A stretch of DNA of 64,000 nucleotides from Pseudomonadales bacterium (GTDB taxonomy: Bacteria > Pseudomonadota > Gammaproteobacteria > Pseudomonadales > JAHRWD01): contig JARGPR010000006.1 of the NCBI GenBank assembly GCA_029210125.1, positions 1-64,000 on the forward strand, read 5' to 3'. Position 1 is the stretch's first letter. Each line of letters begins with the position of its first letter. The translations under genes were made by a program, and so were the position numbers. Below the pieces are notes generated by a model. It was not told the origin of the DNA. It did not search any database and worked only from the letters and a program-made list of their open reading frames with translations. This document shows, one piece after another, positions 1 through 64,000 of the stretch.

Positions 1-23
1 AACAGTGTGAATAAGCGGAACCC

Positions 24-100
24 ATTTTCCACGTATTGGTTGTATATAGGTGGATAGGTTTTCAATGTATTGTGATATTAACGTACTAAACGTGGAAAAT
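24..100. repeat. 11-bp inverted repeat with 55-nt spacer
   Basis: ATTTTCCACGT at 24-34 is exactly reverse-complemented at 90-100, and CCC (21-23) can extend the pairing to GGG (102-104) across one unpaired base. The repeat lies downstream of the stop of the HD-domain gene on the minus strand. There is no clear U-tract, so I do not call it a terminator. It may be a weak transcript-end structure or a protein-binding site. Confidence 0.45.
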
Positions 101-153
101 AGGGCTGCTTCGTTTGGCCGCCTCTGATTCCGTATACGTTCTGATTACCGGTT

Positions 154-714
154 CTATTTTCTATAGATACTCTTTTTCGGCGTTGCAAATACTCTACGTA
201 ACATAGGCTCGAAGGCTTCTAGCTCAAGCGGCGGATGATCGTTATCAAAGGCGAGGTCGTCATATTTGTCGATAAACTCTACCGTTCGGTCATAGAATTC
301 GTGATCTTTAAATTGGTCACGCATATCACGATCAAGGCCGATATGGTGAAAGAAGTTCTTACCCTGGAAGATTCCGTGATGCTTAATCATCCAGTGGTTG
401 GCTTCCGATACAAAGGGCTCGAGGATGGCGGCGGCTACGTCGGGGTGGTTGGTGGTGCCGAGGCTATCGCCGATATCGTGGAGTAGGGCGCAGATAATAT
501 ACTCTTCATCGCGACCATCTTTGGCCGCGAGTTCGGCGGTTTGCAGCGAGTGTTGCAGGCGATCAACGGGGAATCCACCATAGTCACCGCTCAGCAGTTT
601 CATGTGGTCCAGGATTCGGTCGGGTAGCTTTGCGCCGAACTCGGCTTGTTGCTCGCGGATCAGCTCCCAGTCTTCTTTTGTGCTTTCGGACATTTTTTTG
701 AATTGTGTATTCAT
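154..714 (-). CDS. HD-domain protein, PhnZ/MIOX-like (putative diiron oxygenase or phosphohydrolase)
   Basis: 186-aa soluble protein. The HD signature is H79-D80 in LLHDIGD, with H55, H90, H112/H113 and D152/D153 as likely further metal ligands. The segment YGG..VDRLQH (Y45 to H55) has the same Tyr-to-His spacing as PhnZ, the HD-domain diiron oxygenase of 2-aminoethylphosphonate catabolism. As I recall PhnZ, a substrate-binding Glu lies three residues after that Tyr; here it is Phe (F48), so the substrate is probably different. The start at 714 is favoured because GGAG lies about 9 nt upstream; M8 (693) is an alternative. It is a single gene with no phosphonate genes beside it. The family is well supported, the substrate unknown. 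Confidence 0.8.
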   Translation of the reverse strand: MNTQFKKMSESTKEDWELIREQQAEFGAKLPDRILDHMKLLSGDYGGFPVDRLQHSLQTAELAAKDGRDEEYIICALLHDIGDSLGTTNHPDVAAAILEPFVSEANHWMIKHHGIFQGKNFFHHIGLDRDMRDQFKDHEFYDRTVEFIDKYDDLAFDNDHPPLELEAFEPMLRRVFATPKKSIYRK

Positions 715-1007
715 CGTTGCGCTCCAGCGTGTGAGTTATTGTTATCGTCTGAATAGAGTGACTACTGGTTGCTACACTATCAACCCGGCTGCAGCTATGC
801 AATTTAGTCGTGGGTTTGCGTTGCTTTCGATAAATGCGTGGGTTGATCCACCTGTATTCGAAGCGCCCAAACTTGGGGCGAAAGTTGAGGCTAAAATAAG
901 CGCTTAGCAGTGATGGTTATTGCTGATCAGTTGCTGTAAGCTGCACGCCCGCCGCGCTATGTGCTGCTGTAATCCTTACATTTATTGATGCAATTTGAGA
1001 CCACTAT

Positions 1008-2354
1008 ATGAGTTTTGACTCTTTGGGCTTGTCCGCCCCTATTCTTGATGCAGTAGCCGCACAGGGTTACGACACACCATCACCTATTCAAGCCCAGGCG
1101 ATACCGGCGGTTCTCGATGGTCAGGATGTAATGGCTGCGGCTCAAACGGGAACCGGTAAAACGGCTGGATTCACCTTGCCTATTCTTGAGCTGTTGTCTC
1201 AGGGTGAATTAGCCCGGGCAAATCAGGCGCGCTGCCTTGTGTTAACGCCGACCCGTGAATTGGCAGCGCAGGTAGGCGAGAGCGTTGCGACCTATGGGCA
1301 AAACCTGCCGATGCGTTCGGCGGTGGTTTTTGGTGGGGTGAAGATCAACCCGCAGATGATGAAGCTGCGCAAGGGCGTGGATGTATTAGTGGCGACACCG
1401 GGTCGATTGCTGGATTTATATAATCAGCGTGCTGTGCGTTTTGATAACCTTGAAATTCTGGTGCTGGACGAAGCGGACCGCATGCTGGATATGGGGTTTA
1501 TTCACGATATCCGCAAGATTTTGGGGTTCCTGCCTAAGAAACGCCAAAACCTGATGTTCTCCGCAACCTTCTCTAATGATATTCGTAACCTTGCTAAAGG
1601 GATGGTGAATAACCCTGTCGAGATTTCGGTTAGCCCACGAAATACTACTGTGGAATCGGTTGAGCAGTGGGTTTATCCAGTAGATAAAAAAAGCAAACCG
1701 GCGTTGCTGACCCATTTGATCAAAGAGAATGAGTGGAGTCAGGTATTGGTATTCAGCCGCACCAAACACGGCGCAAACCGATTAACCCGCCACCTGGAAG
1801 GGCACGGCATTAAAGCCGCTGCGATTCACGGCAACAAAAGCCAGGGAGCTCGCACAAAAGCACTGGCAGAATTTAAAAGTGGTGTAGTTCGAGCACTGGT
1901 AGCGACGGATATCGCAGCCCGAGGGTTGGATATTGAGCAACTTCCGCAGGTGGTGAATTTTGATCTGCCCAACGTGCCGGAGGATTATGTGCATCGTATC
2001 GGCCGTACCGGGCGAGCGGGTGCTACCGGGCAAGCGGTTTCTTTGGTGAGTGCGGATGAGTTCAAATTGCTCAGTGATATTGAACGTCTAATCAAACAGT
2101 TATTGCCACGCAAAATAGTTGACGGTTTTGATCCGGTTCACGCGTTGCCAGAGTCAAAGCTGAACACCCGGCCGGTTCGTGCCAATAAGCCTAAAAGAGC
2201 CAAAACCGGTCATCGGGACGGCCAGCGTTCTGGCGTGAATGCACGGGGCCATGAGTCAGGGAGTCGTTCGGGGAATCGATCCGGTGGAAATTCCGGGAAC
2301 CGGTCGGGTAATCGATCCGGTAGTAGCTCAGGAAACCGGTCAGGTAATCGATAG
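1008..2354 (+). CDS. rhlE: DEAD-box ATP-dependent RNA helicase RhlE
   Basis: 448-aa DEAD-box helicase that remodels RNA duplexes, typically in ribosome assembly and cold adaptation. Motifs in order: Q-motif near residues 4-27, AQTGTGKT at 45-52, PTRELA at 81-86, DEAD at 154-157, SAT at 185-187, HRIGRTGR at 329-336. The N-terminus (MSFDSLGLS) and the [11 protein letters not shown] segment are typical of RhlE. The core ends near residue 380. The tail is basic (RANKPKRAK) and then low-complexity, with repeated GNRSG units from about residue 415 to the end; such tails usually bind RNA. A monocistronic unit, convergent with folE. RhlE and RhlB/DbpA are hard to separate by core alone, but the N-terminus favours RhlE. 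Confidence 0.9.
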
Positions 2355-2409
2355 AATTCACTGATTAGCGATTAGCTGATAAAGAATATAACGCTAAAGT
2401 TTGGCGGTT

Positions 2410-2441
2410 ACACCCCCGACTCAAAATCGGGCCCGGGGTGT
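2410..2441. terminator. imperfect GC-rich hairpin between convergent rhlE and folE
   Basis: ACACCCC (2410-2416) pairs with GGGGTGT (2435-2441), and CCGA/TCGG can form an inner helix around a CTCAAAA loop. It sits between the two convergent stops. There is no strong U-tract on either side, so terminator function is inferred from position only. Confidence 0.35.
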
Positions 2442-2464
2442 GGTTTGAAGATGCTTATGGTTGG

Positions 2465-3004
2465 TTAGCGAATGAGTGCCATAAATTCGCTACGGGTACT
2501 TTGGTTGCTATCAAATACGCCCGCCATCATCGATGTGGTCATGATTGAATTTTGTTTTTCAACACCACGCATCATCATGCACATATGCTTCGCTTCAATC
2601 ACCACCGCTACACCGGCTGCACCGGTCACTTCCATTAGGGTGTCGCCAATCTGCTTGGTAAGATTCTCCTGAATCTGAAATCGGCGCGCATACATGTCGA
2701 CAATACGGGCAATTTTTGACAGACCAATGACCTTGCCGTCGGGGCAATAAGCAACGTGACATTTGCCAATAAAAGGCAGCAGGTGATGTTCGCACATGGA
2801 GTAAAGCTCAATATCGCGAACCACTACCATCTCACGATTATCCGAGCTGAAAAGCGCATTGTTGATGACGGTATCAATATCTTGATGGTAACCCTGGGTC
2901 AGAAACTCAAACGCTTTTGCAGCGCGATCCGGGGTTTTTAATAGCCCTTCTCGATTAACATCTTCTCCGACTGCTGTGATAATTTTAGCGAATGCGTCTC
3001 TCAT
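2465..3004 (-). CDS. folE: GTP cyclohydrolase I
   Basis: 179 aa. Converts GTP to 7,8-dihydroneopterin triphosphate, the first step of folate (and queuosine precursor) synthesis, in the cytosol as a toroidal homodecamer. Zinc ligands are C71 and H74 in MCEHHLLPF and C142 in KHMCMMMRG, matching the type IA enzyme. Length is slightly short against the roughly 220-aa E. coli enzyme because the N-terminal extension is missing, as in the short FolE forms of Pseudomonas. Minus strand, convergent with rhlE and following the Smr gene in the same direction with a gap of about 127 nt. Confidence 0.95.
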
Positions 3005-3131
3005 GCCAAGGTCTCTTGCTATTTGTGAGTAGGTTTACTTTTGTGTAAAGAGCCACTGTAGCTGAAACGGGATTTTTCGTAAAGCCGATAATAAGCGTAT
3101 AAAATCAAGGGGTTTGGCTGATTGGATTGAT

Positions 3132-3719
3132 TCAGCGATCACGTTTAAGCAATACCAGCACTGCACCTGCGCCGCCAAGCCGAGCTGGAGCCGAATGAAA
3201 AGCCAACACTTCCGGTTGTTCCGGTAACCACTGGTTCAGCAGGTTTTTAATCACCGGTAAATTCCCAGCCTTACGTTCGCCTTTGCCATGAATAATCAGC
3301 AGGCAACGAAACCGCTCTGAAACCGCGTGCTGAAAAAAACCTTCCAGTTCGGCTGTGGCAATGTGTGCACGATATCCGTGCAGGTCAATTTGATCATCAT
3401 AGGGTATTTCGCCTTTTTTAAGGCGCTGCATAACCTTGGGTTGAACACCCGAACGGTGGAAGTTCAGAGCCTGATCCGCATCGACGGATTCCGCCATGCT
3501 GCTGATTGGATCAAATTCGGTGATGCGGTGTTCGGTAGCGGCTCGGCGGTTGTGTTGAATGGCGCTCGTTTCTAGCTGGTTTTTATCCTTTAGTCGTACA
3601 CGGTCCGTTAGGATTGGTGTCACATCTGCCATCAATTCACTAAACAAAGTTGCCTCATCTATTTGATCTGCTTCTTGATCTGTTGAGGGATCAATCGGAG
3701 GTTTCGATTTCTTACTCAT
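3132..3719 (-). CDS. smrB: Smr-domain protein, SmrB-like putative ribosome-rescue endonuclease
   Basis: 195 aa with a disordered, acidic N-terminal half (about 1-95) and a C-terminal Smr domain (about 108-192). The family motifs DLHG (112-115) and HGKG (144-147) are present. In E. coli, SmrB (YfcN) cleaves mRNA at collided ribosomes and lies next to aroC through prmB. Here it is next to aroC but divergent from it, and no prmB lies between. The sequence could also be called SmrA; gene context favours SmrB. It probably shares a transcript with folE downstream. Confidence 0.8.
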   Translation of the reverse strand: MSKKSKPPIDPSTDQEADQIDEATLFSELMADVTPILTDRVRLKDKNQLETSAIQHNRRAATEHRITEFDPISSMAESVDADQALNFHRSGVQPKVMQRLKKGEIPYDDQIDLHGYRAHIATAELEGFFQHAVSERFRCLLIIHGKGERKAGNLPVIKNLLNQWLPEQPEVLAFHSAPARLGGAGAVLVLLKRDR

Positions 3720-3847
3720 AGCCTGTATCTTTTTTGTAGCGAGGGTTGGCGGGTAGTGTACGCCAGCGTTGAGCTGAAAACAGCTTCGCGTATAATCGGC
3801 GAGTTCATTTTGCAGTTTGTTCAGCTCGATAATTTTTAGGTTGGGAT

Positions 3848-4936
3848 ATGTCAGGAAACAGTTTTGGAAGATTATTTCAGGTCAGCACCTTTGGCGAAAG
3901 CCATGGTAAAGCGCTGGGCTGCATTGTTGATGGTTGTCCTCCCGGCCTTGAAATATCCGAGGCGGATATTCAGATTGATCTTGATCGTCGCAAACCTGGA
4001 ACTTCGCGACACACCACCCAGCGCAGGGAAGCGGATCAAGTGGAGATTCTGTCCGGTGTGTTTGAGGGTAAAACCACCGGTACGCCGATTGGTTTAATGA
4101 TTGTCAATCAGGATCAAAAATCAAAAGATTACACCAACATAAAAGATCAATTTCGCCCCGGCCATGCGGACTACAGTTATTTTCAAAAATACGGTATTCG
4201 TGACTACCGTGGTGGTGGCCGTTCATCCGCTCGGGAAACTGCAATGCGGGTTGCAGCGGGAGCTATAGCCAAGAAATATTTGTTGGAGGTTGCGGGTGTA
4301 AAAATACGCGGTTATTTGTCCCAGCTTGGGCCGATAGAGATCGACCTTATTGATTGGGATCAGGTGGGTCAGAACCCATTTTTTTGTCCCGACGCTAATA
4401 AAGTAGCAGAACTTGAAGCTTATATGGATGCCCTGCGTAAAGAGGGTAACTCTGTGGGAGCCAAGGTCACGGTGGTGGCGGAGTCGGTTCCCGTAGGTCT
4501 TGGTGAACCGATTTTTGATCGGCTTGATGCCGAGCTGGCCCACGCGCTGATGAGCATTAATGCAGTGAAGGGTGTCGAAATTGGTGATGGTTTTGAAGCC
4601 GTCACTCAAAAAGGCACCGAACATCGTGATGAGATGACCCCCGAAGGTTTTTTATCCAATCATGCCGGTGGCGTGTTAGGTGGTATCAGCACTGGTCAGG
4701 ATGTAATTGCTCATATTGCACTGAAACCCACCTCCAGTTTGCATCTGCCCGGTCGTGGGATAAATACCTCCGGCGAACCGGTTGAGGTGATTACCAAAGG
4801 TCGGCACGACCCCTGTGTCGGTATTCGCGCTACCCCTATTGCCGAGGCGATGATGGCCATTACCTTGATGGATCACTTTTTGCGGCATCGTGCGCAAAAT
4901 GCATTGGTGGACAGCGGTTTAAAGCCCATCGCTTAA
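3848..4936 (+). CDS. aroC: chorismate synthase
   Basis: 362 aa, the normal bacterial length. Makes chorismate from 5-enolpyruvylshikimate-3-phosphate using reduced FMN, the last step of the shikimate pathway. Signatures seen: [10 protein letters not shown] near residue 17, the GHADYSY segment and [10 protein letters not shown], which line the FMN and substrate sites. An AGGTTGGGA-like ribosome-binding site precedes the ATG. The 3' end overlaps the stop of the convergent LysR gene by 18 nt, so the two transcripts must be complementary at their ends. Confidence 0.97.
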
Positions 4937-5800
4937 TAAGTTAATAAACGCTCGGGTTGCATTGCTTTGGCTGCGACCCTTGTGCACCACGTAGCCAAGG
5001 TTTCTATTCGCTTTAACTCCCGGTATTTTAAGCTCCACTAATTCATCGTCAAGCATTGAAACCGGCAGGGCGCTCCAACCCAAGCCTATTCTCACCATCA
5101 TTTTAATGGTCTCCAGATAATGGGTGTTCATACCCAGATCCAGCGTTAGATTGGCATCTTTAAATGCTTTCGCAATCAATCGCCCTGTATAGGTTTCCAG
5201 ACCCGGCAGAATAGCCGGGAAGTCACTCAGTTGTTTTGCATCAGGTTGTTTCATCAAAGCTAGCGGATGATTTTTTGCCACGACAAAAGCCATGGGGTCT
5301 GGCCAGATGACCTCGGTTGTAAGATTACTGATCTGTTCATCAGTATCCTTGCTGGGCAGGGTTATAACCGCAATATCCAGGGTGCCCTGCTGGACACGCT
5401 GGTAGGCTTGTTCAGAATCCAGAAACTGTAAATCAAGTCGAACAGCAGGGTAGTTCTTCACGAACTGTTTAAGTATTTCCGGCAACCGATGTAAACCAAT
5501 GTGGTGACTGGTGCCAAGAATCAGGGTGCCGGAAATTTCATTGGAGAGATTACCAATTAGCCTTCTGGTTTCATCCAGCTGAGCAAGAATTTGCTGGGCT
5601 TTGGGCAGAAGTATTTGCCCCGCCTCAGTCAGCAGCAGGTTGCGCCCTATGCGGTCAAATAGCTGGGTATTGAGTTGGGATTCCAGCGTTGCAATGCGTT
5701 TGCTAACGGCGGGTTGGGTCAGATGTAATTGCAATGCGGCATCGCTGAAGGAACGGTTTTCATAGACACAGATAAAGGCCTGTAATAGGTGTGTATCCAT
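4919..5800 (-). CDS. LysR-family transcriptional regulator, divergent from leuCD
   Basis: 293 aa. An N-terminal winged helix-turn-helix (about residues 1-60, with [19 protein letters not shown] typical of LysR) is followed by a LysR substrate-binding domain (about 90-290). It is divergent from leuC with a 141-nt intergenic region that contains a perfect 15-bp palindrome with a T-N11-A core. Known LysR practice and this layout suggest that it controls leuCD and itself, with 2-isopropylmalate or another leucine intermediate as a possible co-inducer. A LysR gene also lies next to leuC in Pseudomonas. The target is inferred. Confidence 0.88.
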
Positions 5801-5833
5801 GATTAGTGTGCCGAGAACTTCATTTTTTTGTAC

Positions 5834-5858
5834 TCCTTTAATTATTCCTTAAAGGAAT
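5834..5858. promoter_or_regulatory. candidate LysR operator in the leuC/LysR divergent region
   Basis: ATTCCTTAAAGGAAT at 5844-5858 is a perfect 7-1-7 palindrome whose T5845 and A5857 give the T-N11-A core of LysR boxes. A second, overlapping inverted repeat pairs TCCTTTAA (5834-5841) with TTAAAGGA (5849-5856). The site is about 85 nt before the leuC start and 34 nt before the LysR start, as expected for a divergent autoregulated promoter. Confidence 0.6.
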
Positions 5859-5941
5859 GATAAATATAAAAAACATGAATTTGTTTTATTTTATCCGCTG
5901 GATTATTCTGACGCCACTAAAAAGCCAGCTCGGAGATCATT

Positions 5942-7354
5942 ATGGCGCAAACACTTTACGACAAATTATGGCAAGACCACCTGGTGCAGGAGCGTGAAGA
6001 TGGCTCTGCGCTGATCTATATCGATCGGCATATTATTCATGAGGTGACATCACCCCAGGCCTTTGAAGGGCTCAGGATGGCGGGTCGAAAGCCCTGGCGT
6101 ATCAGCGCTAATATTGCGACCCCAGATCACAACGTACCCACGACTGAGCGCAGCGCTGGGGTGGATAGTATTGTTGATCCGGTGTCACGGCTACAGGTTC
6201 AGACCCTTGATCAAAACTGCGATGATTTCGGTATTCTTGAATTTAAAATGAATGACCCGCGTCAGGGTATTGTGCACGTGATCAGCCCGGAGCAGGGTAC
6301 AACCCTGCCGGGAATGACCATTGTTTGCGGTGACTCCCATACCTCGACCCATGGTGCGTTTGCGGCCCTGGCGCAGGGTATTGGGACCTCTGAAGTTGAA
6401 CACGTATTGGCAACCCAGTGCCTGATTCAACGCAAGATGAAAAATATGCAGATCCGTATTGAAGGTACGCTTCAAAAAGGCGTCAGCGCCAAAGATATTG
6501 TATTGGCGATTATCGGAAAAATTGGCACCGCAGGTGGAACCGGGTTTGCGATCGAGTTCGCCGGTAGCGCGATACGCGAACTGTCGATGGAAGGCCGCAT
6601 GACTATCTGCAATATGGCAATTGAAGCGGGTGCTCGGACCGGGCTTGTCGCGGTTGACGATACCACTATCAACTACGTAAAAGGCCGACCTTTTGCACCA
6701 ACCGGCGAGCTGTGGGAGCAGGCCGAAAGTAATTGGCGACAATTGGTCAGTGATGAGGGGGCTTTCTTTGATGAGATTGTTGAAATTCCAGCGGAGTCCA
6801 TTGCGCCACAGGTTAGCTGGGGTGTTTCTCCGGAGATGGTTTTGCCAGTTGATGCGCAACTGCCTGACCCTGCACAACAGAGCGATTCAGTGGTTGCTGA
6901 GGGTTATAAACGGGCGATGGAATATATGGATTTCAAACCCGGCATGAAGATTACGGATATCCAGCTTGATCGTGTATTTATTGGTTCATGTACTAACTCC
7001 AGAATAGAAGATCTGCGGGCCGCCGCTACTGTGGTCCGGGGTAAGCAAGTCAACAAAACCATCAAACAAGCATTGATTGTACCGGGCTCCGGTTTAGTTA
7101 AGAAACAGGCGGAACAGGAGGGGCTGGATCAGATCTTTATGGATGCTGGTTTCGAATGGCGTAACCCCGGTTGCTCTATGTGTCTGGCCATGAATGCGGA
7201 CCGACTGGGTGAGGGTGAGCATTGCGCGTCTACCTCAAATCGGAATTTTGAGGGGCGCCAGGGTCACGGTGGCCGTACCCATTTAGTTGGTCCTGAAATG
7301 GCGGCTGCTGCTGCTATTGAAGGTCACTTTGTTGATGTTCGGGATTGGTCTTAG
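5942..7354 (+). CDS. leuC: 3-isopropylmalate dehydratase large subunit
   Basis: 470 aa, full length. With LeuD it isomerises 2-isopropylmalate to 3-isopropylmalate in leucine synthesis. An aconitase-family [4Fe-4S] protein: the cluster cysteines lie in GSCTNSR and in [11 protein letters not shown], and the [13 protein letters not shown]-like segment is conserved. An RBS (CGGAG) precedes the ATG. Co-transcribed with leuD 24 nt downstream. No leuB or leuA follows, so the leucine genes are split on this chromosome. Confidence 0.97.
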
Positions 7355-7378
7355 TACCCAAACGGAGAGGAAATTAAA

Positions 7379-8029
7379 ATGAAAAAATTTAAAAATTTGA
7401 AGGGTTTGGTTGCTCCAATGGATCAGTCCAATGTCGATACTGATCAAATTATTCCCAAGCAGTTTTTAAAATCGATCAAACGCAGTGGCTTTGGTCCCAA
7501 TCTTTTTGATGCATGGCGTTATCTGGATGAAGGTGAACCAGGAATGGACAACAGCACCCGACCACTGAATCCGGATTTTGTATTAAATAAGGCTGAATTC
7601 AAAGGTGTTTCAATTTTGCTTGCACGGCGTAACTTTGGTTGTGGATCAAGCCGTGAACACGCGCCCTGGGCACTGGAGGATTTTGGTTTCAGAGCACTGA
7701 TTGCGCCGAGCTACGCGGATATTTTTTATAACAACTGCTTTAAAAATGGCATATTGCCGGTGATTTTGGATGAAAATATTGTTGATCGATTATTTTCGGA
7801 GCAATCACAAACAGTGGGTTATAGTCTGGAAATAGATCTCGAAAATCAGATTGTGAAAACTCCAGCGGGGGAACAATTACCTTTTGAAGTAGATGAGTTT
7901 AGAAAACATTGTTTGCTGAATGGGTTAGATGATATTGGACTTACTTTGCAGGATGAGTCAGCTATTAAAGAATACGAACAACAGCGTATAAAAGAGAAAA
8001 GTTGGTTGTTTACGGAGATGAAAGCTTAA
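7379..8029 (+). CDS. leuD: 3-isopropylmalate dehydratase small subunit
   Basis: 216 aa, the usual proteobacterial length. Swivelling domain partner of LeuC. The motif [14 protein letters not shown], which binds substrate in this family, is present near residues 83-96, and [18 protein letters not shown] is the typical N-terminus. GAGAGGAA lies in front of the ATG. Second and last gene of the leuCD operon, closed by a strong hairpin about 45 nt after the stop. Confidence 0.97.
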
Positions 8030-8073
8030 TTTAGGTTTTAACTTTACTAGAGATCTGTTCAGTAAACTGAGCA

Positions 8074-8107
8074 ATAAAAAAGGCCGCAAATTTGCGGCCT
8101 TTTTTAT
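8074..8107. terminator. strong intrinsic terminator after leuD, probably bidirectional
   Basis: A perfect 20-nt palindrome AGGCCGCAAATTTGCGGCCT (8081-8100) is flanked by an A-run before and a T-run after it, so it can end leuD on the plus strand and also tatC readthrough on the minus strand. Confidence 0.92.
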
Positions 8108-8200
8108 GATGAATTTAATAATCTATTTGGTTTTTCAATGTTCTAGTTTAGGAGTGTTCGTTCATTAGGGTTCAAACATTAACGTTTAAAGAGGTATATT

Positions 8201-8956
8201 TTAAACCCGTTCCCCGATAGGTTTTTTCACCAATTTACCGAACAGTAACCCCACTTCAAATAAGAGCCACATCGGAATTGCAAGCATAGCCTGAGAAATC
8301 ACATCCGGCGGCGTAAGTAACATGCCCATAACGAAACAAGCGATAATAATGTAGGGTCTCTTGGAGGCTAGTTTTTCAGCAGAGATAACGCCGGACAAGA
8401 TTACCAGGAAGGTTGCAATCGGTATTTCAAAGGCGATGCCAAAGGCAAAAAATAGTTTAAGCACAAAGTCCAGGTACCGGTTGATATCAGTCATCACCGA
8501 TACGCCCTCCGGCCCTACACTGGTGAAAAATCCAAATACCAGGGGGAATACAACGTAGTAGGCAAATACGATTCCCGAGTAAAAAAGTATGATGCTGGAG
8601 GCTAACACAGGGACGGCTATTCTTTTTTCATGCCGATAGAGGCCGGGTGCGATAAACCCCCAAACCTGATGCAAAATAAATGGTATAGCAGCAAAAACCG
8701 ACAGCACAATAGTGAGCTTGAAGGGTGTCAAAAATGGTGATGCGACTTCTGTCGCGATCATTGTTGCACCTTCAGGTAAATAAGCTCTCAGGGGTTCAGA
8801 CAGGAATGCGTACAGGTCGTTAGCAAAGTAGATCAAGCTCAAAAAAATTACCAAAACCGCCAGGATGGAACGTAATAACCGGTTTCTAAGCTCGAGCAGG
8901 TGGGATACCACCGGCATGGGATTTGGAGTTTCCTGCTCAGTGGTCACTGTCGGCAA
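8201..8956 (-). CDS. tatC: twin-arginine translocase subunit TatC
   Basis: 251-aa polytopic inner-membrane protein with six predicted membrane segments. It recognises twin-arginine signal peptides and nucleates the Tat pore. The family signature is visible in HLLELRNRLLRSI at the N-terminus, with the conserved FLTPFKLT-type and GIAFEIPI segments later. It starts inside the end of tatB (20-nt overlap), which suggests translational coupling. Last gene of the long ubiE-to-tatC run. Confidence 0.96.
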   Translation of the reverse strand: MPTVTTEQETPNPMPVVSHLLELRNRLLRSILAVLVIFLSLIYFANDLYAFLSEPLRAYLPEGATMIATEVASPFLTPFKLTIVLSVFAAIPFILHQVWGFIAPGLYRHEKRIAVPVLASSIILFYSGIVFAYYVVFPLVFGFFTSVGPEGVSVMTDINRYLDFVLKLFFAFGIAFEIPIATFLVILSGVISAEKLASKRPYIIIACFVMGMLLTPPDVISQAMLAIPMWLLFEVGLLFGKLVKKPIGERV

Positions 8957-9329
8957 CCGGGGTGTTGGGTTTTTGTTTGATCAGCTGTTCGGAATCGCTA
9001 GCGGTTTCAGTAGTATCTGGAGTGGAAATAGTTTGTTTCAGCTGGTCCAGGGTTTCCGCTTCAAAGGAACGTGCTGAATTAAGGGATTGATTGATTTTTT
9101 GTTGTGTCTGTTTCAACTCTTTGAGGACATTTTCATTGTGTATGTCCTGGCTAATCTCATCCATACCAATTTCATCTTTAATGGTTTCCTTTGCATCGGA
9201 GAGCATTTCTCTGGCTCGCCTGAGCCACACGGCAGCCGTTTTTACCGTTTCCGGGAGACGCTCGGGACCGACTACCAGAAGCATTACTACCGCAACGATG
9301 AGAAGTTCAGAAAAACCGATATCGAACAT
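8937..9329 (-). CDS. tatB: Sec-independent translocase subunit TatB
   Basis: 130 aa. One N-terminal membrane helix (MFDIGFSELLIVAVVMLLV), then the GPERLPE turn, an amphipathic helix and a polar, Glu/Gln-rich C-terminal tail. The GFSELL start and Pro-Glu-Arg-Leu-Pro turn identify TatB rather than TatA. Works with TatC as the receptor for folded Tat substrates. It follows tatA after about 140 nt and overlaps tatC by 20 nt. Confidence 0.94.
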   Translation of the reverse strand: MFDIGFSELLIVAVVMLLVVGPERLPETVKTAAVWLRRAREMLSDAKETIKDEIGMDEISQDIHNENVLKELKQTQQKINQSLNSARSFEAETLDQLKQTISTPDTTETASDSEQLIKQKPNTPVADSDH

Positions 9330-9469
9330 GATGGATCAGTTAACGGGGGAGAACGTGAAGCAGAATTGCTGTAGCAAGCGACAGAACCGTAGAAAGGTAT
9401 TGATGGTTGCTACGTAGGTGGGCTGAAGTTTTAGTGCATGGGAGCAAGGCAATGAGTTCCAGGTATAAA

Positions 9470-9706
9470 CTATTTGTTTTCTACGTCTTTTTTGACTTCG
9501 GCATCAATAGTTCTTGCTGAAGTTGTCTCTGTATCGTTTTTATTCTCAAGTTTTTCTTCTTCATCAGGTTTCACGGCCTCTTTGAAACCCTTTAATGCAC
9601 CACCCAGGTCACCACCCAGGTTGCGAAGTTTTTTGGTGCCAAACACCATGACAACGATGACCAAAACGATCAACAATTGCCAAATACTAATTCCACCGAA
9701 TCCCAT
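9470..9706 (-). CDS. tatA: twin-arginine translocase subunit TatA
   Basis: 78 aa. N-terminal helix (about residues 5-22, [18 protein letters not shown]) followed by the [14 protein letters not shown] hinge and an amphipathic helix, then an acidic/basic tail. TatA oligomerises to form the passage for folded, often cofactor-containing proteins. Lies between hisE and tatB on the minus strand, the Pseudomonas order. TatE is excluded by the neighbouring tatB and tatC. Confidence 0.95.
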
Positions 9707-9852
9707 ATTATTTACTCCTGACGGATGCTTAGGTACGAATACTCGTAGATCTGTTAAATTTTAGTATGACGCTTTGTTCTCTTTTTCACAATCCGATACT
9801 CTTTTTGAAGTTTCGGTGTTGTGAGTTGCTCGCGGTTTTGGCTAACTGGCCC

Positions 9853-10182
9853 TCACCGATCGCGAGAGGCTTTTTCCTCAATACCCGAAAGCCCAAACCG
9901 CTGTTCGAGTTCTCTGAGTACACTATCAGGATGTTCACCTAGTTGAGACAGCATAACCATGCAGTGAAACCATAGGTCGGCGGTTTCGCTTATTACGGCT
10001 TTGTTATCACCGCTGTTGTTTGCATCTTTGGCTGCGATGATGGTTTCAGTGGCTTCTTCCCCTACTTTTTCGAGAATCTTATTGAGGCCTTTGCTGTAAA
10101 GACTAGCTACGTAGGAGTCATCAGCATTCGCGGTTTTTCTCTGTTCAAGAACTTCGGCCAGTTGAGTTAATACGTCGGACAT
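9853..10182 (-). CDS. hisE: phosphoribosyl-ATP pyrophosphatase
   Basis: 109 aa, all-alpha MazG-like fold. Hydrolyses phosphoribosyl-ATP to phosphoribosyl-AMP, step two of histidine synthesis. The metal-binding signature is [16 protein letters not shown] in the middle of the protein, with a second ETADLWFH segment. In Pseudomonas hisI lies directly upstream; here the upstream neighbour is a DUF3422 gene, so the next enzyme (HisI) must be encoded elsewhere. Confidence 0.95.
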
Positions 10183-10244
10183 AGAGGGGTCTCTAGCTAA
10201 TTACAGAAGTTGATTCTAACAAAAATGGAGCACCATCAACATCA

Positions 10245-11543
10245 CTAGTCTTCTAGCTTATCGGGGTTTTTTATCAGTGTACGACGCATTCGCCTTACAC
10301 CAAACCATACCGACAGGATAATTGGGAATATGAAGAATCCCAAAATTAGTCGGCTGTTGATTTCATATCCCGCAGCGGCAATCGCTTGCAGTAGAAATTC
10401 AATCAGCGCCAGAACATAATAACTGATTACCGCTATCGATAGCCCTTCAACGGTTTCCTGTAATCGGAGTTGATATTGTGCGCGGCGGTTCATTGAATGC
10501 AATAAGCTGCGGTTTTGAGCTTCGAGGGCAAAATTCACCCTGGCGGAAAGGATCTGGCTTGCTCGGGCTACGCGGCGGGATAATTGTTCAATTCGATCCG
10601 AGATTGATTCACAGGTTCGCATGGCGGGCAGAAATCGACGTTCAAGGAAACTGGAAAGGGTTTGCATACCTTCGGTTTCCTGCTCGTTTAGATCCTTGAT
10701 CCGGCGATCGACAATGGCGTGATAGGCTCGTGTTGCGCCAAATCGATAGGCGGTTTCAGAGTTCACTTTTTCAATTTCAGCTTCAAGGCTGGCGAGTTCC
10801 TTCAGTAGGGTTTGGTCCTCTTCAAATCCGTTCATCGAAACGATTTTCCGTGTTAACCCGGTCAAACGCTGATCCAGCTTGGTAAGGGTCGGGTTCACGT
10901 TTTCAGCCAGAGGAAAGCCCATTAATGCCAGTATTCGATAAGACTCCATCTCTAACAGCTCTTGCACGACGCGGCCGATCTGATTTTCCTGCAGCCCAAG
11001 GTCCTGTATCAGAACCCGGCTGAACCCATCCTGATGTACCCGGAAGTCGGTCCACGCCTGGGCGGTATCGTTCATGATTCTTCCACCAACAATACTGTCG
11101 GCTACGAAATATCGGTTGAGCTCCTGCCACTGGGGCACTGCACGTGAATTTGGCAATAGCACGATGTGCTGAGCTACCATGATTTTTGCTCCGATTCCCT
11201 CAAGCCACGAATCCGGTACTTCCCGGATCACCGGGCGAGAAAAGGGTTCCTGCTCTTCATCCTGTCGAAAAAATGTATAGGTTGAGAATTCAGTGTGACG
11301 CTCCCAGGTCAGGGTAAAGAGCCCAAAATTTTCAGAAAAGTGTTTATTTTTTTCCGCAGGGGGCCGCACCTGGTAGCGTTCACAGAGTTTATTCAGGTGC
11401 GCATGTTCTTGTTCAAGGGATAGCTCCTTATTCAAAATAGCCAAATGAGAAGCACGAACTGGTGAATCGAGGTGGGTATAGGGCCTTACGTGGGCTTCAT
11501 TGCTGAGCCTGATACGCAGAGAATGTTCCTGAAGGTATTTCAT
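10245..11543 (-). CDS. DUF3422 family inner-membrane protein
   Basis: 432 aa. The N-terminus (H..RI.LSNE.HVRPY) and the central FTLTWERHTEFSTYTF segment match the DUF3422 family of uncharacterised proteobacterial membrane proteins. A long helical, probably coiled-coil middle (about 215-340) leads to two membrane segments near the C-terminus (about 363-410) and a basic tail. Its function is unknown. It occupies the place of hisI between ubiB and hisE, in the same direction. The topology resembles CorA-type proteins (long helix, two C-terminal TM), but I see no GMN motif, so transport is not claimed. Confidence 0.8.
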   Translation of the reverse strand: MKYLQEHSLRIRLSNEAHVRPYTHLDSPVRASHLAILNKELSLEQEHAHLNKLCERYQVRPPAEKNKHFSENFGLFTLTWERHTEFSTYTFFRQDEEQEPFSRPVIREVPDSWLEGIGAKIMVAQHIVLLPNSRAVPQWQELNRYFVADSIVGGRIMNDTAQAWTDFRVHQDGFSRVLIQDLGLQENQIGRVVQELLEMESYRILALMGFPLAENVNPTLTKLDQRLTGLTRKIVSMNGFEEDQTLLKELASLEAEIEKVNSETAYRFGATRAYHAIVDRRIKDLNEQETEGMQTLSSFLERRFLPAMRTCESISDRIEQLSRRVARASQILSARVNFALEAQNRSLLHSMNRRAQYQLRLQETVEGLSIAVISYYVLALIEFLLQAIAAAGYEINSRLILGFFIFPIILSVWFGVRRMRRTLIKNPDKLED

Positions 11544-11624
11544 GATAGGTCTACGACTACTGGATATGAGGGAGCGCAGCTAACCGGCTAAAGCGATTCA
11601 GGTTGTGGCGAGCCGACTACAAAA

Positions 11625-13247
11625 CTACTTTTTTGAGACTAGCAGGTAAATGCCTGCGCCGACCAACAACCAGTTATAGGTGGGTACCTGGGCAAATGCG
11701 GGCTGCAGTATATCTTGTGAAATGAAAAGAGCTACTCCTATCAAGCATAGACCCGCCAAAATACGGTATTTTGATGGGGCAGGGGCGCTGGGTTGCACAG
11801 GCTGTTGGATAGTCGCCACGGTGTTTTCTAATTTTTTGATTTGATGAAGTGCATCAATAGCTAATTGAGGAAGTTGTGGTAGTTGCTGTAGTAGCTGGGG
11901 TGCGTCCTTTAGCATGGTTTTAGCGGCCTTGAGAGGGCTATTTTTCTCGCGCATCCAGGTTTCCATAATAGGATAGGCGGTTTTCCATAGGTCCAGATCT
12001 GGGTACAGCTGTCTGCCCAATCCTTCGATATTGAGCAGAGTTTTCTGTAGCAGTACGAGCTGGGGTTGTACGGTCATATCGAAGCGGCGAGCTGTATGAA
12101 ATAGCTGAATTAACAGTTCACCAAAGTAGATCTCTTTTAGTGGTTTGTCGAAAATCGGTTCGCAAACGCTACGAATTGCCATCTCAAATTCAGTGACCTT
12201 GACCTGATTACCAATCCATCCGGAATCAATGTGTAGCTGGGCGATGCTGCGATAGTCCCGTTTAAAGAATGCCAGCATCATCTCCATTAGATACTGCTGA
12301 TCCTCAAGGGTAAGGGAACCCATAATCGCGCAGTCGATAGCGATATATTGTGGGTTTTTAAGGTTGTCAGTCGAGACAAAAATATTGCCGGGGTGCATGT
12401 CGGCATGGAAGAAGTTGTGCTGGAACACCTGGGTGAAAAAGATCTCAACGCCAACCTCAGCTAGTTTTTTCATATCCACCCCCAGTGCTTTTAGGGTCGC
12501 GATTTCTGAAACCGGCGTGCCAAATATTCGTTCCTGAATCATCACGTTGGTTTTAGTGTATTCCCAGTGAACCTCTGGAACATAAAGCAATGGCGAGTTT
12601 TCAAAATTTGACTTTAAGTAGCTGGTGTTAGCGGCTTCACGGACTAGGTCAAGTTCACCATAGATGGTGGCTTCGTAGTCCTCAACGACCTCAATCGGTT
12701 TCAGTCGACGCGCATTGGCTGAATATTTTTCTGTAAGTCTGGCAATATTTTTGAGGAGCGCGATATCCTGTTTGATGATTTTTTGGATACCAGGTCGAAT
12801 GATTTTTACGCAGACCTCATCACCATTAGGCAGCACCGCAGTGTGTACCTGGGCGACGGAAGCTGATGCCAAGGGGTACTCAGAGAATGATTCAAATAGT
12901 TCATCAATGGGTGCGCCGAGTGCTTTTTCGACAATCTCATAAGCGACTTGGTTGGCAAAGGGTGGCACCTGATCCTGCAGTAATTTTAGCTGGTCTGAAA
13001 TTTCATCTGAAAACAAGTCGCGTCGAGTAGATAGAAGCTGGCCAAATTTGATAAAAACAGGTCCTAACTCCTCACAGGCCAGGCGTATTCGTTCACCAGC
13101 GCTACGACTGGAGTCTGGCAACCAATAGAGTGGCTGTAGTAAAACTCGTAGATGAAGCGGTAATTGCTCGGGTTTTACCAGACTGTAGAGCTGGTACTTG
13201 ATCAATACGCGGGTGATTTTAAAGAATCGTCGGATCCCAAGGGCCAT
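11625..13247 (-). CDS. ubiB: ubiquinone biosynthesis protein UbiB (ADCK/UbiB atypical kinase)
   Basis: 540 aa. Protein-kinase-like ATPase required for coenzyme Q synthesis, anchored at the inner membrane. It has the KxGQ motif in FIKFGQLLSTRRD, the alanine-rich loop ASVAQVH in place of a glycine-rich loop, and HADMHPGNIFV as the catalytic segment. Two hydrophobic C-terminal segments anchor it. Starts 2 nt after the ubiJ stop. Length matches E. coli UbiB (546 aa). Confidence 0.96.
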   Translation of the reverse strand: MALGIRRFFKITRVLIKYQLYSLVKPEQLPLHLRVLLQPLYWLPDSSRSAGERIRLACEELGPVFIKFGQLLSTRRDLFSDEISDQLKLLQDQVPPFANQVAYEIVEKALGAPIDELFESFSEYPLASASVAQVHTAVLPNGDEVCVKIIRPGIQKIIKQDIALLKNIARLTEKYSANARRLKPIEVVEDYEATIYGELDLVREAANTSYLKSNFENSPLLYVPEVHWEYTKTNVMIQERIFGTPVSEIATLKALGVDMKKLAEVGVEIFFTQVFQHNFFHADMHPGNIFVSTDNLKNPQYIAIDCAIMGSLTLEDQQYLMEMMLAFFKRDYRSIAQLHIDSGWIGNQVKVTEFEMAIRSVCEPIFDKPLKEIYFGELLIQLFHTARRFDMTVQPQLVLLQKTLLNIEGLGRQLYPDLDLWKTAYPIMETWMREKNSPLKAAKTMLKDAPQLLQQLPQLPQLAIDALHQIKKLENTVATIQQPVQPSAPAPSKYRILAGLCLIGVALFISQDILQPAFAQVPTYNWLLVGAGIYLLVSKK

Positions 13248-13249
13248 CG

Positions 13250-13930
13250 TTATTGATCCTTTTGATTCGCGGTGACTGCTTCCGGGGTTGTTTTGATTCG
13301 TTTTGATAACCGTTGCACGCGGGCTTGAAGTCGATCGGCATCGAGGCGAAGCTGGTCTATTTCTGAAAAGAATCGGCTGGCGGCGGGTTTTGGTGGCAGC
13401 AGTTGAGCCTCTTCCTTTAGATATTCTTCGATATCTAAAACCAGTGTGGCATTGCGTTGTTTGCCCCAGCGCCAGCCGGTTCGGGATAGGTTACCGACGT
13501 TGTGGGCGTTAGTATCACCAATCAGTGTGGCGAGTAGCGCTTCCCAGTCCAGCTCCAGTTCCGCTAAGGCCTGCTGCATGGTATCGATTAAATGGCTATC
13601 ACCACTCAATTCAATTTCTCCAGAGTAGAGTAACGAGGCTGGGTTGTCGCTGGTAAGTAATTGAATCAGGTTTGACGCCGAACAGCTCAGTTGAGCATCG
13701 ATGACATCGCAGTGCTTGAGAAGCCTTATGCGGCCCTCGTCGAAGGCAAGTACCAGATAAAAATCCGGCATCCGGGTCTCGATAGCGATTCGTTTTCCGT
13801 TAAGTTTTTTCAGTCGCTGCTGACTGACAGGATCACGTTTGAGTGCTTGCTCGATGGCTGTTTCCACGAGCAGGAAGGAGGCGCGCTGTACTAATTTTAC
13901 TGCTTTCTTGCTGGTCTGAAAGGCACGCAT
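13250..13930 (-). CDS. ubiJ: ubiquinone biosynthesis accessory factor UbiJ (SCP2 domain)
   Basis: About 226 aa. An SCP2 sterol-carrier-like domain (about residues 15-125) binds lipids and, with UbiK, organises the soluble Ubi complex. The C-terminal part has a short coiled coil (LRLDADRLQARVQRL) of the kind that contacts UbiK. The frame is open to an ATG at 14008, inside ubiE, but the ATG at 13930 (MRAFQTSKK) gives the normal family N-terminus, so I prefer it. Lies between ubiE and ubiB, the standard order. Confidence 0.85.
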   Translation of the reverse strand: MRAFQTSKKAVKLVQRASFLLVETAIEQALKRDPVSQQRLKKLNGKRIAIETRMPDFYLVLAFDEGRIRLLKHCDVIDAQLSCSASNLIQLLTSDNPASLLYSGEIELSGDSHLIDTMQQALAELELDWEALLATLIGDTNAHNVGNLSRTGWRWGKQRNATLVLDIEEYLKEEAQLLPPKPAASRFFSEIDQLRLDADRLQARVQRLSKRIKTTPEAVTANQKDQ

Positions 13931-13976
13931 GGTTGTAAACGCCGGTGTAAAAAGAGACAACTTAAATGGGTATCCG

Positions 13977-14768
13977 TTACGGTTTGATACCGGAATGCAG
14001 CGCGACAACGCCGCCGGTCATGTTGTTGAAGCGGCATCGTTTGAGACCTGCTTGTTCCATCATACCTTGCAGGGTGGACTGATCCGGGTGCATACGAATC
14101 GATTCGGATAGATACTGGTAGCTTTCTGAATCTTTGGTGATCAGCTTACCCAGTTTCGGCAAAATCGAGAAGGAGTAACGATCATAGACTTTTTCGAAAA
14201 CCGAATTGGTAGGTTTTGAAAATTCCAGAACCAGCAGTCGCCCGCCTGGTTTTAATACCCGGGTCATTGCGCGCAAAGCCTGATCCTTGTCAGTAACATT
14301 ACGAAGACCAAAGGCAATGGTTACACAGTCGAAGCTATTTTCCTCAAAGGGTAGTGATTCAGCGTTAGCCTGTACATATTGGACATTGGACACGAAACCC
14401 TGATCAATGAGTCGCTCTCGACCCACTTCTAACATCGAGCTGTTGATATCCGCCAGTATCACCTGGCCTGTGTTACCCACCAGTTTTGAAAATTTTCGCG
14501 TGAGGTCACCAGTGCCTCCGGCGACATCAAGAATTCGATGGCCCTCTCTGACACCGCTCATTTCAATGGTAAGGGCTTTCCATATTCGGTGAATACCGAA
14601 GGACATCAGATCGTTCATGATGTCGTAACGTGCTGCAACGGAGTGAAACACTTCCGCAACTCGTTCAACTTTTTCTTCTTTAGCTACGTTTTCAAAGCCA
14701 AAGTGGGTGGTTGAGCCAGATTCAGGTGCAGCCGGTTCTTTAGTACTAGGAATTAAACGTTCAGACAT
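13977..14768 (-). CDS. ubiE: bifunctional demethylmenaquinone / 2-methoxy-6-polyprenyl-benzoquinol methyltransferase
   Basis: 263 aa. SAM-dependent C-methyltransferase of ubiquinone (and menaquinone) synthesis. Seen: [21 protein letters not shown] (UbiE signature 1 region), the SAM motif [10 protein letters not shown], and FGLRNVTDK (signature 2 region). The first 25 residues are polar and variable. First gene of the ubi-his-tat run, with a promoter presumably in 14769-14922, where it is divergent from the MscS gene. Confidence 0.97.
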
Positions 14769-14922
14769 GGGGAGGCTTCAGCAAGGTAGTGAATGCGCAT
14801 TCTACCCTCGTTTGTTGGTTTGAAAAAGTAACCATGTTGGAAAACTGATATGGAATAGGATATTTGAGGCCAGGATCAGTAATCCGGTACTATAGATGAA
14901 TAATACTTACTAACGGACCAAG

Positions 14923-15960
14923 TTGTTGCTTAATTCATTTATCGATATTTTTAAATTGTTTTTACCGCTTATTGTGGTTTGTGTCTGCGTGGGCATTGTG
15001 CTCGGGCTTGGGCATTGGAAGCTGATACGACACCCGGGAAACTTCGGTAAGAAACGCCAATTTTCCAATCAATTAATCATGTTAGGGTTAACGTTGGTAA
15101 GTATTGTGGCTATTGCGTTAGCCTTGCCGGTTGCTGACAGTGTGCGTAATCAAGTAGTTGCCCTCATTGGGTTAGCGATTTCCGGCGTGTTGGCCTTTTC
15201 ATCCAGTACCATTTTTGCCAATTTGATGGCGGGCATTATGTTGCGTGTGACCAAACCATTTTATACCGGTGATTTTATTCAGGTTGCTGACTATTTTGGT
15301 CGGGTCAGTGAGCGAGGTTTACTGGATACTGAAATTCAGTCAGAACAGCGAGAACTGGTGGCCATCCCGAACACGTTTTTGATTACCAACCCTGTGTCCG
15401 TTGTGCGTAGTTCCGGTACCGTGGTATCGACAACTTTGTCCCTTGGTTACGATATTCACCATTCCAGAATCGAATCATTGCTCAAGCAGGCCGCCGAAAA
15501 TGCCGGTCTTGATGAGCCTTTTGTCCAGCTCATCGAGCTTGGTGATTACGCGGTAACCTACAAAATAAACGGAATGCTAGCTGAGGTAAAAAGCTTGCTG
15601 ACTGCGCGTTCTAATTTGCGCAGGGAAGTATTGGATATGTTGCATGGTGGCGGTATTGAAATCGTCTCACCAAGCTTTATGAATCAACGTTCAGTTACCG
15701 ATAATGGGCCGGTTATTCCCGTTAAAACTATCTCTAAACCAAAACCCGACGAATCGGTTGTTGAAGAGCTGATTTTTGATAAGGCTGAAGAGGCAGAGCA
15801 AGCCAACAAGGAAAAGTTGCTATTGTTGGCCGCCCTTGAGGAGCTTCAACTGGCCAAAAAGAGTGCTTCAGATGATGATAAGGTGGAGATTAAGGAGCGT
15901 ATAGAGCAGGCTCAGCTACAGCTCAAGGCGCTTGAGCAAGCGCCCTCCGAGTCGAATTAA
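14923..15960 (+). CDS. MscS-family mechanosensitive ion channel
   Basis: 345 aa. Three predicted membrane helices, the third being the pore helix followed by the conserved beta domain (KPFYTGDFIQV...G.V...LLDTEI, then IPNTFLI). The C-terminal 75 residues are charged and helical, probably a coiled coil (KAEEAEQANKEKL). Probably releases osmolytes under hypo-osmotic stress. The reading frame has no suitable ATG, and TTG at 14923 is the likely start (an ATG 27 nt upstream is followed by a stop). Monocistronic. Confidence 0.85.
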   Translation: MLLNSFIDIFKLFLPLIVVCVCVGIVLGLGHWKLIRHPGNFGKKRQFSNQLIMLGLTLVSIVAIALALPVADSVRNQVVALIGLAISGVLAFSSSTIFANLMAGIMLRVTKPFYTGDFIQVADYFGRVSERGLLDTEIQSEQRELVAIPNTFLITNPVSVVRSSGTVVSTTLSLGYDIHHSRIESLLKQAAENAGLDEPFVQLIELGDYAVTYKINGMLAEVKSLLTARSNLRREVLDMLHGGGIEIVSPSFMNQRSVTDNGPVIPVKTISKPKPDESVVEELIFDKAEEAEQANKEKLLLLAALEELQLAKKSASDDDKVEIKERIEQAQLQLKALEQAPSESN

Positions 15961-16154
15961 ACGGCAATAAATTATCAAATGATTTATCTCTGATTTAAAT
16001 CACGAATAGATCAGATTATTCCCTATTAGAATTGCAGGGGACATGCGCATGGAAGAGCCTGTATAAATCTGACGCGCCATTGCTCATAAACCTGCTTGAT
16101 TGCTATAGTGAGATTTGATTTACCGGCTAATTTTATGGAACGTTACCCGTAGGG

Positions 16155-16183
16155 TTGACAGGTTTTAATTACCACCCGATAAC
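16155..16183 (+). promoter_or_regulatory. sigma-70-type promoter for the TIGR03084 gene
   Basis: A perfect -35 TTGACA (16155-16160) is followed after 17 nt by GATAAC (16178-16183), a fair -10 box. This would give a leader of about 20 nt before the ATG at 16210. Confidence 0.55.
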
Positions 16184-16209
16184 TAATAACAACTAAATAG
16201 GTATCATAA

Positions 16210-16992
16210 ATGGCAGATCTTGCTGAGATAGTTGCGGACCTTCGTGCAGAGGGCGACCAGCTGTATAAATTTCTTCTTACGCTGGATGATGAGGATTGGT
16301 CCAAAGAGACCAAATTCAAATCCTGGACCCCAAACGACGTTATAGGTCATTTACACTTCTTTGATTACGTTGGTGTTGAATCACACAAGGGCGAAGAAGC
16401 CTTTGCTGCGGTCGCTGCTAAACTGGGTGAACCCGGATATATCGAAAAATATCTGGATGGCGCAACGGGCAAGGAGTTGGCTGATCGTTGGATCAAAACG
16501 CTCCACGAGATGTGTGACCGATTTTCAGCTTCTGAGTCCAGCAGGAGACTGAAGTGGTTTGGTCCGGATATGGGTATCAGCATGTTCACCACCGCCCGGT
16601 TAATGGAAACCTGGTCCCACAGCTGGGCAATTTACGATATGAAGGGTGAAAGCCGCGAGCAGTTTGATCGTATCAAAAGTATCGCAACCATCGGTGTTAA
16701 AACCTATGGCTGGACCTTTGTTAACCGCAAAATGGATGTGCCCGAACCTCAACCCTATATTGAGATAACTGCGCCATCAGGCGAAATATGGACATGGAAT
16801 GAGCCCCAGGCGGATAACAAGATTATCGGTGATGCGGTGGAATTTTGTCAGGTTGTCTCCCAGGTTAGAAATATAGCTGATGTTAACCTTACTGTTGTGG
16901 GTGGGCCGGCTACTCAGTGGATGGAAATCGCTCAGTGTTTTGCGGGGCCACCAAATGATCCACCAGCGCCAGGGACTCGCGGACTATCATAA
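16210..16992 (+). CDS. TIGR03084-family metal-binding protein (DinB / maleylpyruvate-isomerase-like)
   Basis: 260 aa. The N-terminal four-helix DinB-like domain carries candidate metal-binding histidines in VIGHLHFFD and in ETWSHSWAIYD. The C-terminal part resembles the wHTH/MDMPI_C-like extension of this family. Related enzymes use thiol cofactors in isomerisation, but the reaction of TIGR03084 proteins is not known to me. It is convergent with a thiolase/DUF35 operon and probably belongs to the same acyl-CoA-related accessory region. It has its own promoter and a very strong terminator. Confidence 0.75.
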   Translation: MADLAEIVADLRAEGDQLYKFLLTLDDEDWSKETKFKSWTPNDVIGHLHFFDYVGVESHKGEEAFAAVAAKLGEPGYIEKYLDGATGKELADRWIKTLHEMCDRFSASESSRRLKWFGPDMGISMFTTARLMETWSHSWAIYDMKGESREQFDRIKSIATIGVKTYGWTFVNRKMDVPEPQPYIEITAPSGEIWTWNEPQADNKIIGDAVEFCQVVSQVRNIADVNLTVVGGPATQWMEIAQCFAGPPNDPPAPGTRGLS

Positions 16993-17015
16993 GCGAAAGC
17001 AATACATGAACCGTT

Positions 17016-17056
17016 AACGCGAAAGGGGCACCGTATGGTGCCCCTTTCGCGTTTTA
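17016..17056 (+). terminator. strong intrinsic terminator after the TIGR03084 gene
   Basis: A 17-bp perfect stem (17016-17032 with 17037-17053) closes a GTAT loop and runs into a T-run. It starts 24 nt after the TIGR03084 stop. Confidence 0.93.
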
Positions 17057-17196
17057 TGCAGTCTACTCCACTTATTTTGTATCTCTTGCACATGTTAAAC
17101 GTGCATCCGGGCGTATAGGTCTAGCCTTGATTTTACTTCGACAGGCTCATTGAGTGGTACTCGAATGTAACCCTCAATAGGGCGATGGTTTGGCAG

Positions 17197-17229
17197 TCTC
17201 TGCCGAGAGGATTCCCGGCAGAGATTTTT
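17197..17229 (+). terminator. second plus-strand intrinsic terminator with no gene before it
   Basis: TCTCTGCCG (17197-17205) pairs perfectly with CGGCAGAGA (17216-17224), followed by TTTTT. It is oriented for plus-strand transcription, yet the upstream gene already ends at the terminator at 17016-17056. It could be a fail-safe terminator or the end of a short RNA from 17057-17229. On the minus strand, where the DUF35 gene ends at 17270, there is no U-tract after the stem. Confidence 0.6.
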
Positions 17230-17269
17230 GAAGTTTCCTTAACGTTTCGTTAGGGATATTCGGGCTTGC

Positions 17270-17707
17270 TTAGACCAGTTTCCACTGAACCAGGGTGTAA
17301 GGCATGTCGCCACCTGGATGATCTTCAAACACTGCTTCAACCTCAGCACCAATTGGCACGTCGGCTTCTGGGTCAGCTAACAGGTTTCCAACCATACGCA
17401 CATTGTCCGCATCGGGTAGCTCAACCAGAACTACCACATAGGCGCCTTGATCTTTCAGCGCAGGGTGAACCGGGTGCCATACACGCTCATAGCTGTAGAT
17501 GCGACCTTTCTGAGCAACTTCAGTCCAGCTAAGGTCGAATGAGTTGCAGTGATTGCAGATCCATTCAGGGCCCCATTGGTGTTTGTTACAGTTTGAACAT
17601 TTCTGGATAACCAGTTTGTGAGCCAGAGTCCCTTCCCAGTAGGGAACATCCAGATTGTCGTTCATGGGAGCCGGTGAGGGCAGCCCTTCGGGTAAGTAGT
17701 TAGCCAT
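17270..17707 (-). CDS. DUF35 OB-fold / zinc-ribbon protein, partner of the adjacent thiolase-fold enzyme
   Basis: 145 aa. N-terminal rubredoxin-like zinc ribbon with C37, C40, C51 and C54, then an OB-fold domain (about 62-140). DUF35 proteins such as ChsH2-DUF35 form complexes with SCP-x/Ltp2-like thiolase-fold enzymes and are needed for their stability or acyl-CoA binding. It starts in a TAATG junction with the upstream thiolase-fold gene, which strongly implies coupled expression and complex formation. Last gene of a four-gene unit. Confidence 0.85.
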   Translation of the reverse strand: MANYLPEGLPSPAPMNDNLDVPYWEGTLAHKLVIQKCSNCNKHQWGPEWICNHCNSFDLSWTEVAQKGRIYSYERVWHPVHPALKDQGAYVVVLVELPDADNVRMVGNLLADPEADVPIGAEVEAVFEDHPGGDMPYTLVQWKLV

Positions 17708-18888
17708 TAGAGAGTATCCTCCGTTCCGTAAATGATGGTACTAACAGGCGATACCATTGGACCAGCCGCAGCCAGTGCAATTTTTGCATCTTTAACCTGG
17801 TTGGTAGATTGGCCACGCAGCTGACGAATTGCTTCGATCTGCAGACCCAACCCGTGCATGTAACACTCAGCAAGGTTACCGCCACTGGTGTTGAGCGGTA
17901 ATTTACCACCCTGAGCAATCAGGTTATCCAGCTGGAAGAAGTCATTGGCTTCCTCTGGCTTACATAGACCGTGTTCGATCATTGTCATCAATACACCACC
18001 GGTGAAGTTCTCATAAATTTGAGCAACATCGATATCTTCCGGTGTAATCTCCGCCTGTCTGTACAGGTGAGGTGCAACGGTTGAGAAGTTTGATGATGGG
18101 TAATCACCAGAGTTATGAACCGGTGCAGCAGCACGATAGCCAGAACCATGGGCAGCGCCCAAAATGTAAGCAGGTTTTTGCTTCAGGTCTTTAGCGCGTT
18201 CTGCGGATACCAGTAGGATAGCGGCAGCACCGTCATTCTCCATGCAGCAATCAAACAGATGGAAAGGTTCCACAATCCAGCGAGAGTTATCATACTTCTC
18301 TTCGGTGAGCGGTTTCCCGTTCATCACAGCGCGCGGGTTGTTTTGCGCATGGTGGTAAGAGGCCATTGAAAGCGCACGGAGCGCTTCCTGCTTAATGCCA
18401 TGCTCATGCATAAAACGTACAACTTTCATTGCAAACATCTGCGCGGGAGACATCAAGCCATAGGGACTGGTGAACGCACGTTCGCCCTGGATATACGGAA
18501 CCTGTGGTCCCTGTCCGTAACGACCAAACTGGCCTTGGGCAAGTGCACGGTAGCAAACCACAACGTCGGCATAACCTGCTGCAATAGCCGCCGCACCGTT
18601 TTGTAGTACACCAGCTGCGCCGCCACCGCCGCCGCCCCACTGCATGTTAGAGAGGTTCATCTCTTTGACGCCGAGCGCAGCAGACAGACGTGACGGATCA
18701 TTTCGATCATCTGCAAAAGAACAGAATCCATCAATCTCTTTTGGGCTTATTCCCGCATCGTCGCAAGCTGCAACGATAGCTTTAAGGCCGAGCAAAAACT
18801 CAGCATCTGGGGATTGCCCCCGCTTGTAGTAGGTTGTTTCGCCAACACCGGCGACCGCAACCTTTCCTCTAATCGAGCGATCACTCAT
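17707..18888 (-). CDS. thiolase-fold enzyme, Ltp2-like (putative retro-aldolase of acyl-CoA side chains)
   Basis: 393 aa, SCP-x/nonspecific lipid-transfer thiolase family. The region that carries the nucleophilic Cys in true thiolases is here a glycine run (residues 85-90) without Cys. Where thiolases have GHPxG, this protein has GGNLAECYMHG, with Tyr (Y343) in place of the His, and a second conserved Tyr (Y292) in IYENFTGG. This is how I recall Ltp2, the steroid side-chain aldolase that works with a DUF35 partner. A retro-aldol cleavage is therefore more likely than thiolysis; the substrate is unknown. Its own DUF35 partner follows in a TAATG overlap. Confidence 0.82.
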   Translation of the reverse strand: MSDRSIRGKVAVAGVGETTYYKRGQSPDAEFLLGLKAIVAACDDAGISPKEIDGFCSFADDRNDPSRLSAALGVKEMNLSNMQWGGGGGGAAGVLQNGAAAIAAGYADVVVCYRALAQGQFGRYGQGPQVPYIQGERAFTSPYGLMSPAQMFAMKVVRFMHEHGIKQEALRALSMASYHHAQNNPRAVMNGKPLTEEKYDNSRWIVEPFHLFDCCMENDGAAAILLVSAERAKDLKQKPAYILGAAHGSGYRAAAPVHNSGDYPSSNFSTVAPHLYRQAEITPEDIDVAQIYENFTGGVLMTMIEHGLCKPEEANDFFQLDNLIAQGGKLPLNTSGGNLAECYMHGLGLQIEAIRQLRGQSTNQVKDAKIALAAAGPMVSPVSTIIYGTEDTL

Positions 18889-19022
18889 TACAAGTTCTCC
18901 TTGGGTTTGTTGTTGTTATTTCCATTTAATATGGATATTGCATTTGCGACGACTTTTGAAGAGGGAGTACTAAGAAGTGCACTCCCACTTCAGATCAGTT
19001 GCCGACTAGTTTTACCATCGAT

Positions 19023-19445
19023 TTATTCAATTACCTTGAAAAATGGCAGCGTGACATCGTCCGTTCTTTGCTCGAAATAGACCTCAACTGGTAGATCCAG
19101 TTTGAGGTCTTCGATGAGCAGTTCGGGTATCTGGCTGACAATTCGCACGCCCTCTTCCATCTCAACAATTACGGATGCGTAGGGTGTCTTTCCGCCAAAT
19201 GCTGGGTGCATCGGCTGATGCACGACCGTCCAGGAAAAGATAACTCCTTTGCCACTTGACGGTGCCCAGTGCCAATCAGGAGAACCGCACTTGGAACACA
19301 TATAGCGTGGTAGGTGACGCCAGTGACCGCAACCCTGGCACTGTTGAAAGTGCAGGATATGAGTGCTGCATAGCTTCCAGAACTCACGGTTTATTTCATC
19401 TACGGAGTAGGGTACGGGTAGTTCAATCGGGTCAATTATAGACAT
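19023..19445 (-). CDS. DUF35 OB-fold / zinc-ribbon protein (second copy)
   Basis: 140 aa, paralogous to the DUF35 protein at 17270-17707. The zinc ribbon uses C36, C39, C50 and C53, followed by an OB-fold with the FSWTVVHQPMHPAF segment typical of the family. It starts 2 nt after the stop of the thiolase-fold gene at 19448-20614 and is presumably its partner. A 134-nt gap separates it from the next pair. Confidence 0.85.
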   Translation of the reverse strand: MSIIDPIELPVPYSVDEINREFWKLCSTHILHFQQCQGCGHWRHLPRYMCSKCGSPDWHWAPSSGKGVIFSWTVVHQPMHPAFGGKTPYASVIVEMEEGVRIVSQIPELLIEDLKLDLPVEVYFEQRTDDVTLPFFKVIE

Positions 19446-19447
19446 CT

Positions 19448-20614
19448 CTAGTTCCTCAAAATCACAATGCTGCCATCACCAAGATCACCCCAGCCCGTTA
19501 CCAGCCCGAGTTCTGCGTCTTTAACTTGTGATTCGCCAGCGGTTCCGCGTAATTGTCGTACGGCTTCAGTGGTGTGGTTAAGTCCCCACACATGCGCCTG
19601 ACTCAATAGGCCTCCGTGAGTATTCAGTGGATAGCGACCACCAAGCTCGATATTGCCATCTTTGACAAAATCATAGGCTTCGCCACGTTCACACAGCCCC
19701 ATCGCCTCCATCTGTAGCATGACTACGTAGGTGAAGCAGTCATAGATCTGTAGGAAATCGACATCGTGAATTTTAATATCTGCAACTTCCAGTGCCTTTG
19801 GTGTTGCAAAACTTAAGCCGATCCGGAAGGGGTCGGGGCGAGTTGCAATATCATCAGCAGGGTAGGGGTGGCCTTCCGCAGCTCCCATAATGTAAACCGG
19901 TTTATGGGCGGTATCCTTGGCGATATCTGCACGGGTGATCACAACCGCTGCGGCACCATCGGTTTCAAGGCAGCAATCGAAAAGCCGCATGGGCTCAGAT
20001 ACCCAGCGTGAAGCAAGGTAATCATCCATGGTCATTTCGCGACCACGCATAAATGCTTTGTCATTGAGATGTGCGTGTTTACGGCAGGCGACAGCAATGT
20101 GCCCGGTTGCTTCGTCGGGAGTGTTGTACATTTGCTTGTGACGCATCGCTAACCATGAATACATCTGTACCGGTGCGCTGACACCGAAGGGCAGGTAGAA
20201 ACCCTGAATGGCGTTATTCAATACCGCAATGCCCGCTGAACGGCCCGGTGGCTGGCCGGGTTTTGGTCGCATTGCGGTATAACCGTTCCAGCCTAGTGTA
20301 ATCAAAACAGAGTTACATACGCCGGAGGCGATGGCGATGGCCGCATGCTGGATCGCCGCATTGGGGCTAGCGCCTCCCATATTGATAGTGGCAGCGTATC
20401 GAAGATCTTCGACCCCCAGGTTGGCAGCGAGTTCTTCTGAATAGGTGTAGCCAGGGGGCGGGATAATACCGTCGATATCCGACGGCTTCATGCCTGCATC
20501 GGCAATTGCCTTTCGTGATGCTTCCAGCATCATATCGACTTCCGATCGGCCAGACCCCTTAACGTAGTCTGTTTCACCTATGCCAACGATGGCAGTTTTG
20601 TCTTTAAAGCTCAT
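19448..20614 (-). CDS. thiolase-fold acyl-CoA enzyme (SCP-x-like, second copy)
   Basis: 388 aa, clearly paralogous to the protein at 17707-18888. It also lacks the nucleophilic Cys (INMGGASPNA near 77-86), but keeps His (H341 in GGLLSQAHVWG) where its paralogue has Tyr, and has Y291 in IYDCFTYV. It may therefore catalyse a different step (or be specific for another chain length) than the Ltp2-like copy. First gene of a four-gene minus-strand unit: thiolase-fold, DUF35, thiolase-fold, DUF35. Its upstream region holds a plus-strand RNA candidate. Confidence 0.82.
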   Translation of the reverse strand: MSFKDKTAIVGIGETDYVKGSGRSEVDMMLEASRKAIADAGMKPSDIDGIIPPPGYTYSEELAANLGVEDLRYAATINMGGASPNAAIQHAAIAIASGVCNSVLITLGWNGYTAMRPKPGQPPGRSAGIAVLNNAIQGFYLPFGVSAPVQMYSWLAMRHKQMYNTPDEATGHIAVACRKHAHLNDKAFMRGREMTMDDYLASRWVSEPMRLFDCCLETDGAAAVVITRADIAKDTAHKPVYIMGAAEGHPYPADDIATRPDPFRIGLSFATPKALEVADIKIHDVDFLQIYDCFTYVVMLQMEAMGLCERGEAYDFVKDGNIELGGRYPLNTHGGLLSQAHVWGLNHTTEAVRQLRGTAGESQVKDAELGLVTGWGDLGDGSIVILRN

Positions 20615-20777
20615 TCTTATCCTCAGATTTCAGGTTGAGAGTTAATGATCAGGTTGTAGGTTCGTCATTTTTTCTTATGAAAGTTTATATATGTAGTGTC
20701 AGTGTTTTTCTTGTTTTTAATATCTAAATTGCATATATGAGATTTTTTTGAGCTAAATCAAAAAACGCTACTATTCT

Positions 20778-20783
20778 TATAAT
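20778..20783 (+). promoter_or_regulatory. -10 box TATAAT in front of the candidate small RNA
   Basis: A perfect TATAAT at 20778-20783 lies 7-8 nt before the proposed RNA start. No good -35 box is present at 16-18 nt upstream (AAATCA), so an activator may be needed. Confidence 0.4.
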
Positions 20784-20789
20784 CAAGTC

Positions 20790-20899
20790 AAGTTTCTACA
20801 CCGGAAGCAACTTGAGCCCGAAGCAGGGCTCGCACGAAGATACTCCCCTTAGACAATTTTATATTGTCGATTAGGCTGCTAAGAAGCAGCCTTTTTTTT
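20790..20899 (+). ncRNA. candidate small RNA with three hairpins and intrinsic terminator
   Basis: About 110 nt between the thiolase operon start and the SDR stop, on the strand opposite to both. Hairpin 1: GAGCCC (20814-20819) with GGGCTC (20826-20831). Hairpin 2: GACAAT (20852-20857) with ATTGTC (20863-20868). Hairpin 3: GGCTGCT (20874-20880) with AGCAGCC (20885-20891), followed by eight T, a canonical terminator. A TATAAT lies just upstream. Between hairpins 1 and 2 is an unpaired TACTCCCCTTAG, which could pair with Shine-Dalgarno sequences. No ORF or known RNA family was recognised. The terminator has no other gene to serve on this strand. Confidence 0.6.
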
Positions 20900-20927
20900 G
20901 TCTTAAATTTGTCGATATTACTCTGAT

Positions 20928-21680
20928 TTAAACGGTGGTGTATCCACCATCTACTACTAATTCAGAGCCATGCACGTAGGAAGACTCATCCGAAGCCAGG
21001 AACAACACTGCTTTGGATACCTCTTCAGGTTCTGCCATTCTTCCGATTAACACTTTGGCCGCAATACCAGCCGCTGCCTCTGGAATGTCCGCTAGGCCTT
21101 TAGTCATTTCGGTTTTGATCATGCCGGGGTGAATCGAGTTCACGCGAATATTGTGTTTGATCAGGTCAACCGCGGCTGCTTTGGTAAGTAAACGCACGCC
21201 ACCTTTGCTGGCTTCATAGGCTGCACAGTCAGGTGCGCCGATCAGCCCATAGATGGATGAAATATTTACAATGGAGCCGCCGCCGGCCTTGTTCATCGCC
21301 GGGATGATTTCGCGGCAACCCAAAAATACGCCTTTAAGGTTTATGTCCATCACCTGGTCCCACTCATCCACACTGGTGTCTTCAAGGGATTTGGAAAGTA
21401 AAATACCGGCGTTATTCACAAGGATGTCGATTTTTCCATAGGTCTCGACAGCTTTGTCGACAACCTGTTTCCAGTCGCTTTCACTGGCAACATCATGCTT
21501 TAAAAAAATCGCTTCACCGCCGCTTTGGGTGATATTTTCGACGTTTTCGCGTCCAGCCTCTTCGTTTACGTCAGTTACGATTACCTTGGCGCCTTCGTCG
21601 GCAAATAGCCTGGCGTGGGCGCGGCCCATTCCTAGTGCAGCTCCGGTAACCAATGCAACCTTGTTATCAAGTCGTCCCAT
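20928..21680 (-). CDS. short-chain dehydrogenase/reductase (SDR)
   Basis: 250 aa with the start at 21680 (MGRLDNKVALVTG), which has GGAG about 8 nt upstream; the frame is open further to 21776 but the extra residues look non-coding. Classical SDR: nucleotide motif TGAALGMG (about 12-19), NNAG (about 88-91), and catalytic Ser...Tyr-x3-Lys in NISSIYG...AAYEASKGG. An Asp after the second strand (VTDVNEE) favours NAD(H). Similar proteins are 3-alpha/20-beta-hydroxysteroid or cyclic-alcohol dehydrogenases, which fits the neighbouring acyl-CoA genes; the substrate is not shown. Confidence 0.85.
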   Translation of the reverse strand: MGRLDNKVALVTGAALGMGRAHARLFADEGAKVIVTDVNEEAGRENVENITQSGGEAIFLKHDVASESDWKQVVDKAVETYGKIDILVNNAGILLSKSLEDTSVDEWDQVMDINLKGVFLGCREIIPAMNKAGGGSIVNISSIYGLIGAPDCAAYEASKGGVRLLTKAAAVDLIKHNIRVNSIHPGMIKTEMTKGLADIPEAAAGIAAKVLIGRMAEPEEVSKAVLFLASDESSYVHGSELVVDGGYTTV

Positions 21681-22032
21681 TGGGGTACTCCATTTATTAT
21701 TATATGTAGCGTTTATTGTATGTAGAGATTGTGGCGGCGGGAAGTGTTTGCTTGCTGTCGAGCCGAAAAGAGCCAAGAGCCGCGCGTCGCCGAAAGGCGT
21801 TCGTCGTAAGGGCTGGGGAAATCAGAAGCTGGCGCTTGTCAGGTGACGCAGCATGAGAGCAAAAAGGCTTCCGTGCAATGATCTCGTGTTGAAGTTGGTT
21901 CATACCATACTGTGAAGAGCTTGCCGGATCAACTACCATACGCAGCCGCGAAAGCTTGAACTGTTTTTAATCGAGTTATTTCGCTATTTGTTGAAACAAC
22001 CAAAATTTTATTAAGCAGGTATCTGGTTTTAT
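21681..22032. other. 352-nt intergenic region between SDR and yheS
   Basis: Divergent promoter region. On the minus strand a TATAAT (reverse complement of 21699-21704) lies about 20 nt before the SDR start, without a clear -35. A small CGCC-GAAA-GGCG hairpin lies at 21788-21799. I saw no RNA gene and no convincing small ORF. Confidence 0.5.
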
Positions 22033-23979
22033 ATGCTTCGTTTTCGAAATCTTGCGCTACGTCGCGGCACACGACTATTGATAGAAAACGCCACACTAGT
22101 GGTCAATATTGGCGATCATGTAGGGCTGACCGGAGCCAATGGTTGTGGTAAATCCAGCCTGTTTTCGATGATCCTGGGTGAGCTTGAACCGGATGCCGGT
22201 GAGCTGAAGGTTGCTACTGGAATCTCGATTGCTCATGTTTCTCAGGAAACCCCGGCGGTTGATCGAGCGATTGTCGATTATGTAATCGATGGTGATGTTG
22301 GGTTTCGGAAAATTGAAAGCGAGTTATCGGAAGCGGAAAAAAATGATGATTCAATGAAGCTCGCAGAGCTACATGAACGCATGGCGATGATTGACGGTTA
22401 TGCAATCAATAGCCGCGCCGCGCGACTTCTCACTGGGCTTGGGTTTTCTCAACAGCAACACCAAAAAGCGGTTAAAGAGCTGTCCGGTGGGTGGCGTATG
22501 CGCCTTAACCTGGCTCGTGCATTGATCAGTCGTTCTGATCTATTGTTGCTGGATGAACCTACCAATCACCTTGATCTCGACGCGGTGATCTGGCTGGAAA
22601 GTTGGCTAAAAAGCTACCCTGGAACTCTGTTGTTGATTTCACATGACCGGGATTTTCTCGACAAAGTGATCAACCGTATCCTGCACGTTGAAAATCAGTC
22701 GGTGGATCTGTATAGCGGTAATTACTCATCCTTTGAGGTGCAGCGTGCGAGTCGTCTGGCGCTGCAGGATGCCAGTTACCAGAAGCAACAGAAACAGATT
22801 CAGCATATTCAGGATTATGTCAGGCGTTTTGGCGCAAAGGCTACCAAAGCTAAACAGGCTCAAAGCCGAATCAAGGCGCTTGAACGAATGGAGTTAATAG
22901 CTCCGGCACATGTGGATTCACCTTTCCATTTTAGTTTTCCGCCAGCAGAAAAAATCCCTGAACGATTACTGACCCTTGATCAGGTCGATGTCGGTTATGC
23001 TGATCCGAGCCAAGAAACCAATCCAGCGCCGATTTTAAAGGGTGTCGAGTTAAGCATCTTGGCTGGTCAGCAGATTGGCCTGCTGGGCCGAAATGGCGCG
23101 GGTAAATCGACTCTTATCAAATTAATTGCGGGTAAATTGGGGGCCATGGCAGGTACAGTGACTCCAGCCAAGGATCTCAAGATAGGTTATTTTGCCCAGC
23201 ATCAGCTCGAGCAGTTGGACGATGCCAAAAGCCCGATTGATCATCTGTCTGCTCTTGATAAACGAGCTCGTGAGCAGGATTTGCGAAACTTTATTGGCGG
23301 TTTTGGTTTTATTGGTGACCGTGCCTCGGATCCGGTTGGGCCTTTTTCCGGGGGTGAAAAAGCCCGCCTGGCGTTGGCGCTGATCGCTTATCAGCGCCCA
23401 AATTTGTTATTAATGGATGAGCCAACCAATCACCTTGACCTTGAGATGCGTCACGCATTGGTGATGGCGCTGCAGGCATTTGAGGGTGCGATGATCATCG
23501 TATCCCATGATCGCCATATGTTGCGCTCCACAACCGACAGTTTGCTGCTGGTGGATAATGGTGTTGCCGAGCCCTTTGATGGTGATCTCGATGAGTACCA
23601 GAATTGGTTGTCGGACGCGGTTCGCGCCGGAGCGCCTGATCAGGCAGCAGGTACTGATGACGGCGCCAAAGAAGGTGCTAAAAGTGACTGGGAGCCAGGT
23701 GCTTCCAAAAAGGAGCAGCGTCAGCAGCAAGCGGAAAAAAGGAAGCGGTTGCAGCCCCTGCGGAACAAATTGAACAGCTATGAAAAAAAGATGGAAGCAC
23801 TTCAGTTGGAGCTTTCAGATATGGATAAAATTCTATCCGATTCAAATAGTTACGAGGACAATAATAGGGAAAACCTGGTTGAATGGATTGCCCGGCAGGG
23901 TGTTCTAAAGCAAGAGCTGTCCAGTGTCGAAGAGAGCTGGTTTGAAGTCAGTGAGGAGTTGGAGTCCTTTGATGATTAG
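22033..23979 (+). CDS. yheS: ABC-F family ATPase YheS
   Basis: 648 aa, soluble, two ABC domains in one chain without membrane segments. Walker A GANGCGKSS (near 35) and GRNGAGKST (near 356), ABC signatures LSGGW and FSGGE, and two DEPTNHLDL Walker B segments. The linker (RRFGAKATKAKQAQSRIKAL) is the ABC-F arm that reaches into the ribosomal E-site. The C-terminus is a charged coiled coil. The sequence follows E. coli YheS closely throughout. ABC-F proteins act on ribosomes stalled on difficult sequences. Probably monocistronic or read through into the DUF2244 gene. Confidence 0.93.
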   Translation: MLRFRNLALRRGTRLLIENATLVVNIGDHVGLTGANGCGKSSLFSMILGELEPDAGELKVATGISIAHVSQETPAVDRAIVDYVIDGDVGFRKIESELSEAEKNDDSMKLAELHERMAMIDGYAINSRAARLLTGLGFSQQQHQKAVKELSGGWRMRLNLARALISRSDLLLLDEPTNHLDLDAVIWLESWLKSYPGTLLLISHDRDFLDKVINRILHVENQSVDLYSGNYSSFEVQRASRLALQDASYQKQQKQIQHIQDYVRRFGAKATKAKQAQSRIKALERMELIAPAHVDSPFHFSFPPAEKIPERLLTLDQVDVGYADPSQETNPAPILKGVELSILAGQQIGLLGRNGAGKSTLIKLIAGKLGAMAGTVTPAKDLKIGYFAQHQLEQLDDAKSPIDHLSALDKRAREQDLRNFIGGFGFIGDRASDPVGPFSGGEKARLALALIAYQRPNLLLMDEPTNHLDLEMRHALVMALQAFEGAMIIVSHDRHMLRSTTDSLLLVDNGVAEPFDGDLDEYQNWLSDAVRAGAPDQAAGTDDGAKEGAKSDWEPGASKKEQRQQQAEKRKRLQPLRNKLNSYEKKMEALQLELSDMDKILSDSNSYEDNNRENLVEWIARQGVLKQELSSVEESWFEVSEELESFDD

Positions 23980-24024
23980 ACTGAAGATTTTGAGTGATGA
24001 CTAGCAACGTGGCGGTACAGGCAG

Positions 24025-24510
24025 GTGATTAATGTAGAAATCGATCCAGAAAACGGGACCGGATATATCCTGCTGCAACCCAATATGTCGGCAAGCTGGC
24101 GGACGAATTTGATGGTGGTTGGGTTTTTAACCTTTATGTGTACGGTCGTTTCTAGCTACATGTGGTATCTGGGGGCGGTGTTGGTATTACCTTTCGCTGG
24201 TGCAGAAGTGATTCTGCTAGCTGTGGCAACGGGGTTCTTTTTCCATAAAAATAGCTTCAGGGAAGTGATCCATTTTTATGAGGATGAGGTGGTGATCGAG
24301 AAAGGTCGTCGCTATCCGGAGCGGCATTGGAAGATTCAGCGAAACTGGGTTCAACTATTTGTAAGAAATGCTGACCATATTCGTTATCTACCGACGGTCA
24401 GTCTTGGCTCGATGGGACGATCTATTGAGATCGGCGAGTTCCTCAATGAAGAAGATAAAGAAGAGTTAATTGAGCGCTTATCTGATTTGATTCCAAAAAA
24501 GAATATTTAA
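24025..24510 (+). CDS. DUF2244 family membrane protein
   Basis: 161 aa, GTG start. Two adjacent membrane segments (about 30-75) followed by a soluble C-terminal domain with the VIEKGRRYPERHWKIQRNWV segment typical of DUF2244. Function unknown; members often lie near cytochrome c oxidase genes, but here the neighbours are yheS and recX. The recX start follows after 25 nt, so they may be co-transcribed. Confidence 0.8.
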   Translation: MINVEIDPENGTGYILLQPNMSASWRTNLMVVGFLTFMCTVVSSYMWYLGAVLVLPFAGAEVILLAVATGFFFHKNSFREVIHFYEDEVVIEKGRRYPERHWKIQRNWVQLFVRNADHIRYLPTVSLGSMGRSIEIGEFLNEEDKEELIERLSDLIPKKNI

Positions 24511-24535
24511 AACAAATAGTTATGAAGTTGTTGTA

Positions 24536-24982
24536 ATGTCTGATGTAACTTATTTTAGAGGTAGGGCGATGAATCTTCTCGCAAGGCGAGAGCATTCTCG
24601 ACTAGAAATATATCGAAAATTATCGGCGGATTGCGAAACCCCCGACCTGCTCAATCAAGCGTTGGATCAGTTGGTATCCGATGGTTTGCTCAGCGATCAG
24701 CGCTTTGCCGAGGAGTTTGTTCGTTACCGTGGAAACCGTGGTTTTGGCCCCCTGCATATTCACGCAGATCTGAAAAACCGAGGTGTTGCTGACCAGATTA
24801 TTTCGGATTGTATAGACGCCGATGGTAGTCAGTGGCAAGAAAATTTATCCGAGCTATACCGCAAACGTTATCGCGATGCCCCCGTCCGTGATCAAAAAGA
24901 ACAGGCAAAACGTACCCGCTTCTTACAAAGCCGTGGATTTAGTCATTCACAGATTCGCAGAGTGATGGATACAGCTGAATAG
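24536..24982 (+). CDS. recX: regulatory protein RecX
   Basis: 148 aa. Three-helix repeats of the RecX family: ARREHSRLEIYRKL at the N-terminus, QRFAEEFVRYRGNRGFGPLHI in the middle and RTRFLQSRGFSHSQI at the end. RecX binds the groove of RecA filaments and inhibits recombinase activity. In relatives the order is recA-recX-alaS; recA is absent here and the DUF2244 gene takes its place upstream. Confidence 0.93.
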   Translation: MSDVTYFRGRAMNLLARREHSRLEIYRKLSADCETPDLLNQALDQLVSDGLLSDQRFAEEFVRYRGNRGFGPLHIHADLKNRGVADQIISDCIDADGSQWQENLSELYRKRYRDAPVRDQKEQAKRTRFLQSRGFSHSQIRRVMDTAE

Positions 24983-24990
24983 AGATTCGC

Positions 24991-24996
24991 TATAAT
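24991..24996 (+). promoter_or_regulatory. -10 box TATAAT upstream of alaS
   Basis: Perfect TATAAT at 24991-24996, nine nt after the recX stop. The -35 position (GATACA at 24968-24973) is a weak match. It would give an alaS leader of about 90 nt. Confidence 0.4.
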
Positions 24997-25091
24997 CGCC
25001 GATTGTATTCCAGTTGAATGCATCGCCCATCACAACTGGATCTTACATATACCGCACATACATCGCACAATGCTTATTCCAGGTTTTATTT

Positions 25092-27689
25092 ATGAATAGT
25101 TCGGCCCTACGCGCAGCCTTTTTGGAGTATTTTTCCAGCAAGGGACACCAAACCGTTTCCAGTAGTTCGCTGGTGCCGGGCAACGATCCGACGCTGCTAT
25201 TCACTAATGCCGGGATGGTGCAGTTTAAAGATGTTTTTCTGGGGCAGGATCAGCGCCCCTATCAGCGAGCCACTAGTAGTCAACGCTGTGTCCGGGCCGG
25301 CGGCAAGCATAACGACCTTGAGAACGTTGGTTACACCGCTCGTCACCACACATTTTTTGAAATGCTGGGTAACTTCAGCTTTGGGGATTACTTCAAACGC
25401 GAAGCGATTCAATACGCCTGGCAGTTTCTGACCGAAACCCTTGGGTTACCCGAAGAAAAACTGTGGGTCACGGTTTTTAACGAAGATCAGGAGGCGGAGG
25501 ATATCTGGCTCAAGGAGATGGGGGTCAGTGCGGATCGTTTTTCACGCCTGGGTGAAAAAGATAACTTCTGGTCGATGGGGGATACTGGCCCCTGTGGCCC
25601 ATGTTCCGAAATTTTTTACGATCACGGTGCCGATGTGCCCGGTGGCCCACCCGGTAGCCCAGACGAAGATGGTGATCGATATATCGAAATCTGGAATCTG
25701 GTATTTATGCAGTTTGACCGGGATGCCAGCGGCACACTAACGCCGCTGCCGAAACCCTCCGTCGATACCGGCATGGGGCTAGAGCGAATCGCAGCAGTTA
25801 TGCAGGGTGTTCACAACAACTACCAGATCGATCTATTTCAGGGGCTTCTGAAGTCTGCCGCGCAGTTCACGGGTTGCACCGATCTCAGTCACGATTCATT
25901 AAAAGTGATTGCTGATCATATTCGCTCCTGTGCATTCTTGGTGGTAGATGGTGTCGTTCCATCAAACGAAGGTAGGGGTTACGTGCTGCGACGTATTATT
26001 CGCAGAGCATTACGCCACGGCTACAAGCTGGGTATGAACGACCCTTTCTTTCATAAACTGGTTATGCCGTTGGTCAAGGAGATGGGCGTTGCCTATCCCG
26101 AATTAGTCGAAGCGCAGGCCCACGTAGAGAAAATTCTGCTGGGCGAAGAGCAGCAATTTGCCCGCACCCTCGATCAAGGCATGAAGATTTTTGAACAGGA
26201 TCTGCAATCTCTTAAAGGCACCGTTATCCCCGGCGACTTGCTGTTTAAACTTTATGATACCTACGGTTTCCCTGTTGATTTAACCGCAGATATTGCACGG
26301 GAACGTGGCCTGACAGTAGATCAGGATGGTTTTGAGGCTGCAATGGAAGAGCAGCGTAACCGCGCGCGTTCCGCCAGCCAGTTTGGAATTGCTGTGGACA
26401 GCTCGTTGGAGCTTGAAGGCCAAACAGAATTTAAGGGTTATGAAAGCCTGCGGGCTGAATCAACTATTGTTGCGCTTATTGTTGATGGCGCCAGTGTTGA
26501 GTCAGTAACCCCCGGTACTCAATGTATGGTTCAGCTGGAATCGAGCCCCTTTTATGCAGAATCCGGTGGACAGGTTGGTGATACCGGCCAACTGTCGAAC
26601 GACTCGGTTGAATTTATAGTGGCGGATACCGGCAAACAGGTCGATGTGTTTCTACATCGCGGTGAGCTTATTCGGGGCGAACTCAATGTAGGTGACCGTG
26701 TAGTCGCAGAGGTCGATACCACACGTCGTCACGCTATCGAGCTTAACCATTCTGCGACCCATCTGCTGCATGCAGCACTACGCAATGAACTCGGTACTCA
26801 CGTAACCCAAAAAGGTTCACTGGTTGATGGAGAACGATTGCGCTTTGATTTTTCTCATTTTGAAGCTGTTACTCCAGAACAGCTTAAAGCTATTGAGCGA
26901 GCGGTAAACCAGCAGATTCAGCTCAACACTGCTGTGAGCACAGAAATTCTTGATCCGGAAACTGCCAAAGAGAAAGGCGCAATGGCGCTGTTTGGTGAAA
27001 AATATGGCGATAAAGTGCGCGTCTTGAGCATGGGTGGCGACTATTCCGTTGAGCTTTGTGGCGGTACCCATGTAAAGCGCACTGGTGATATCGGGTTGAT
27101 CCGTATTGTATCCGAGGCTGGTATCGCTGCCGGTGTACGACGAATTGAAGCGGTGACCGGTAGTCACGCGTTAGCCTATCTTGATGAACAACAAACCCAG
27201 CTTGAAGAGATTGGCCGCTTGGTGCGAGCGGGTAGCGATCAAATACAAAGCAGGGTCGCGAGCCTGGTGACCGACAACAAGCAGCACGAAAAAACCATCC
27301 AGCAGCTACAGGCCAAGTTGGCAGCGTTTGAGGGCGGCAGTCTGGTGGATGAAGCCATAGAGATTGCTGGTATCAAAGTACTTGCGGCGAAGCTTGACGG
27401 TGCAGACCCTAAAAGCCTGCGGGATACACTCGATCAATTGCGAAATAAGCTCGGTAGCTCGATTGTCGTATTGGGCACCAGTACGGGTGAAAAAGTCAGC
27501 TTGATTGCAGGTGTTAGTAAAGACCTGACCAAGCAGGTTAAGGCCGGTGATCTGGTTAATTTTGTTGCCCAGCAAGTGGGTGGCAAGGGTGGTGGCCGTC
27601 CGGACATGGCACAGGCTGGTGGAACTCAGCCGGAGAATCTGCAATCGGCGATCGACAGCGTGCAGGCGTGGCTGGAAGGCCAGTTTTGA
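25092..27689 (+). CDS. alaS: alanyl-tRNA synthetase
   Basis: 865 aa from the ATG at 25092 ([14 protein letters not shown]), the usual class II AlaRS start; the frame is open upstream to a TTG at 25014 but those residues are not family-like. Catalytic core at about 1-450 ([44 protein letters not shown]), editing domain with the zinc-binding [11 protein letters not shown] and [13 protein letters not shown] motifs (the Cys and His positions are intact), and C-terminal C-Ala domain ending with [15 protein letters not shown]. Charges tRNA-Ala and hydrolyses Ser/Gly errors. Confidence 0.97.
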
Positions 27690-27691
27690 TT

Positions 27692-27728
27692 TTTTGACGA
27701 GCGCTGTCTGATTTAACGTCAAAATTTT
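27692..27728 (+). terminator. weak hairpin after alaS
   Basis: TTTTGACG (27692-27699) pairs with CGTCAAAA (27717-27724), with a 17-nt loop and four T after it. AT-rich and long-looped, so termination would be partial at best. Confidence 0.3.
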
Positions 27729-27882
27729 AGCGAAGATAGCGTCAACCATTTATTGGTCGATAAATCGTTAAAGTCTGAACCCAATTGTTTTTAGTTTCTT
27801 TTTGCCGTTTTTGTAGGATTTCTTGTAATTTTTAGGGCGTCGGTGTTTAATGCCGGCCTTTTTTATCGGGCGGTTTGGAGCG

Positions 27883-29118
27883 GTGACGTTTTACGTACAA
27901 AAATTTGGCGGGACATCAGTAGGAACAGTTGAACGAATCAACGTAGTTGCTGATAAGGTGGCCAAATTCAGAAAGGATGGACATGACGTCGTTGTCGTTG
28001 TGTCCGCTATGTCTGGAGAAACCAATCGACTGATTGCGTTAGCCAGTGAATTCAGCGAGCAACCCGAAGCAAGGGAGTACGATGCGCTGGTTTCAACCGG
28101 TGAGCAAGTCACCTCTGCATTGTTAAGTATGGCCCTTATCAGTCGTGGTTGTCCGGCATTGTCACTAAACGGTAGCCAGGTGCAGATACAGACTGACGCT
28201 GTGCACAGTAAGGCCCGAATCAGCAACATCGATAGCGAGCGGATTAATAACGAGGTAAAAGCAGGCCGAGTTGTAGTAGTGGCCGGATTTCAGGGCGTTG
28301 ACCCAAAGGGTGATATCACAACCCTTGGTAGGGGCGGCTCTGATACCACGGCGGTTGCACTGGCCGCTGCATTAGAGGCAGATGAATGCCAAATTTACAC
28401 CGATGTAGACGGTGTTTACACCACTGACCCAAGAGTGGTTGATGGTGCTCGAAGGCTGGAGCGCATCACCTTTGAAGAGATGCTAGAGATGGCAAGCCTG
28501 GGCTCAAAGGTACTACAAATTAGAGCTGTCGAGTTTGCCGGAAAATACAAGGTGCCGCTGCGAGTACTGTCCAGCTTTGAAGATGGCCCTGGAACGCTGA
28601 TAACTACTGAGGAAAATGGAAACATGGAAACACCTAAAATTGCTGGTATCGCGTTTAACCGTGATGAAGCGAAAATTACTGTATTAGGTGTTCCCGATGT
28701 TCCTGGTATGGCATCCAAGATCCTTGGGCCAATTAGCGAGAAGAATATCGAAGTAGACGTTATCGTTCAGAATATTTCCGAAGATGGCACGACTGACTTT
28801 ACCTTTACGGTACACCGAAACGACCTGCCAGCAGCGCTGGAAATAGCCAACAAAGTGGCTGCTGAGCTTAGTGCCCGGGAGGTCAAAGGCGATGACAAAG
28901 TAGTCAAAGTATCGCTAGTCGGAGTAGGAATGCGCTCCCACGCAGGTATTGCGAGCAAAATGTTCTCAGTGCTGGCGGATGCCAGCATCAATATCCAGAT
29001 TATTACGACATCGGAAATAAAAATTTCCGTTGTTATCGAAGAAAAGTATATGGAATTGGCAGTACGGTCCCTTCATTCTGCTTTTGAACTAGAAGGCCCG
29101 AACCCGATCGAAGAATAA
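27883..29118 (+). CDS. lysC: aspartate kinase
   Basis: 411 aa from GTG at 27883, which aligns its N-terminus (VTFYVQKFGGTSVGTVERI) with the Pseudomonas enzyme; an in-frame ATG at 27850 would add 11 residues. Phosphorylates aspartate for lysine, threonine and methionine synthesis. Kinase domain at about 1-250 with KFGGTSVG, GRGGSDTTA and the DGVYTTDPR motif; two C-terminal ACT domains (GVPDVPGMAS..., GVGMRSHAG...) give lysine/threonine feedback. The GGAG at 27877-27880 is close to the GTG, so the exact start is uncertain. No lysine riboswitch was recognised upstream. Confidence 0.93.
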   Translation: MTFYVQKFGGTSVGTVERINVVADKVAKFRKDGHDVVVVVSAMSGETNRLIALASEFSEQPEAREYDALVSTGEQVTSALLSMALISRGCPALSLNGSQVQIQTDAVHSKARISNIDSERINNEVKAGRVVVVAGFQGVDPKGDITTLGRGGSDTTAVALAAALEADECQIYTDVDGVYTTDPRVVDGARRLERITFEEMLEMASLGSKVLQIRAVEFAGKYKVPLRVLSSFEDGPGTLITTEENGNMETPKIAGIAFNRDEAKITVLGVPDVPGMASKILGPISEKNIEVDVIVQNISEDGTTDFTFTVHRNDLPAALEIANKVAAELSAREVKGDDKVVKVSLVGVGMRSHAGIASKMFSVLADASINIQIITTSEIKISVVIEEKYMELAVRSLHSAFELEGPNPIEE

Positions 29119-29130
29119 AACAAGAATAAT

Positions 29131-29187
29131 GCTGAAAAATTACAGATCTTTGCAATACTGTATTACGTAGATCTCAATTTAATCAGC
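29131..29187. repeat. long imperfect inverted repeat between lysC and csrA
   Basis: GCTGA (29131-29135) pairs with TCAGC (29183-29187), AATT pairs with AATT, and AGATCT pairs with AGATCT near the centre, giving a 57-nt interrupted stem. It lies 12 nt after the lysC stop and upstream of the csrA leader. It may be a processing site or a weak terminator; there is no U-tract directly after it. Confidence 0.4.
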
Positions 29188-29230
29188 AATTATGGGCAGC
29201 CCCGCCGCTCATACTATATAAACGTTGTCC

Positions 29231-29258
29231 GGACACAATGGACGGTAACTAACAAGGA
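29231..29258 (+). promoter_or_regulatory. csrA leader with three GGA motifs, probable autoregulation
   Basis: GGA triplets at 29231-29233, 29240-29242 and 29256-29258; the last is the Shine-Dalgarno AAGGAGA. The first lies in the palindrome TGTCCGGACA (29226-29235), which would place it in a hairpin. CsrA proteins bind GGA in loops and repress their own translation in E. coli, so the same is likely here. Binding itself is inferred. Confidence 0.5.
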
Positions 29259-29266
29259 GAATTGCT

Positions 29267-29488
29267 ATGTTGATTTTGACCCGCCGAGTTGGCGAAACCC
29301 TGATGATTGGTGATGATATAACCGTTACCGTATTAGGGGTTAAAGGTAACCAGGTACGGATAGGGGTGGATGCACCCAAAGAAGTAGCTGTGCACCGAGA
29401 GGAGATTTACCAGCGTATTCAGGCTGAAAAAGATGGAAACGCGAATTCTGACCAAGAAGATCCATCACAACCCTTTCAGACACTATAA
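29267..29488 (+). CDS. csrA: carbon storage regulator CsrA/RsmA
   Basis: 73 aa, slightly longer than E. coli CsrA (61 aa) through a polar tail. The core [18 protein letters not shown]...VLGVKG is almost invariant in the family, with the RNA-contacting R44-type segment present in [12 protein letters not shown]. Dimeric RNA-binding protein that blocks or stabilises mRNAs with GGA loops. Between lysC and tRNA-Ser, the order known from Pseudomonas. An AAGGAGA ribosome-binding site precedes the ATG. Confidence 0.97.
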
Positions 29489-29516
29489 TTTTTTTATAAA
29501 GCTGGTATCATTCGCC

Positions 29517-29535
29517 ACCTGATTTTAGATCAGGT
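29517..29535 (+). other. short hairpin downstream of csrA
   Basis: ACCTGAT (29517-29523) pairs with ATCAGGT (29529-29535) around a 5-nt loop, 28 nt after the csrA stop. No U-tract follows, so it may protect the mRNA 3' end rather than terminate. Confidence 0.45.
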
Positions 29536-29582
29536 TGAAAACGGATTGATGCGGTAGCCTCCGACTTATATCAGAGGTCTAA

Positions 29583-29635
29583 ACATCCCGGAGTTTGCGA
29601 TTGTGTAGTACGCAAACTTATCAGGGGTGTTTTTT
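29583..29635 (+). terminator. intrinsic terminator after csrA
   Basis: An outer helix ACATCCC (29583-29589) with GGGGTGT (29624-29630), one G-U pair, encloses an inner helix GTTTGCG (29593-29599) with CGCAAAC (29611-29617). A T-run follows directly. It separates csrA from the tRNA-Ser gene. Confidence 0.75.
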
Positions 29636-29657
29636 ATTTCAGACTGTTTTTATCTAC

Positions 29658-29747
29658 GGAGAGGTGGCCGAGTGGCTGAAGGCGCGCCCCTGCTAAGGGT
29701 GTATGGGTTAACGCTCATCGAGGGTTCGAATCCCTCCCTCTCCGCCA
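29658..29747 (+). tRNA. tRNA-Ser(GCU)
   Basis: 90 nt with a long variable arm. Acceptor GGAGAGG pairs with CCTCTCC, discriminator G and an encoded CCA at 29745-29747. The anticodon loop CTGCTAA gives anticodon GCT (GCU in RNA), reading AGC/AGU. The T-arm GGTTCGAATCC is standard. In Pseudomonas a tRNA-Arg usually follows; none is seen here. Confidence 0.97.
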
Positions 29748-29889
29748 TACCAATTTAGCGTATTCGGTATCTTCTCTCTATTTCCATTCCAACCCCTCTT
29801 AACCTCGAATACAGAGATAGAAAGACTTGTTTGGATCAGTTTTTCCTCGCTGATTTTTTAGTTTCTTGTCTTAACTTCCGTCCTATTGT

Positions 29890-32424
29890 TTATTTATTTT
29901 TGATCGATTTGCCTGGTTTTTCTAGTAATGGTTTGTCTGGCCAGCGATGTTTCGGGTATCGCCCCCTCATCTCCCTGGCTAACTCAAAATAGGAGCTGTT
30001 CCAGAAATTTCCAAGATCACTGGTAGTTTGTATGGGTCGATGGGCAGGGGAGAGTAATTCAAATCGCAGGGGAACCTTGCCCTGCGCAAGCCTGGGCGAT
30101 TCCACTAAACCAAACAGTTCCTGTAATTTTACCGATACCGTTGGGCCCTGCTGTTTATCGTAAACAATGGCTACGGTTTTGTTGCTTGGGGTGATGTATT
30201 CGACAGGCGCTTCTCGATCCAGCAACTGCTGATCTTGCCAGGACAGGGTGCTACTCAAAAGATCAAACAGTTTAATTTTTTTGAGATCAGCCATTTTCTT
30301 CACATCAGTGAGATAAGGCAGCAACCAGCTATCAATATCATTTAGCAGAATTAGTTTGCTCAATTGTGGAAAGGTGTCGAGATGTGCGCCCAACCATTCA
30401 ACGCGGGTTAGCCAATCCTCACATTGTTTGTTCAAGTTCAAAATTTCAAAGCCATGTTCCTTAATGACTTGTTGTAGGCATTGCTGGAATTTATCCGCGG
30501 GTATATCAGTGATTACTGAAGATTGAATCGTAATTGCACCGTATGTTTTTTTGCGCTGACCTGTAATTTTTTGTTTGGTTTTATCAAAGTTATAAACTTC
30601 TTCTTGATTGAATTTGTCTTCTAACAACTTGCAAACAGTTTCCTCAGAAATAGCAGCAGCACCATAAATTCGGCCCTCCTTTTTTTGAGCATCACAATCT
30701 GCAATCACCAACCAGTTTGAGCCGAACAAAGGATCATCATCAAATAGAAATACACCTTTACCGTTGGCCATTTGATAGCGACCACAGTTCGCGGAACGGC
30801 GTTTGGCTAAACGATAGGGATAAGCGATAAGTAGTAATCGTGCTACATTTTTTTGTAGTTCGGAAAGGCTAAAAACTACGGAGGAATTTGCTAGCTTCAA
30901 TCTTCTATTGAAGGATCGAGAAGTGGTAAGAAGTTGCTCAATGGCAACCCGTTTGATCGGGTAGTTGGCTAATGCAGATTTTTTGTCGGTTTTGTATTCC
31001 TGTAGTGCCCATAGCCGGTCGACTATATCGGAGCCATTGTTATGGGATGTGTTACGGGGAGAGCTGCGGGAAAAAATATCGGGCTCTGATAACAGTGCAG
31101 CAATTTCGCAGGCTATCGGTTTTTCTGTATCGTCTGTTGCCTGAAGCAACATTGCCGCGAGACTTGGGTGCAGGCCAAAACCTGCGGCGGTATGACCGAA
31201 TGGCGTGATGCGGTTTTCTCGGTCAATCAAATTAAGTGACAGCAGGGTTTGTATCGCAACCTCAAAATGGGGTTTTGGTGCAGGAGTTAGCCAATTCACA
31301 TCATCGTAATTTTTAATCCCCCAACTAATCAGCTCCAGCGCTAGCGTTGTCAGATCCGCCTGTAGAATTTCTTCACCTTGATAGTCCCGTAGGCTTTGTT
31401 GTTTGGCCGAATCCCATAGTCGGATGCAGGAACCCGACTGGGTGCGGCCCGCACGGCCCTTACGCTGATCAGCCGAAGCCTTTGAAATATAGGAGGTTTC
31501 AAGACGCGTCATCCCGCTAGTCGGATCAAAGCGTAGTTGCTTCTCCAGGCCGCTGTCGATCACACAGGTTACGCCCTCAATCGTTAGACTGGTCTCGGCA
31601 ATATTGGTAGCAAAAACAACCCGTCGTTTGCCATTTGGGTCGGGCAGCAACGCTTGCTCTTGCTGGTCTATCGACAACCCGCCATACAGGGGTAGAAACA
31701 GAATTTCGGAACTAGCCCTAAACAACTGCTCAGCCGCTGAAATAGAGCGCCTGATCTCAGCCTGCCCGGGCAAAAACACCAACGTATCACCGCTGTTTTC
31801 AGTGGTTAAAACCGTACGCAGTGCCGCTGTTACTTTTTGCTCAAGGGGTTTTTTGCTGCTTTTGCTATAACTAACCGAAACCGGAAAAACACGGCCGGGG
31901 CAGGTAACTACATCAGCACCACCCATATAAGTCGAGATCAGATCCGTATCAATGGTTGCTGACATCACCAGCAACTTTAGTTCTTCACGAATCGTTTGCT
32001 GAATATCCAGGCACAGCATCAACGACAGATCGGCATGAATAGATCGTTCGTGAAACTCATCGAAGATAATCAAACCGACATCGGCTAACTCAGGGTCATT
32101 TTGAACCCTTCTGGTCAAAATGCCCTCCGTTACAATTTCTAGAATAGTCTCATTGGAAACCTTTCGGTCATTTTTAACCTGATAACCAATTCGCTGGCCG
32201 ATCCGCTCCCCCAGCTGTTTAGCCAAATAAAAAGCAATGGTTTTTGCTGCCACCCGGCGAGGTTCGAGCATTACAATTTTCTTGCCGCGCAACCAATCCG
32301 CATCAAGCAAACTTAAGGGCAGGGCGGTGGATTTACCAGCGCCAGGTTCGGCCTGTAATACGAGGTTTTTTCCAGTGGAAAGAAGCTGGTTGATCTGCGG
32401 TAGAAATTCAGTGATAGGTAACAA
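29890..32424 (-). CDS. hrpB: ATP-dependent helicase HrpB (DEAH-box)
   Basis: 844 aa. DEAH/RHA helicase with P-loop GAGKST (residues 28-33), LEPRRVAAK (motif Ia), DEFHERS (motif II), SATID (motif III), and QRKGRAGR(T) (motif VI). C-terminal HA2 and HrpB-specific domains follow. Length matches E. coli HrpB (about 809-824 aa). The cellular role is poorly defined; an RNA helicase role is assumed. Single gene on the minus strand with its promoter in 32425-32520. Confidence 0.94.
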   Translation of the reverse strand: MLPITEFLPQINQLLSTGKNLVLQAEPGAGKSTALPLSLLDADWLRGKKIVMLEPRRVAAKTIAFYLAKQLGERIGQRIGYQVKNDRKVSNETILEIVTEGILTRRVQNDPELADVGLIIFDEFHERSIHADLSLMLCLDIQQTIREELKLLVMSATIDTDLISTYMGGADVVTCPGRVFPVSVSYSKSSKKPLEQKVTAALRTVLTTENSGDTLVFLPGQAEIRRSISAAEQLFRASSEILFLPLYGGLSIDQQEQALLPDPNGKRRVVFATNIAETSLTIEGVTCVIDSGLEKQLRFDPTSGMTRLETSYISKASADQRKGRAGRTQSGSCIRLWDSAKQQSLRDYQGEEILQADLTTLALELISWGIKNYDDVNWLTPAPKPHFEVAIQTLLSLNLIDRENRITPFGHTAAGFGLHPSLAAMLLQATDDTEKPIACEIAALLSEPDIFSRSSPRNTSHNNGSDIVDRLWALQEYKTDKKSALANYPIKRVAIEQLLTTSRSFNRRLKLANSSVVFSLSELQKNVARLLLIAYPYRLAKRRSANCGRYQMANGKGVFLFDDDPLFGSNWLVIADCDAQKKEGRIYGAAAISEETVCKLLEDKFNQEEVYNFDKTKQKITGQRKKTYGAITIQSSVITDIPADKFQQCLQQVIKEHGFEILNLNKQCEDWLTRVEWLGAHLDTFPQLSKLILLNDIDSWLLPYLTDVKKMADLKKIKLFDLLSSTLSWQDQQLLDREAPVEYITPSNKTVAIVYDKQQGPTVSVKLQELFGLVESPRLAQGKVPLRFELLSPAHRPIQTTSDLGNFWNSSYFELAREMRGRYPKHRWPDKPLLEKPGKSIKNK

Positions 32425-32679
32425 TATTGTGACCCCAACTCACAAATAATAAGTACTGCATTTTGCCTGAAAGGGGGATAGCTTGTCTTGATAGCAATGA
32501 ATCGCTTGTCAGTTGGGCTTTGTTTGGTTTTCGGCAGCTGAACGGAATCTTACAAAAGGGTGTTTAGTATGCGGAACAGGAAGCATCAAGATTATTGGGG
32601 CGATCGGTGAAACCTGACGCCGGTATATAAATAGGAAACGGTCTGGCTAGGGAGATGGGATGTTACAGAAAAATTGAGT

Positions 32680-32766
32680 TGGTGCCCGGGGCCGGAATCG
32701 AACCGGCACGGCCGTGAAGCCGCAAGATTTTAAGTCTTGTGTGTCTACCAATTTCACCACCCGGGC
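32680..32766 (-). tRNA. tRNA-Leu(UAA)
   Basis: 87 nt with an extended variable arm. Acceptor GCCCGGG pairs with CCCGGGC, then discriminator A and an encoded CCA (32680-32682 on the plus strand). The anticodon is TAA in CTTAAAA. The T-arm GGTTCGATTCC is standard. Second tRNA after pgsA. Confidence 0.97.
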
Positions 32767-32825
32767 AGATCTTGACTTTGATCTTCTGAAATGAATTCAG
32801 TGTGATGGCTGTTTGTTGCAGAACT

Positions 32826-32899
32826 TGGAGGCTGAGGCCGGAATCGAACCGGCGTACGCGGAGTTGCAGTCCGCTACATGACCACTCTGCCACCCAGCC
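32826..32899 (-). tRNA. tRNA-Cys(GCA)
   Basis: 74 nt. Acceptor GGCTGGG pairs with CTCAGCC (one G-U), discriminator U and an encoded CCA. The anticodon is GCA in CTGCAAC. It lies 46 nt after the pgsA stop, with tRNA-Leu following: the order pgsA-tRNA-Cys-tRNA-Leu of enterics and pseudomonads, but without the tRNA-Gly that normally comes first. Confidence 0.97.
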
Positions 32900-32945
32900 T
32901 TTGAAGGTGCAGGATTGTACTGATTTTTTTGGCAGAATCCCAGTG

Positions 32946-33560
32946 TTATCTATCGGTATCTGTTGAGGAGTTTGATTGTTCCGATGAGTCGGGGTTTTGA
33001 TTGGTCGGTTCATCGGCGAGCAGTAAGGGAAGTGCGGCCTTTAGGTAGATAAACATCGACCAGAGGGTAAGAGCAGTGGCTGTGTAGAGTAGGAGGTAGC
33101 TGATTATTCCCAGGTCGAGGCCGGTGTGTGGGTTGTCGATTAGGAATAGGGTGATGGCACCCATTTGGGCGGCGGTTTTGATTTTGCCGATTTTTGATAC
33201 TGCTACGTTGGCACGCTTACCAAGTTCTGCCATCCACTCCCGTAACGCGGAAACCACGATTTCGCGCCCTGCAATGACGGCGGCGGGAATGGCGAATAGT
33301 GGTGTTGGGTGAATGCCGACTAATAATACGATGGCGGTGACGACCATCAGTTTATCCGCGACCGGATCGAGAAACGCGCCAAATGGGGTGGTCTGATTAA
33401 GCTTTCTGGCCAGGTAACCGTCAATCCAGTCTGTAACACCGGCAAGGGCGAAAATGATGGCTGCACCGGAGTAGCTCCAGTTAAACGGCAGGTAGAATAC
33501 CAGTACGAATATCGGTATCAGGATGACGCGGGACAGGGTGATGTGGTTAGGTAAATTCAT
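32946..33560 (-). CDS. pgsA: CDP-diacylglycerol--glycerol-3-phosphate 3-phosphatidyltransferase
   Basis: 204 aa. Makes phosphatidylglycerol phosphate at the inner membrane. The CDP-alcohol phosphotransferase motif D-G-x2-A-R-x8-G-x3-D-x3-D is visible in DWIDGYLARKLNQTTPFGAFLDPVADK near residues 42-70. Four to five membrane segments. The last 25 residues (SSEQSNSSTDTDR region) are a polar extension beyond the usual 182-186 aa. Follows uvrC by 52 nt. Confidence 0.95.
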   Translation of the reverse strand: MNLPNHITLSRVILIPIFVLVFYLPFNWSYSGAAIIFALAGVTDWIDGYLARKLNQTTPFGAFLDPVADKLMVVTAIVLLVGIHPTPLFAIPAAVIAGREIVVSALREWMAELGKRANVAVSKIGKIKTAAQMGAITLFLIDNPHTGLDLGIISYLLLYTATALTLWSMFIYLKAALPLLLADEPTNQNPDSSEQSNSSTDTDR

Positions 33561-33612
33561 GGGGGACTGTTCTACCAGTAAATTCTAAAAAACGCTAGCT
33601 TGAGTGGGGGAA

Positions 33613-35490
33613 TCATTTGTCTGCATCGTTGTGCAGGCTGTTGTAGATCTCTTCTGCCATGGCGTTGCTAATGCCGGGGGTTTTTGCGATCTCTTCGGCG
33701 CTAGCGGTTTTGATGGCCTGTAGTCCGCCAAAATGGTTGAGCAGGTTACGTTTACGTTTGGCTCCGACACCTTGAATATCTTCTAGTGTAGAACGCGTTT
33801 GGGCTTTACCGCGTCGCGCCCGGTGGCCGGTAATTGCGAAACGGTGTGCTTCATCGCGGACCTGTTGAATCAGATGCAGAGCGGGCGAGTTAGCATCAAG
33901 ATTGATCTGTCGATTATTGTCGAGAATCAGGGTTTCAAGCCCAGGCCGACGACCTGCGCCTTTGGCGACACCGACCAATAAAATATCTTCAATCTGCAGC
34001 TCGGTCAGGATTTTTTTTGCCTGGCTGAATTGCCCTTTACCACCATCGATTAAAAGTATGTCAGGTATTTTTCCTTCGCCTTTTTTGAGTCGTGTGTATC
34101 GGCGTTTGACTGCCTGGGCGATGGCGGCGTAGTCATCACCGGGGGTAATGCCATCAATATTGAATTTTCGATAATCGGATTTTTGCGCGCCCACTTGACC
34201 GAACACGACGCAGGATGCAACGGTTTGATTGCCGGAGGTATGGCTGATATCAAAGCATTCGATCCGCTGTGGAATGGTGTCTAAATCCAGTGCCGTTTGC
34301 AGGGCATCGAGGCGTTGAAATACGTTTTGTCGATTGGCGAGAAAGCTGGTGATGGCCTGTTCTGCATTGGTGATGGCCAGTGCTTTCCAGCGCTGGCGAT
34401 GGCCACGCACCCGGTCGGTGATGGTGATGGGGCGGCCAGAAACCTGCGTCAGTGCATCGGTGATGCATTGCAGGTCTTCCGGCGCTGAGTTGAGTACGAT
34501 CTGGTCAGGAATACGGCCGGTGTGATTGAGGTACAGTTGCGGTAAAAAGGCCGAGATGATCTCCTCTTCGCTGTCTTCTAATTTTGGTTTTGGAAAGTAG
34601 CTTTTGCCCCCCAATACCTGACCATCACGAATAGTGAGCAGTTGTACGCAGCAAGCTCCCGATTGTCGCGCGATCACCACCACATCGACATTGCCAGATT
34701 GGCCGCTGACATATTGGCTTTCCTGTACCTGTCTTAGTTGACTGATTTGGTCACGGATTTGCGCGGCTTTTTCGTAGTTAAGGTCGTTTGCGGCAGCTTC
34801 CATCTGCTCGCCTAGCTCGGTGATGATGTTCTGATTTTTACCCTGCAGAAACATGCTGGCGTGGCGGATATCGGTTTGATAATCCTCAGGGCTGATCAGT
34901 TTTACGCAGGGGCCGCTGCAGCGGTTAATTTGGTATTGCAGGCAGGGCCGGGTGCGGTTTTTGAAAAAGCTTTCTTCACAGGAGCGGATTTTGAACATTT
35001 TTTGTAGCAGATTGAGGCTTTCTCGTACTGCGCCGCCACTGGGGTAAGGGCCGAACAGGTTGCGATCTTTGCGATGCGCGCCGCGATAGGATCCCATTCG
35101 AGGGTAATTCTTATCTTTGGAAAGCACGATGTAGGGGTAGGATTTATCGTCCCGCAAAAGGATGTTGTAGGGTGGTTTGAGGGTTTTGATCAGATTGTGT
35201 TCCAGCAATAACGCTTCGGTTTCGCTGTGGGTTACGGTGATCTCGATCTGGTCGATTTTGCTGACCAGTGCAACGGTTTTGTTGGTGAGGCCGGATGCGC
35301 GAAAGTAACTGGAAACACGGTTTTTAAGGTTTTTGGCTTTGCCGACGTAAAGCACATCTCCCTGTCGATCGAGCATTTTGTAAATGCCGGGACGGCTGGT
35401 TAGCGTGCTTAAAAACGCTTTACTATCGAACCGAGATGGTTCGGTTGTTTGTGCGGCAGTTTGTTCTTTGGAGGGTTCGACTTCTGACAT
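33613..35490 (-). CDS. uvrC: excinuclease ABC subunit C
   Basis: 625 aa. Makes both incisions in nucleotide excision repair. GIY-YIG nuclease at the N-terminus (RPGIYKML...VLYVGKAKNLKNR), a cysteine cluster in SCEESFFKNRTRPCLQYQINRCSGPC, a UVR motif (NYEKAAQIRDQI), an RNase H-like 5'-incision domain (ECFDISHTSG, LLIDGGKGQ) and a C-terminal (HhH)2 motif. The first about 20 residues are a variable polar extension. Cotranscribed with pgsA, as in E. coli. Confidence 0.96.
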   Translation of the reverse strand: MSEVEPSKEQTAAQTTEPSRFDSKAFLSTLTSRPGIYKMLDRQGDVLYVGKAKNLKNRVSSYFRASGLTNKTVALVSKIDQIEITVTHSETEALLLEHNLIKTLKPPYNILLRDDKSYPYIVLSKDKNYPRMGSYRGAHRKDRNLFGPYPSGGAVRESLNLLQKMFKIRSCEESFFKNRTRPCLQYQINRCSGPCVKLISPEDYQTDIRHASMFLQGKNQNIITELGEQMEAAANDLNYEKAAQIRDQISQLRQVQESQYVSGQSGNVDVVVIARQSGACCVQLLTIRDGQVLGGKSYFPKPKLEDSEEEIISAFLPQLYLNHTGRIPDQIVLNSAPEDLQCITDALTQVSGRPITITDRVRGHRQRWKALAITNAEQAITSFLANRQNVFQRLDALQTALDLDTIPQRIECFDISHTSGNQTVASCVVFGQVGAQKSDYRKFNIDGITPGDDYAAIAQAVKRRYTRLKKGEGKIPDILLIDGGKGQFSQAKKILTELQIEDILLVGVAKGAGRRPGLETLILDNNRQINLDANSPALHLIQQVRDEAHRFAITGHRARRGKAQTRSTLEDIQGVGAKRKRNLLNHFGGLQAIKTASAEEIAKTPGISNAMAEEIYNSLHNDADK

Positions 35491-35562
35491 GGTCTGCGGT
35501 TGCTATTCAGTCGGGGGGAGAAGATGGTGAGAATAGCATTGAAGAGCGTGCTGTGCAGCGGA

Positions 35563-35604
35563 GCCGATGAATAACGGACAACTTGAATCCAGTTATTCAT
35601 CGGC
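35563..35604. repeat. perfect 13-bp inverted repeat between htpG and uvrC
   Basis: GCCGATGAATAAC (35563-35575) is exactly complementary to GTTATTCATCGGC (35592-35604), with a 16-nt loop. It lies 28 nt after the htpG stop on the minus strand. Neither side has a U-tract, so it is either a non-canonical htpG transcript end or a binding site. Confidence 0.6.
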
Positions 35605-35631
35605 AGTGCTTTTAGCCGCGTGCGATGGTTT

Positions 35632-37545
35632 CTACTTAGCCATCTCCATCAATAGACTATTTAGACGGTGCACATAGCTGCTGGGATCTTCCAGCTGAAT
35701 TCCCTGAGCTAGTTGCGCCTGGTTGAATACGATCGATGCAAGATCATTGAATCGATCGGTGTCGGTTTCATCATTTAGCTTCTGGATCAGTGGGTGCTCT
35801 GTATTGAGCTCCATGATGGGGTTGTTGGTCGGCATTGCCTGTCCGGCCGCTTCCATGATTTTTTGCATCTGCAGGCCCATATCGTCGTCACCAACGACCA
35901 AGCATGCAGGTGATTCGGTGAGCCGATTGGTGGTGCGTACTTCGCTAACCTGATCCTTGAGGGTCTCCTGAACCTGTTCAAGCAAGCTCTTGAAGGTTTC
36001 GTTACGCTCTTCGCTATCGTCTTTTTCATCCTTGTCGATCTCGCCGAGATCTAGCTCGCCACGGGCAATATCTTGAAGGCTTTTTCCGTCATATTCAGAA
36101 AGCTGGCTGACCAACCAGTCATCGATGCGATCATAAAGAATAAATACTTCGATCCCTTTTTTGCGGAAAATCTCCATGTGAGGATTGTTGAGCCCGGCCT
36201 TGAAGGTATCTGCGCAGGTGTAATAAATTTTGTCCTGGCCCGGTTGCATGCGTTCGATGTAGGCGTCAAAGGATTGGTCCTGAGTATCTTTACCGGTTTC
36301 GGTGCTGGCAAAACGGAACAGTTTGGCGATTTTCTCACGATTGGTGAAATCTTCGGCAGGGCCTTCTTTGAGTACCTGACCGAATTCGTTCCAGAATTTT
36401 AGATATTGCTCAGGGTCCTTTTTAGCCAGCTTGCTCAACATGTCGAGTACACGTTTGATCAGTGCGTTGCGCATCGAATCGATGGCGGGGTCCTGTTGTA
36501 AAATCTCACGGGAAACGTTTAGGGATAGATCGTTTGAATCGATGATACCCTTAACAAATCGTAGGTATAGCGGAAGAAACTGCTCAGCTTCATCCATGAT
36601 AAATACTTTTTGCACGTAGAGTTTCAGGCCGCGCGGTGCCTCGCGGTTCCACATATCAAAGGGAGCGCGAGCCGGGATGTAGAGCAGGCTGGTGTAGTCC
36701 AGTTTGCCTTCGACTTTGTTATGACTCCATGTGAGCGGGTCTTCGAAATCGTGGGAAACGTGCTTGTAAAATTCGTTGTATTCCTGGTCTTCGATTTCGG
36801 ATTTAGAGCGCGCCCACAGTGCAGTTGCGGTGTTTACGGTTTCGAAACTCGGTTCCTTTTTGTCGCCCTCTTCTTCATTTGGATCGTCAAAAACTTGCTC
36901 TAACATTACGATAGGTAGCGAAATGTGATCGGAGTATTTTTTGATCACGTGTCGTAAGCGGGTGCCGTCGGCAAATTCACTCTCTTCTTTTTTCAAATGA
37001 AGGATAACGGTGGTGCCACGATTGGATTTCTCGATCGGCTCGATGCTGAAATCCGCCTCGCCGGTAGAACTCCAGCGCACGCCCTGGTCCGCCGCCTGTC
37101 CCGCTTTTCGGGTTTCAACATCCACTTTATCGGCCACGATAAATGATGAATAAAAACCTACTCCAAACTGACCAATCAATTGTGAATCGCTTTTTTGATC
37201 TCCGGTAAGGGATGCCAGGAATTCGCTAGTGCCAGACTTCGCGATGGTGCCAAGATGTGAGATCACTTCGGCTTCATCCATCCCGATACCGTTGTCGCTG
37301 ATAGAAAGCGTATTGGCATCCTTGTCGAATTCGATCGTAATCTTTAGGTCAGGGTCATCCTCAAATAGAGTTCCGTCAGCAAGACCCTGAAACCGCAGTT
37401 TATCTGCAGCATCAGAAGCGTTGGAGATTAATTCACGAAGGAAAATCTCCTTGTTGCTGTAGAGTGAGTGGATCATTAGCTGAAGCATTTGTTTTGCTTC
37501 TGTCTGGAATCCATGAGTTTGCTTTTGTGCTTCTTCAGTGCTCAT
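35632..37545 (-). CDS. htpG: molecular chaperone HtpG (Hsp90)
   Basis: 637 aa. N-terminal GHKL ATPase domain (about 1-230: [36 protein letters not shown]), middle domain with the [12 protein letters not shown] and NVSREILQ segments, and a C-terminal dimerisation domain. Length matches E. coli HtpG (624 aa). Divergent from lpxC. A TTGACA lies upstream on the minus strand (reverse complement of about 37595-37600), but I saw no clear sigma-32 box. Confidence 0.97.
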
Positions 37546-37691
37546 TTGAGTGATTTCTCCTGATTAAATTTGTACATTCTGTAAGGATGACGGTGTGTCA
37601 ATAAAAGTTAACCAATGAACTTTATCTCCAGCCCGCACTCTACTATCGGCGTTAACATTGGGGGTTGGTTTCCAAAATTCAACTGGTTTGG

Positions 37692-37758
37692 GTAACAAAA
37701 TATCATTAAGCTTTTGTTACATAAGGATTTTTGTTAGAATAGCTAGCTAAATTCTAAC
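37692..37758 (+). promoter_or_regulatory. lpxC promoter region with two inverted repeats
   Basis: GTAACAAAA (37692-37700) pairs perfectly with TTTTGTTAC (37712-37720), spacer 11 nt. GTTAGAAT (37733-37740) pairs perfectly with ATTCTAAC (37751-37758), and the palindrome AGCTAGCT lies between. TAGAAT at 37735-37740 is a plausible -10 box, with TTTTGT 17 nt upstream as a weak -35. Both repeats thus frame the promoter in front of the lpxC ATG at 37783. Confidence 0.5.
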
Positions 37759-37782
37759 GCTTTGGTAGATTGGTAAAATTTT

Positions 37783-38694
37783 ATGATCAAGCAAAGAACT
37801 CTAAAGAACATAATTCGTGGCGCAGGTGTAGGCCTGCATACCGGCGAAAAGGTTTATTTAACGCTGAAACCTGCCCCGGTAGACACCGGCATTGTGTTCT
37901 GTCGAACCGATCTTGATCCCGTGGTGGAAATCCCCGCTAAGGCTTGTAATGTAGGCGATACAACGCTTTCTACGGCTTTAATCCAGGATGGAGTTCGGAT
38001 TTCCACAGTTGAGCATATGCTGTCGGCAATGGCCGGGTTGGGTATTGATAATGCGTATGTAGAAGTCAGCTCTCCTGAAGTACCCATTATGGATGGTAGC
38101 GCTAACCCTTTTGTATTTTTGATTCAATCTGCCGGTATTCAAGATCAGGATGCTCCGAAGAAATTTATTCGGATAACAAAAGAAATTTGTGTTGAGATCG
38201 ATGATAAGAGCGCTAAATTCCTGCCATTTGATGGCTTTAAAGTCAGCTTTGGGATTGACTTTGATCATCCTGTTTTCAAAAGGCGAACCCAGGAAGCGGT
38301 TGTAGACTTTTCAAGTACCTCGTTTGTAAAAGAGGTGAGTCGCGCTAGAACATTTGGTTTCTTGAAAGATATTGAGCTGCTTCAGTCTCAAAACCTTGCT
38401 CTAGGCGGGAGCGTTAATAACGCGATTGTGGTTGATGAATATCGTGTTGTAAATGAAGACGGGCTACGCTACGAAGATGAATTTGTTAAACACAAAATTC
38501 TCGATGCGATTGGTGACCTCTACTTACTGGGCCACAGCTTGATTGGCGAATTTGTAGGGTTTAAATCCGGTCATGAGCTCAACAATAAACTATTGCGAAA
38601 GCTGCTGGAAAATCAGGATTCATGGGAGTTGGTTACCTTTGAAAATGATCAAGATGCACCTATTTCGTACGTTCAACCTGTATACGCGGCATAG
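37783..38694 (+). CDS. lpxC: UDP-3-O-acyl-N-acetylglucosamine deacetylase
   Basis: 303 aa, full length. Zinc amidase for the committed step of lipid A synthesis. Motifs: [10 protein letters not shown] near the N-terminus, zinc ligand His in [17 protein letters not shown], the second site in [14 protein letters not shown] (His and Asp ligands), and GHSLIGEF. In relatives lpxC follows ftsZ; here htpG is upstream and divergent, so lpxC has its own promoter. C-terminus short (SYVQPVYAA), as in pseudomonads, without an obvious LA-type degron. Confidence 0.97.
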
Positions 38695-38777
38695 CGCTAA
38701 AGCACCAAGCGGTATCGTTACAGCTCTCTTTGCACGTTAAATCGTTACACCTTTCCCATTTTTATCTATTGAGCTAT

Positions 38778-39290
38778 CTACTTCTCCGGTTGGATAGCTT
38801 TAGAGAGTTCTTGCATTATTTTTCTTAGGTCAGGGTCTCTGATTTGTTTGAACTGACCCGTTTCTACAGCTAGGGTCTGGGCTTGTAGGCTATTTTTTTC
38901 TATTTCTTCGTTCGTTGCTCGGGTCCTGGTGTGGCTTCTTGTACTAGGGTGCTGTTTTGTCCGTGAGTTTTTTTCTGCGAGCAACGGCTCAGGTGATGGT
39001 CGAGTCTTTATCGTGATTTTGGATAGCGCATGAAACTCCGGATATCCCCTAAGTTTTTTGATCAGGTTATTTTGTTGATACCGGAGAGCGGTGCTCCAGC
39101 CTCCATTTTCAATAATTAGGCAGAGTTTGCCATCCTTGAATTCGCCCACGGTACATTGCTCACGAGCCTGCTTTGGCAGCTCCTTGTTCACGATTTGATC
39201 GATTCTGGCTAGCTGGTCGGCTTTTTTCAGCATCGCATCAAGAATTCCATCGCGGGATGCTGAGAATGGTTTTGGTTTGGTCGTTTTCAA
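38778..39290 (-). CDS. dciA: DciA (DUF721) replicative helicase loader
   Basis: 170 aa. N-terminal DUF721 domain (about 12-100: LARIDQIVNKELPKQAREQCTVG, LIIENGGWSTALRYQQ) and a disordered, charged C-terminal half. DciA loads DnaB in bacteria that lack DnaC, and is conserved opposite lpxC and secA in Pseudomonas and Vibrio. The position here, antiparallel between lpxC and the M23 gene, is the same. Name rests on family and context. Confidence 0.88.
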   Translation of the reverse strand: MKTTKPKPFSASRDGILDAMLKKADQLARIDQIVNKELPKQAREQCTVGEFKDGKLCLIIENGGWSTALRYQQNNLIKKLRGYPEFHALSKITIKTRPSPEPLLAEKNSRTKQHPSTRSHTRTRATNEEIEKNSLQAQTLAVETGQFKQIRDPDLRKIMQELSKAIQPEK

Positions 39291-39398
39291 TTTTTTCTAT
39301 GTATCAAGGGTATTAAAGAGTTCAGCGTTTTCGGGACTTTATGCTAAAATCTACCGATCATAATGTCGAATTTTTAAGTTGTAGTTATCTTGCTCAGC

Positions 39399-40343
39399 AT
39401 GCTCAATATTTTATTTGTCCGCAAGCAAAAACAATCGGTTCACAGTATCTCAATTTCAGGTAGATTAAAGTGGATTTTCCTGGCGGTGCTTTGCTCAGCT
39501 CTTCTTTTGGCTGGGTTGCTGGGATATCACGTGGCGCAAAAGCCAATCGATCAATTTAACCAGTCGCTGGTTGAGCTGCATAACAATCAATCCCTACTTG
39601 AGAAAGAGCTTTTGCTGACGCATTCAGAAATCCAGGCTCAAATCCATACCTTAACGACGGAAATCGCAATGCAGCAGGCCAGGTTGGTTCGCCTTGATGC
39701 CTTGGGAGATCGTTTAATACAGGTAGCGAAACTTGATCGTGGAGAGTTTGATTTTTCTCGCGATCCTGCTCTTGGTGGCCCGGAAGTGTCTGCTTCTGTT
39801 ATCAGTGAGCCTGATCTGCTTCATGCGGTTCAAGAAAATAATATGTATGAACAATTACAGCAGCTGGATCAGCTAATATCCGACCGGGGGCGTCAACTTG
39901 AAATTCTCGAAGCGATGTTAGAAAGTCGGCATGTTGGTCATGGCTTAGTGGTTACAAGACGGCCTATTCTTAAAGGTTGGATGTCATCTCCGTTTGGGAG
40001 GAGGACGGACCCTTTTACAGGTAAGCCCGCATGGCATGCCGGTGTAGACTTTGCTGGCAAGCAAGGCTCAAGTATTATTGCCGTTGCCCCCGGTGTGGTT
40101 ACATGGTCAGGGAAACGCAGCAGCTATGGCAACATGGTTGAAATTGATCATGGCGATGGTTATGTGACGCGGTATGCCCACGCGGAGCAACTGCTGGTCA
40201 ACAAAGGTGATGTGATTAGTCAGGGCGAAAGCATTGCCAAAATGGGAAGCTCGGGACGGTCGACGGGTCCCCATGTTCATTTTGAAGTGTATAAACAGGG
40301 TCGTATTGTTGACCCGAAAACTTACCTCAATAGACGCCAGTAA
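39399..40343 (+). CDS. M23-family metallopeptidase (cell-wall endopeptidase)
   Basis: About 314 aa from the ATG at 39399 (a TTG at 39390 is also possible). One N-terminal membrane anchor (about 26-46), a periplasmic coiled coil (about 55-110), then a LytM/M23 zinc domain with the ligands in HAGVDFAG and HVHFEVY and the YGNMVEIDHGDGYVTRYAH core. It probably cleaves or activates cleavage of peptidoglycan cross-links. Conserved between dciA and secA in Pseudomonas. Confidence 0.9.
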   Translation: MLNILFVRKQKQSVHSISISGRLKWIFLAVLCSALLLAGLLGYHVAQKPIDQFNQSLVELHNNQSLLEKELLLTHSEIQAQIHTLTTEIAMQQARLVRLDALGDRLIQVAKLDRGEFDFSRDPALGGPEVSASVISEPDLLHAVQENNMYEQLQQLDQLISDRGRQLEILEAMLESRHVGHGLVVTRRPILKGWMSSPFGRRTDPFTGKPAWHAGVDFAGKQGSSIIAVAPGVVTWSGKRSSYGNMVEIDHGDGYVTRYAHAEQLLVNKGDVISQGESIAKMGSSGRSTGPHVHFEVYKQGRIVDPKTYLNRRQ

Positions 40344-40495
40344 TCCAATAATCAAGCCTGTAATGAAACTATTTTAGGCATGATATTGTCTCCGTTATGC
40401 TCATTAAATTGTTGTATTTGTCGGTCTAAGATCGAGTTACAATGCTGCAATTTTGAATCCTTTATTCCTCCTCTGTTCTTACTGAAGTAAATACT

Positions 40496-43234
40496 ATGTT
40501 TGGGTTAGCAAAGCGTATCATCGGAACCAAAAATGACCGCCAATTGAAGCGGATGAGGAAGGTTGTCAAAACCATTAATGGTTTTGAGGAATCAATAGCC
40601 GCCTTATCTGATGAAGAGTTAAAACAGAAAACGGTTGAGTTTCGTGAGCGGCTGCAGCAGAACGAAACGCTAGAGCAAATTCTCCCGGAAGCCTTTGCAT
40701 GTGTTAGAGAGTCTGGCAAACGCTTTATGCAAATGCGCCATTTCGATACCCAATTGCTTGGCGGTATTACTCTGCATGAAGGCTGCATTGCTGAGATGCG
40801 CACAGGTGAAGGCAAAACCCTGGTAGCAACACTGCCGGCATACTTGAATGCGCTTTCAGGAAAAGGGGTTCATCTGGTGACGGTGAATGAATACCTTGCT
40901 ACGCGGGACGCCAACTGGATGAGGCCCCTTTATGAAGGTTTAGGGCTAACGGTTGATGTGATAGTGCCGGGGCAAGATCCAGAAACAAAAAAAGCTGCTT
41001 ATCAAGCCGATATCGTCTACGGCACTAATAATGAATTTGGTTTCGATTATTTGCGCGACAATATGGCGTTTCGCGTTGAGGACAAAGCCCAGCGAGAGTT
41101 GAATTTCGCAGTAGTGGATGAGGTCGATTCAATCCTGATTGATGAAGCGAGAACACCGCTTATTATTTCCGGTGCAGCTGAAGACAGCTCGGAGCTGTAT
41201 AAAAAGATTGATGGTTTTATTAGCCACCTGACTCGGCAGGAAGAGGCAGATGAGGGCATGGAGGTTACGCCAGGACATTATATTGTTGATGAAAAACAGC
41301 GTCAGGTTGAGTTAACTGAAGATGGCCACGAAGTGGTTGAGCAGTTAATGATTGAAAATAACCTGTTGGAGGAGGGCGATAGTTTATATGCTCCTACCAA
41401 CCTGCGCCTTTTGCATCATGTCCATTCGGCATTGCGTTCATATGTATTGTTTCAGAAAAATGTTGACTATATCGTGCGTGATGGCGAAGTACTTTTGGTT
41501 GACGAACATACTGGTCGCACCATGCCGGGCCGGCGCTTGTCCGAAGGGTTGCATCAAGCCATAGAGGCCAAAGAAGGTGTGGCCATCCAAAGTGAAAGCC
41601 AGACACTAGCTTCAACTACTTTTCAAAACTACTTCCGGTTGTATAACAACCTGTCGGGAATGACCGGCACCGCTGATACCGAAGCTTTTGAATTTCACCA
41701 AATTTATGGTCTTGAGGTAGTGATTATTCCTACCAACAAACCGATGGTTAGAAAAGATCAGAACGACCTGATTTTTATGACGACCGAAGAAAAATATGAC
41801 GCCATCGTCGACCATATTCATCAATGCCAGCAAGACCAACAACCGGTTTTGGTAGGTACCGCATCGATCGAAAGTTCCGAATTGATTTCGAATTTCCTAC
41901 AGAAAAAAAATGTCAAACATAATGTTCTTAATGCCAAATTTCACGAAAAAGAAGCAGACATTATTGCCGAAGCAGGCCGACCTGGCGCTATAACGATTGC
42001 TACTAATATGGCGGGTAGGGGCACCGATATTGTATTGGGCGGTAATTTTGAAGTTGAACTGAGTAAACTAAAAAACCCGACTGAATCTGAAATTGAAGAA
42101 CGCCGTCTCGCATGGGAGCGACGCCACCAGCAAGTACTGGATGCCGGAGGACTATGTATTATTGGTACTGAACGACATGAATCCCGTAGGATCGACAATC
42201 AGCTGCGTGGTCGGTCGGGCAGGCAGGGTGATGCGGGCGAGTCACGTTTTTATCTATCCCTAGAAGATAGCCTCATGAGAATTTTTGCATCGGACCGAAT
42301 GCGGGGGTTTATGCAAAAACTGGGTATGGAGCAAGGGGAAGCGATCGAACATAAAATGGTAAGCAACGCGATTGAAAAAGCCCAACGTAAAGTTGAAGGT
42401 CGTAACTTTGATATTCGAAAGCAACTATTAGAATACGATGATGTTGCCAATGATCAGCGACAAATCGTCTATAAACAACGTAACGATTTGATGGAGCAGG
42501 ATGATATTTCTGAGACCATTGAAGCGATCAGAAATGATGTTCTTCATGAAGTGATGGACGAATTTATCCCGCCGCAGAGCATAGAAGAGCAATGGGATAT
42601 TCCAGGTTTGGAACAGCAGCTTGAAGCTGAGTTTGCAATTGTTTTGCCATTAGCGAAATGGCTGGAAGAGGATAGCAGCCTGCATGAAGCTACTTTACGC
42701 GAAAAAATACTGGAACATTTAGTTGCCGTTTATGAGGAAAAAGCTGTTCTAGTGGGTGACGAAATACGTACACTTGAAAAGCAGATAATGCTACAAATTT
42801 TAGATACCCTATGGAAAGAGCACCTCGCGTCAATGGACCATCTGCGACAGGGTATCCACCTTCGTGCCTACGCGCAAAAAAATCCTAAACAGGAATATAA
42901 ACGGGAATCTTTTGAGCTGTTTGAGGCAATGCTGAATAACCTCAAACATGAAGTGGTTCGTTTTCTGTCCAGGGTTCAGGTTAAATTGGATGATGTGGAC
43001 GAGATGGAGCGTCAACGACTTGAGATGCAGGCCGAGGCCCAATTGGCATTTGAACATGCCGAAGCCACAGCGATGAACGAAGCGCCACAGTCTGCGCTAA
43101 CGGCTGATAATCAGCAAGATCAGGGGCCCGCAGATCAACCATTTGTGCGAACCGGAAAAAAAGTGGGCAGAAATGAACCTTGCCCCTGCGGATCCGGTAA
43201 AAAATATAAGCAGTGTCACGGTCAATTGAGTTAA
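40496..43234 (+). CDS. secA: preprotein translocase ATPase SecA
   Basis: 912 aa, full length. Motor of SecYEG export. Walker A in [22 protein letters not shown], the preprotein-crosslinking domain, [13 protein letters not shown], and the RGRSGRQGD motif. The C-terminal zinc tail has the Cys-x-Cys...Cys-His set in [15 protein letters not shown], which binds SecB. Starts 152 nt after the M23 gene. No SecM-like arrest peptide was seen upstream. Confidence 0.98.
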
Positions 43235-43264
43235 TTTAAAGTACTTGAGAGAAGGCATTAATAA

Positions 43265-44485
43265 GTGGCTATTGGGTTAGAAGTATTTCCGGAAATGGTT
43301 CCAATTGCAGGTGTTCGATTAGGTTCAGCTTGCGCTGGAATTAAATATAAAAATCATCCGGACCTAACCTTAATAGAGATTGCCCCTGGTGGTAGCTGCA
43401 CGGGTGTTTTTACACGCAATGCGTTTTGCGCCGCACCTGTCACCATCGCAAAAAAACATCTTAAAGAAACAGAGCCACGGTATTTACTCATTAATTCTGG
43501 TAATGCTAACGCAGGTTTAGGGCAGCCGGGTATCGATGCAGCCATCCAATGTTGCGATTCCGTGGCAAAAAATAGCAACACGGCTAGTAACCAGGTATTA
43601 CCTTTTTCTACCGGTGTGATTGGCGAACATTTGCCCGCTGAAAAGATTGCTGCAGCGGTGCCAGAACTTCTTAATCAATTGTCTGACACAGGCTGGCAGC
43701 AAGCAGCCCAAGCAATTATGACTACCGATACGCGACCTAAAGGATATAGCGAAACTATTCAGATTGATGGGTGTCCCATTACCATCACCGGTATAAGTAA
43801 GGGTGCGGGTATGATCAAACCCGACATGGCTACGATGCTGGCATTTATAGCTACTGATGCCAATATCGAACCCTCTTTACTGAACTCGATGTTGCTCATT
43901 GCTGCCAACAAGTCCTTTAATCGTATTACTATCGATGGCGATACATCCACCAACGATGCCTGCATGCTTATAGCGAGTGGACAAACTGAACTTCCGGAAA
44001 TTTCTGATCCAAGTTGCCCAGCCGCAGAAAAGTTTCAAGCTCTGTTAGATCGGGTTTGTGAATATTTGGCCGTTGCTATTATTCGTGATGGTGAAGGTGC
44101 AACCAAACTGATCGAGGTTGTTGTAGAAGGTGCTATCGATCAATCCGAGGCTTTATCCGTAGGGTATACCGTCGCAGAATCGCCGCTGGTTAAAACCGCA
44201 ATGTTTGCTAGTGACCCAAACTGGGGGCGAATATTGGCGGCGGTGGGTCGTGCGGGTGTTTCCGATCTGGATATTGAACACATTTCTATCTATCTGGATG
44301 ATCTATGTATTGTTGAAAACGGTGGCCGTGCTGAAAGTTACCGGGAGGAATTGGGTGCTGCGGTGATGCAGGCAGAAGCCGTTAAGATTTTGATTCAGCT
44401 CGGTCGCGGCCAGCATACCGAGAAACTTTGGACGACCGATCTATCCTACGACTACGTTCGTATTAATGCTGAATATCGAACCTGA
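43265..44485 (+). CDS. argJ: bifunctional ornithine acetyltransferase / N-acetylglutamate synthase
   Basis: 406 aa, GTG start. Transfers acetyl from N-acetylornithine to glutamate in arginine synthesis. The autoproteolytic site is in KPDMATMLAF (cleavage before the Thr that becomes the nucleophile), with the conserved NSGNANAGLG and GDTSTNDAC segments. 30 nt after secA, so probably in the same transcript. Order secA-argJ-mutT matches Pseudomonas. Confidence 0.96.
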   Translation: MAIGLEVFPEMVPIAGVRLGSACAGIKYKNHPDLTLIEIAPGGSCTGVFTRNAFCAAPVTIAKKHLKETEPRYLLINSGNANAGLGQPGIDAAIQCCDSVAKNSNTASNQVLPFSTGVIGEHLPAEKIAAAVPELLNQLSDTGWQQAAQAIMTTDTRPKGYSETIQIDGCPITITGISKGAGMIKPDMATMLAFIATDANIEPSLLNSMLLIAANKSFNRITIDGDTSTNDACMLIASGQTELPEISDPSCPAAEKFQALLDRVCEYLAVAIIRDGEGATKLIEVVVEGAIDQSEALSVGYTVAESPLVKTAMFASDPNWGRILAAVGRAGVSDLDIEHISIYLDDLCIVENGGRAESYREELGAAVMQAEAVKILIQLGRGQHTEKLWTTDLSYDYVRINAEYRT

Positions 44486-44594
44486 TACCACTCTGCCATG
44501 CCCTTATCTAACAAAAAAAGGGGCTACTGAATGCCATGAATAATGCTCTCCTCTTATCTGTTTTTATAGCTCAATTTTTCGTAACAGCGGCCCA

Positions 44595-45527
44595 ATGATA
44601 CAGCTCGAAGTAGCGGTTGCTGTAATTCGTGACCATCAAAACCGCATATTAATTGCGAAGCGTCCAGAACACTTGCATCAAGGTGGTCTGTGGGAGTTTC
44701 CCGGCGGAAAAATTGAATTAGGTGAATCGGTAAAAGAGGCTTTAAAACGGGAGATTATTGAAGAGCTAGGTGTGATCGTGATGGATGCACAGCCATTGAT
44801 TTCGATACCTCATCAATACAGCGATCGCATGGTGCGGCTACATGTTTGCCTGGTTAGTCAGTTTTCCGGAGAACCCCAGGGACTAGAGGGCCAAAAAGTT
44901 CGCTGGGTAGCACAGGAAAATTTAAGTGAATATACGTTTCCTGCGGCGAACCGAGCTATTGTGTCCGCGCTACAGTTACCTGACCGATATTTAATTACAC
45001 CAGAAAAGAACAGTGTTTCAGAGTTGCTTGAATACTTGAAAGCACCACGAAGAACGGCTGTTGATCTAATTCAGTTTCGAGCGCCAAACTGGACAAAGGA
45101 ACAGTATTTGGCAGCGGTGCCCGCAGTGGTGAATTATGGCCGCTCGGTGGGTGCGCGTACTATCTTAAATGCTGACCCTGAAATACTTACCAAAACAGAT
45201 GCTGATGGTATCCACCTGAACCGTTACCGTTTGAACAGGTTAAAAAAACGTCCCGTTGGGTTAGATAAATGGCTGGGAGCATCCTGTCATAACTTGGCGG
45301 AAATTGAGCAGGCTCAACGTCTTGAAGTGGACTATATAACCTTGTCACCGGTTCTTCATACCAATACCCATCCAGAAAAGAAGCCCCTTGGTTGGCATGA
45401 TTTTTCAGCGCTGGTTGAGCTTTGTTCAATGCCCGTGTTTGCTTTGGGAGGAATGAAAAATTCTGACCTTAAATTAGCAACTGCAGCGGGAGGGCAGGGT
45501 ATCGCGGGAATTGGTATGTTTAGTTGA
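44595..45527 (+). CDS. mutT: Nudix hydrolase MutT fused to a thiamine-phosphate-synthase-like domain
   Basis: 310 aa. The N-terminal domain (1-130) is MutT: the Nudix box runs from G38 to V60 with E44 and the REIIEE core intact, so 8-oxo-dGTP cleanup is likely. The C-terminal domain (about 140-310) resembles ThiE (TILNADPEI, GIHLNRYRL, DYITLSPVLHTNTHP, VFALGGM), a fusion that is common in gammaproteobacteria. Whether the ThiE-like half still makes thiamine phosphate is unknown. Convergent with yacG. Confidence 0.93.
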   Translation: MIQLEVAVAVIRDHQNRILIAKRPEHLHQGGLWEFPGGKIELGESVKEALKREIIEELGVIVMDAQPLISIPHQYSDRMVRLHVCLVSQFSGEPQGLEGQKVRWVAQENLSEYTFPAANRAIVSALQLPDRYLITPEKNSVSELLEYLKAPRRTAVDLIQFRAPNWTKEQYLAAVPAVVNYGRSVGARTILNADPEILTKTDADGIHLNRYRLNRLKKRPVGLDKWLGASCHNLAEIEQAQRLEVDYITLSPVLHTNTHPEKKPLGWHDFSALVELCSMPVFALGGMKNSDLKLATAAGGQGIAGIGMFS

Positions 45528-45553
45528 GCCTTTTTATATAATTTCGAGATTAG

Positions 45554-45781
45554 CTAGAAATCGATATTTTCTGATTCATCGAACGATATAGCTGGTTCAC
45601 CGGGAATAACATGCTCGCCGCTAGACCAGGCTCCCAGATCAATCAATTTGCAGCGTTCCGTACAAAACGGCCGCGCCGGATTGCTGTGGCTCCAGAGTGT
45701 CGGTTTTTGGCAGGTTGGACAGGGTAAAATACGAGCGTTTGGTTTGCTGTTTTCGATGCCGGGTTTTATCGTATTACTCAT
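45554..45781 (-). CDS. yacG: DNA gyrase inhibitor YacG
   Basis: 75 aa zinc-binding protein. Zinc ligands C21, C24, C40 and C44 in CPTC...PFCTERC, followed by the family segment [16 protein letters not shown]. In E. coli YacG binds GyrB. Immediately after coaE (6-nt gap), as in most gammaproteobacteria. Confidence 0.95.
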
Positions 45782-45787
45782 AATGAA

Positions 45788-46387
45788 TTATGAATTTTCA
45801 GCTAGTTTGAGATAGGTTTGATGAAGTTTTTCGACTTCTTGATGCAGATGTTTTAAATCTTGGTCATTCACAATCACGTCATCAGCTTTTGCCAAGCGTT
45901 GTTGTCGGTCAGATTGTGCAGCGACAATCGCACGAACCTGTTCTTCTGAATTGTTATCGCGGCTCATGGTGCGCTCAACTTGGAGATCAACCGGCACGTC
46001 AATTACTAAAATTCGCGATGCCATCGTTGCCTGGGCAGTTTCTAACAGTAAAGGTGAGACCAATATAGAGTAGGGCGATTTGCTGTTTTTCAAACCCTGA
46101 ATAATCTCTTCAGCTATGAGTGGGTGGAGTAGCGATTCCAGCCATAGTCGATCCTCTTCCGTCGCAAATACCCGGGTTCGCATTAATGCACGGTTGAGCC
46201 CACCATCTTCCTGAATCATCTCCGGGCCGAAACGCTCCGAGATTTTTTTTAGAGCGGGTTTGCCCGGTTCAACCACGGTTCTTGATGCTACGTCGGCATC
46301 TACAATGGTAATGCCTAGTTGCTGGAAATGATCCGAAGCAGCGGTTTTGCCACTGCCAATGCCACCTGTTAAACCGATGATAAGCAC
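45788..46387 (-). CDS. coaE: dephospho-CoA kinase
   Basis: 199 aa, GTG start. Last step of coenzyme A synthesis. P-loop GGIGSGKT at residues 8-15, DADVASRTVVEPG for the CoA-binding region and QDRQQRLAKADDVIVND-like C-terminal segment. Between pilD and yacG, the conserved Pseudomonas order. Confidence 0.96.
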   Translation of the reverse strand: MLIIGLTGGIGSGKTAASDHFQQLGITIVDADVASRTVVEPGKPALKKISERFGPEMIQEDGGLNRALMRTRVFATEEDRLWLESLLHPLIAEEIIQGLKNSKSPYSILVSPLLLETAQATMASRILVIDVPVDLQVERTMSRDNNSEEQVRAIVAAQSDRQQRLAKADDVIVNDQDLKHLHQEVEKLHQTYLKLAENS

Positions 46388-46433
46388 TTTCTAAATTTCT
46401 CGCTATGTCGCTGTTTGAGTGGCCCAATAGGTT

Positions 46434-47333
46434 CTATTGAAGTCCCGCAAACTGTAAATATGAGGTGACCAGTGTATCACCCCAAAGCAAGGCGATAAAT
46501 CCTGCTGCAGCAAGAAAGGGTCCAAAGGGGATCGGAATCTCTTTATCGCGACCTTTAATTACGATCATCGATATGCCTATTACGGCTCCAACAAATGCGG
46601 AAAGGAGAATAATCAGAGGTAACATCTGGAACCCGAGCCAAGCCCCAAGGGCGGCAAGAAGTTTGAAGTCACCATAACCCATACCTTCTTTGCCCGTAAG
46701 CAGCTTAAACCCCCAGTAGACCAACCATAAACTTAAATAACCGCCGACGGCACCCCAAAGAGCCTCTTCCAATGAAACGAACTGACCGAATGCGTTAACG
46801 ATGAGTCCAAGCCATAGTAAAGGCAGGGTGATATTGTCTGGAAGTAGTTGGTGATCAAAATCAATCAGGGTTAATGATATCAGGCTCCAGACCAATAGAA
46901 GCGCTAAAAAAGTCTGTGCAGTGGCGCCAAATTGAATGGCGATACCAGCAGCCATTAATCCCGACATTAGCTCAACAAGTGGGTATCGAATGGATATTTT
47001 CTGTTTGCAGTTGGCGCATTTTCCCCGCAGAAATAGATAGCTGACTACCGGAATGTTCTCCCATGCGCGAATCTCATGCTGACAGTTTGGGCAGTGTGAA
47101 CCGGGCCAGATAAGGTTAAATATTTTTTTTGTAGGTTTGTTTTGGGTACCAGAGGTATAGGGGGCGTTATTTTCTGATTCTTCTAGCAGCAATTTGCATT
47201 GCTCTGTCCATTGCTTTTCAAGCATGATCGGCAATCGATGAATGACGACATTGAGAAAGCTGCCGACCAGTAAACCGAGAATAAATATAATAGCGACAAA
47301 AAATGCCGGGTTGGCGAGCAAGTAAGGAATCAT
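46434..47333 (-). CDS. pilD: prepilin peptidase / N-methyltransferase PilD
   Basis: 299 aa, polytopic inner-membrane aspartic protease. It removes the leader of prepilins and methylates the new N-terminus. Catalytic aspartates D158 (LIDFD) and D222 (GYGDFK) have the 64-residue spacing of Pseudomonas PilD. The zinc tetracysteine domain uses C81, C84, C106 and C109. It should process PilA and the type II secretion pseudopilins. Third gene after pilB and pilC. Confidence 0.96.
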   Translation of the reverse strand: MIPYLLANPAFFVAIIFILGLLVGSFLNVVIHRLPIMLEKQWTEQCKLLLEESENNAPYTSGTQNKPTKKIFNLIWPGSHCPNCQHEIRAWENIPVVSYLFLRGKCANCKQKISIRYPLVELMSGLMAAGIAIQFGATAQTFLALLLVWSLISLTLIDFDHQLLPDNITLPLLWLGLIVNAFGQFVSLEEALWGAVGGYLSLWLVYWGFKLLTGKEGMGYGDFKLLAALGAWLGFQMLPLIILLSAFVGAVIGISMIVIKGRDKEIPIPFGPFLAAAGFIALLWGDTLVTSYLQFAGLQ

Positions 47334-47416
47334 AGCGTACGCGTGGTTGGTCGCATCTCAAAGCACAAAATATGCGGTGAACTGCGGCGGCTAATTAGGC
47401 GGTCCAAGTGAATGCT

Positions 47417-48637
47417 TTAAACGACGTTACCCATCTGGAATATAGGCAGATACATGGCCATAACAAGCCCACCAACCAAGACACCGAGTACCGACATGAT
47501 GAGCGGTTCCATCATTGCTGATAGGCTATCTACCGAATCGTCTACTTCATCTTCGTAGCGAGTGGCTACTCGATCAAGCATTTCATCAAGTGTGCCGGAC
47601 TCTTCACCGATACCGACCATCTGAATCAACATTGAAGGAAAAACACCGGTGCTCTTCATCGCGAACTGCAACTGTTGACCAGATGTGATGTCGTTTCGAA
47701 TTTTATATACAGCCTCTTCATATACGATATTTCCTGTGGCTCCGGCAACCGAATCAAGCGCATTGACCAATGGTACGCCTGCGGCAAAGGTGGTGGATAA
47801 CGTTCGAGCAAACCGAGCGACGGCGGATTGGTTAATAATAGGGCCAATGATCGGCATTTTTAGCAATAATCGATCCACCGAATGGACGAATTTTTCTGAG
47901 CGCTGCATCGCTTGTTGGTATGCTGCAACAGCCAACGCTGCGGCAATAAAGGCCATAAACCACCATTCTTGAACAAACTCGGAGAGACTGATTACCATTC
48001 GTGTGAATACAGGCAGCTCAGCGCCAAAGCTAGCGAATATGTTCTCGAAGGTGGGTACTACTTTGATCAATAGTATTGCTGTCACCACAACGGAGATAAG
48101 AATAATGGTGATGGGGTATTTCATCGCCTTCTTAACTTTAGTCTTCATAGCCTCGGTTTTTTCTTTGTAGGTGGCGACCCTGTCGAGCATGGTGTCTAAT
48201 GAACCAGAGTCCTCACCCGCGCCTACCAAGCTGCAGAAGAGGTCATCAAAGTATTTTGGGTGTTTAGCTATAGCGGAAGCAAAGCTGTCGCCGCCGGCAA
48301 CATCGTTCTTAATCTCTTCGACCAGTTCTGCCATCGTGCGGTTATCAAGCCCATCCGCGACAATTTCAAATGACTGAACCAGCGGTACACCGGTTTTCAT
48401 CATGGTGGCCAATTGACGAGTGAAGTTGGCAATATCCATCGGCTTGATCGCTTTTTTACGAGCTCCAAAAAGCGGTTTAGCCTTTTTCTTGACCTTGGTC
48501 GGGAGCACACCTTGCTTTCTAAGTTGAGCTTTTACTAGAGAAACGCTCATTCCATCCATTTCGCCGCTGGTTTTGTTACCGTTGCGATCTTTTCCTGTCC
48601 AAGTAAAGGTTTGCCTTGATGGTGTATTAGTAGCCAT
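47417..48637 (-). CDS. pilC: type IV pilus assembly platform protein PilC
   Basis: 406 aa. Two T2SSF/GspF domains with three membrane helices; the GEESGTLDEMLDRVA and GEDSGSLDTMLDRVA repeats mark the paired halves. Inner-membrane platform that couples the PilB and PilT motors to pilin insertion. Starts 2 nt after the pilB stop. Confidence 0.96.
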   Translation of the reverse strand: MATNTPSRQTFTWTGKDRNGNKTSGEMDGMSVSLVKAQLRKQGVLPTKVKKKAKPLFGARKKAIKPMDIANFTRQLATMMKTGVPLVQSFEIVADGLDNRTMAELVEEIKNDVAGGDSFASAIAKHPKYFDDLFCSLVGAGEDSGSLDTMLDRVATYKEKTEAMKTKVKKAMKYPITIILISVVVTAILLIKVVPTFENIFASFGAELPVFTRMVISLSEFVQEWWFMAFIAAALAVAAYQQAMQRSEKFVHSVDRLLLKMPIIGPIINQSAVARFARTLSTTFAAGVPLVNALDSVAGATGNIVYEEAVYKIRNDITSGQQLQFAMKSTGVFPSMLIQMVGIGEESGTLDEMLDRVATRYEDEVDDSVDSLSAMMEPLIMSVLGVLVGGLVMAMYLPIFQMGNVV

Positions 48638-48639
48638 GA

Positions 48640-50358
48640 TTAGTCCTTCGTAACTCGGTTGATTTCCTCAAGGGTTGTAACGCCTTGTCTGATTTTTAAT
48701 AGGCCAGATTGTCGAAGGTTGTTGAAACCCTCAACATTGTGGGCCTGTTCGGCGATTTGAATGGAGTTGCCGTCTGACATAATAATTTCAGCGAGTTGAT
48801 CGGATATAGGCACGACTTCATACACACCGACACGACCTTTATAGCCGTTATTACATTTGTCACAGCCGACGGCGGTATAAATCGATAATTCGCCCAAATC
48901 TTCTTCACGAAACCCTTCCTCTAGCAAGGTGTTTTCCGGGATAGTGATGGGTTCCTTGCAGTGTTCGCATAATTTCCTTGCTAGCCGTTGTGCGATAATC
49001 AAACTTACAGATGTTGCAATATTAAAAGCCGGTACACCCATATTGCGTAGGCGGGTCAGCGTTTCTGCAGCACTGTTGGTATGAAGCGTCGACAATACCA
49101 GGTGACCGGTTTGAGCCGCTTTAACGGCGACCTCTGCGGTTGTTAAATCTCGGATCTCACCGACCATGATGATATCGGGATCCTGCCGCAGAAAGGCTCG
49201 CAAGGCTTCGGCGAAATCTAACCCAACCTTGTAGTTCATGTTGACCTGGTTGATCCCTTCCAGATTGATCTCTACCGGGTCCTCTGCTGTGGAGATATTG
49301 CGCTCGTCATTGTTGAGAATGTTCAAACCCGTATAGAGCGATACGGTTTTACCACTTCCTGTTGGTCCGGTTACCAGTATCATTCCCTGAGGCCTGTGCA
49401 AGGCCTTCATAAAAAGATCTTTTTGATCCGGTTCATAGCCCAATGAATCGATCCCCATTTGGGCGCTCGACGGGTCTAATATACGTAGAACGATTTTTTC
49501 GCCCCACAGCGTTGGGAGCGTGTTTACACGAAAATCGATGGAGCGGCTTCTTGATAATTTAAGTTTGATCCGGCCATCCTGCGGAATACGTCTCTCGGAA
49601 ATATCCATTTGAGACATCACCTTGAGTCGCACGGTAATGCGTGCAGAAATGTTTTGCGGTGGGCGAGTACGTTCGTGCAATATACCGTCGGTCCGAAACC
49701 GCACTCGGTAAATCTTCTCATAGGGCTCAAAGTGAATATCCGATGCACCCATCTTAATGGCGTCAAGAAGCACTTTGTTTATAAAACGGACGATAGGTGC
49801 TTCATCGACTTCAGAGGTATCTTCATCGCCTCCATTCTCCTCATCAACAGCAGCGACATCTAACCCATCAAGGTCGGCATCATCGAGGCCATCAAGGTTC
49901 ATCATTTGGTCGTCGTCTTGCTCAAGAAGCTGCGCGATAGTATCGCTAAGCTTGTCTTCTTCAACCAGTATGGCTTGAGTACTTATCCCCGTATGGAAGG
50001 TTAGCTCGTCGAGGGCACGAAGATTGGTAGGGTCTGAGACAGCGATATAAAGCCGGTTTTCCCTTTTGAACAAAGGAATTGTGTGATGCATGCGGATCAG
50101 CTTGATATCCACCACATCCTTGGGAAACAGGTCTTTGTCGAACGCAGCCAGGTCCAGTACCGGTGCACCAAACTGCGCAGAAGCCGCTAACGCGATGTCG
50201 GTGCTGGATGCCAAATTGTTGGTCACCAGGTACGAAACGAATGGCGTGTTGCTGCTATTCGCCTGGTCCAACGCCTCTCGAGCACTTTCCTCTTCGAGGA
50301 TGCCATCATCAACTAATCGTTTGGGTAAACCATTTAGCGGTAGTGCAATTGCTTCCAT
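48640..50358 (-). CDS. pilB: type IV pilus extension ATPase PilB
   Basis: 572 aa. N-terminal GspE_N (MshEN-like) domain (about 1-150), Walker A GPTGSGKTVS, Asp box and Walker B (DPDIIMVGEIRD), and a zinc tetracysteine in LCEHCKEP...GCDKCNNG. Drives pilus polymerisation. An acidic insert (DDADLDGLDVAAVDEENGG region, about 155-180) separates the N-terminal and motor domains. First gene of pilBCD, divergent from pilA. Confidence 0.96.
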   Translation of the reverse strand: MEAIALPLNGLPKRLVDDGILEEESAREALDQANSSNTPFVSYLVTNNLASSTDIALAASAQFGAPVLDLAAFDKDLFPKDVVDIKLIRMHHTIPLFKRENRLYIAVSDPTNLRALDELTFHTGISTQAILVEEDKLSDTIAQLLEQDDDQMMNLDGLDDADLDGLDVAAVDEENGGDEDTSEVDEAPIVRFINKVLLDAIKMGASDIHFEPYEKIYRVRFRTDGILHERTRPPQNISARITVRLKVMSQMDISERRIPQDGRIKLKLSRSRSIDFRVNTLPTLWGEKIVLRILDPSSAQMGIDSLGYEPDQKDLFMKALHRPQGMILVTGPTGSGKTVSLYTGLNILNNDERNISTAEDPVEINLEGINQVNMNYKVGLDFAEALRAFLRQDPDIIMVGEIRDLTTAEVAVKAAQTGHLVLSTLHTNSAAETLTRLRNMGVPAFNIATSVSLIIAQRLARKLCEHCKEPITIPENTLLEEGFREEDLGELSIYTAVGCDKCNNGYKGRVGVYEVVPISDQLAEIIMSDGNSIQIAEQAHNVEGFNNLRQSGLLKIRQGVTTLEEINRVTKD

Positions 50359-50813
50359 TTACGCTCTTTTTAAAAATGTTGTTGGTTGGTAGTAAACTAG
50401 ATACGTTCAAAACAGGCTATACATATAACAAGTGAGTAAGCGTATTCATCTTTGGGTGCCGCGGTGTAACCGCGATGCGAGGATGGCTTACACACTAATA
50501 GCTTGAGTATAGATCAACTGTCTTATATGTGTATTTGGTTTTTGAGAGTATTGCTGTTGCGGTGCACAGAACAGTAGGTCCGATAGAAATAACACTAGGT
50601 AAACATCGCTCTGGTCCTAATCTTCCAGATAGAACTTTGCTGGCTAATGTGCCCAATATGGGTTGTCCTAACCGGGTACATCGTGACGCAAATGGTCACA
50701 TATGAAAGTATTATATTTATTTCACTACGAATATTCAGTGAATTTTTTGACAAACCCCCCTGGGTCGCCTATTTCTTAATCTACATAAAGTGAAAATGGC
50801 AGTTTTCTTGAAG
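50359..50813. other. pilB-pilA divergent intergenic region, promoter-distal part
   Basis: No ORF or RNA gene recognised. It must contain the pilB promoter (minus strand) and upstream activating sites for pilA. A CGCGGT-GTA-ACCGCG hairpin lies near 50460, and GTGAC...GTCAC near 50682-50698, but neither matches a site I can name. A PilR site is expected here from the sigma-54 promoter; I could not assign one. Confidence 0.5.
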
Positions 50814-50829
50814 TTGGCACTCACTTTGC
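50814..50829 (+). promoter_or_regulatory. sigma-54 (RpoN) promoter of pilA
   Basis: TTGGCAC (50814-50820) and TTGC (50826-50829), with the exact GG-to-GC spacing of the -24/-12 consensus. Transcription should start near 50841, giving a leader of about 190 nt. PilA is RpoN/PilR-dependent in Pseudomonas, so PilS-PilR control is inferred. Confidence 0.88.
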
Positions 50830-50840
50830 TGTGAATGGGT

Positions 50841-51032
50841 AGGAACGGAGTTCGCCGATTGAACCAAGTTCAAGGAAACCTTAACCTATAGGAAAGGACG
50901 CCAGAAAGCAGTATCGAAAGAAATAGAAGGAGGTTCAGGGTTGCCAGGTTCAAGCTGGATTGGTCTTTACTCTGTATTTAGTAATTTAATAGTTTGTAAA
51001 TTGATTTGTTTCAAAACTGACGGAGAGTCTTC
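50841..51032 (+). promoter_or_regulatory. long structured GGA-rich 5' leader of pilA
   Basis: About 190 nt from the predicted sigma-54 start to the ATG. It has eight GGA triplets, including AGGAACGGAG, AGGAAAGGA and AAGGAGG, and the SD itself (CGGAGAG). TTGAAC (50859-50864) forms a tight hairpin with GTTCAA (50868-50873), but TTGAACC (50859-50865) is also perfectly complementary to GGTTCAA at 50947-50953, so two folds compete. I did not find a match to the GEMM c-di-GMP riboswitch. Confidence 0.45.
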
Positions 51033-51464
51033 ATGAAAACAATGCAAAAGGGTTTTACTCTAATTGAATTGATGATCGTAGTAGCGATTATCGGTATTTT
51101 GGCTGCTGTAGCGCTGCCTGCTTATCAAGATTATATTGTACGTGCCAAGGTTGCAGAATTGCCGTTAGCGGCTGGTCCAAGTAAAAATGCAATGGCAGAA
51201 TGGGCGGCGTTTCATTCGACTGATGCCTGGCCAGTATCGACAAGTGCTGCTCAAGTTGGCGTAGTTGATGCGACCGGGGAGTATTTGAAGTCTATTGCGT
51301 ACGTTCAGACAAGCGGTACTGTGGCAGCAGTTCAAGTAAATGGTACGATAGAGGGCATAGATATCACTCTACAGTACAATGGCACAAAAAGTGGCGCCAA
51401 AGTAACTTGGACATGTAGCGCCGTTGCGGGTACAAAGTACTTGCCTGCAAACTGCAGAAATTAA
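51033..51464 (+). CDS. pilA: type IVa major pilin PilA
   Basis: 143 aa prepilin. The six-residue basic leader ends in KG, with cleavage before F8, and Glu at mature position 5 (E12). The hydrophobic alpha-1N helix follows ([19 protein letters not shown]). C-terminal disulfide loop between C128 and C141. The middle is rich in Ser/Thr and small residues, possible glycosylation sites. Own RpoN promoter and terminator, so a single-gene transcript. Two glycosylation-type genes follow on the same strand. Confidence 0.96.
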
Positions 51465-51505
51465 GCGGGTTTTATTGCTAAGATTAGCTTTAAAGCGCGG
51501 TTTTT

Positions 51506-51543
51506 AAAAAGGGTGTTGAACTTTAGCTTCGACACCCTTTTTT
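51506..51543 (+). terminator. strong intrinsic terminator after pilA
   Basis: GGGTGTTGAA (51511-51520) pairs with TTCGACACCC (51528-51537; one T-G pair) around a CTTTAGC loop. A run of A precedes it and six T follow. Confidence 0.92.
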
Positions 51544-51717
51544 GTTTGTAACTATTTATTAGCCGTATTAATTCACACCAAGATTTACGGAGAACGGCGT
51601 TAAAAACAATCATTTATACTTGCTGATCTCATATTTTTATTTCGCCATGCACTGCTCGATTTTGAACGAACTCTGAACAGACAGAATGGTTAGTCGAGTA
51701 ATTACCCTTGTTTTCCT

Positions 51718-53679
51718 ATGAATAAAATAAAACGTTTTCTTTTTTATCTGTCGGTTACTTTTTTCTCATTCCTGATCGCCTTAATGCTTTACATCAAAGG
51801 CTTCCCTGGCCCAATGTTACTAGATGATAAGGTCAATTTGCAGAGTACAGAGCTATACGCACTGGATAAACACTCGCTTTTACACGTTATTACACACAAT
51901 TATAGTGGCATGCTGGGTCGCGGTATTTCGAGCTTAAGTTTTGGCTTGACACATTTTTTTCATGGTAGTGGTACCTATTATTATAAATACCACAACTTTA
52001 TGATTCATTGCCTGACCGCATTAGCGCTATTTTATCTAGGTTACCGGTTACTGCACTTAACCCGGCATGCTGAAAAAGCACTTGTGATCGCTGCGCTCGC
52101 CGCATTTATTTGGCTGATCCATCCAATCCAGGTCAGCACTGTTCTGTATATCGTCCAGCGTATGGCCCAGCTCAGCGCCTTATTTACCGTATGCGCACTG
52201 ATTTGTTATGTGGTGGGGCGGGTCCGAATTGAAGAAGAGCGACGCTTCGGTGTAAGCATAATTGTTATAGGTTACCCGTTTTTTCTGATATTGGGGTTGT
52301 TGAGCAAAGAAAATGCCGCACTTTGTATTTTGTTTGCGCTGGTGATTGAAGCTTTCTTTTTCTCGTCATTTGATGTCGGAATGATTGAGAGAATGGGCAT
52401 ATCCCCTGCGAATAATGTGAAGGATAAACGTTTTCATAGAAGATGGTTTGTTCGTATTTGCTTTATTGCTCTCCCGCTTGCTCTGGGTGTTGCTGGTGTT
52501 TTATATAAGATGGACTCTTTTTTGGTTGGGTATGAGGGTCGTCCGTTTAGTCTATCTGAAAGATTGCTAACCCAAATTGACGTACTATTTTACTATCTAC
52601 AGTTGATCCTGCTACCGCGCCTTTCTGAATATTCGCTCTATCATGATGATTTTCCAGTCGTAACTCAATTTGGTTGGGGCACTTTTTTTCGGTTATCTAT
52701 TATTGTCGGTGTGGCTGCTTTAAGCGTGGTTTCAATCGCGAAGAAAAAAATTAATTTGATCCTTTTTGGTTTAGCCTGGTTTTTGGTCGCTCATGCGATG
52801 GAATCTACGGTTATTCCACTGGAGATGATATTTGAGCACAGGAACTATCTGGCCAGCTATGGAGTGGTGTTTGCACTATCGGTATTTTTACTGATGTATC
52901 TGCCTGAATATATAAAATCGATAAAATTTTCCTATGGCGTAACTGCGGTATTCATTATCCTTTGCTCGTTTGTTTTATTTGTACGGGTAGATACATGGGG
53001 TAGTGAAGAGCAGCTGACCCTGGTAAATGTAACCGATCACCCCAGGTCAGCACGAGCACATACGGCGAGAGCCAATGCGCTCGCCGCATATCAACGAAGT
53101 GATGAGATGATTGAGCACCTTAGAATCGCCCACGAACTGGAGCCCTGGAATCCGGGTGCAGCTATACATCGACTCGCTGCGGCATGCGTTTTTGAGAAAC
53201 TCACACCTGATATCGTTAACGAAGCCAAAAACGCGTTGAGTAACGGGTATTTAACGGCTTATGCTTGGCTTGCTATCGACAGTCTGGTATCTAATGTCGA
53301 GTATAAACGTTGCCAAATGGATGGTGCTGATGTTTTGGGCGTGCTGGATGCTATAGATGAAAATCGTCATGGGCTTACTGCGGATGCGCAGGGAAAAAAA
53401 ACATTTTTTCTCGCGCGTTTATACCAAAGCTGGGGGGATGACAGGCAAGCAATAGAGTATTATGATCGTGCAATTGCTCTTGATGGTGAAGCTACCGCCT
53501 ATGCAATCGCCAAAGCCAAGTTTTTAATAAGAAATGGATATGTAGAGGAAGCAAAGGCTGCAATGCTGTCTATTGTAGAAGCGGATAAGGGTTCATTGCG
53601 GGATGAAGCTAAAAATATTAAGACGCTCTTCACTATGCTTATGGATGCAGAGCTTGAAGTGATGGAAAATGAAAACTAG
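51718..53679 (+). CDS. TMTC-like GT-C membrane glycosyltransferase with C-terminal TPRs
   Basis: 653 aa. About ten membrane segments in the first 430 residues, then TPR-like helices (about 440-640; RAHTARANALAAY, RLYQSWGDDRQAIEYYDRAIAL). Features of eukaryotic TMTC O-mannosyltransferases and their bacterial relatives: acidic pair D36-D37 in the first periplasmic loop, HPIQ (135-138) followed by IVQR, and SKEN (196-199). Such GT-C enzymes take sugars from polyprenyl phosphate outside the cytoplasm. It lies between pilA and a DPM1-like gene, so pilin or another surface protein is the likely acceptor (inference). No Wzy_C/PilO domain was seen. Confidence 0.72.
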   Translation: MNKIKRFLFYLSVTFFSFLIALMLYIKGFPGPMLLDDKVNLQSTELYALDKHSLLHVITHNYSGMLGRGISSLSFGLTHFFHGSGTYYYKYHNFMIHCLTALALFYLGYRLLHLTRHAEKALVIAALAAFIWLIHPIQVSTVLYIVQRMAQLSALFTVCALICYVVGRVRIEEERRFGVSIIVIGYPFFLILGLLSKENAALCILFALVIEAFFFSSFDVGMIERMGISPANNVKDKRFHRRWFVRICFIALPLALGVAGVLYKMDSFLVGYEGRPFSLSERLLTQIDVLFYYLQLILLPRLSEYSLYHDDFPVVTQFGWGTFFRLSIIVGVAALSVVSIAKKKINLILFGLAWFLVAHAMESTVIPLEMIFEHRNYLASYGVVFALSVFLLMYLPEYIKSIKFSYGVTAVFIILCSFVLFVRVDTWGSEEQLTLVNVTDHPRSARAHTARANALAAYQRSDEMIEHLRIAHELEPWNPGAAIHRLAAACVFEKLTPDIVNEAKNALSNGYLTAYAWLAIDSLVSNVEYKRCQMDGADVLGVLDAIDENRHGLTADAQGKKTFFLARLYQSWGDDRQAIEYYDRAIALDGEATAYAIAKAKFLIRNGYVEEAKAAMLSIVEADKGSLRDEAKNIKTLFTMLMDAELEVMENEN

Positions 53680-53696
53680 ATTTTCACAAGGAATAT

Positions 53697-54551
53697 ATGG
53701 ACCAGATAAGTGTAATTATACCGGCCAAAAATGAAGAACGTGGATTGGAGTTGATTCTTCCTGATCTAACCGAAAAATACCCAAGTGCGGAAGTTATTGT
53801 GGTTGACGATGGCTCAACCGATAGAACGGTTGAGGTTTGCCGTCAACATGGAGTGACCGCTATTTCCCACCCCTATTCAATTGGTAATGGCGCAGCCATC
53901 AAAACAGGCGCGCGGCACGCAACTGGTGATGTGCTTGTATTTATGGATGCTGATTCGCAGCACAAGCCCACCGATATTGAAGCTCTATTGCTGAAAATGG
54001 ATGAGGGGTTTGATATGGTTGTTGGTGCGCGAAGTGACTCATCTCAAGCCAGCTTTGGCCGCCTGCTGGCGAATCGGCTATACAACCGCCTGGCTTCAGT
54101 GGTCGTTGGCCATGAGATAAAAGATCTCACTTCTGGCTTTAGGGCTGTGCGGACGAATAAATTCAAAGAGTTTCTCTATCTATTACCCAACGGGTTTTCA
54201 TACCCGACCACCTCAACCATGGCGTTTTTCCGAAATGGCTACAGCGTTGCTTACCATCCAATTCACGCTAACCAAAGAGTAGGGAAGAGTCATATTAATC
54301 CCTTGCGTGAAGGGGTTCGATTTCTCCTTATAATTATTAAAGTCGCAACACTCTATTCGCCGTTGAAGATATTTGCCCCCGCCGCGTTTTTAAACTTTGC
54401 TTTGGGCGTTGGTTTGTATAGTTACACCTATTTCGTAGAAGGCCGATTCACTAATATGTCCCTACTGCTATTTATGGGTGCAATACTTATTTTTATTTTT
54501 GGATTATTGGCGGAACAAATAACTACTTTGATGTATAAAAATAAAGAGTGA
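53697..54551 (+). CDS. GT2 glycosyltransferase, DPM1/GtrB-like polyprenyl-phosphate sugar synthase
   Basis: 284 aa. GT-A fold with VIIPAKNEE, DDGS (37-40) and the metal site DADSQH starting at 84; DLTSGFRA is the acceptor-side motif of dolichyl-phosphate-mannose synthases. Two membrane helices at the C-terminus (about 222-275), as in GtrB. It would transfer a hexose from a nucleotide sugar to undecaprenyl phosphate on the cytoplasmic face. Starts 17 nt after the TMTC-like gene, so the two are almost certainly an operon and a donor-plus-transferase pair. Confidence 0.85.
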   Translation: MDQISVIIPAKNEERGLELILPDLTEKYPSAEVIVVDDGSTDRTVEVCRQHGVTAISHPYSIGNGAAIKTGARHATGDVLVFMDADSQHKPTDIEALLLKMDEGFDMVVGARSDSSQASFGRLLANRLYNRLASVVVGHEIKDLTSGFRAVRTNKFKEFLYLLPNGFSYPTTSTMAFFRNGYSVAYHPIHANQRVGKSHINPLREGVRFLLIIIKVATLYSPLKIFAPAAFLNFALGVGLYSYTYFVEGRFTNMSLLLFMGAILIFIFGLLAEQITTLMYKNKE

Positions 54552-54631
54552 TATTAGGTTCTATAATCAGATCTTAAATTAGGCTGCCTGTCAGTGATTA
54601 AGAAACAGGAATCAGCTCAAGTTTGTATGGA

Positions 54632-55402
54632 CTAACAAATGCGTTTTAGATACCCATCAGGGGCTACAGTAATTAATAGCTTATTGGGTATTTTTTTGTC
54701 ATTTTCAAACTCAGGATGTTTTTTTAAGTATTCCCATACGGCGGTCTTTGGACTATTCCCTGGGCCCCACGGTCGGTCTGGGAACATCGTAGAAGGCATA
54801 TCTTCAACGATGGTATCAAAAACTATGCAGTAACTACCCACAGAGCTCAGTGGCGCATAGGCCTCCAGCTCAGCTAATACATGCTCATGTGTATGATTGG
54901 AATCTAAGCAGACCAGAACCCGTTGATAGTCCTTTGCAATGCCTTTAACCTGTTCAACAATTTCGGGAGCGATGCTCGAGCCTTGGATCATTTGAATTCT
55001 ATTTGACATGGGGTGGGCTTCGATTGCCTTTTTATTGTGCTGCCGAATGTCAATATCTATCCCTAGTACTTTACGACAGGTAATGGCTGGGTCGATAACG
55101 GAGCCTTTTTCAGCGGCATCTGCCAGTTCCAATAGCGCCAGCATTGAAGCACTAAAAATTAACGATCCGCCGTGGGCGATACCTGTTTCGATGATCAGGT
55201 CTGGCTTTATTTCCCATATGAGTTCCTGCATGGCTACTATATCTTGAGGGTATTGAATTATTGGGCGGCCTTGCCAGGAAAAGTTATAGGAGTATTTGTG
55301 TTTTGATGATTCGCAAACAAAGGATGTACCCATCTTTTTCATAATTTGTGAGCCTCCTAAGTGCTTTATATTGTCTTCAACTTCTCTTTCAAATTCAGTC
55401 AC
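54632..55402 (-). CDS. CmcI / cephalosporin-hydroxylase-family protein (probable sugar O-methyltransferase)
   Basis: 256 aa, GTG start in a GTGA overlap with the preceding gene. The segment IIETGIAHGGSLIFSASML is the SAM-binding region of the CmcI/rhamnosyl O-methyltransferase family, with VLGIDIDIR and VCLDSNHTHEHVL following. In polysaccharide clusters, members methylate sugars. Last gene of the seven-gene block. Confidence 0.82.
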   Translation of the reverse strand: MTEFEREVEDNIKHLGGSQIMKKMGTSFVCESSKHKYSYNFSWQGRPIIQYPQDIVAMQELIWEIKPDLIIETGIAHGGSLIFSASMLALLELADAAEKGSVIDPAITCRKVLGIDIDIRQHNKKAIEAHPMSNRIQMIQGSSIAPEIVEQVKGIAKDYQRVLVCLDSNHTHEHVLAELEAYAPLSSVGSYCIVFDTIVEDMPSTMFPDRPWGPGNSPKTAVWEYLKKHPEFENDKKIPNKLLITVAPDGYLKRIC

Positions 55403-56052
55403 TTTAAAGTCTCCCGATAGCTTTTTATTCTTGCAGGGTTACCGTAACAAACTACATTATCCAGCACATGATTTGTAACGACACTGCCTGCGCCTACGAT
55501 ACTATTACGCCCAATTTTTACCCTGGGCAATATAACGGCCCCTGCACCAATGAACGAGTAATCCCCGACTTCAACTAACCCAGCCAAGGTCGCGCCGGGA
55601 CCAATGTGTACGCCTGTTCCCAATGTGCACTCGTGATCGACTACAGATCCCGTATTTAATATACAGAACTTACCAATAGTTGCTTTGGCACCAACTGTAG
55701 CGTTCGCCATTATTTGACAGCCAGTTTGAATAACGGATGATTTCGCTGTGTACGAGTTAGGATGTATCGCGTCAACTGGAGTTAAACCCATCTTTTCCAG
55801 AAAAATCGAGATTTCGACCCTTTCAACACCGTTGGCCCCACCGATGGCTACTATGAATCCATAGTCAGTCGGTGTGTGTTTTTTGAAGTACTCATAAATG
55901 CTGTCTTTACCGTAAAAAATCGGTACATTATCTAAGGGGCAAGGGACTTCATTGTTGTCGAAAATGGCCTTAATTTCAAATCCGGTCTGATTTGAAAACT
56001 CTTCTAGAACGGTGAGTTGCCCTGATCCACCCCAAACTATTATTGATTTCAT
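55399..56052 (-). CDS. NeuD/PglD-like sugar acetyltransferase (left-handed beta-helix)
   Basis: 217 aa. N-terminal PglD-type nucleotide-sugar binding domain (SIIVWGGSGQL, about 1-75), then hexapeptide repeats (about 95-205: IGKFCILNTGSVVDHECTLG, AGAVILPRVKIGRNS). The His in VVDHECTLG is the usual catalytic base. It should acylate an amino sugar, most likely the product of the aminotransferase encoded just upstream; ATGA overlap with that gene. Confidence 0.85.
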   Translation of the reverse strand: MKSIIVWGGSGQLTVLEEFSNQTGFEIKAIFDNNEVPCPLDNVPIFYGKDSIYEYFKKHTPTDYGFIVAIGGANGVERVEISIFLEKMGLTPVDAIHPNSYTAKSSVIQTGCQIMANATVGAKATIGKFCILNTGSVVDHECTLGTGVHIGPGATLAGLVEVGDYSFIGAGAVILPRVKIGRNSIVGAGSVVTNHVLDNVVCYGNPARIKSYRETLK

Positions 56053-57155
56053 GATCTTTGAATATCGCCTAGAACTTTAGTGATTCTATCGATATCCATT
56101 ATAGATAAATCATGATAACTAGGGAGGTTGATTGATCTATTTGGTATATCCCATGCGTTATGGTTACTCTCGTTTGCTTTAAACATGTCTAACGAACTTA
56201 GGGGCCAGAAGAAAACTCGGGCATCAATATGTTCTTGGGAAAAAGCGTCGATTAACTGTCCCCGAGTTATTCCAGCTTCTTGGTCGAAAACAACAGTAGG
56301 CATCCAAAAGCCATTTATCGTACCCTTTTTTTCTGGATTTAGTTGTAACGGAAGTCCAGAAAGGCCGTTTTTATATAAATTAAATATTGTTCGCTTTTTA
56401 CTAATTAATTCATCAATTCTTTCTAACTGAGCGCAGCCGATAGCTGCTTGAATGTTTGATATTTTGTATTTGAAGCCGATCATGTCAGCCCAGAATTGCT
56501 TACTCTGCACTTGCGCTCGACCATGGTTACTTAAGCTAAGAACATGGTTGTATAAAACAGGGTCATTAGTGACAAACATACCACCTTCACCTGTTGTAAT
56601 AGTTTTGGTTCCGTGGAACGAAAATGTCCCAAACTTGCCAATAGAGCCTGCTCGCTTATCATGGTAAACAGAGCCTACCGCTTCTGCCGCATCTTCGACT
56701 ATAGGAATACCATGTCGCTCACCAATTGCGATCAGTTCATCCATCTCACATAAATTTCCATAGATGTGCACAGCAATAATTGCCTTGGTATTTGGCGTTA
56801 TAGCTTGCTCAACTTGAAAAGGATCTATACACCAAGTATCAGGTAAAATATCGACAAAAATGGGTTTGGCGCCAAGGTGTATAACTGGGGCCACCGTGGC
56901 AACCCAGTTGGTATCAGCTAAAATGACCTCGTCACCAGGACCAATACCTAAAGCGGCCATTCCCATATGCAGTGCGCCGGTGCAACTGGACGTCGCGATC
57001 GCGTATTTGACATTTAAATGTCGTTTAAAGAGGTCCTCAAAGCGGCCTATATACGCATAACAATGCTCACCCCAGCCATTGCGGGCCGCGTCTGTAGCAT
57101 ATTCGACCTCTTTCTCCGTGATAGATGGTTTCGTGTAGTAAATTTTAGACTTCAC
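56049..57155 (-). CDS. DegT/DnrJ/EryC1 sugar aminotransferase
   Basis: 368 aa, GTG start in a GTGA overlap with the methyltransferase. PLP enzyme: internal aldimine Lys K184 in FHGTKTITTGEGG, D155 in VEDAAEAVGS, N-terminal W28-G-E. Closest in character to perosamine-type 4-aminotransferases, which act on 4-keto-6-deoxy nucleotide sugars. Fits as the step after RfbG, or on a parallel keto sugar. Confidence 0.88.
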   Translation of the reverse strand: MKSKIYYTKPSITEKEVEYATDAARNGWGEHCYAYIGRFEDLFKRHLNVKYAIATSSCTGALHMGMAALGIGPGDEVILADTNWVATVAPVIHLGAKPIFVDILPDTWCIDPFQVEQAITPNTKAIIAVHIYGNLCEMDELIAIGERHGIPIVEDAAEAVGSVYHDKRAGSIGKFGTFSFHGTKTITTGEGGMFVTNDPVLYNHVLSLSNHGRAQVQSKQFWADMIGFKYKISNIQAAIGCAQLERIDELISKKRTIFNLYKNGLSGLPLQLNPEKKGTINGFWMPTVVFDQEAGITRGQLIDAFSQEHIDARVFFWPLSSLDMFKANESNHNAWDIPNRSINLPSYHDLSIMDIDRITKVLGDIQRS

Positions 57156-58378
57156 AATATGTCCAGGTGAGGTGCAATGACAACATACTTTCCGTGCCAG
57201 TCTCGAATGTATGTCAACTGTTTCATGACTTCGCTTTTAAGGTTCCACGGTAGAATAACTACATAGTCAGGTTTATCCGCTCGTAAGTAATCTTCGTTCA
57301 CAATCGGTATTCGACTTCCAGGCATGTATTTCCCTTGCTTCACTGGGTTCTTATCCACCACAAAAGAAATGAGGTCAGGGCGCACACCGCAAAAATTTAG
57401 CATGGTATTGCCTTTTGCTGCAGCGCCATATGCGGCAATTTTTTTTCCTTTGCGTTTGGCATCGAGCAGAAAGGAAAGGAACTCAATTTTGATCTGTTCA
57501 GCCTTTTTTTGGAATCCTTGATAAAAATATAAGGTATCTATCCCTGCAACTTTCTCACACTTTTGTAAGGTAGAAATATTTTTACTGATTCGGTGTTGTC
57601 CTGTAAGACTATGTTGTGCATAGATACGTAAACTACCTCCGTGGGTTGGTAGCTCTTCTGCATCAAAAATCGTCAGGCCATTATCTTCAAAAATTCTATG
57701 AACGGCTATCAAAGAAAGATACGAGTAATGTTCGTGATAGATCGTATCGAATTGATTTTTATTTACTAAGTTGAGGAGGTGAGGGAACTCGAATGTAGCC
57801 ACTCCATTGGATTTAAGTAGAATAGAAAACCCTTTTACAAAATCATTGATATCTGGCACATGGGCAAGTACGTTGTTGGCGACTATGAGGTCGGCTTTTT
57901 GCCCTTGCTTTGCAAGCTCCTCAGCTTTCTTTACACTAAAAAAATCTTCAATGATTTTGATGCCTTTCTTTTTAGCAGCTTGTGCTGTGCTATGAGTCGG
58001 CTCGATACCATAGCAGGGGATGCCGTTATTTTTTACGTATTGGAGTAGATAACCATCATTGGCAGCAATCTCTACTATCGTGCTTTTGCTTCCAAGATTA
58101 AAACGAAAAACCATTTGATCCACATAATTTTCCGCATGTTCGAGCCAGGAAGTGGAAAACGAACTGAAATAGGCATAGTCTTCTGAAAACATATCGTCAA
58201 CACCGACAAAGTCCTCGGTCTGAACCAACCAACAATTTTCGCAAACCAGCACCTTAAGGGGGTACCATTTTTCTGGTTCTCTTATGGTTTGTTCTGTCAG
58301 ATAAGAGTTCGATGGCGGCGAGCTTCCAAGGTCTATAAATGTATGGGTAAGCTCTACGCAGCAGTGTCTACACTTCAT
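57152..58378 (-). CDS. SAM-dependent sugar C-methyltransferase (TylCIII/TcaB9-like)
   Basis: 408 aa from the ATG at 58378 (MKCRHC), which makes an ATGA overlap with the upstream epimerase gene; the frame is open to 58462 but inside that gene. N-terminal zinc-binding domain (CRHC, then CENCW), central class I SAM fold (IVEIAANDGYLLQYV, IVANNVLAHVPD) and C-terminal Methyltransf_14 domain (AAYGAAAKGNTMLNF). This architecture is that of NDP-4-keto-6-deoxyhexose 3-C-methyltransferases, so the sugar is probably methyl-branched. Confidence 0.87.
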   Translation of the reverse strand: MKCRHCCVELTHTFIDLGSSPPSNSYLTEQTIREPEKWYPLKVLVCENCWLVQTEDFVGVDDMFSEDYAYFSSFSTSWLEHAENYVDQMVFRFNLGSKSTIVEIAANDGYLLQYVKNNGIPCYGIEPTHSTAQAAKKKGIKIIEDFFSVKKAEELAKQGQKADLIVANNVLAHVPDINDFVKGFSILLKSNGVATFEFPHLLNLVNKNQFDTIYHEHYSYLSLIAVHRIFEDNGLTIFDAEELPTHGGSLRIYAQHSLTGQHRISKNISTLQKCEKVAGIDTLYFYQGFQKKAEQIKIEFLSFLLDAKRKGKKIAAYGAAAKGNTMLNFCGVRPDLISFVVDKNPVKQGKYMPGSRIPIVNEDYLRADKPDYVVILPWNLKSEVMKQLTYIRDWHGKYVVIAPHLDIL

Positions 58379-58941
58379 TTGACTTCGACACCACAGAATT
58401 GAGTATTTAAAAAAGGATGATTGCGATCTCGCTCGGACATATCTGTCGATATAAGTGGCCACTCGATGGCAAGTCGCGGGTCGAACGCATTAAGTCCAGC
58501 TTCTGCTTCTGGTTTGTATTGGCCTGAATGTAGATAAAACATTTGGCACTGATCTGTCAGTGCTTGAAAACCGTGTGCAAAACCGTCGGGAATGTAGAGA
58601 CTGGACTGATTTTTTTGACTAAGTACTTCCGCGTGCCAATGTAAAAAGGTATCGGAATGACGTCGGATATCAATGGCAACATCAAGAACTTCTCCTTGAA
58701 TACAGGTTACGATCTTGGTTTCGGTATGGGGTGTTGTTTGAAAGTGCATGCCACGTATCGCACCCTTTTGTTTGGTTAGTGTGTGATTTATTTGTGATAT
58801 GGGCTGGTAGAGGCCAACCTCCTGAAATTCCTCGGCGCAAAAAAAACGGGAGAAATAGCCTCGGTGGTCTGAAATTGGTTTTCGCTCGACTCGAAATAGG
58901 CCTGGTAGCGTAGTTTCCCGAAAGTTGAAACGCTGGCTCAT
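58375..58941 (-). CDS. RfbC/RmlC-like NDP-4-keto-6-deoxyhexose epimerase
   Basis: 188 aa cupin. RGMHFQ carries the catalytic His of RmlC, and PDGFAHGFQ and the Tyr-containing YLHSGQY segments are conserved. Usually acts on dTDP-4-keto-6-deoxyglucose, but with rfbF and rfbG before it the substrate here is probably CDP-linked. No rmlA, rmlB or rmlD in the window. ATGA overlaps on both sides. Confidence 0.88.
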   Translation of the reverse strand: MSQRFNFRETTLPGLFRVERKPISDHRGYFSRFFCAEEFQEVGLYQPISQINHTLTKQKGAIRGMHFQTTPHTETKIVTCIQGEVLDVAIDIRRHSDTFLHWHAEVLSQKNQSSLYIPDGFAHGFQALTDQCQMFYLHSGQYKPEAEAGLNAFDPRLAIEWPLISTDMSERDRNHPFLNTQFCGVEVK

Positions 58942-60008
58942 CTTGAAATATGTTCCTGTTGATAGGCTTCAATTTGGTCTAACGTCACCTGATGAGTATC
59001 GCCGTGCTTATGCCATACTTTATACCAAAGAACTGTCTTTTCTAGCGCGGATTTAAGGTTCCAAACCGGTGCCCAATTAAGCGATGTTTCTGCTTTTGAG
59101 CAATCTAGCTTGAGGACTAGTGCTTCGTGTGGATGTTCTGTCGCATCTTGTTGCCAGCGCGCATTATCACCCCAGGCTTTTACCATAATATTTGCCAAGG
59201 CTGAGACATCTTGGGTATCTTCATTTGTCGGCCCAAAATTCCAGCTTTCTTCAAAGCTATGAGGTTGATTGATAAGTTGTTGGCAGAGCAGAAGGTAGCC
59301 TGCCAATGGTTCCAATACATGTTGCCACGGGCGAACCGCCATTGGGTTACGGATCAATAGGGGTTTATTATCCATAAATGCACGCATTGCATCGGGAACA
59401 ATACGATCTGCGGCCCAGTCACCGCCGCCTATAACATTACCTGCCCGTGCGGTAGCTAAAGCTATGCCTGCTTGTTGGAAAAATGATCTTCGATAGGCTG
59501 AAGATATTAGCTCCGCACACCCCTTGCTGCTACTGTATGGGTCATGCCCTCCCATAGGTTCATTTTCCTGATACCCCTCGGCCTTTTCGATATTTTCATA
59601 GCATTTATCGGTTGTGATATTTAGTACTGCTCTGACACTTGGGGTATTACGAACAGCTTCGAACAGGTTTACTGTTCCCATTACGTTGGTACCGTAGGTC
59701 TCAACTGGATTTGCATACGACTCGCGAACCAACGATTGGGCTGCCATATGGATGACGATCTCTGGCTCAATTTCTTGCATCGATTTGGTGAGGGTTGCCA
59801 GATCGCGTATATCTGCGCAAACACTGTGGTTTAACGACTGTTCAACTGCGGCAGAATTATATATCGATTGCTCAGTGGCGGGCGCTAAGGCGTAGCCTGT
59901 TACATCAGCACCGAGCTTGTTCAACCATAGAGATAGCCAGCTTCCCTTGAACCCGGTATGCCCGGTCAAGAAAATCTTTCGCCCAAGCCAGAAATTCGGG
60001 TCTATCAC
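58938..60008 (-). CDS. rfbG: CDP-glucose 4,6-dehydratase
   Basis: 356 aa from GTG at 60008, which overlaps the rfbF stop as GTGA and gives the normal N-terminus ([22 protein letters not shown]); an ATG at 60041 lies inside rfbF. Extended SDR with the [11 protein letters not shown] motif, catalytic Thr in NITTDKCY and Tyr-x3-Lys in YSSSKGC. Produces CDP-4-keto-6-deoxyglucose, the entry to CDP-linked deoxysugars. Confidence 0.93.
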
Positions 60009-60778
60009 CAAGTTTTCCACGGTGCCCGGCCGCTTAGCCACAGCTCGTTTAGCAGGTTTTTGTCACGTAGTGTGTCCATGGGCTGCCAGAAGCCGTAGTG
60101 CTTATGTGCTGCTAATTCTCCATCCGAAGCAAGGCTGGTTAGTGGCTCGCCCTCCCAGCTCGTCGTGTCGTCAGCTATACGTGAAATTACTTTTGGCGAT
60201 AGGACGAAATATCCACCATTGATCCAGCTGTTGTCACCCTCGGGTTTTTCCTGGAAAGATTCAACTGCATTGTCATTACTGATTGTCAGGGCACCATACC
60301 GCCCGGGGGGGCGGGTTGCGGTCAGCGTTGCCTGCTTGCCATGAGACTTGTGGAATTCAATCAATTTTGTAATGTTTATATCACTGACACCATCGCCATA
60401 AGTGAAACAAAATGCTTCTTCATCTTTAAGGTGTTCGTATACCCGCTTGAGACGGCCTCCGGTCATACTATTTTCCCCTGTGTCTAGCACGGTGACAGTC
60501 CACGGCTCCGCATGATTATTATGGATTTTTGTATGGTTGGTTTTCATGGAGAATGTGACATCGGACATGTGTAGAAAATAGTTAGCGAAGTACTCCTTAA
60601 TTAGATAACCTTTATAGCCGCAACATATGATGAAGTCATTTACACCGTGCGCAGAGTACGATTTCATTATATGCCAAAGAATCGGTTTGTGACCTATTTC
60701 GACCATGGGCTTTGGTTTTAGGTGGGTTTCTTCGCTTAGGCGGGTTCCTAAACCGCCTGCTAATATTACCGCTTTCAT
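60005..60778 (-). CDS. rfbF: glucose-1-phosphate cytidylyltransferase
   Basis: 257 aa, full length. Makes CDP-glucose from CTP and glucose 1-phosphate. Nucleotide-binding [11 protein letters not shown], then KPMVEIG and GDGVSDINI for the metal and sugar sites, and LDTG. First gene of the overlapping seven-gene block; its leader holds six 9-nt tandem repeats ending 14 nt before the ATG. Confidence 0.95.
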
Positions 60779-60791
60779 ATTTTGTTACTCT

Positions 60792-60845
60792 TAATGCTAC
60801 TAATGCTACTAATGCTACTAATGCTACTAATGCTACTAATGCTAC
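60792..60845. repeat. six perfect 9-nt tandem repeats in the rfbF leader
   Basis: Six uninterrupted copies of TAATGCTAC (GTAGCATTA on the coding strand) from 60792 to 60845, 14-67 nt upstream of the rfbF ATG. Perfect short tandem arrays change copy number by slippage, so promoter spacing or leader length of the polysaccharide operon could vary between cells. In reverse orientation the unit contains GTAGCAT, a partial resemblance to the ops/RfaH element; I do not claim that function. Confidence 0.9.
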
Positions 60846-60896
60846 TAGTTTTTGTCTGAGAGGCTAAAGCGACCATGTGTTGTGACATTAGGGCGA

Positions 60897-61811
60897 TTAC
60901 TTTTGTTTTTCAATGAGGCATATTTTCGCTAGCAGCCATGCTGATATATCGGCAATGACAATTAGAATACGAAACCCTGCTAGGAGTGCCATAAAGTAAC
61001 CTAAAGAAAGGTTGGAGCTTATTAAGTGCGCTGCCATATATTCTGAGACGCCCAAACCCTGGGGAGCGAACAGCGTAATGTACCCAACTCCCCACGAAAA
61101 AATATAGATTCCAGCAATTACTATAGGTGAGTCAGTAAGTTGTAACTCGCTAAATGCACCAATAAAAAAGACAAATGACAGCGCTGCTATCATCCAAAAT
61201 ATAGCAACAAAAGTTATACTTAACCAATAATTCTGAGGTGGAACAGCGTAAGAGTCAGCAAACATTGAACCCGCTAAAATCCTTGGGGCTGCTAGAAGTG
61301 CTAGCATACTAACTAGTGAAGCAGCATATATTCCAATCAATATTATGCTGTGTTCTTGCTGAAATAATATAATTGTGGTTCCTCCGAGGGCTAAGGTGAC
61401 CGAGGCGACTACGATTGCCTCTAACAAAAAATAAAATGCAAGTTGCCGTCCATTTAATCCTCTGTATTTATAGTCAGCGCCCCTCGCAACTGTGTGCCAT
61501 ACGCCTCCAGGGATATACTTTGCGGGTAGTCTGTTGGTATGAATCAGTAGTAACTCTTTGTAAGGTATTGCTATATTCCAACCGCGAAATATTAATAGTG
61601 TAAAAATTGGAGAAAATAGCTGAAGAAAAATCCATAGCAATAGACTAGCGATAATAAATTCAATATTTGCGCTGCTAAATAAGCTTGTTAACTGCTCTTT
61701 AGCCTGCCAGGAAAAGAAAACCAAAAAAGCTAAAGCGATAGGTGTAAAAAGTATCTTGCTAGCGTTTACTATTGATTTGGTGGCCTTCACAAAGGTAGTT
61801 GAAGATATCAA
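60897..61811 (-). CDS. lysylphosphatidylglycerol-synthase-TM-like (UPF0104) membrane protein
   Basis: 304 aa, about eight membrane segments. The segment RLPAKYIPGGVWHTVARGADY is the hallmark of the LPG_synthase_TM/UPF0104 family, whose members flip or modify lipid-linked substrates; there is no aminoacyl-transferase domain. In a polysaccharide cluster it may help export a lipid-linked sugar (inference). Low GC and AT-rich codons compared with core genes suggest a transferred region. 86 nt separate it from the repeat-bearing rfbF leader region boundary. Confidence 0.75.
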   Translation of the reverse strand: MISSTTFVKATKSIVNASKILFTPIALAFLVFFSWQAKEQLTSLFSSANIEFIIASLLLWIFLQLFSPIFTLLIFRGWNIAIPYKELLLIHTNRLPAKYIPGGVWHTVARGADYKYRGLNGRQLAFYFLLEAIVVASVTLALGGTTIILFQQEHSIILIGIYAASLVSMLALLAAPRILAGSMFADSYAVPPQNYWLSITFVAIFWMIAALSFVFFIGAFSELQLTDSPIVIAGIYIFSWGVGYITLFAPQGLGVSEYMAAHLISSNLSLGYFMALLAGFRILIVIADISAWLLAKICLIEKQK

Positions 61812-61909
61812 AGTACGCTCACTAAAACTGTTCTATCCACCAGGCGCTGGGTTAGTATCATAAATTCGTTAATAGCCAGTCTAGACAGGGTAATCTGGGT
61901 GTATTATTG

Positions 61910-62776
61910 TCATTGTCTTTTGCTCTTGCCAGAAAAATAGCGGGTAATGAAAGAAGGAAGCAGTAAAAATAATAACGATATTTTAGAGAATGCTGGCAAC
62001 TTAGCATTGAATACGACTTTGGTTATTTCAAGTGGTAATCTGACCAAAGGAAAAGCACGGGAGAAAATAGAACGAGTAAACCCCTGTTCGACGCTTTTAT
62101 AACGTTTTAGTTTGTCGTCATGCGTGCTCTCAGTGCGGAACTCTCGTCGGCTCCAATGAGCTTCTACAGCATGTACAAAATCACCCAATAGCGCCAAGCG
62201 GGTCAATATAATTAGATCGACTCCGACGGTATTAGTGATAGGGTCACTCTTAAGGAATTCAGTACGTATCAAGCCCAATATTGGGTGCATATTTCCCCAA
62301 AAAACAACAAAAAAACGTTCTATTGGCCCCATCCCTCTGGTGTCTATCCAACCATACTCTCGGCCAAAAATGGTGCCATTCGCATTAATCCATTTCGAGG
62401 ATCCGAACGCGATAGCTGCATTTTTTCTGGGTTCCAGCATTTTCACGCACTCACTAAGGTAGTTGGCGGACCACAGGTCATGTCCTGCTGCCCACATGAA
62501 ATACTTACCTGTCGCTTGTTCCAGCACATATTTAAAATTAGGTGAGGCACCTATATTTTCTTCAAAGCGATTGTAAGAAATCCACTCATATTTTTCTTCA
62601 AATTCTTTGCAAATCTTACTAGTCCCGTCTGTTGAGCAGTTATCGGAAATAATAAGTTCTATATTGCCATATGTTTGATTGACCAACGATTCAAGGGATT
62701 CTCGAATAAATTGTTCTTCATTGAATACGGGGACTCCAATTGAAACAAGAGGATTGGTTGATTTTAAATGAGTCAA
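61910..62776 (-). CDS. GT2-family glycosyltransferase
   Basis: 288 aa. GT-A fold: VSIGVPVFNEEQFIRESLESL, the SDNCSTDGT nucleotide site and AAGHDLW in the place of the DxD metal site. A hydrophobic C-terminal segment (about 255-280) may attach it to the membrane. Cytoplasmic sugar transferase for the surface glycan; donor and acceptor unknown. First gene of the minus-strand cluster in this window. Confidence 0.85.
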   Translation of the reverse strand: MTHLKSTNPLVSIGVPVFNEEQFIRESLESLVNQTYGNIELIISDNCSTDGTSKICKEFEEKYEWISYNRFEENIGASPNFKYVLEQATGKYFMWAAGHDLWSANYLSECVKMLEPRKNAAIAFGSSKWINANGTIFGREYGWIDTRGMGPIERFFVVFWGNMHPILGLIRTEFLKSDPITNTVGVDLIILTRLALLGDFVHAVEAHWSRREFRTESTHDDKLKRYKSVEQGFTRSIFSRAFPLVRLPLEITKVVFNAKLPAFSKISLLFLLLPSFITRYFSGKSKRQ

Positions 62777-63105
62777 GTGTATATCTACGTGCTTACTTAT
62801 TAGGTAAACAGTTGGTTCCTTTTTTCCGTTTGAGGGAGAAGCGAAGTGGAAATGAGGATGTTGGTGTCATATAACTCAGATAATTTTTTGACAGTTGGAA
62901 GTGGGAGCATAGATTGGATTTTTGCTAACTAATTGTACTATAGAGGTAACATTGTAGGCTGGAATAGTTAAATTGACTCGAATAAAATTCGGTGAACTTA
63001 CCCCAGAAATGTGCTGACATAAAAATATAAGACTATTTGGTTGGTGATTGTAGTAATTGTTCTGAAAAGCCGTACCATGCCTTTCTTGTCAAATAAGCTC
63101 AGCAT
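62777..63105. other. 329-nt divergent region between the glycosyltransferase and recQ
   Basis: AT-rich. It should contain the promoter of the polysaccharide cluster (minus) and of recQ (plus). I saw no RNA gene, repeat, ops element or convincing promoter box. Confidence 0.5.
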
Positions 63106-64000
63106 ATGCTGATTACCGCTCAGATCCTCTTGATTGATATATTGCAATTGAAAAGCTGTACAAAAATACTCCAATCCGTTTTTGGTCATGACCAATTTCG
63201 CGGTAATCAGTCGATAATTATAGACCAATTAGTGTCTGGACATGATGTATTGGTATTGATGCCAACCGGTGGGGGTAAAAGCCTGTGCTATCAGATCCCT
63301 GCGCTTGAGCGTGATGGAGTTGGAGTCGTCATTTCTCCATTGATCGCATTGATGCAAGATCAGGTTGATGCGCTTACCCAGCTTGGTGTTCGAGCCGCCT
63401 TTCTAAATTCCAATCTGGATCGTGCGACGCAATATGAAGTGGAGCAACAACTGCGGCAGGGTGAGCTTGATCTGCTGTATGTAGCCCCTGAGCGTCTGAT
63501 TCTACCCAATATGCTGGCATTGTTATCTGATGTTGATATCGCATTGTTTGCAATCGATGAAGCCCATTGTGTATCCCAGTGGGGACATGACTTTCGGGCG
63601 GATTACCTTAAGCTTTCTGTACTAGCTGAACAATTCCCAAATGTACCACGGATTGCACTGACTGCAACGGCGGATGAGCGTACCCGGCAGGAGATGATTC
63701 AGCGGCTTGGTATGCAGAATGCCTCGGTTTATATCAGTAGTTTTGATCGACCAAACATTCGTTATCAGGTGACTGAGAAGCAAAATCCGCGGCAGCAGTT
63801 GTTACGATTTATCCGGCTTTTTCACGCTGAAGATGCGGGTATTGTTTATTGCCTGTCCCGTAAAAAAGTGGATGACACCTCAGCCTGGCTGGCTGATCAG
63901 GGGTTTAACGCGCTGCCGTATCACGCCGGCTTGTCAGCGGAAGTTAGACAGCAGCATCAACGACGGTTTTTACAGGAAGAAGCTGTGATTATGGTGGCCA
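63106..64000 (+). CDS. recQ: ATP-dependent DNA helicase RecQ (5' part, runs off the window)
   Basis: 298 codons seen; the gene continues beyond the window. Start at the ATG at 63106, the first Met after an in-frame stop at 63094; it lacks a strong ribosome-binding site, and downstream TTG codons are possible. Motif 0 FGHDQFRGNQ, Walker A MPTGGGKS, DEAH in AIDEAHCVSQWGHDFRADY, and TATAD (motif III). The SSF-binding helicase core is intact so far. Involved in recombination and fork repair. Confidence 0.93.
   Translation, partial: MLITAQILLIDILQLKSCTKILQSVFGHDQFRGNQSIIIDQLVSGHDVLVLMPTGGGKSLCYQIPALERDGVGVVISPLIALMQDQVDALTQLGVRAAFLNSNLDRATQYEVEQQLRQGELDLLYVAPERLILPNMLALLSDVDIALFAIDEAHCVSQWGHDFRADYLKLSVLAEQFPNVPRIALTATADERTRQEMIQRLGMQNASVYISSFDRPNIRYQVTEKQNPRQQLLRFIRLFHAEDAGIVYCLSRKKVDDTSAWLADQGFNALPYHAGLSAEVRQQHQRRFLQEEAVIMVA

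Follow-up and report, generated by a model that had tools for sequence, protein, structure and literature searches.

The window, by which is meant the whole 64-kb stretch of DNA that was analysed, belongs to a host draft genome of 3.13 Mb, whose gene content, together with related records, suggests the gammaproteobacterial order Pseudomonadales. Within it, a thiolase-like gene on the minus strand (19448-20614), which resembles lipid-transfer proteins and acetyl-CoA acetyltransferases and is accompanied by ChsH2-like OB-fold partners, is separated by a 313-bp gap from an SDR oxidoreductase gene, also on the minus strand (20928-21680/21776). The candidate sRNA element lies within this gap on the plus strand, and the original prediction that it runs opposite to both flanking genes was thus borne out. 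No open reading frame of more than 30 codons was found in the gap, and the nearest downstream gene on the plus strand encodes an ABC-F ATPase and starts at 22033. The SDR gene and the thiolase operon share a strand and no minus-strand terminator was found between them (20614-20928), so that transcriptional read-through from the SDR gene into the thiolase operon is possible.

An intrinsic terminator that ends no gene

The element closes with an intrinsic terminator on the plus strand at 20873-20899, AGGCTGCT-AAGA-AGCAGCCT (also given as AGGCUGCU-AAGA-AGCAGCCU), with a U8 tail. Its stem, GGCTGCT/AGCAGCC, comprises seven base pairs plus a closing A-T pair (20873-20892), and the predicted run of eight T is indeed present, uninterrupted, at 20892-20899. 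A strict terminator scan, which required at least seven pairs, at least five of them G-C, and T at 7/8 tail positions, returned three plus-strand places in the 64-kb window versus none in 20 Markov-shuffled controls; a loose scan was uninformative (7 found versus 7.1 expected). Besides the terminator of the element (20874-20891, plus strand), the strict scan returned 8082-8099, which reads on both strands, follows the plus-strand gene at 7379-8029 and faces the minus-strand gene at 8201-8956, and 51511-51537, on the plus strand after a pilin-like gene (51033-51464). The terminator of the element is the only one of these that ends no gene, as had been claimed, and the only one with eight unbroken T, the tails of the other two being T6 interrupted by A or G (TTTTTTAT and TTTTTTGT). 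By its pattern, the terminator at 20874-20891 is real. On the minus strand no T run is present beyond the hairpin, and it therefore does not serve the SDR gene.

Orphan terminators have previously led to the successful identification of sRNAs (PMC2573895). Furthermore, a poly(U) tail of at least seven residues has been described as required by Hfq-bound sRNAs, while the tails of mRNAs are often shorter or broken (PMC9765468). At least seven unbroken U, in a terminator that ends no open reading frame, form the criterion for an Hfq-dependent trans-acting sRNA (PMC9765468), and the terminator of the element has both properties. Hfq itself is encoded by the host genome (G000:C4:12618-12803; 103 bits, above the cut-off).

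The pilin-like gene, of Type IV, has the terminator at 51511-51537 as its own. Downstream of it comes a gene for a large membrane protein (51718-53679), and a PilB-like ATPase gene (48640-50358) lies opposite.

Predicted fold of the element

The three perfect stems of 6, 6 and 7 bp described in the original prediction are present in the letters where they had been placed, and correspond to H2, H3 and the terminator. H2 (20814-20831, plus strand; GAGCCC-GAAGCA-GGGCUC, 6 bp) has a pair probability of 0.9-1.0, and H3 (20852-20868, plus strand; GACAAU-UUUAU-AUUGUC, 6 bp) one of about 1. A fourth, 5' hairpin that was absent from the earlier list, H1, is formed at 20792-20808 on the plus strand by GUUUCU/GGAAGC, with G-U pairs, or alternatively by CAAGUU/AACUUG; its pair probability is 0.89-0.99, and remains about 0.9 or more for starts from 20784 to 20792.

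The fold as a whole gave a z-score of -4.47, with 0/200 shuffles equally stable, and a z-score of -4.8 for 20784-20899. Once the terminator was removed the z-score was -3.4, and for H1-H3 alone it was about -3.2. A fold profile of the entire window in steps of 80, with a mean z of -0.26 and an sd of 1.2, showed only a handful of places comparable to the element, and those checked, at 8001 and 51441, contain ordinary gene terminators. The strongest local fold of the window (z -7.7), at 8001-8116, corresponds to GGCCGCAAATTTGCGGCC, a bidirectional terminator flanked by T6 on either side and placed between convergent genes, and the second strongest, at 35521-35640 (z -6.05), is located between the minus-strand genes 33613-35490 and 35632-37545.

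Sequences upstream of the element

A putative -10 element, TATAAT, is found on the plus strand at 20778-20783, from which a start at about 20789-20791 would be expected. While the exact letters of the predicted hexamer are present, they have no -35 partner, and the plus strand of the window contains 11 exact copies of TATAAT, which is the background frequency. A scan for sigma-70 promoters did not report the hexamer at 20778-20783, because no -35 element fits.

Further upstream, an FNR-like palindrome, TTGAGctaaATCAA (20748-20761), matches 9/10 consensus bases and forms the core of a T-tract/A-tract inverted repeat. It is doubtful as a regulator site; 9/10 matches to the FNR box occur 11 times in the 64-kb window, again at background frequency. 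The centre of the palindrome lies 23.5 nt upstream of the -10 element, or at about -35.5 if the start is at 20790. An FNR/ANR box is expected to be centred near -41.5 from the start site. Regulation as an FNR-activated sRNA, in the manner of FnrS or PhrS, was therefore rejected, since the box stands some 6 nt nearer than class II activation would allow and does not exceed background. The palindrome may instead belong to the divergent thiolase operon or have no role at all. No good CRP-type site was found, the best match (8/10) being this same palindrome.

A C-rich linker between H2 and H3

H2 and H3 are joined on the plus strand by a mostly unpaired linker, GCACGAAGAUACUCCCCUUA (20832-20851), the putative target-pairing seed. 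Positions 20840-20847 are unpaired with a probability of about 0.9 or more, and the GAAG and CUU parts with one of about 0.5-0.7, the CUU end having about 0.6-0.7. The linker as first delimited, TACTCCCCTTAG, spans 20841-20852, and its final G pairs within the H3 stem. It had been proposed to be single-stranded and to resemble an anti-Shine-Dalgarno sequence. The first of these properties largely stands, but the search for targets added nothing to the second: in genome-wide pattern counts, the complement of the linker, CTAAGGGGAGTATC, with up to three mismatches, occurred 124 times versus 127 for a reversed-pattern control, showing no enrichment, and at the start regions of the neighbouring genes the predicted pairing was no better than that of shuffled linkers. 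Within the window, the ribosome-binding site of the SDR gene, UGGAGUA, pairs over six bases with UACUCC of the linker (-8.1 kcal/mol), which shuffled linkers equal. An anti-Shine-Dalgarno role of the linker is possible but unsupported. The further suggestion of local metabolic control of the acyl-CoA and SDR genes had the position of the element as its sole support, and the comparison with shuffled linkers did not sustain it.

Conservation and likeness to known sRNAs

At Rfam gathering thresholds, the window yielded three tRNAs only. The best sub-threshold match to the element was RyhB (RF00057), with 22.5 bits at 20849-20899 versus a gathering score of 55, and what is matched amounts to little more than the terminator hairpin with its U tail. 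The prediction that the element matches no known family thus agrees with the Rfam check, in which no family reached its threshold.

A DNA search of 57 relatives returned the element's own locus only, and no match was found among plasmids and phages. A covariance model, which was built from one sequence and used with strict filters so that diverged relatives can be missed, scored its own locus at 151.7 bits; the next-best score among 392 genomes of the order was 30.4 bits, the best among 369 genomes of the class was 26.5 bits, and no convincing relative was found across either set. The 30.4-bit match, L087, displays apparent compensatory changes in H2 and was rejected as a homologue because it consists of the last codons of a MetZ-like gene and the terminator of that gene. 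From its protein sequence, we take this gene to encode an O-succinylhomoserine sulfhydrylase-like protein (MetZ). Most of the remaining weak matches were rejected because they overlap or directly follow the end of a gene, or retain the terminator alone, and two that do lie between genes, L094 and L131, because their linker is not common with that of the query. As a single-sequence model may miss diverged relatives, these searches show that the element is not widely conserved, rather than that it lacks relatives altogether.

When synteny was followed through the thiolase gene and through the SDR gene, relatives carried these genes in other settings. In G001, the one genome of the same genus that was compared, orthologues of both flanking genes are absent, the paralogues of the thiolase and SDR genes being 36% and 51% identical.

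In RoxS/RsaE and FsrA from Firmicutes, an exposed C-rich stretch pairs with G-rich Shine-Dalgarno regions, and the known cases have metabolic targets (PMC8216469). The linker of the element is likewise C-rich and predicted to be exposed. However, these RNAs differ from the element in that there is neither a sequence match nor an Rfam match, and they belong to another phylum. The candidate is also similar to enterobacterial CyaR, whose seed pairs with the Shine-Dalgarno sequence of ompX and which possesses a stable 3' terminator and uses Hfq (PMC11795201). Yet while CyaR is both CRP- and Hfq-dependent, the element has no Rfam match and lacks a good CRP-type site.

Interpretation of the element

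The orphan U8 terminator, the stable fold, the mostly unpaired C-rich linker, the Hfq of the host and the absence of an Rfam family together point to the region at about 20790-20899 (plus strand) as a lineage-specific gene for an Hfq-type trans-acting sRNA, whose C-rich linker would block ribosome-binding sites. This is the reading toward which we lean, with confidence a little better than even; it is plausible and partly supported, and the layout of the element fits it. Against it stand the failure of the searches to find a relative, and with it any evolutionary sign of selection, a TATAAT that lacks a -35 and is at background frequency, and the finding of neither an excess of linker complements in the genome nor above-background pairing at the local start regions. 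The region would be transcribed from its own promoter to give a small RNA of roughly 105-115 nt, the 3' end of which Hfq would hold via the U8 terminator. The unpaired C-rich linker, GAUACUCCCCUUA, may then pair with mRNAs from other parts of the genome at their purine-rich ribosome-binding sites, and this pairing would be predicted to lower their translation.

The main rival to an sRNA gene is a bare insulating terminator, which would keep stray or antisense plus-strand transcription that originates in the thiolase promoter region from running into the SDR gene, leaving a short upstream transcript without a function of its own. The terminator is the strongest part of the element, both metabolic genes lie on the other strand, and neither a target signal nor conservation was found, all of which would suit an insulator. 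However, such a device needs no H1-H3, yet these hairpins are more stable than their shuffles (z about -3.2 to -3.4), and sRNAs are the more typical bearers of an unbroken U8; we consider the insulator fairly unlikely. Next comes interference in cis, in which the plus-strand RNA, or its transcription, would act against read-through from the SDR gene into the thiolase operon. The two lie 313 bp apart on one strand, no minus-strand terminator-like site was found in between, and any such read-through RNA would be complementary to the element along its full length. This complementarity is nevertheless automatic for any transcript of the opposite strand, the co-transcription of the SDR and thiolase genes is a supposition, and the pair was not found linked in relatives, which makes an antisense role distinctly improbable.

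It could further be argued that the RNA is translated, either as a small-protein mRNA or as a dual-function RNA, from a frame of 20 codons that begins with TTG at 20812 and ends with TAG at 20874 (MSPKQGSHEDTPLRQFYIVD). The stop falls where the terminator stem begins to pair, and a CGGAAG lies a few bases upstream of the start. Conversely, the start is a TTG with a weak Shine-Dalgarno sequence, situated at the foot of the H2 stem, and other frames of the same gap also hold open reading frames of 20-30 codons, so that translation of this frame appears very improbable.

A more ambitious form of the sRNA-gene reading would have the element found a new lineage-specific sRNA family, in which an anti-Shine-Dalgarno linker as in RoxS/RsaE operates in an Hfq-bearing gammaproteobacterium and several mRNAs are controlled from the thiolase-SDR locus; this we regard as unlikely. 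The useful part of the analysis is negative: the metabolic neighbours, the TATAAT and the FNR-like box carry little weight, and the orphan U8 terminator carries most. The element is an ordinary candidate which, even if real, would leave the understanding of sRNAs unchanged. If it is transcribed, it would represent a further unclassified sRNA, from a lineage that has been poorly sampled, and would offer a clear candidate seed.
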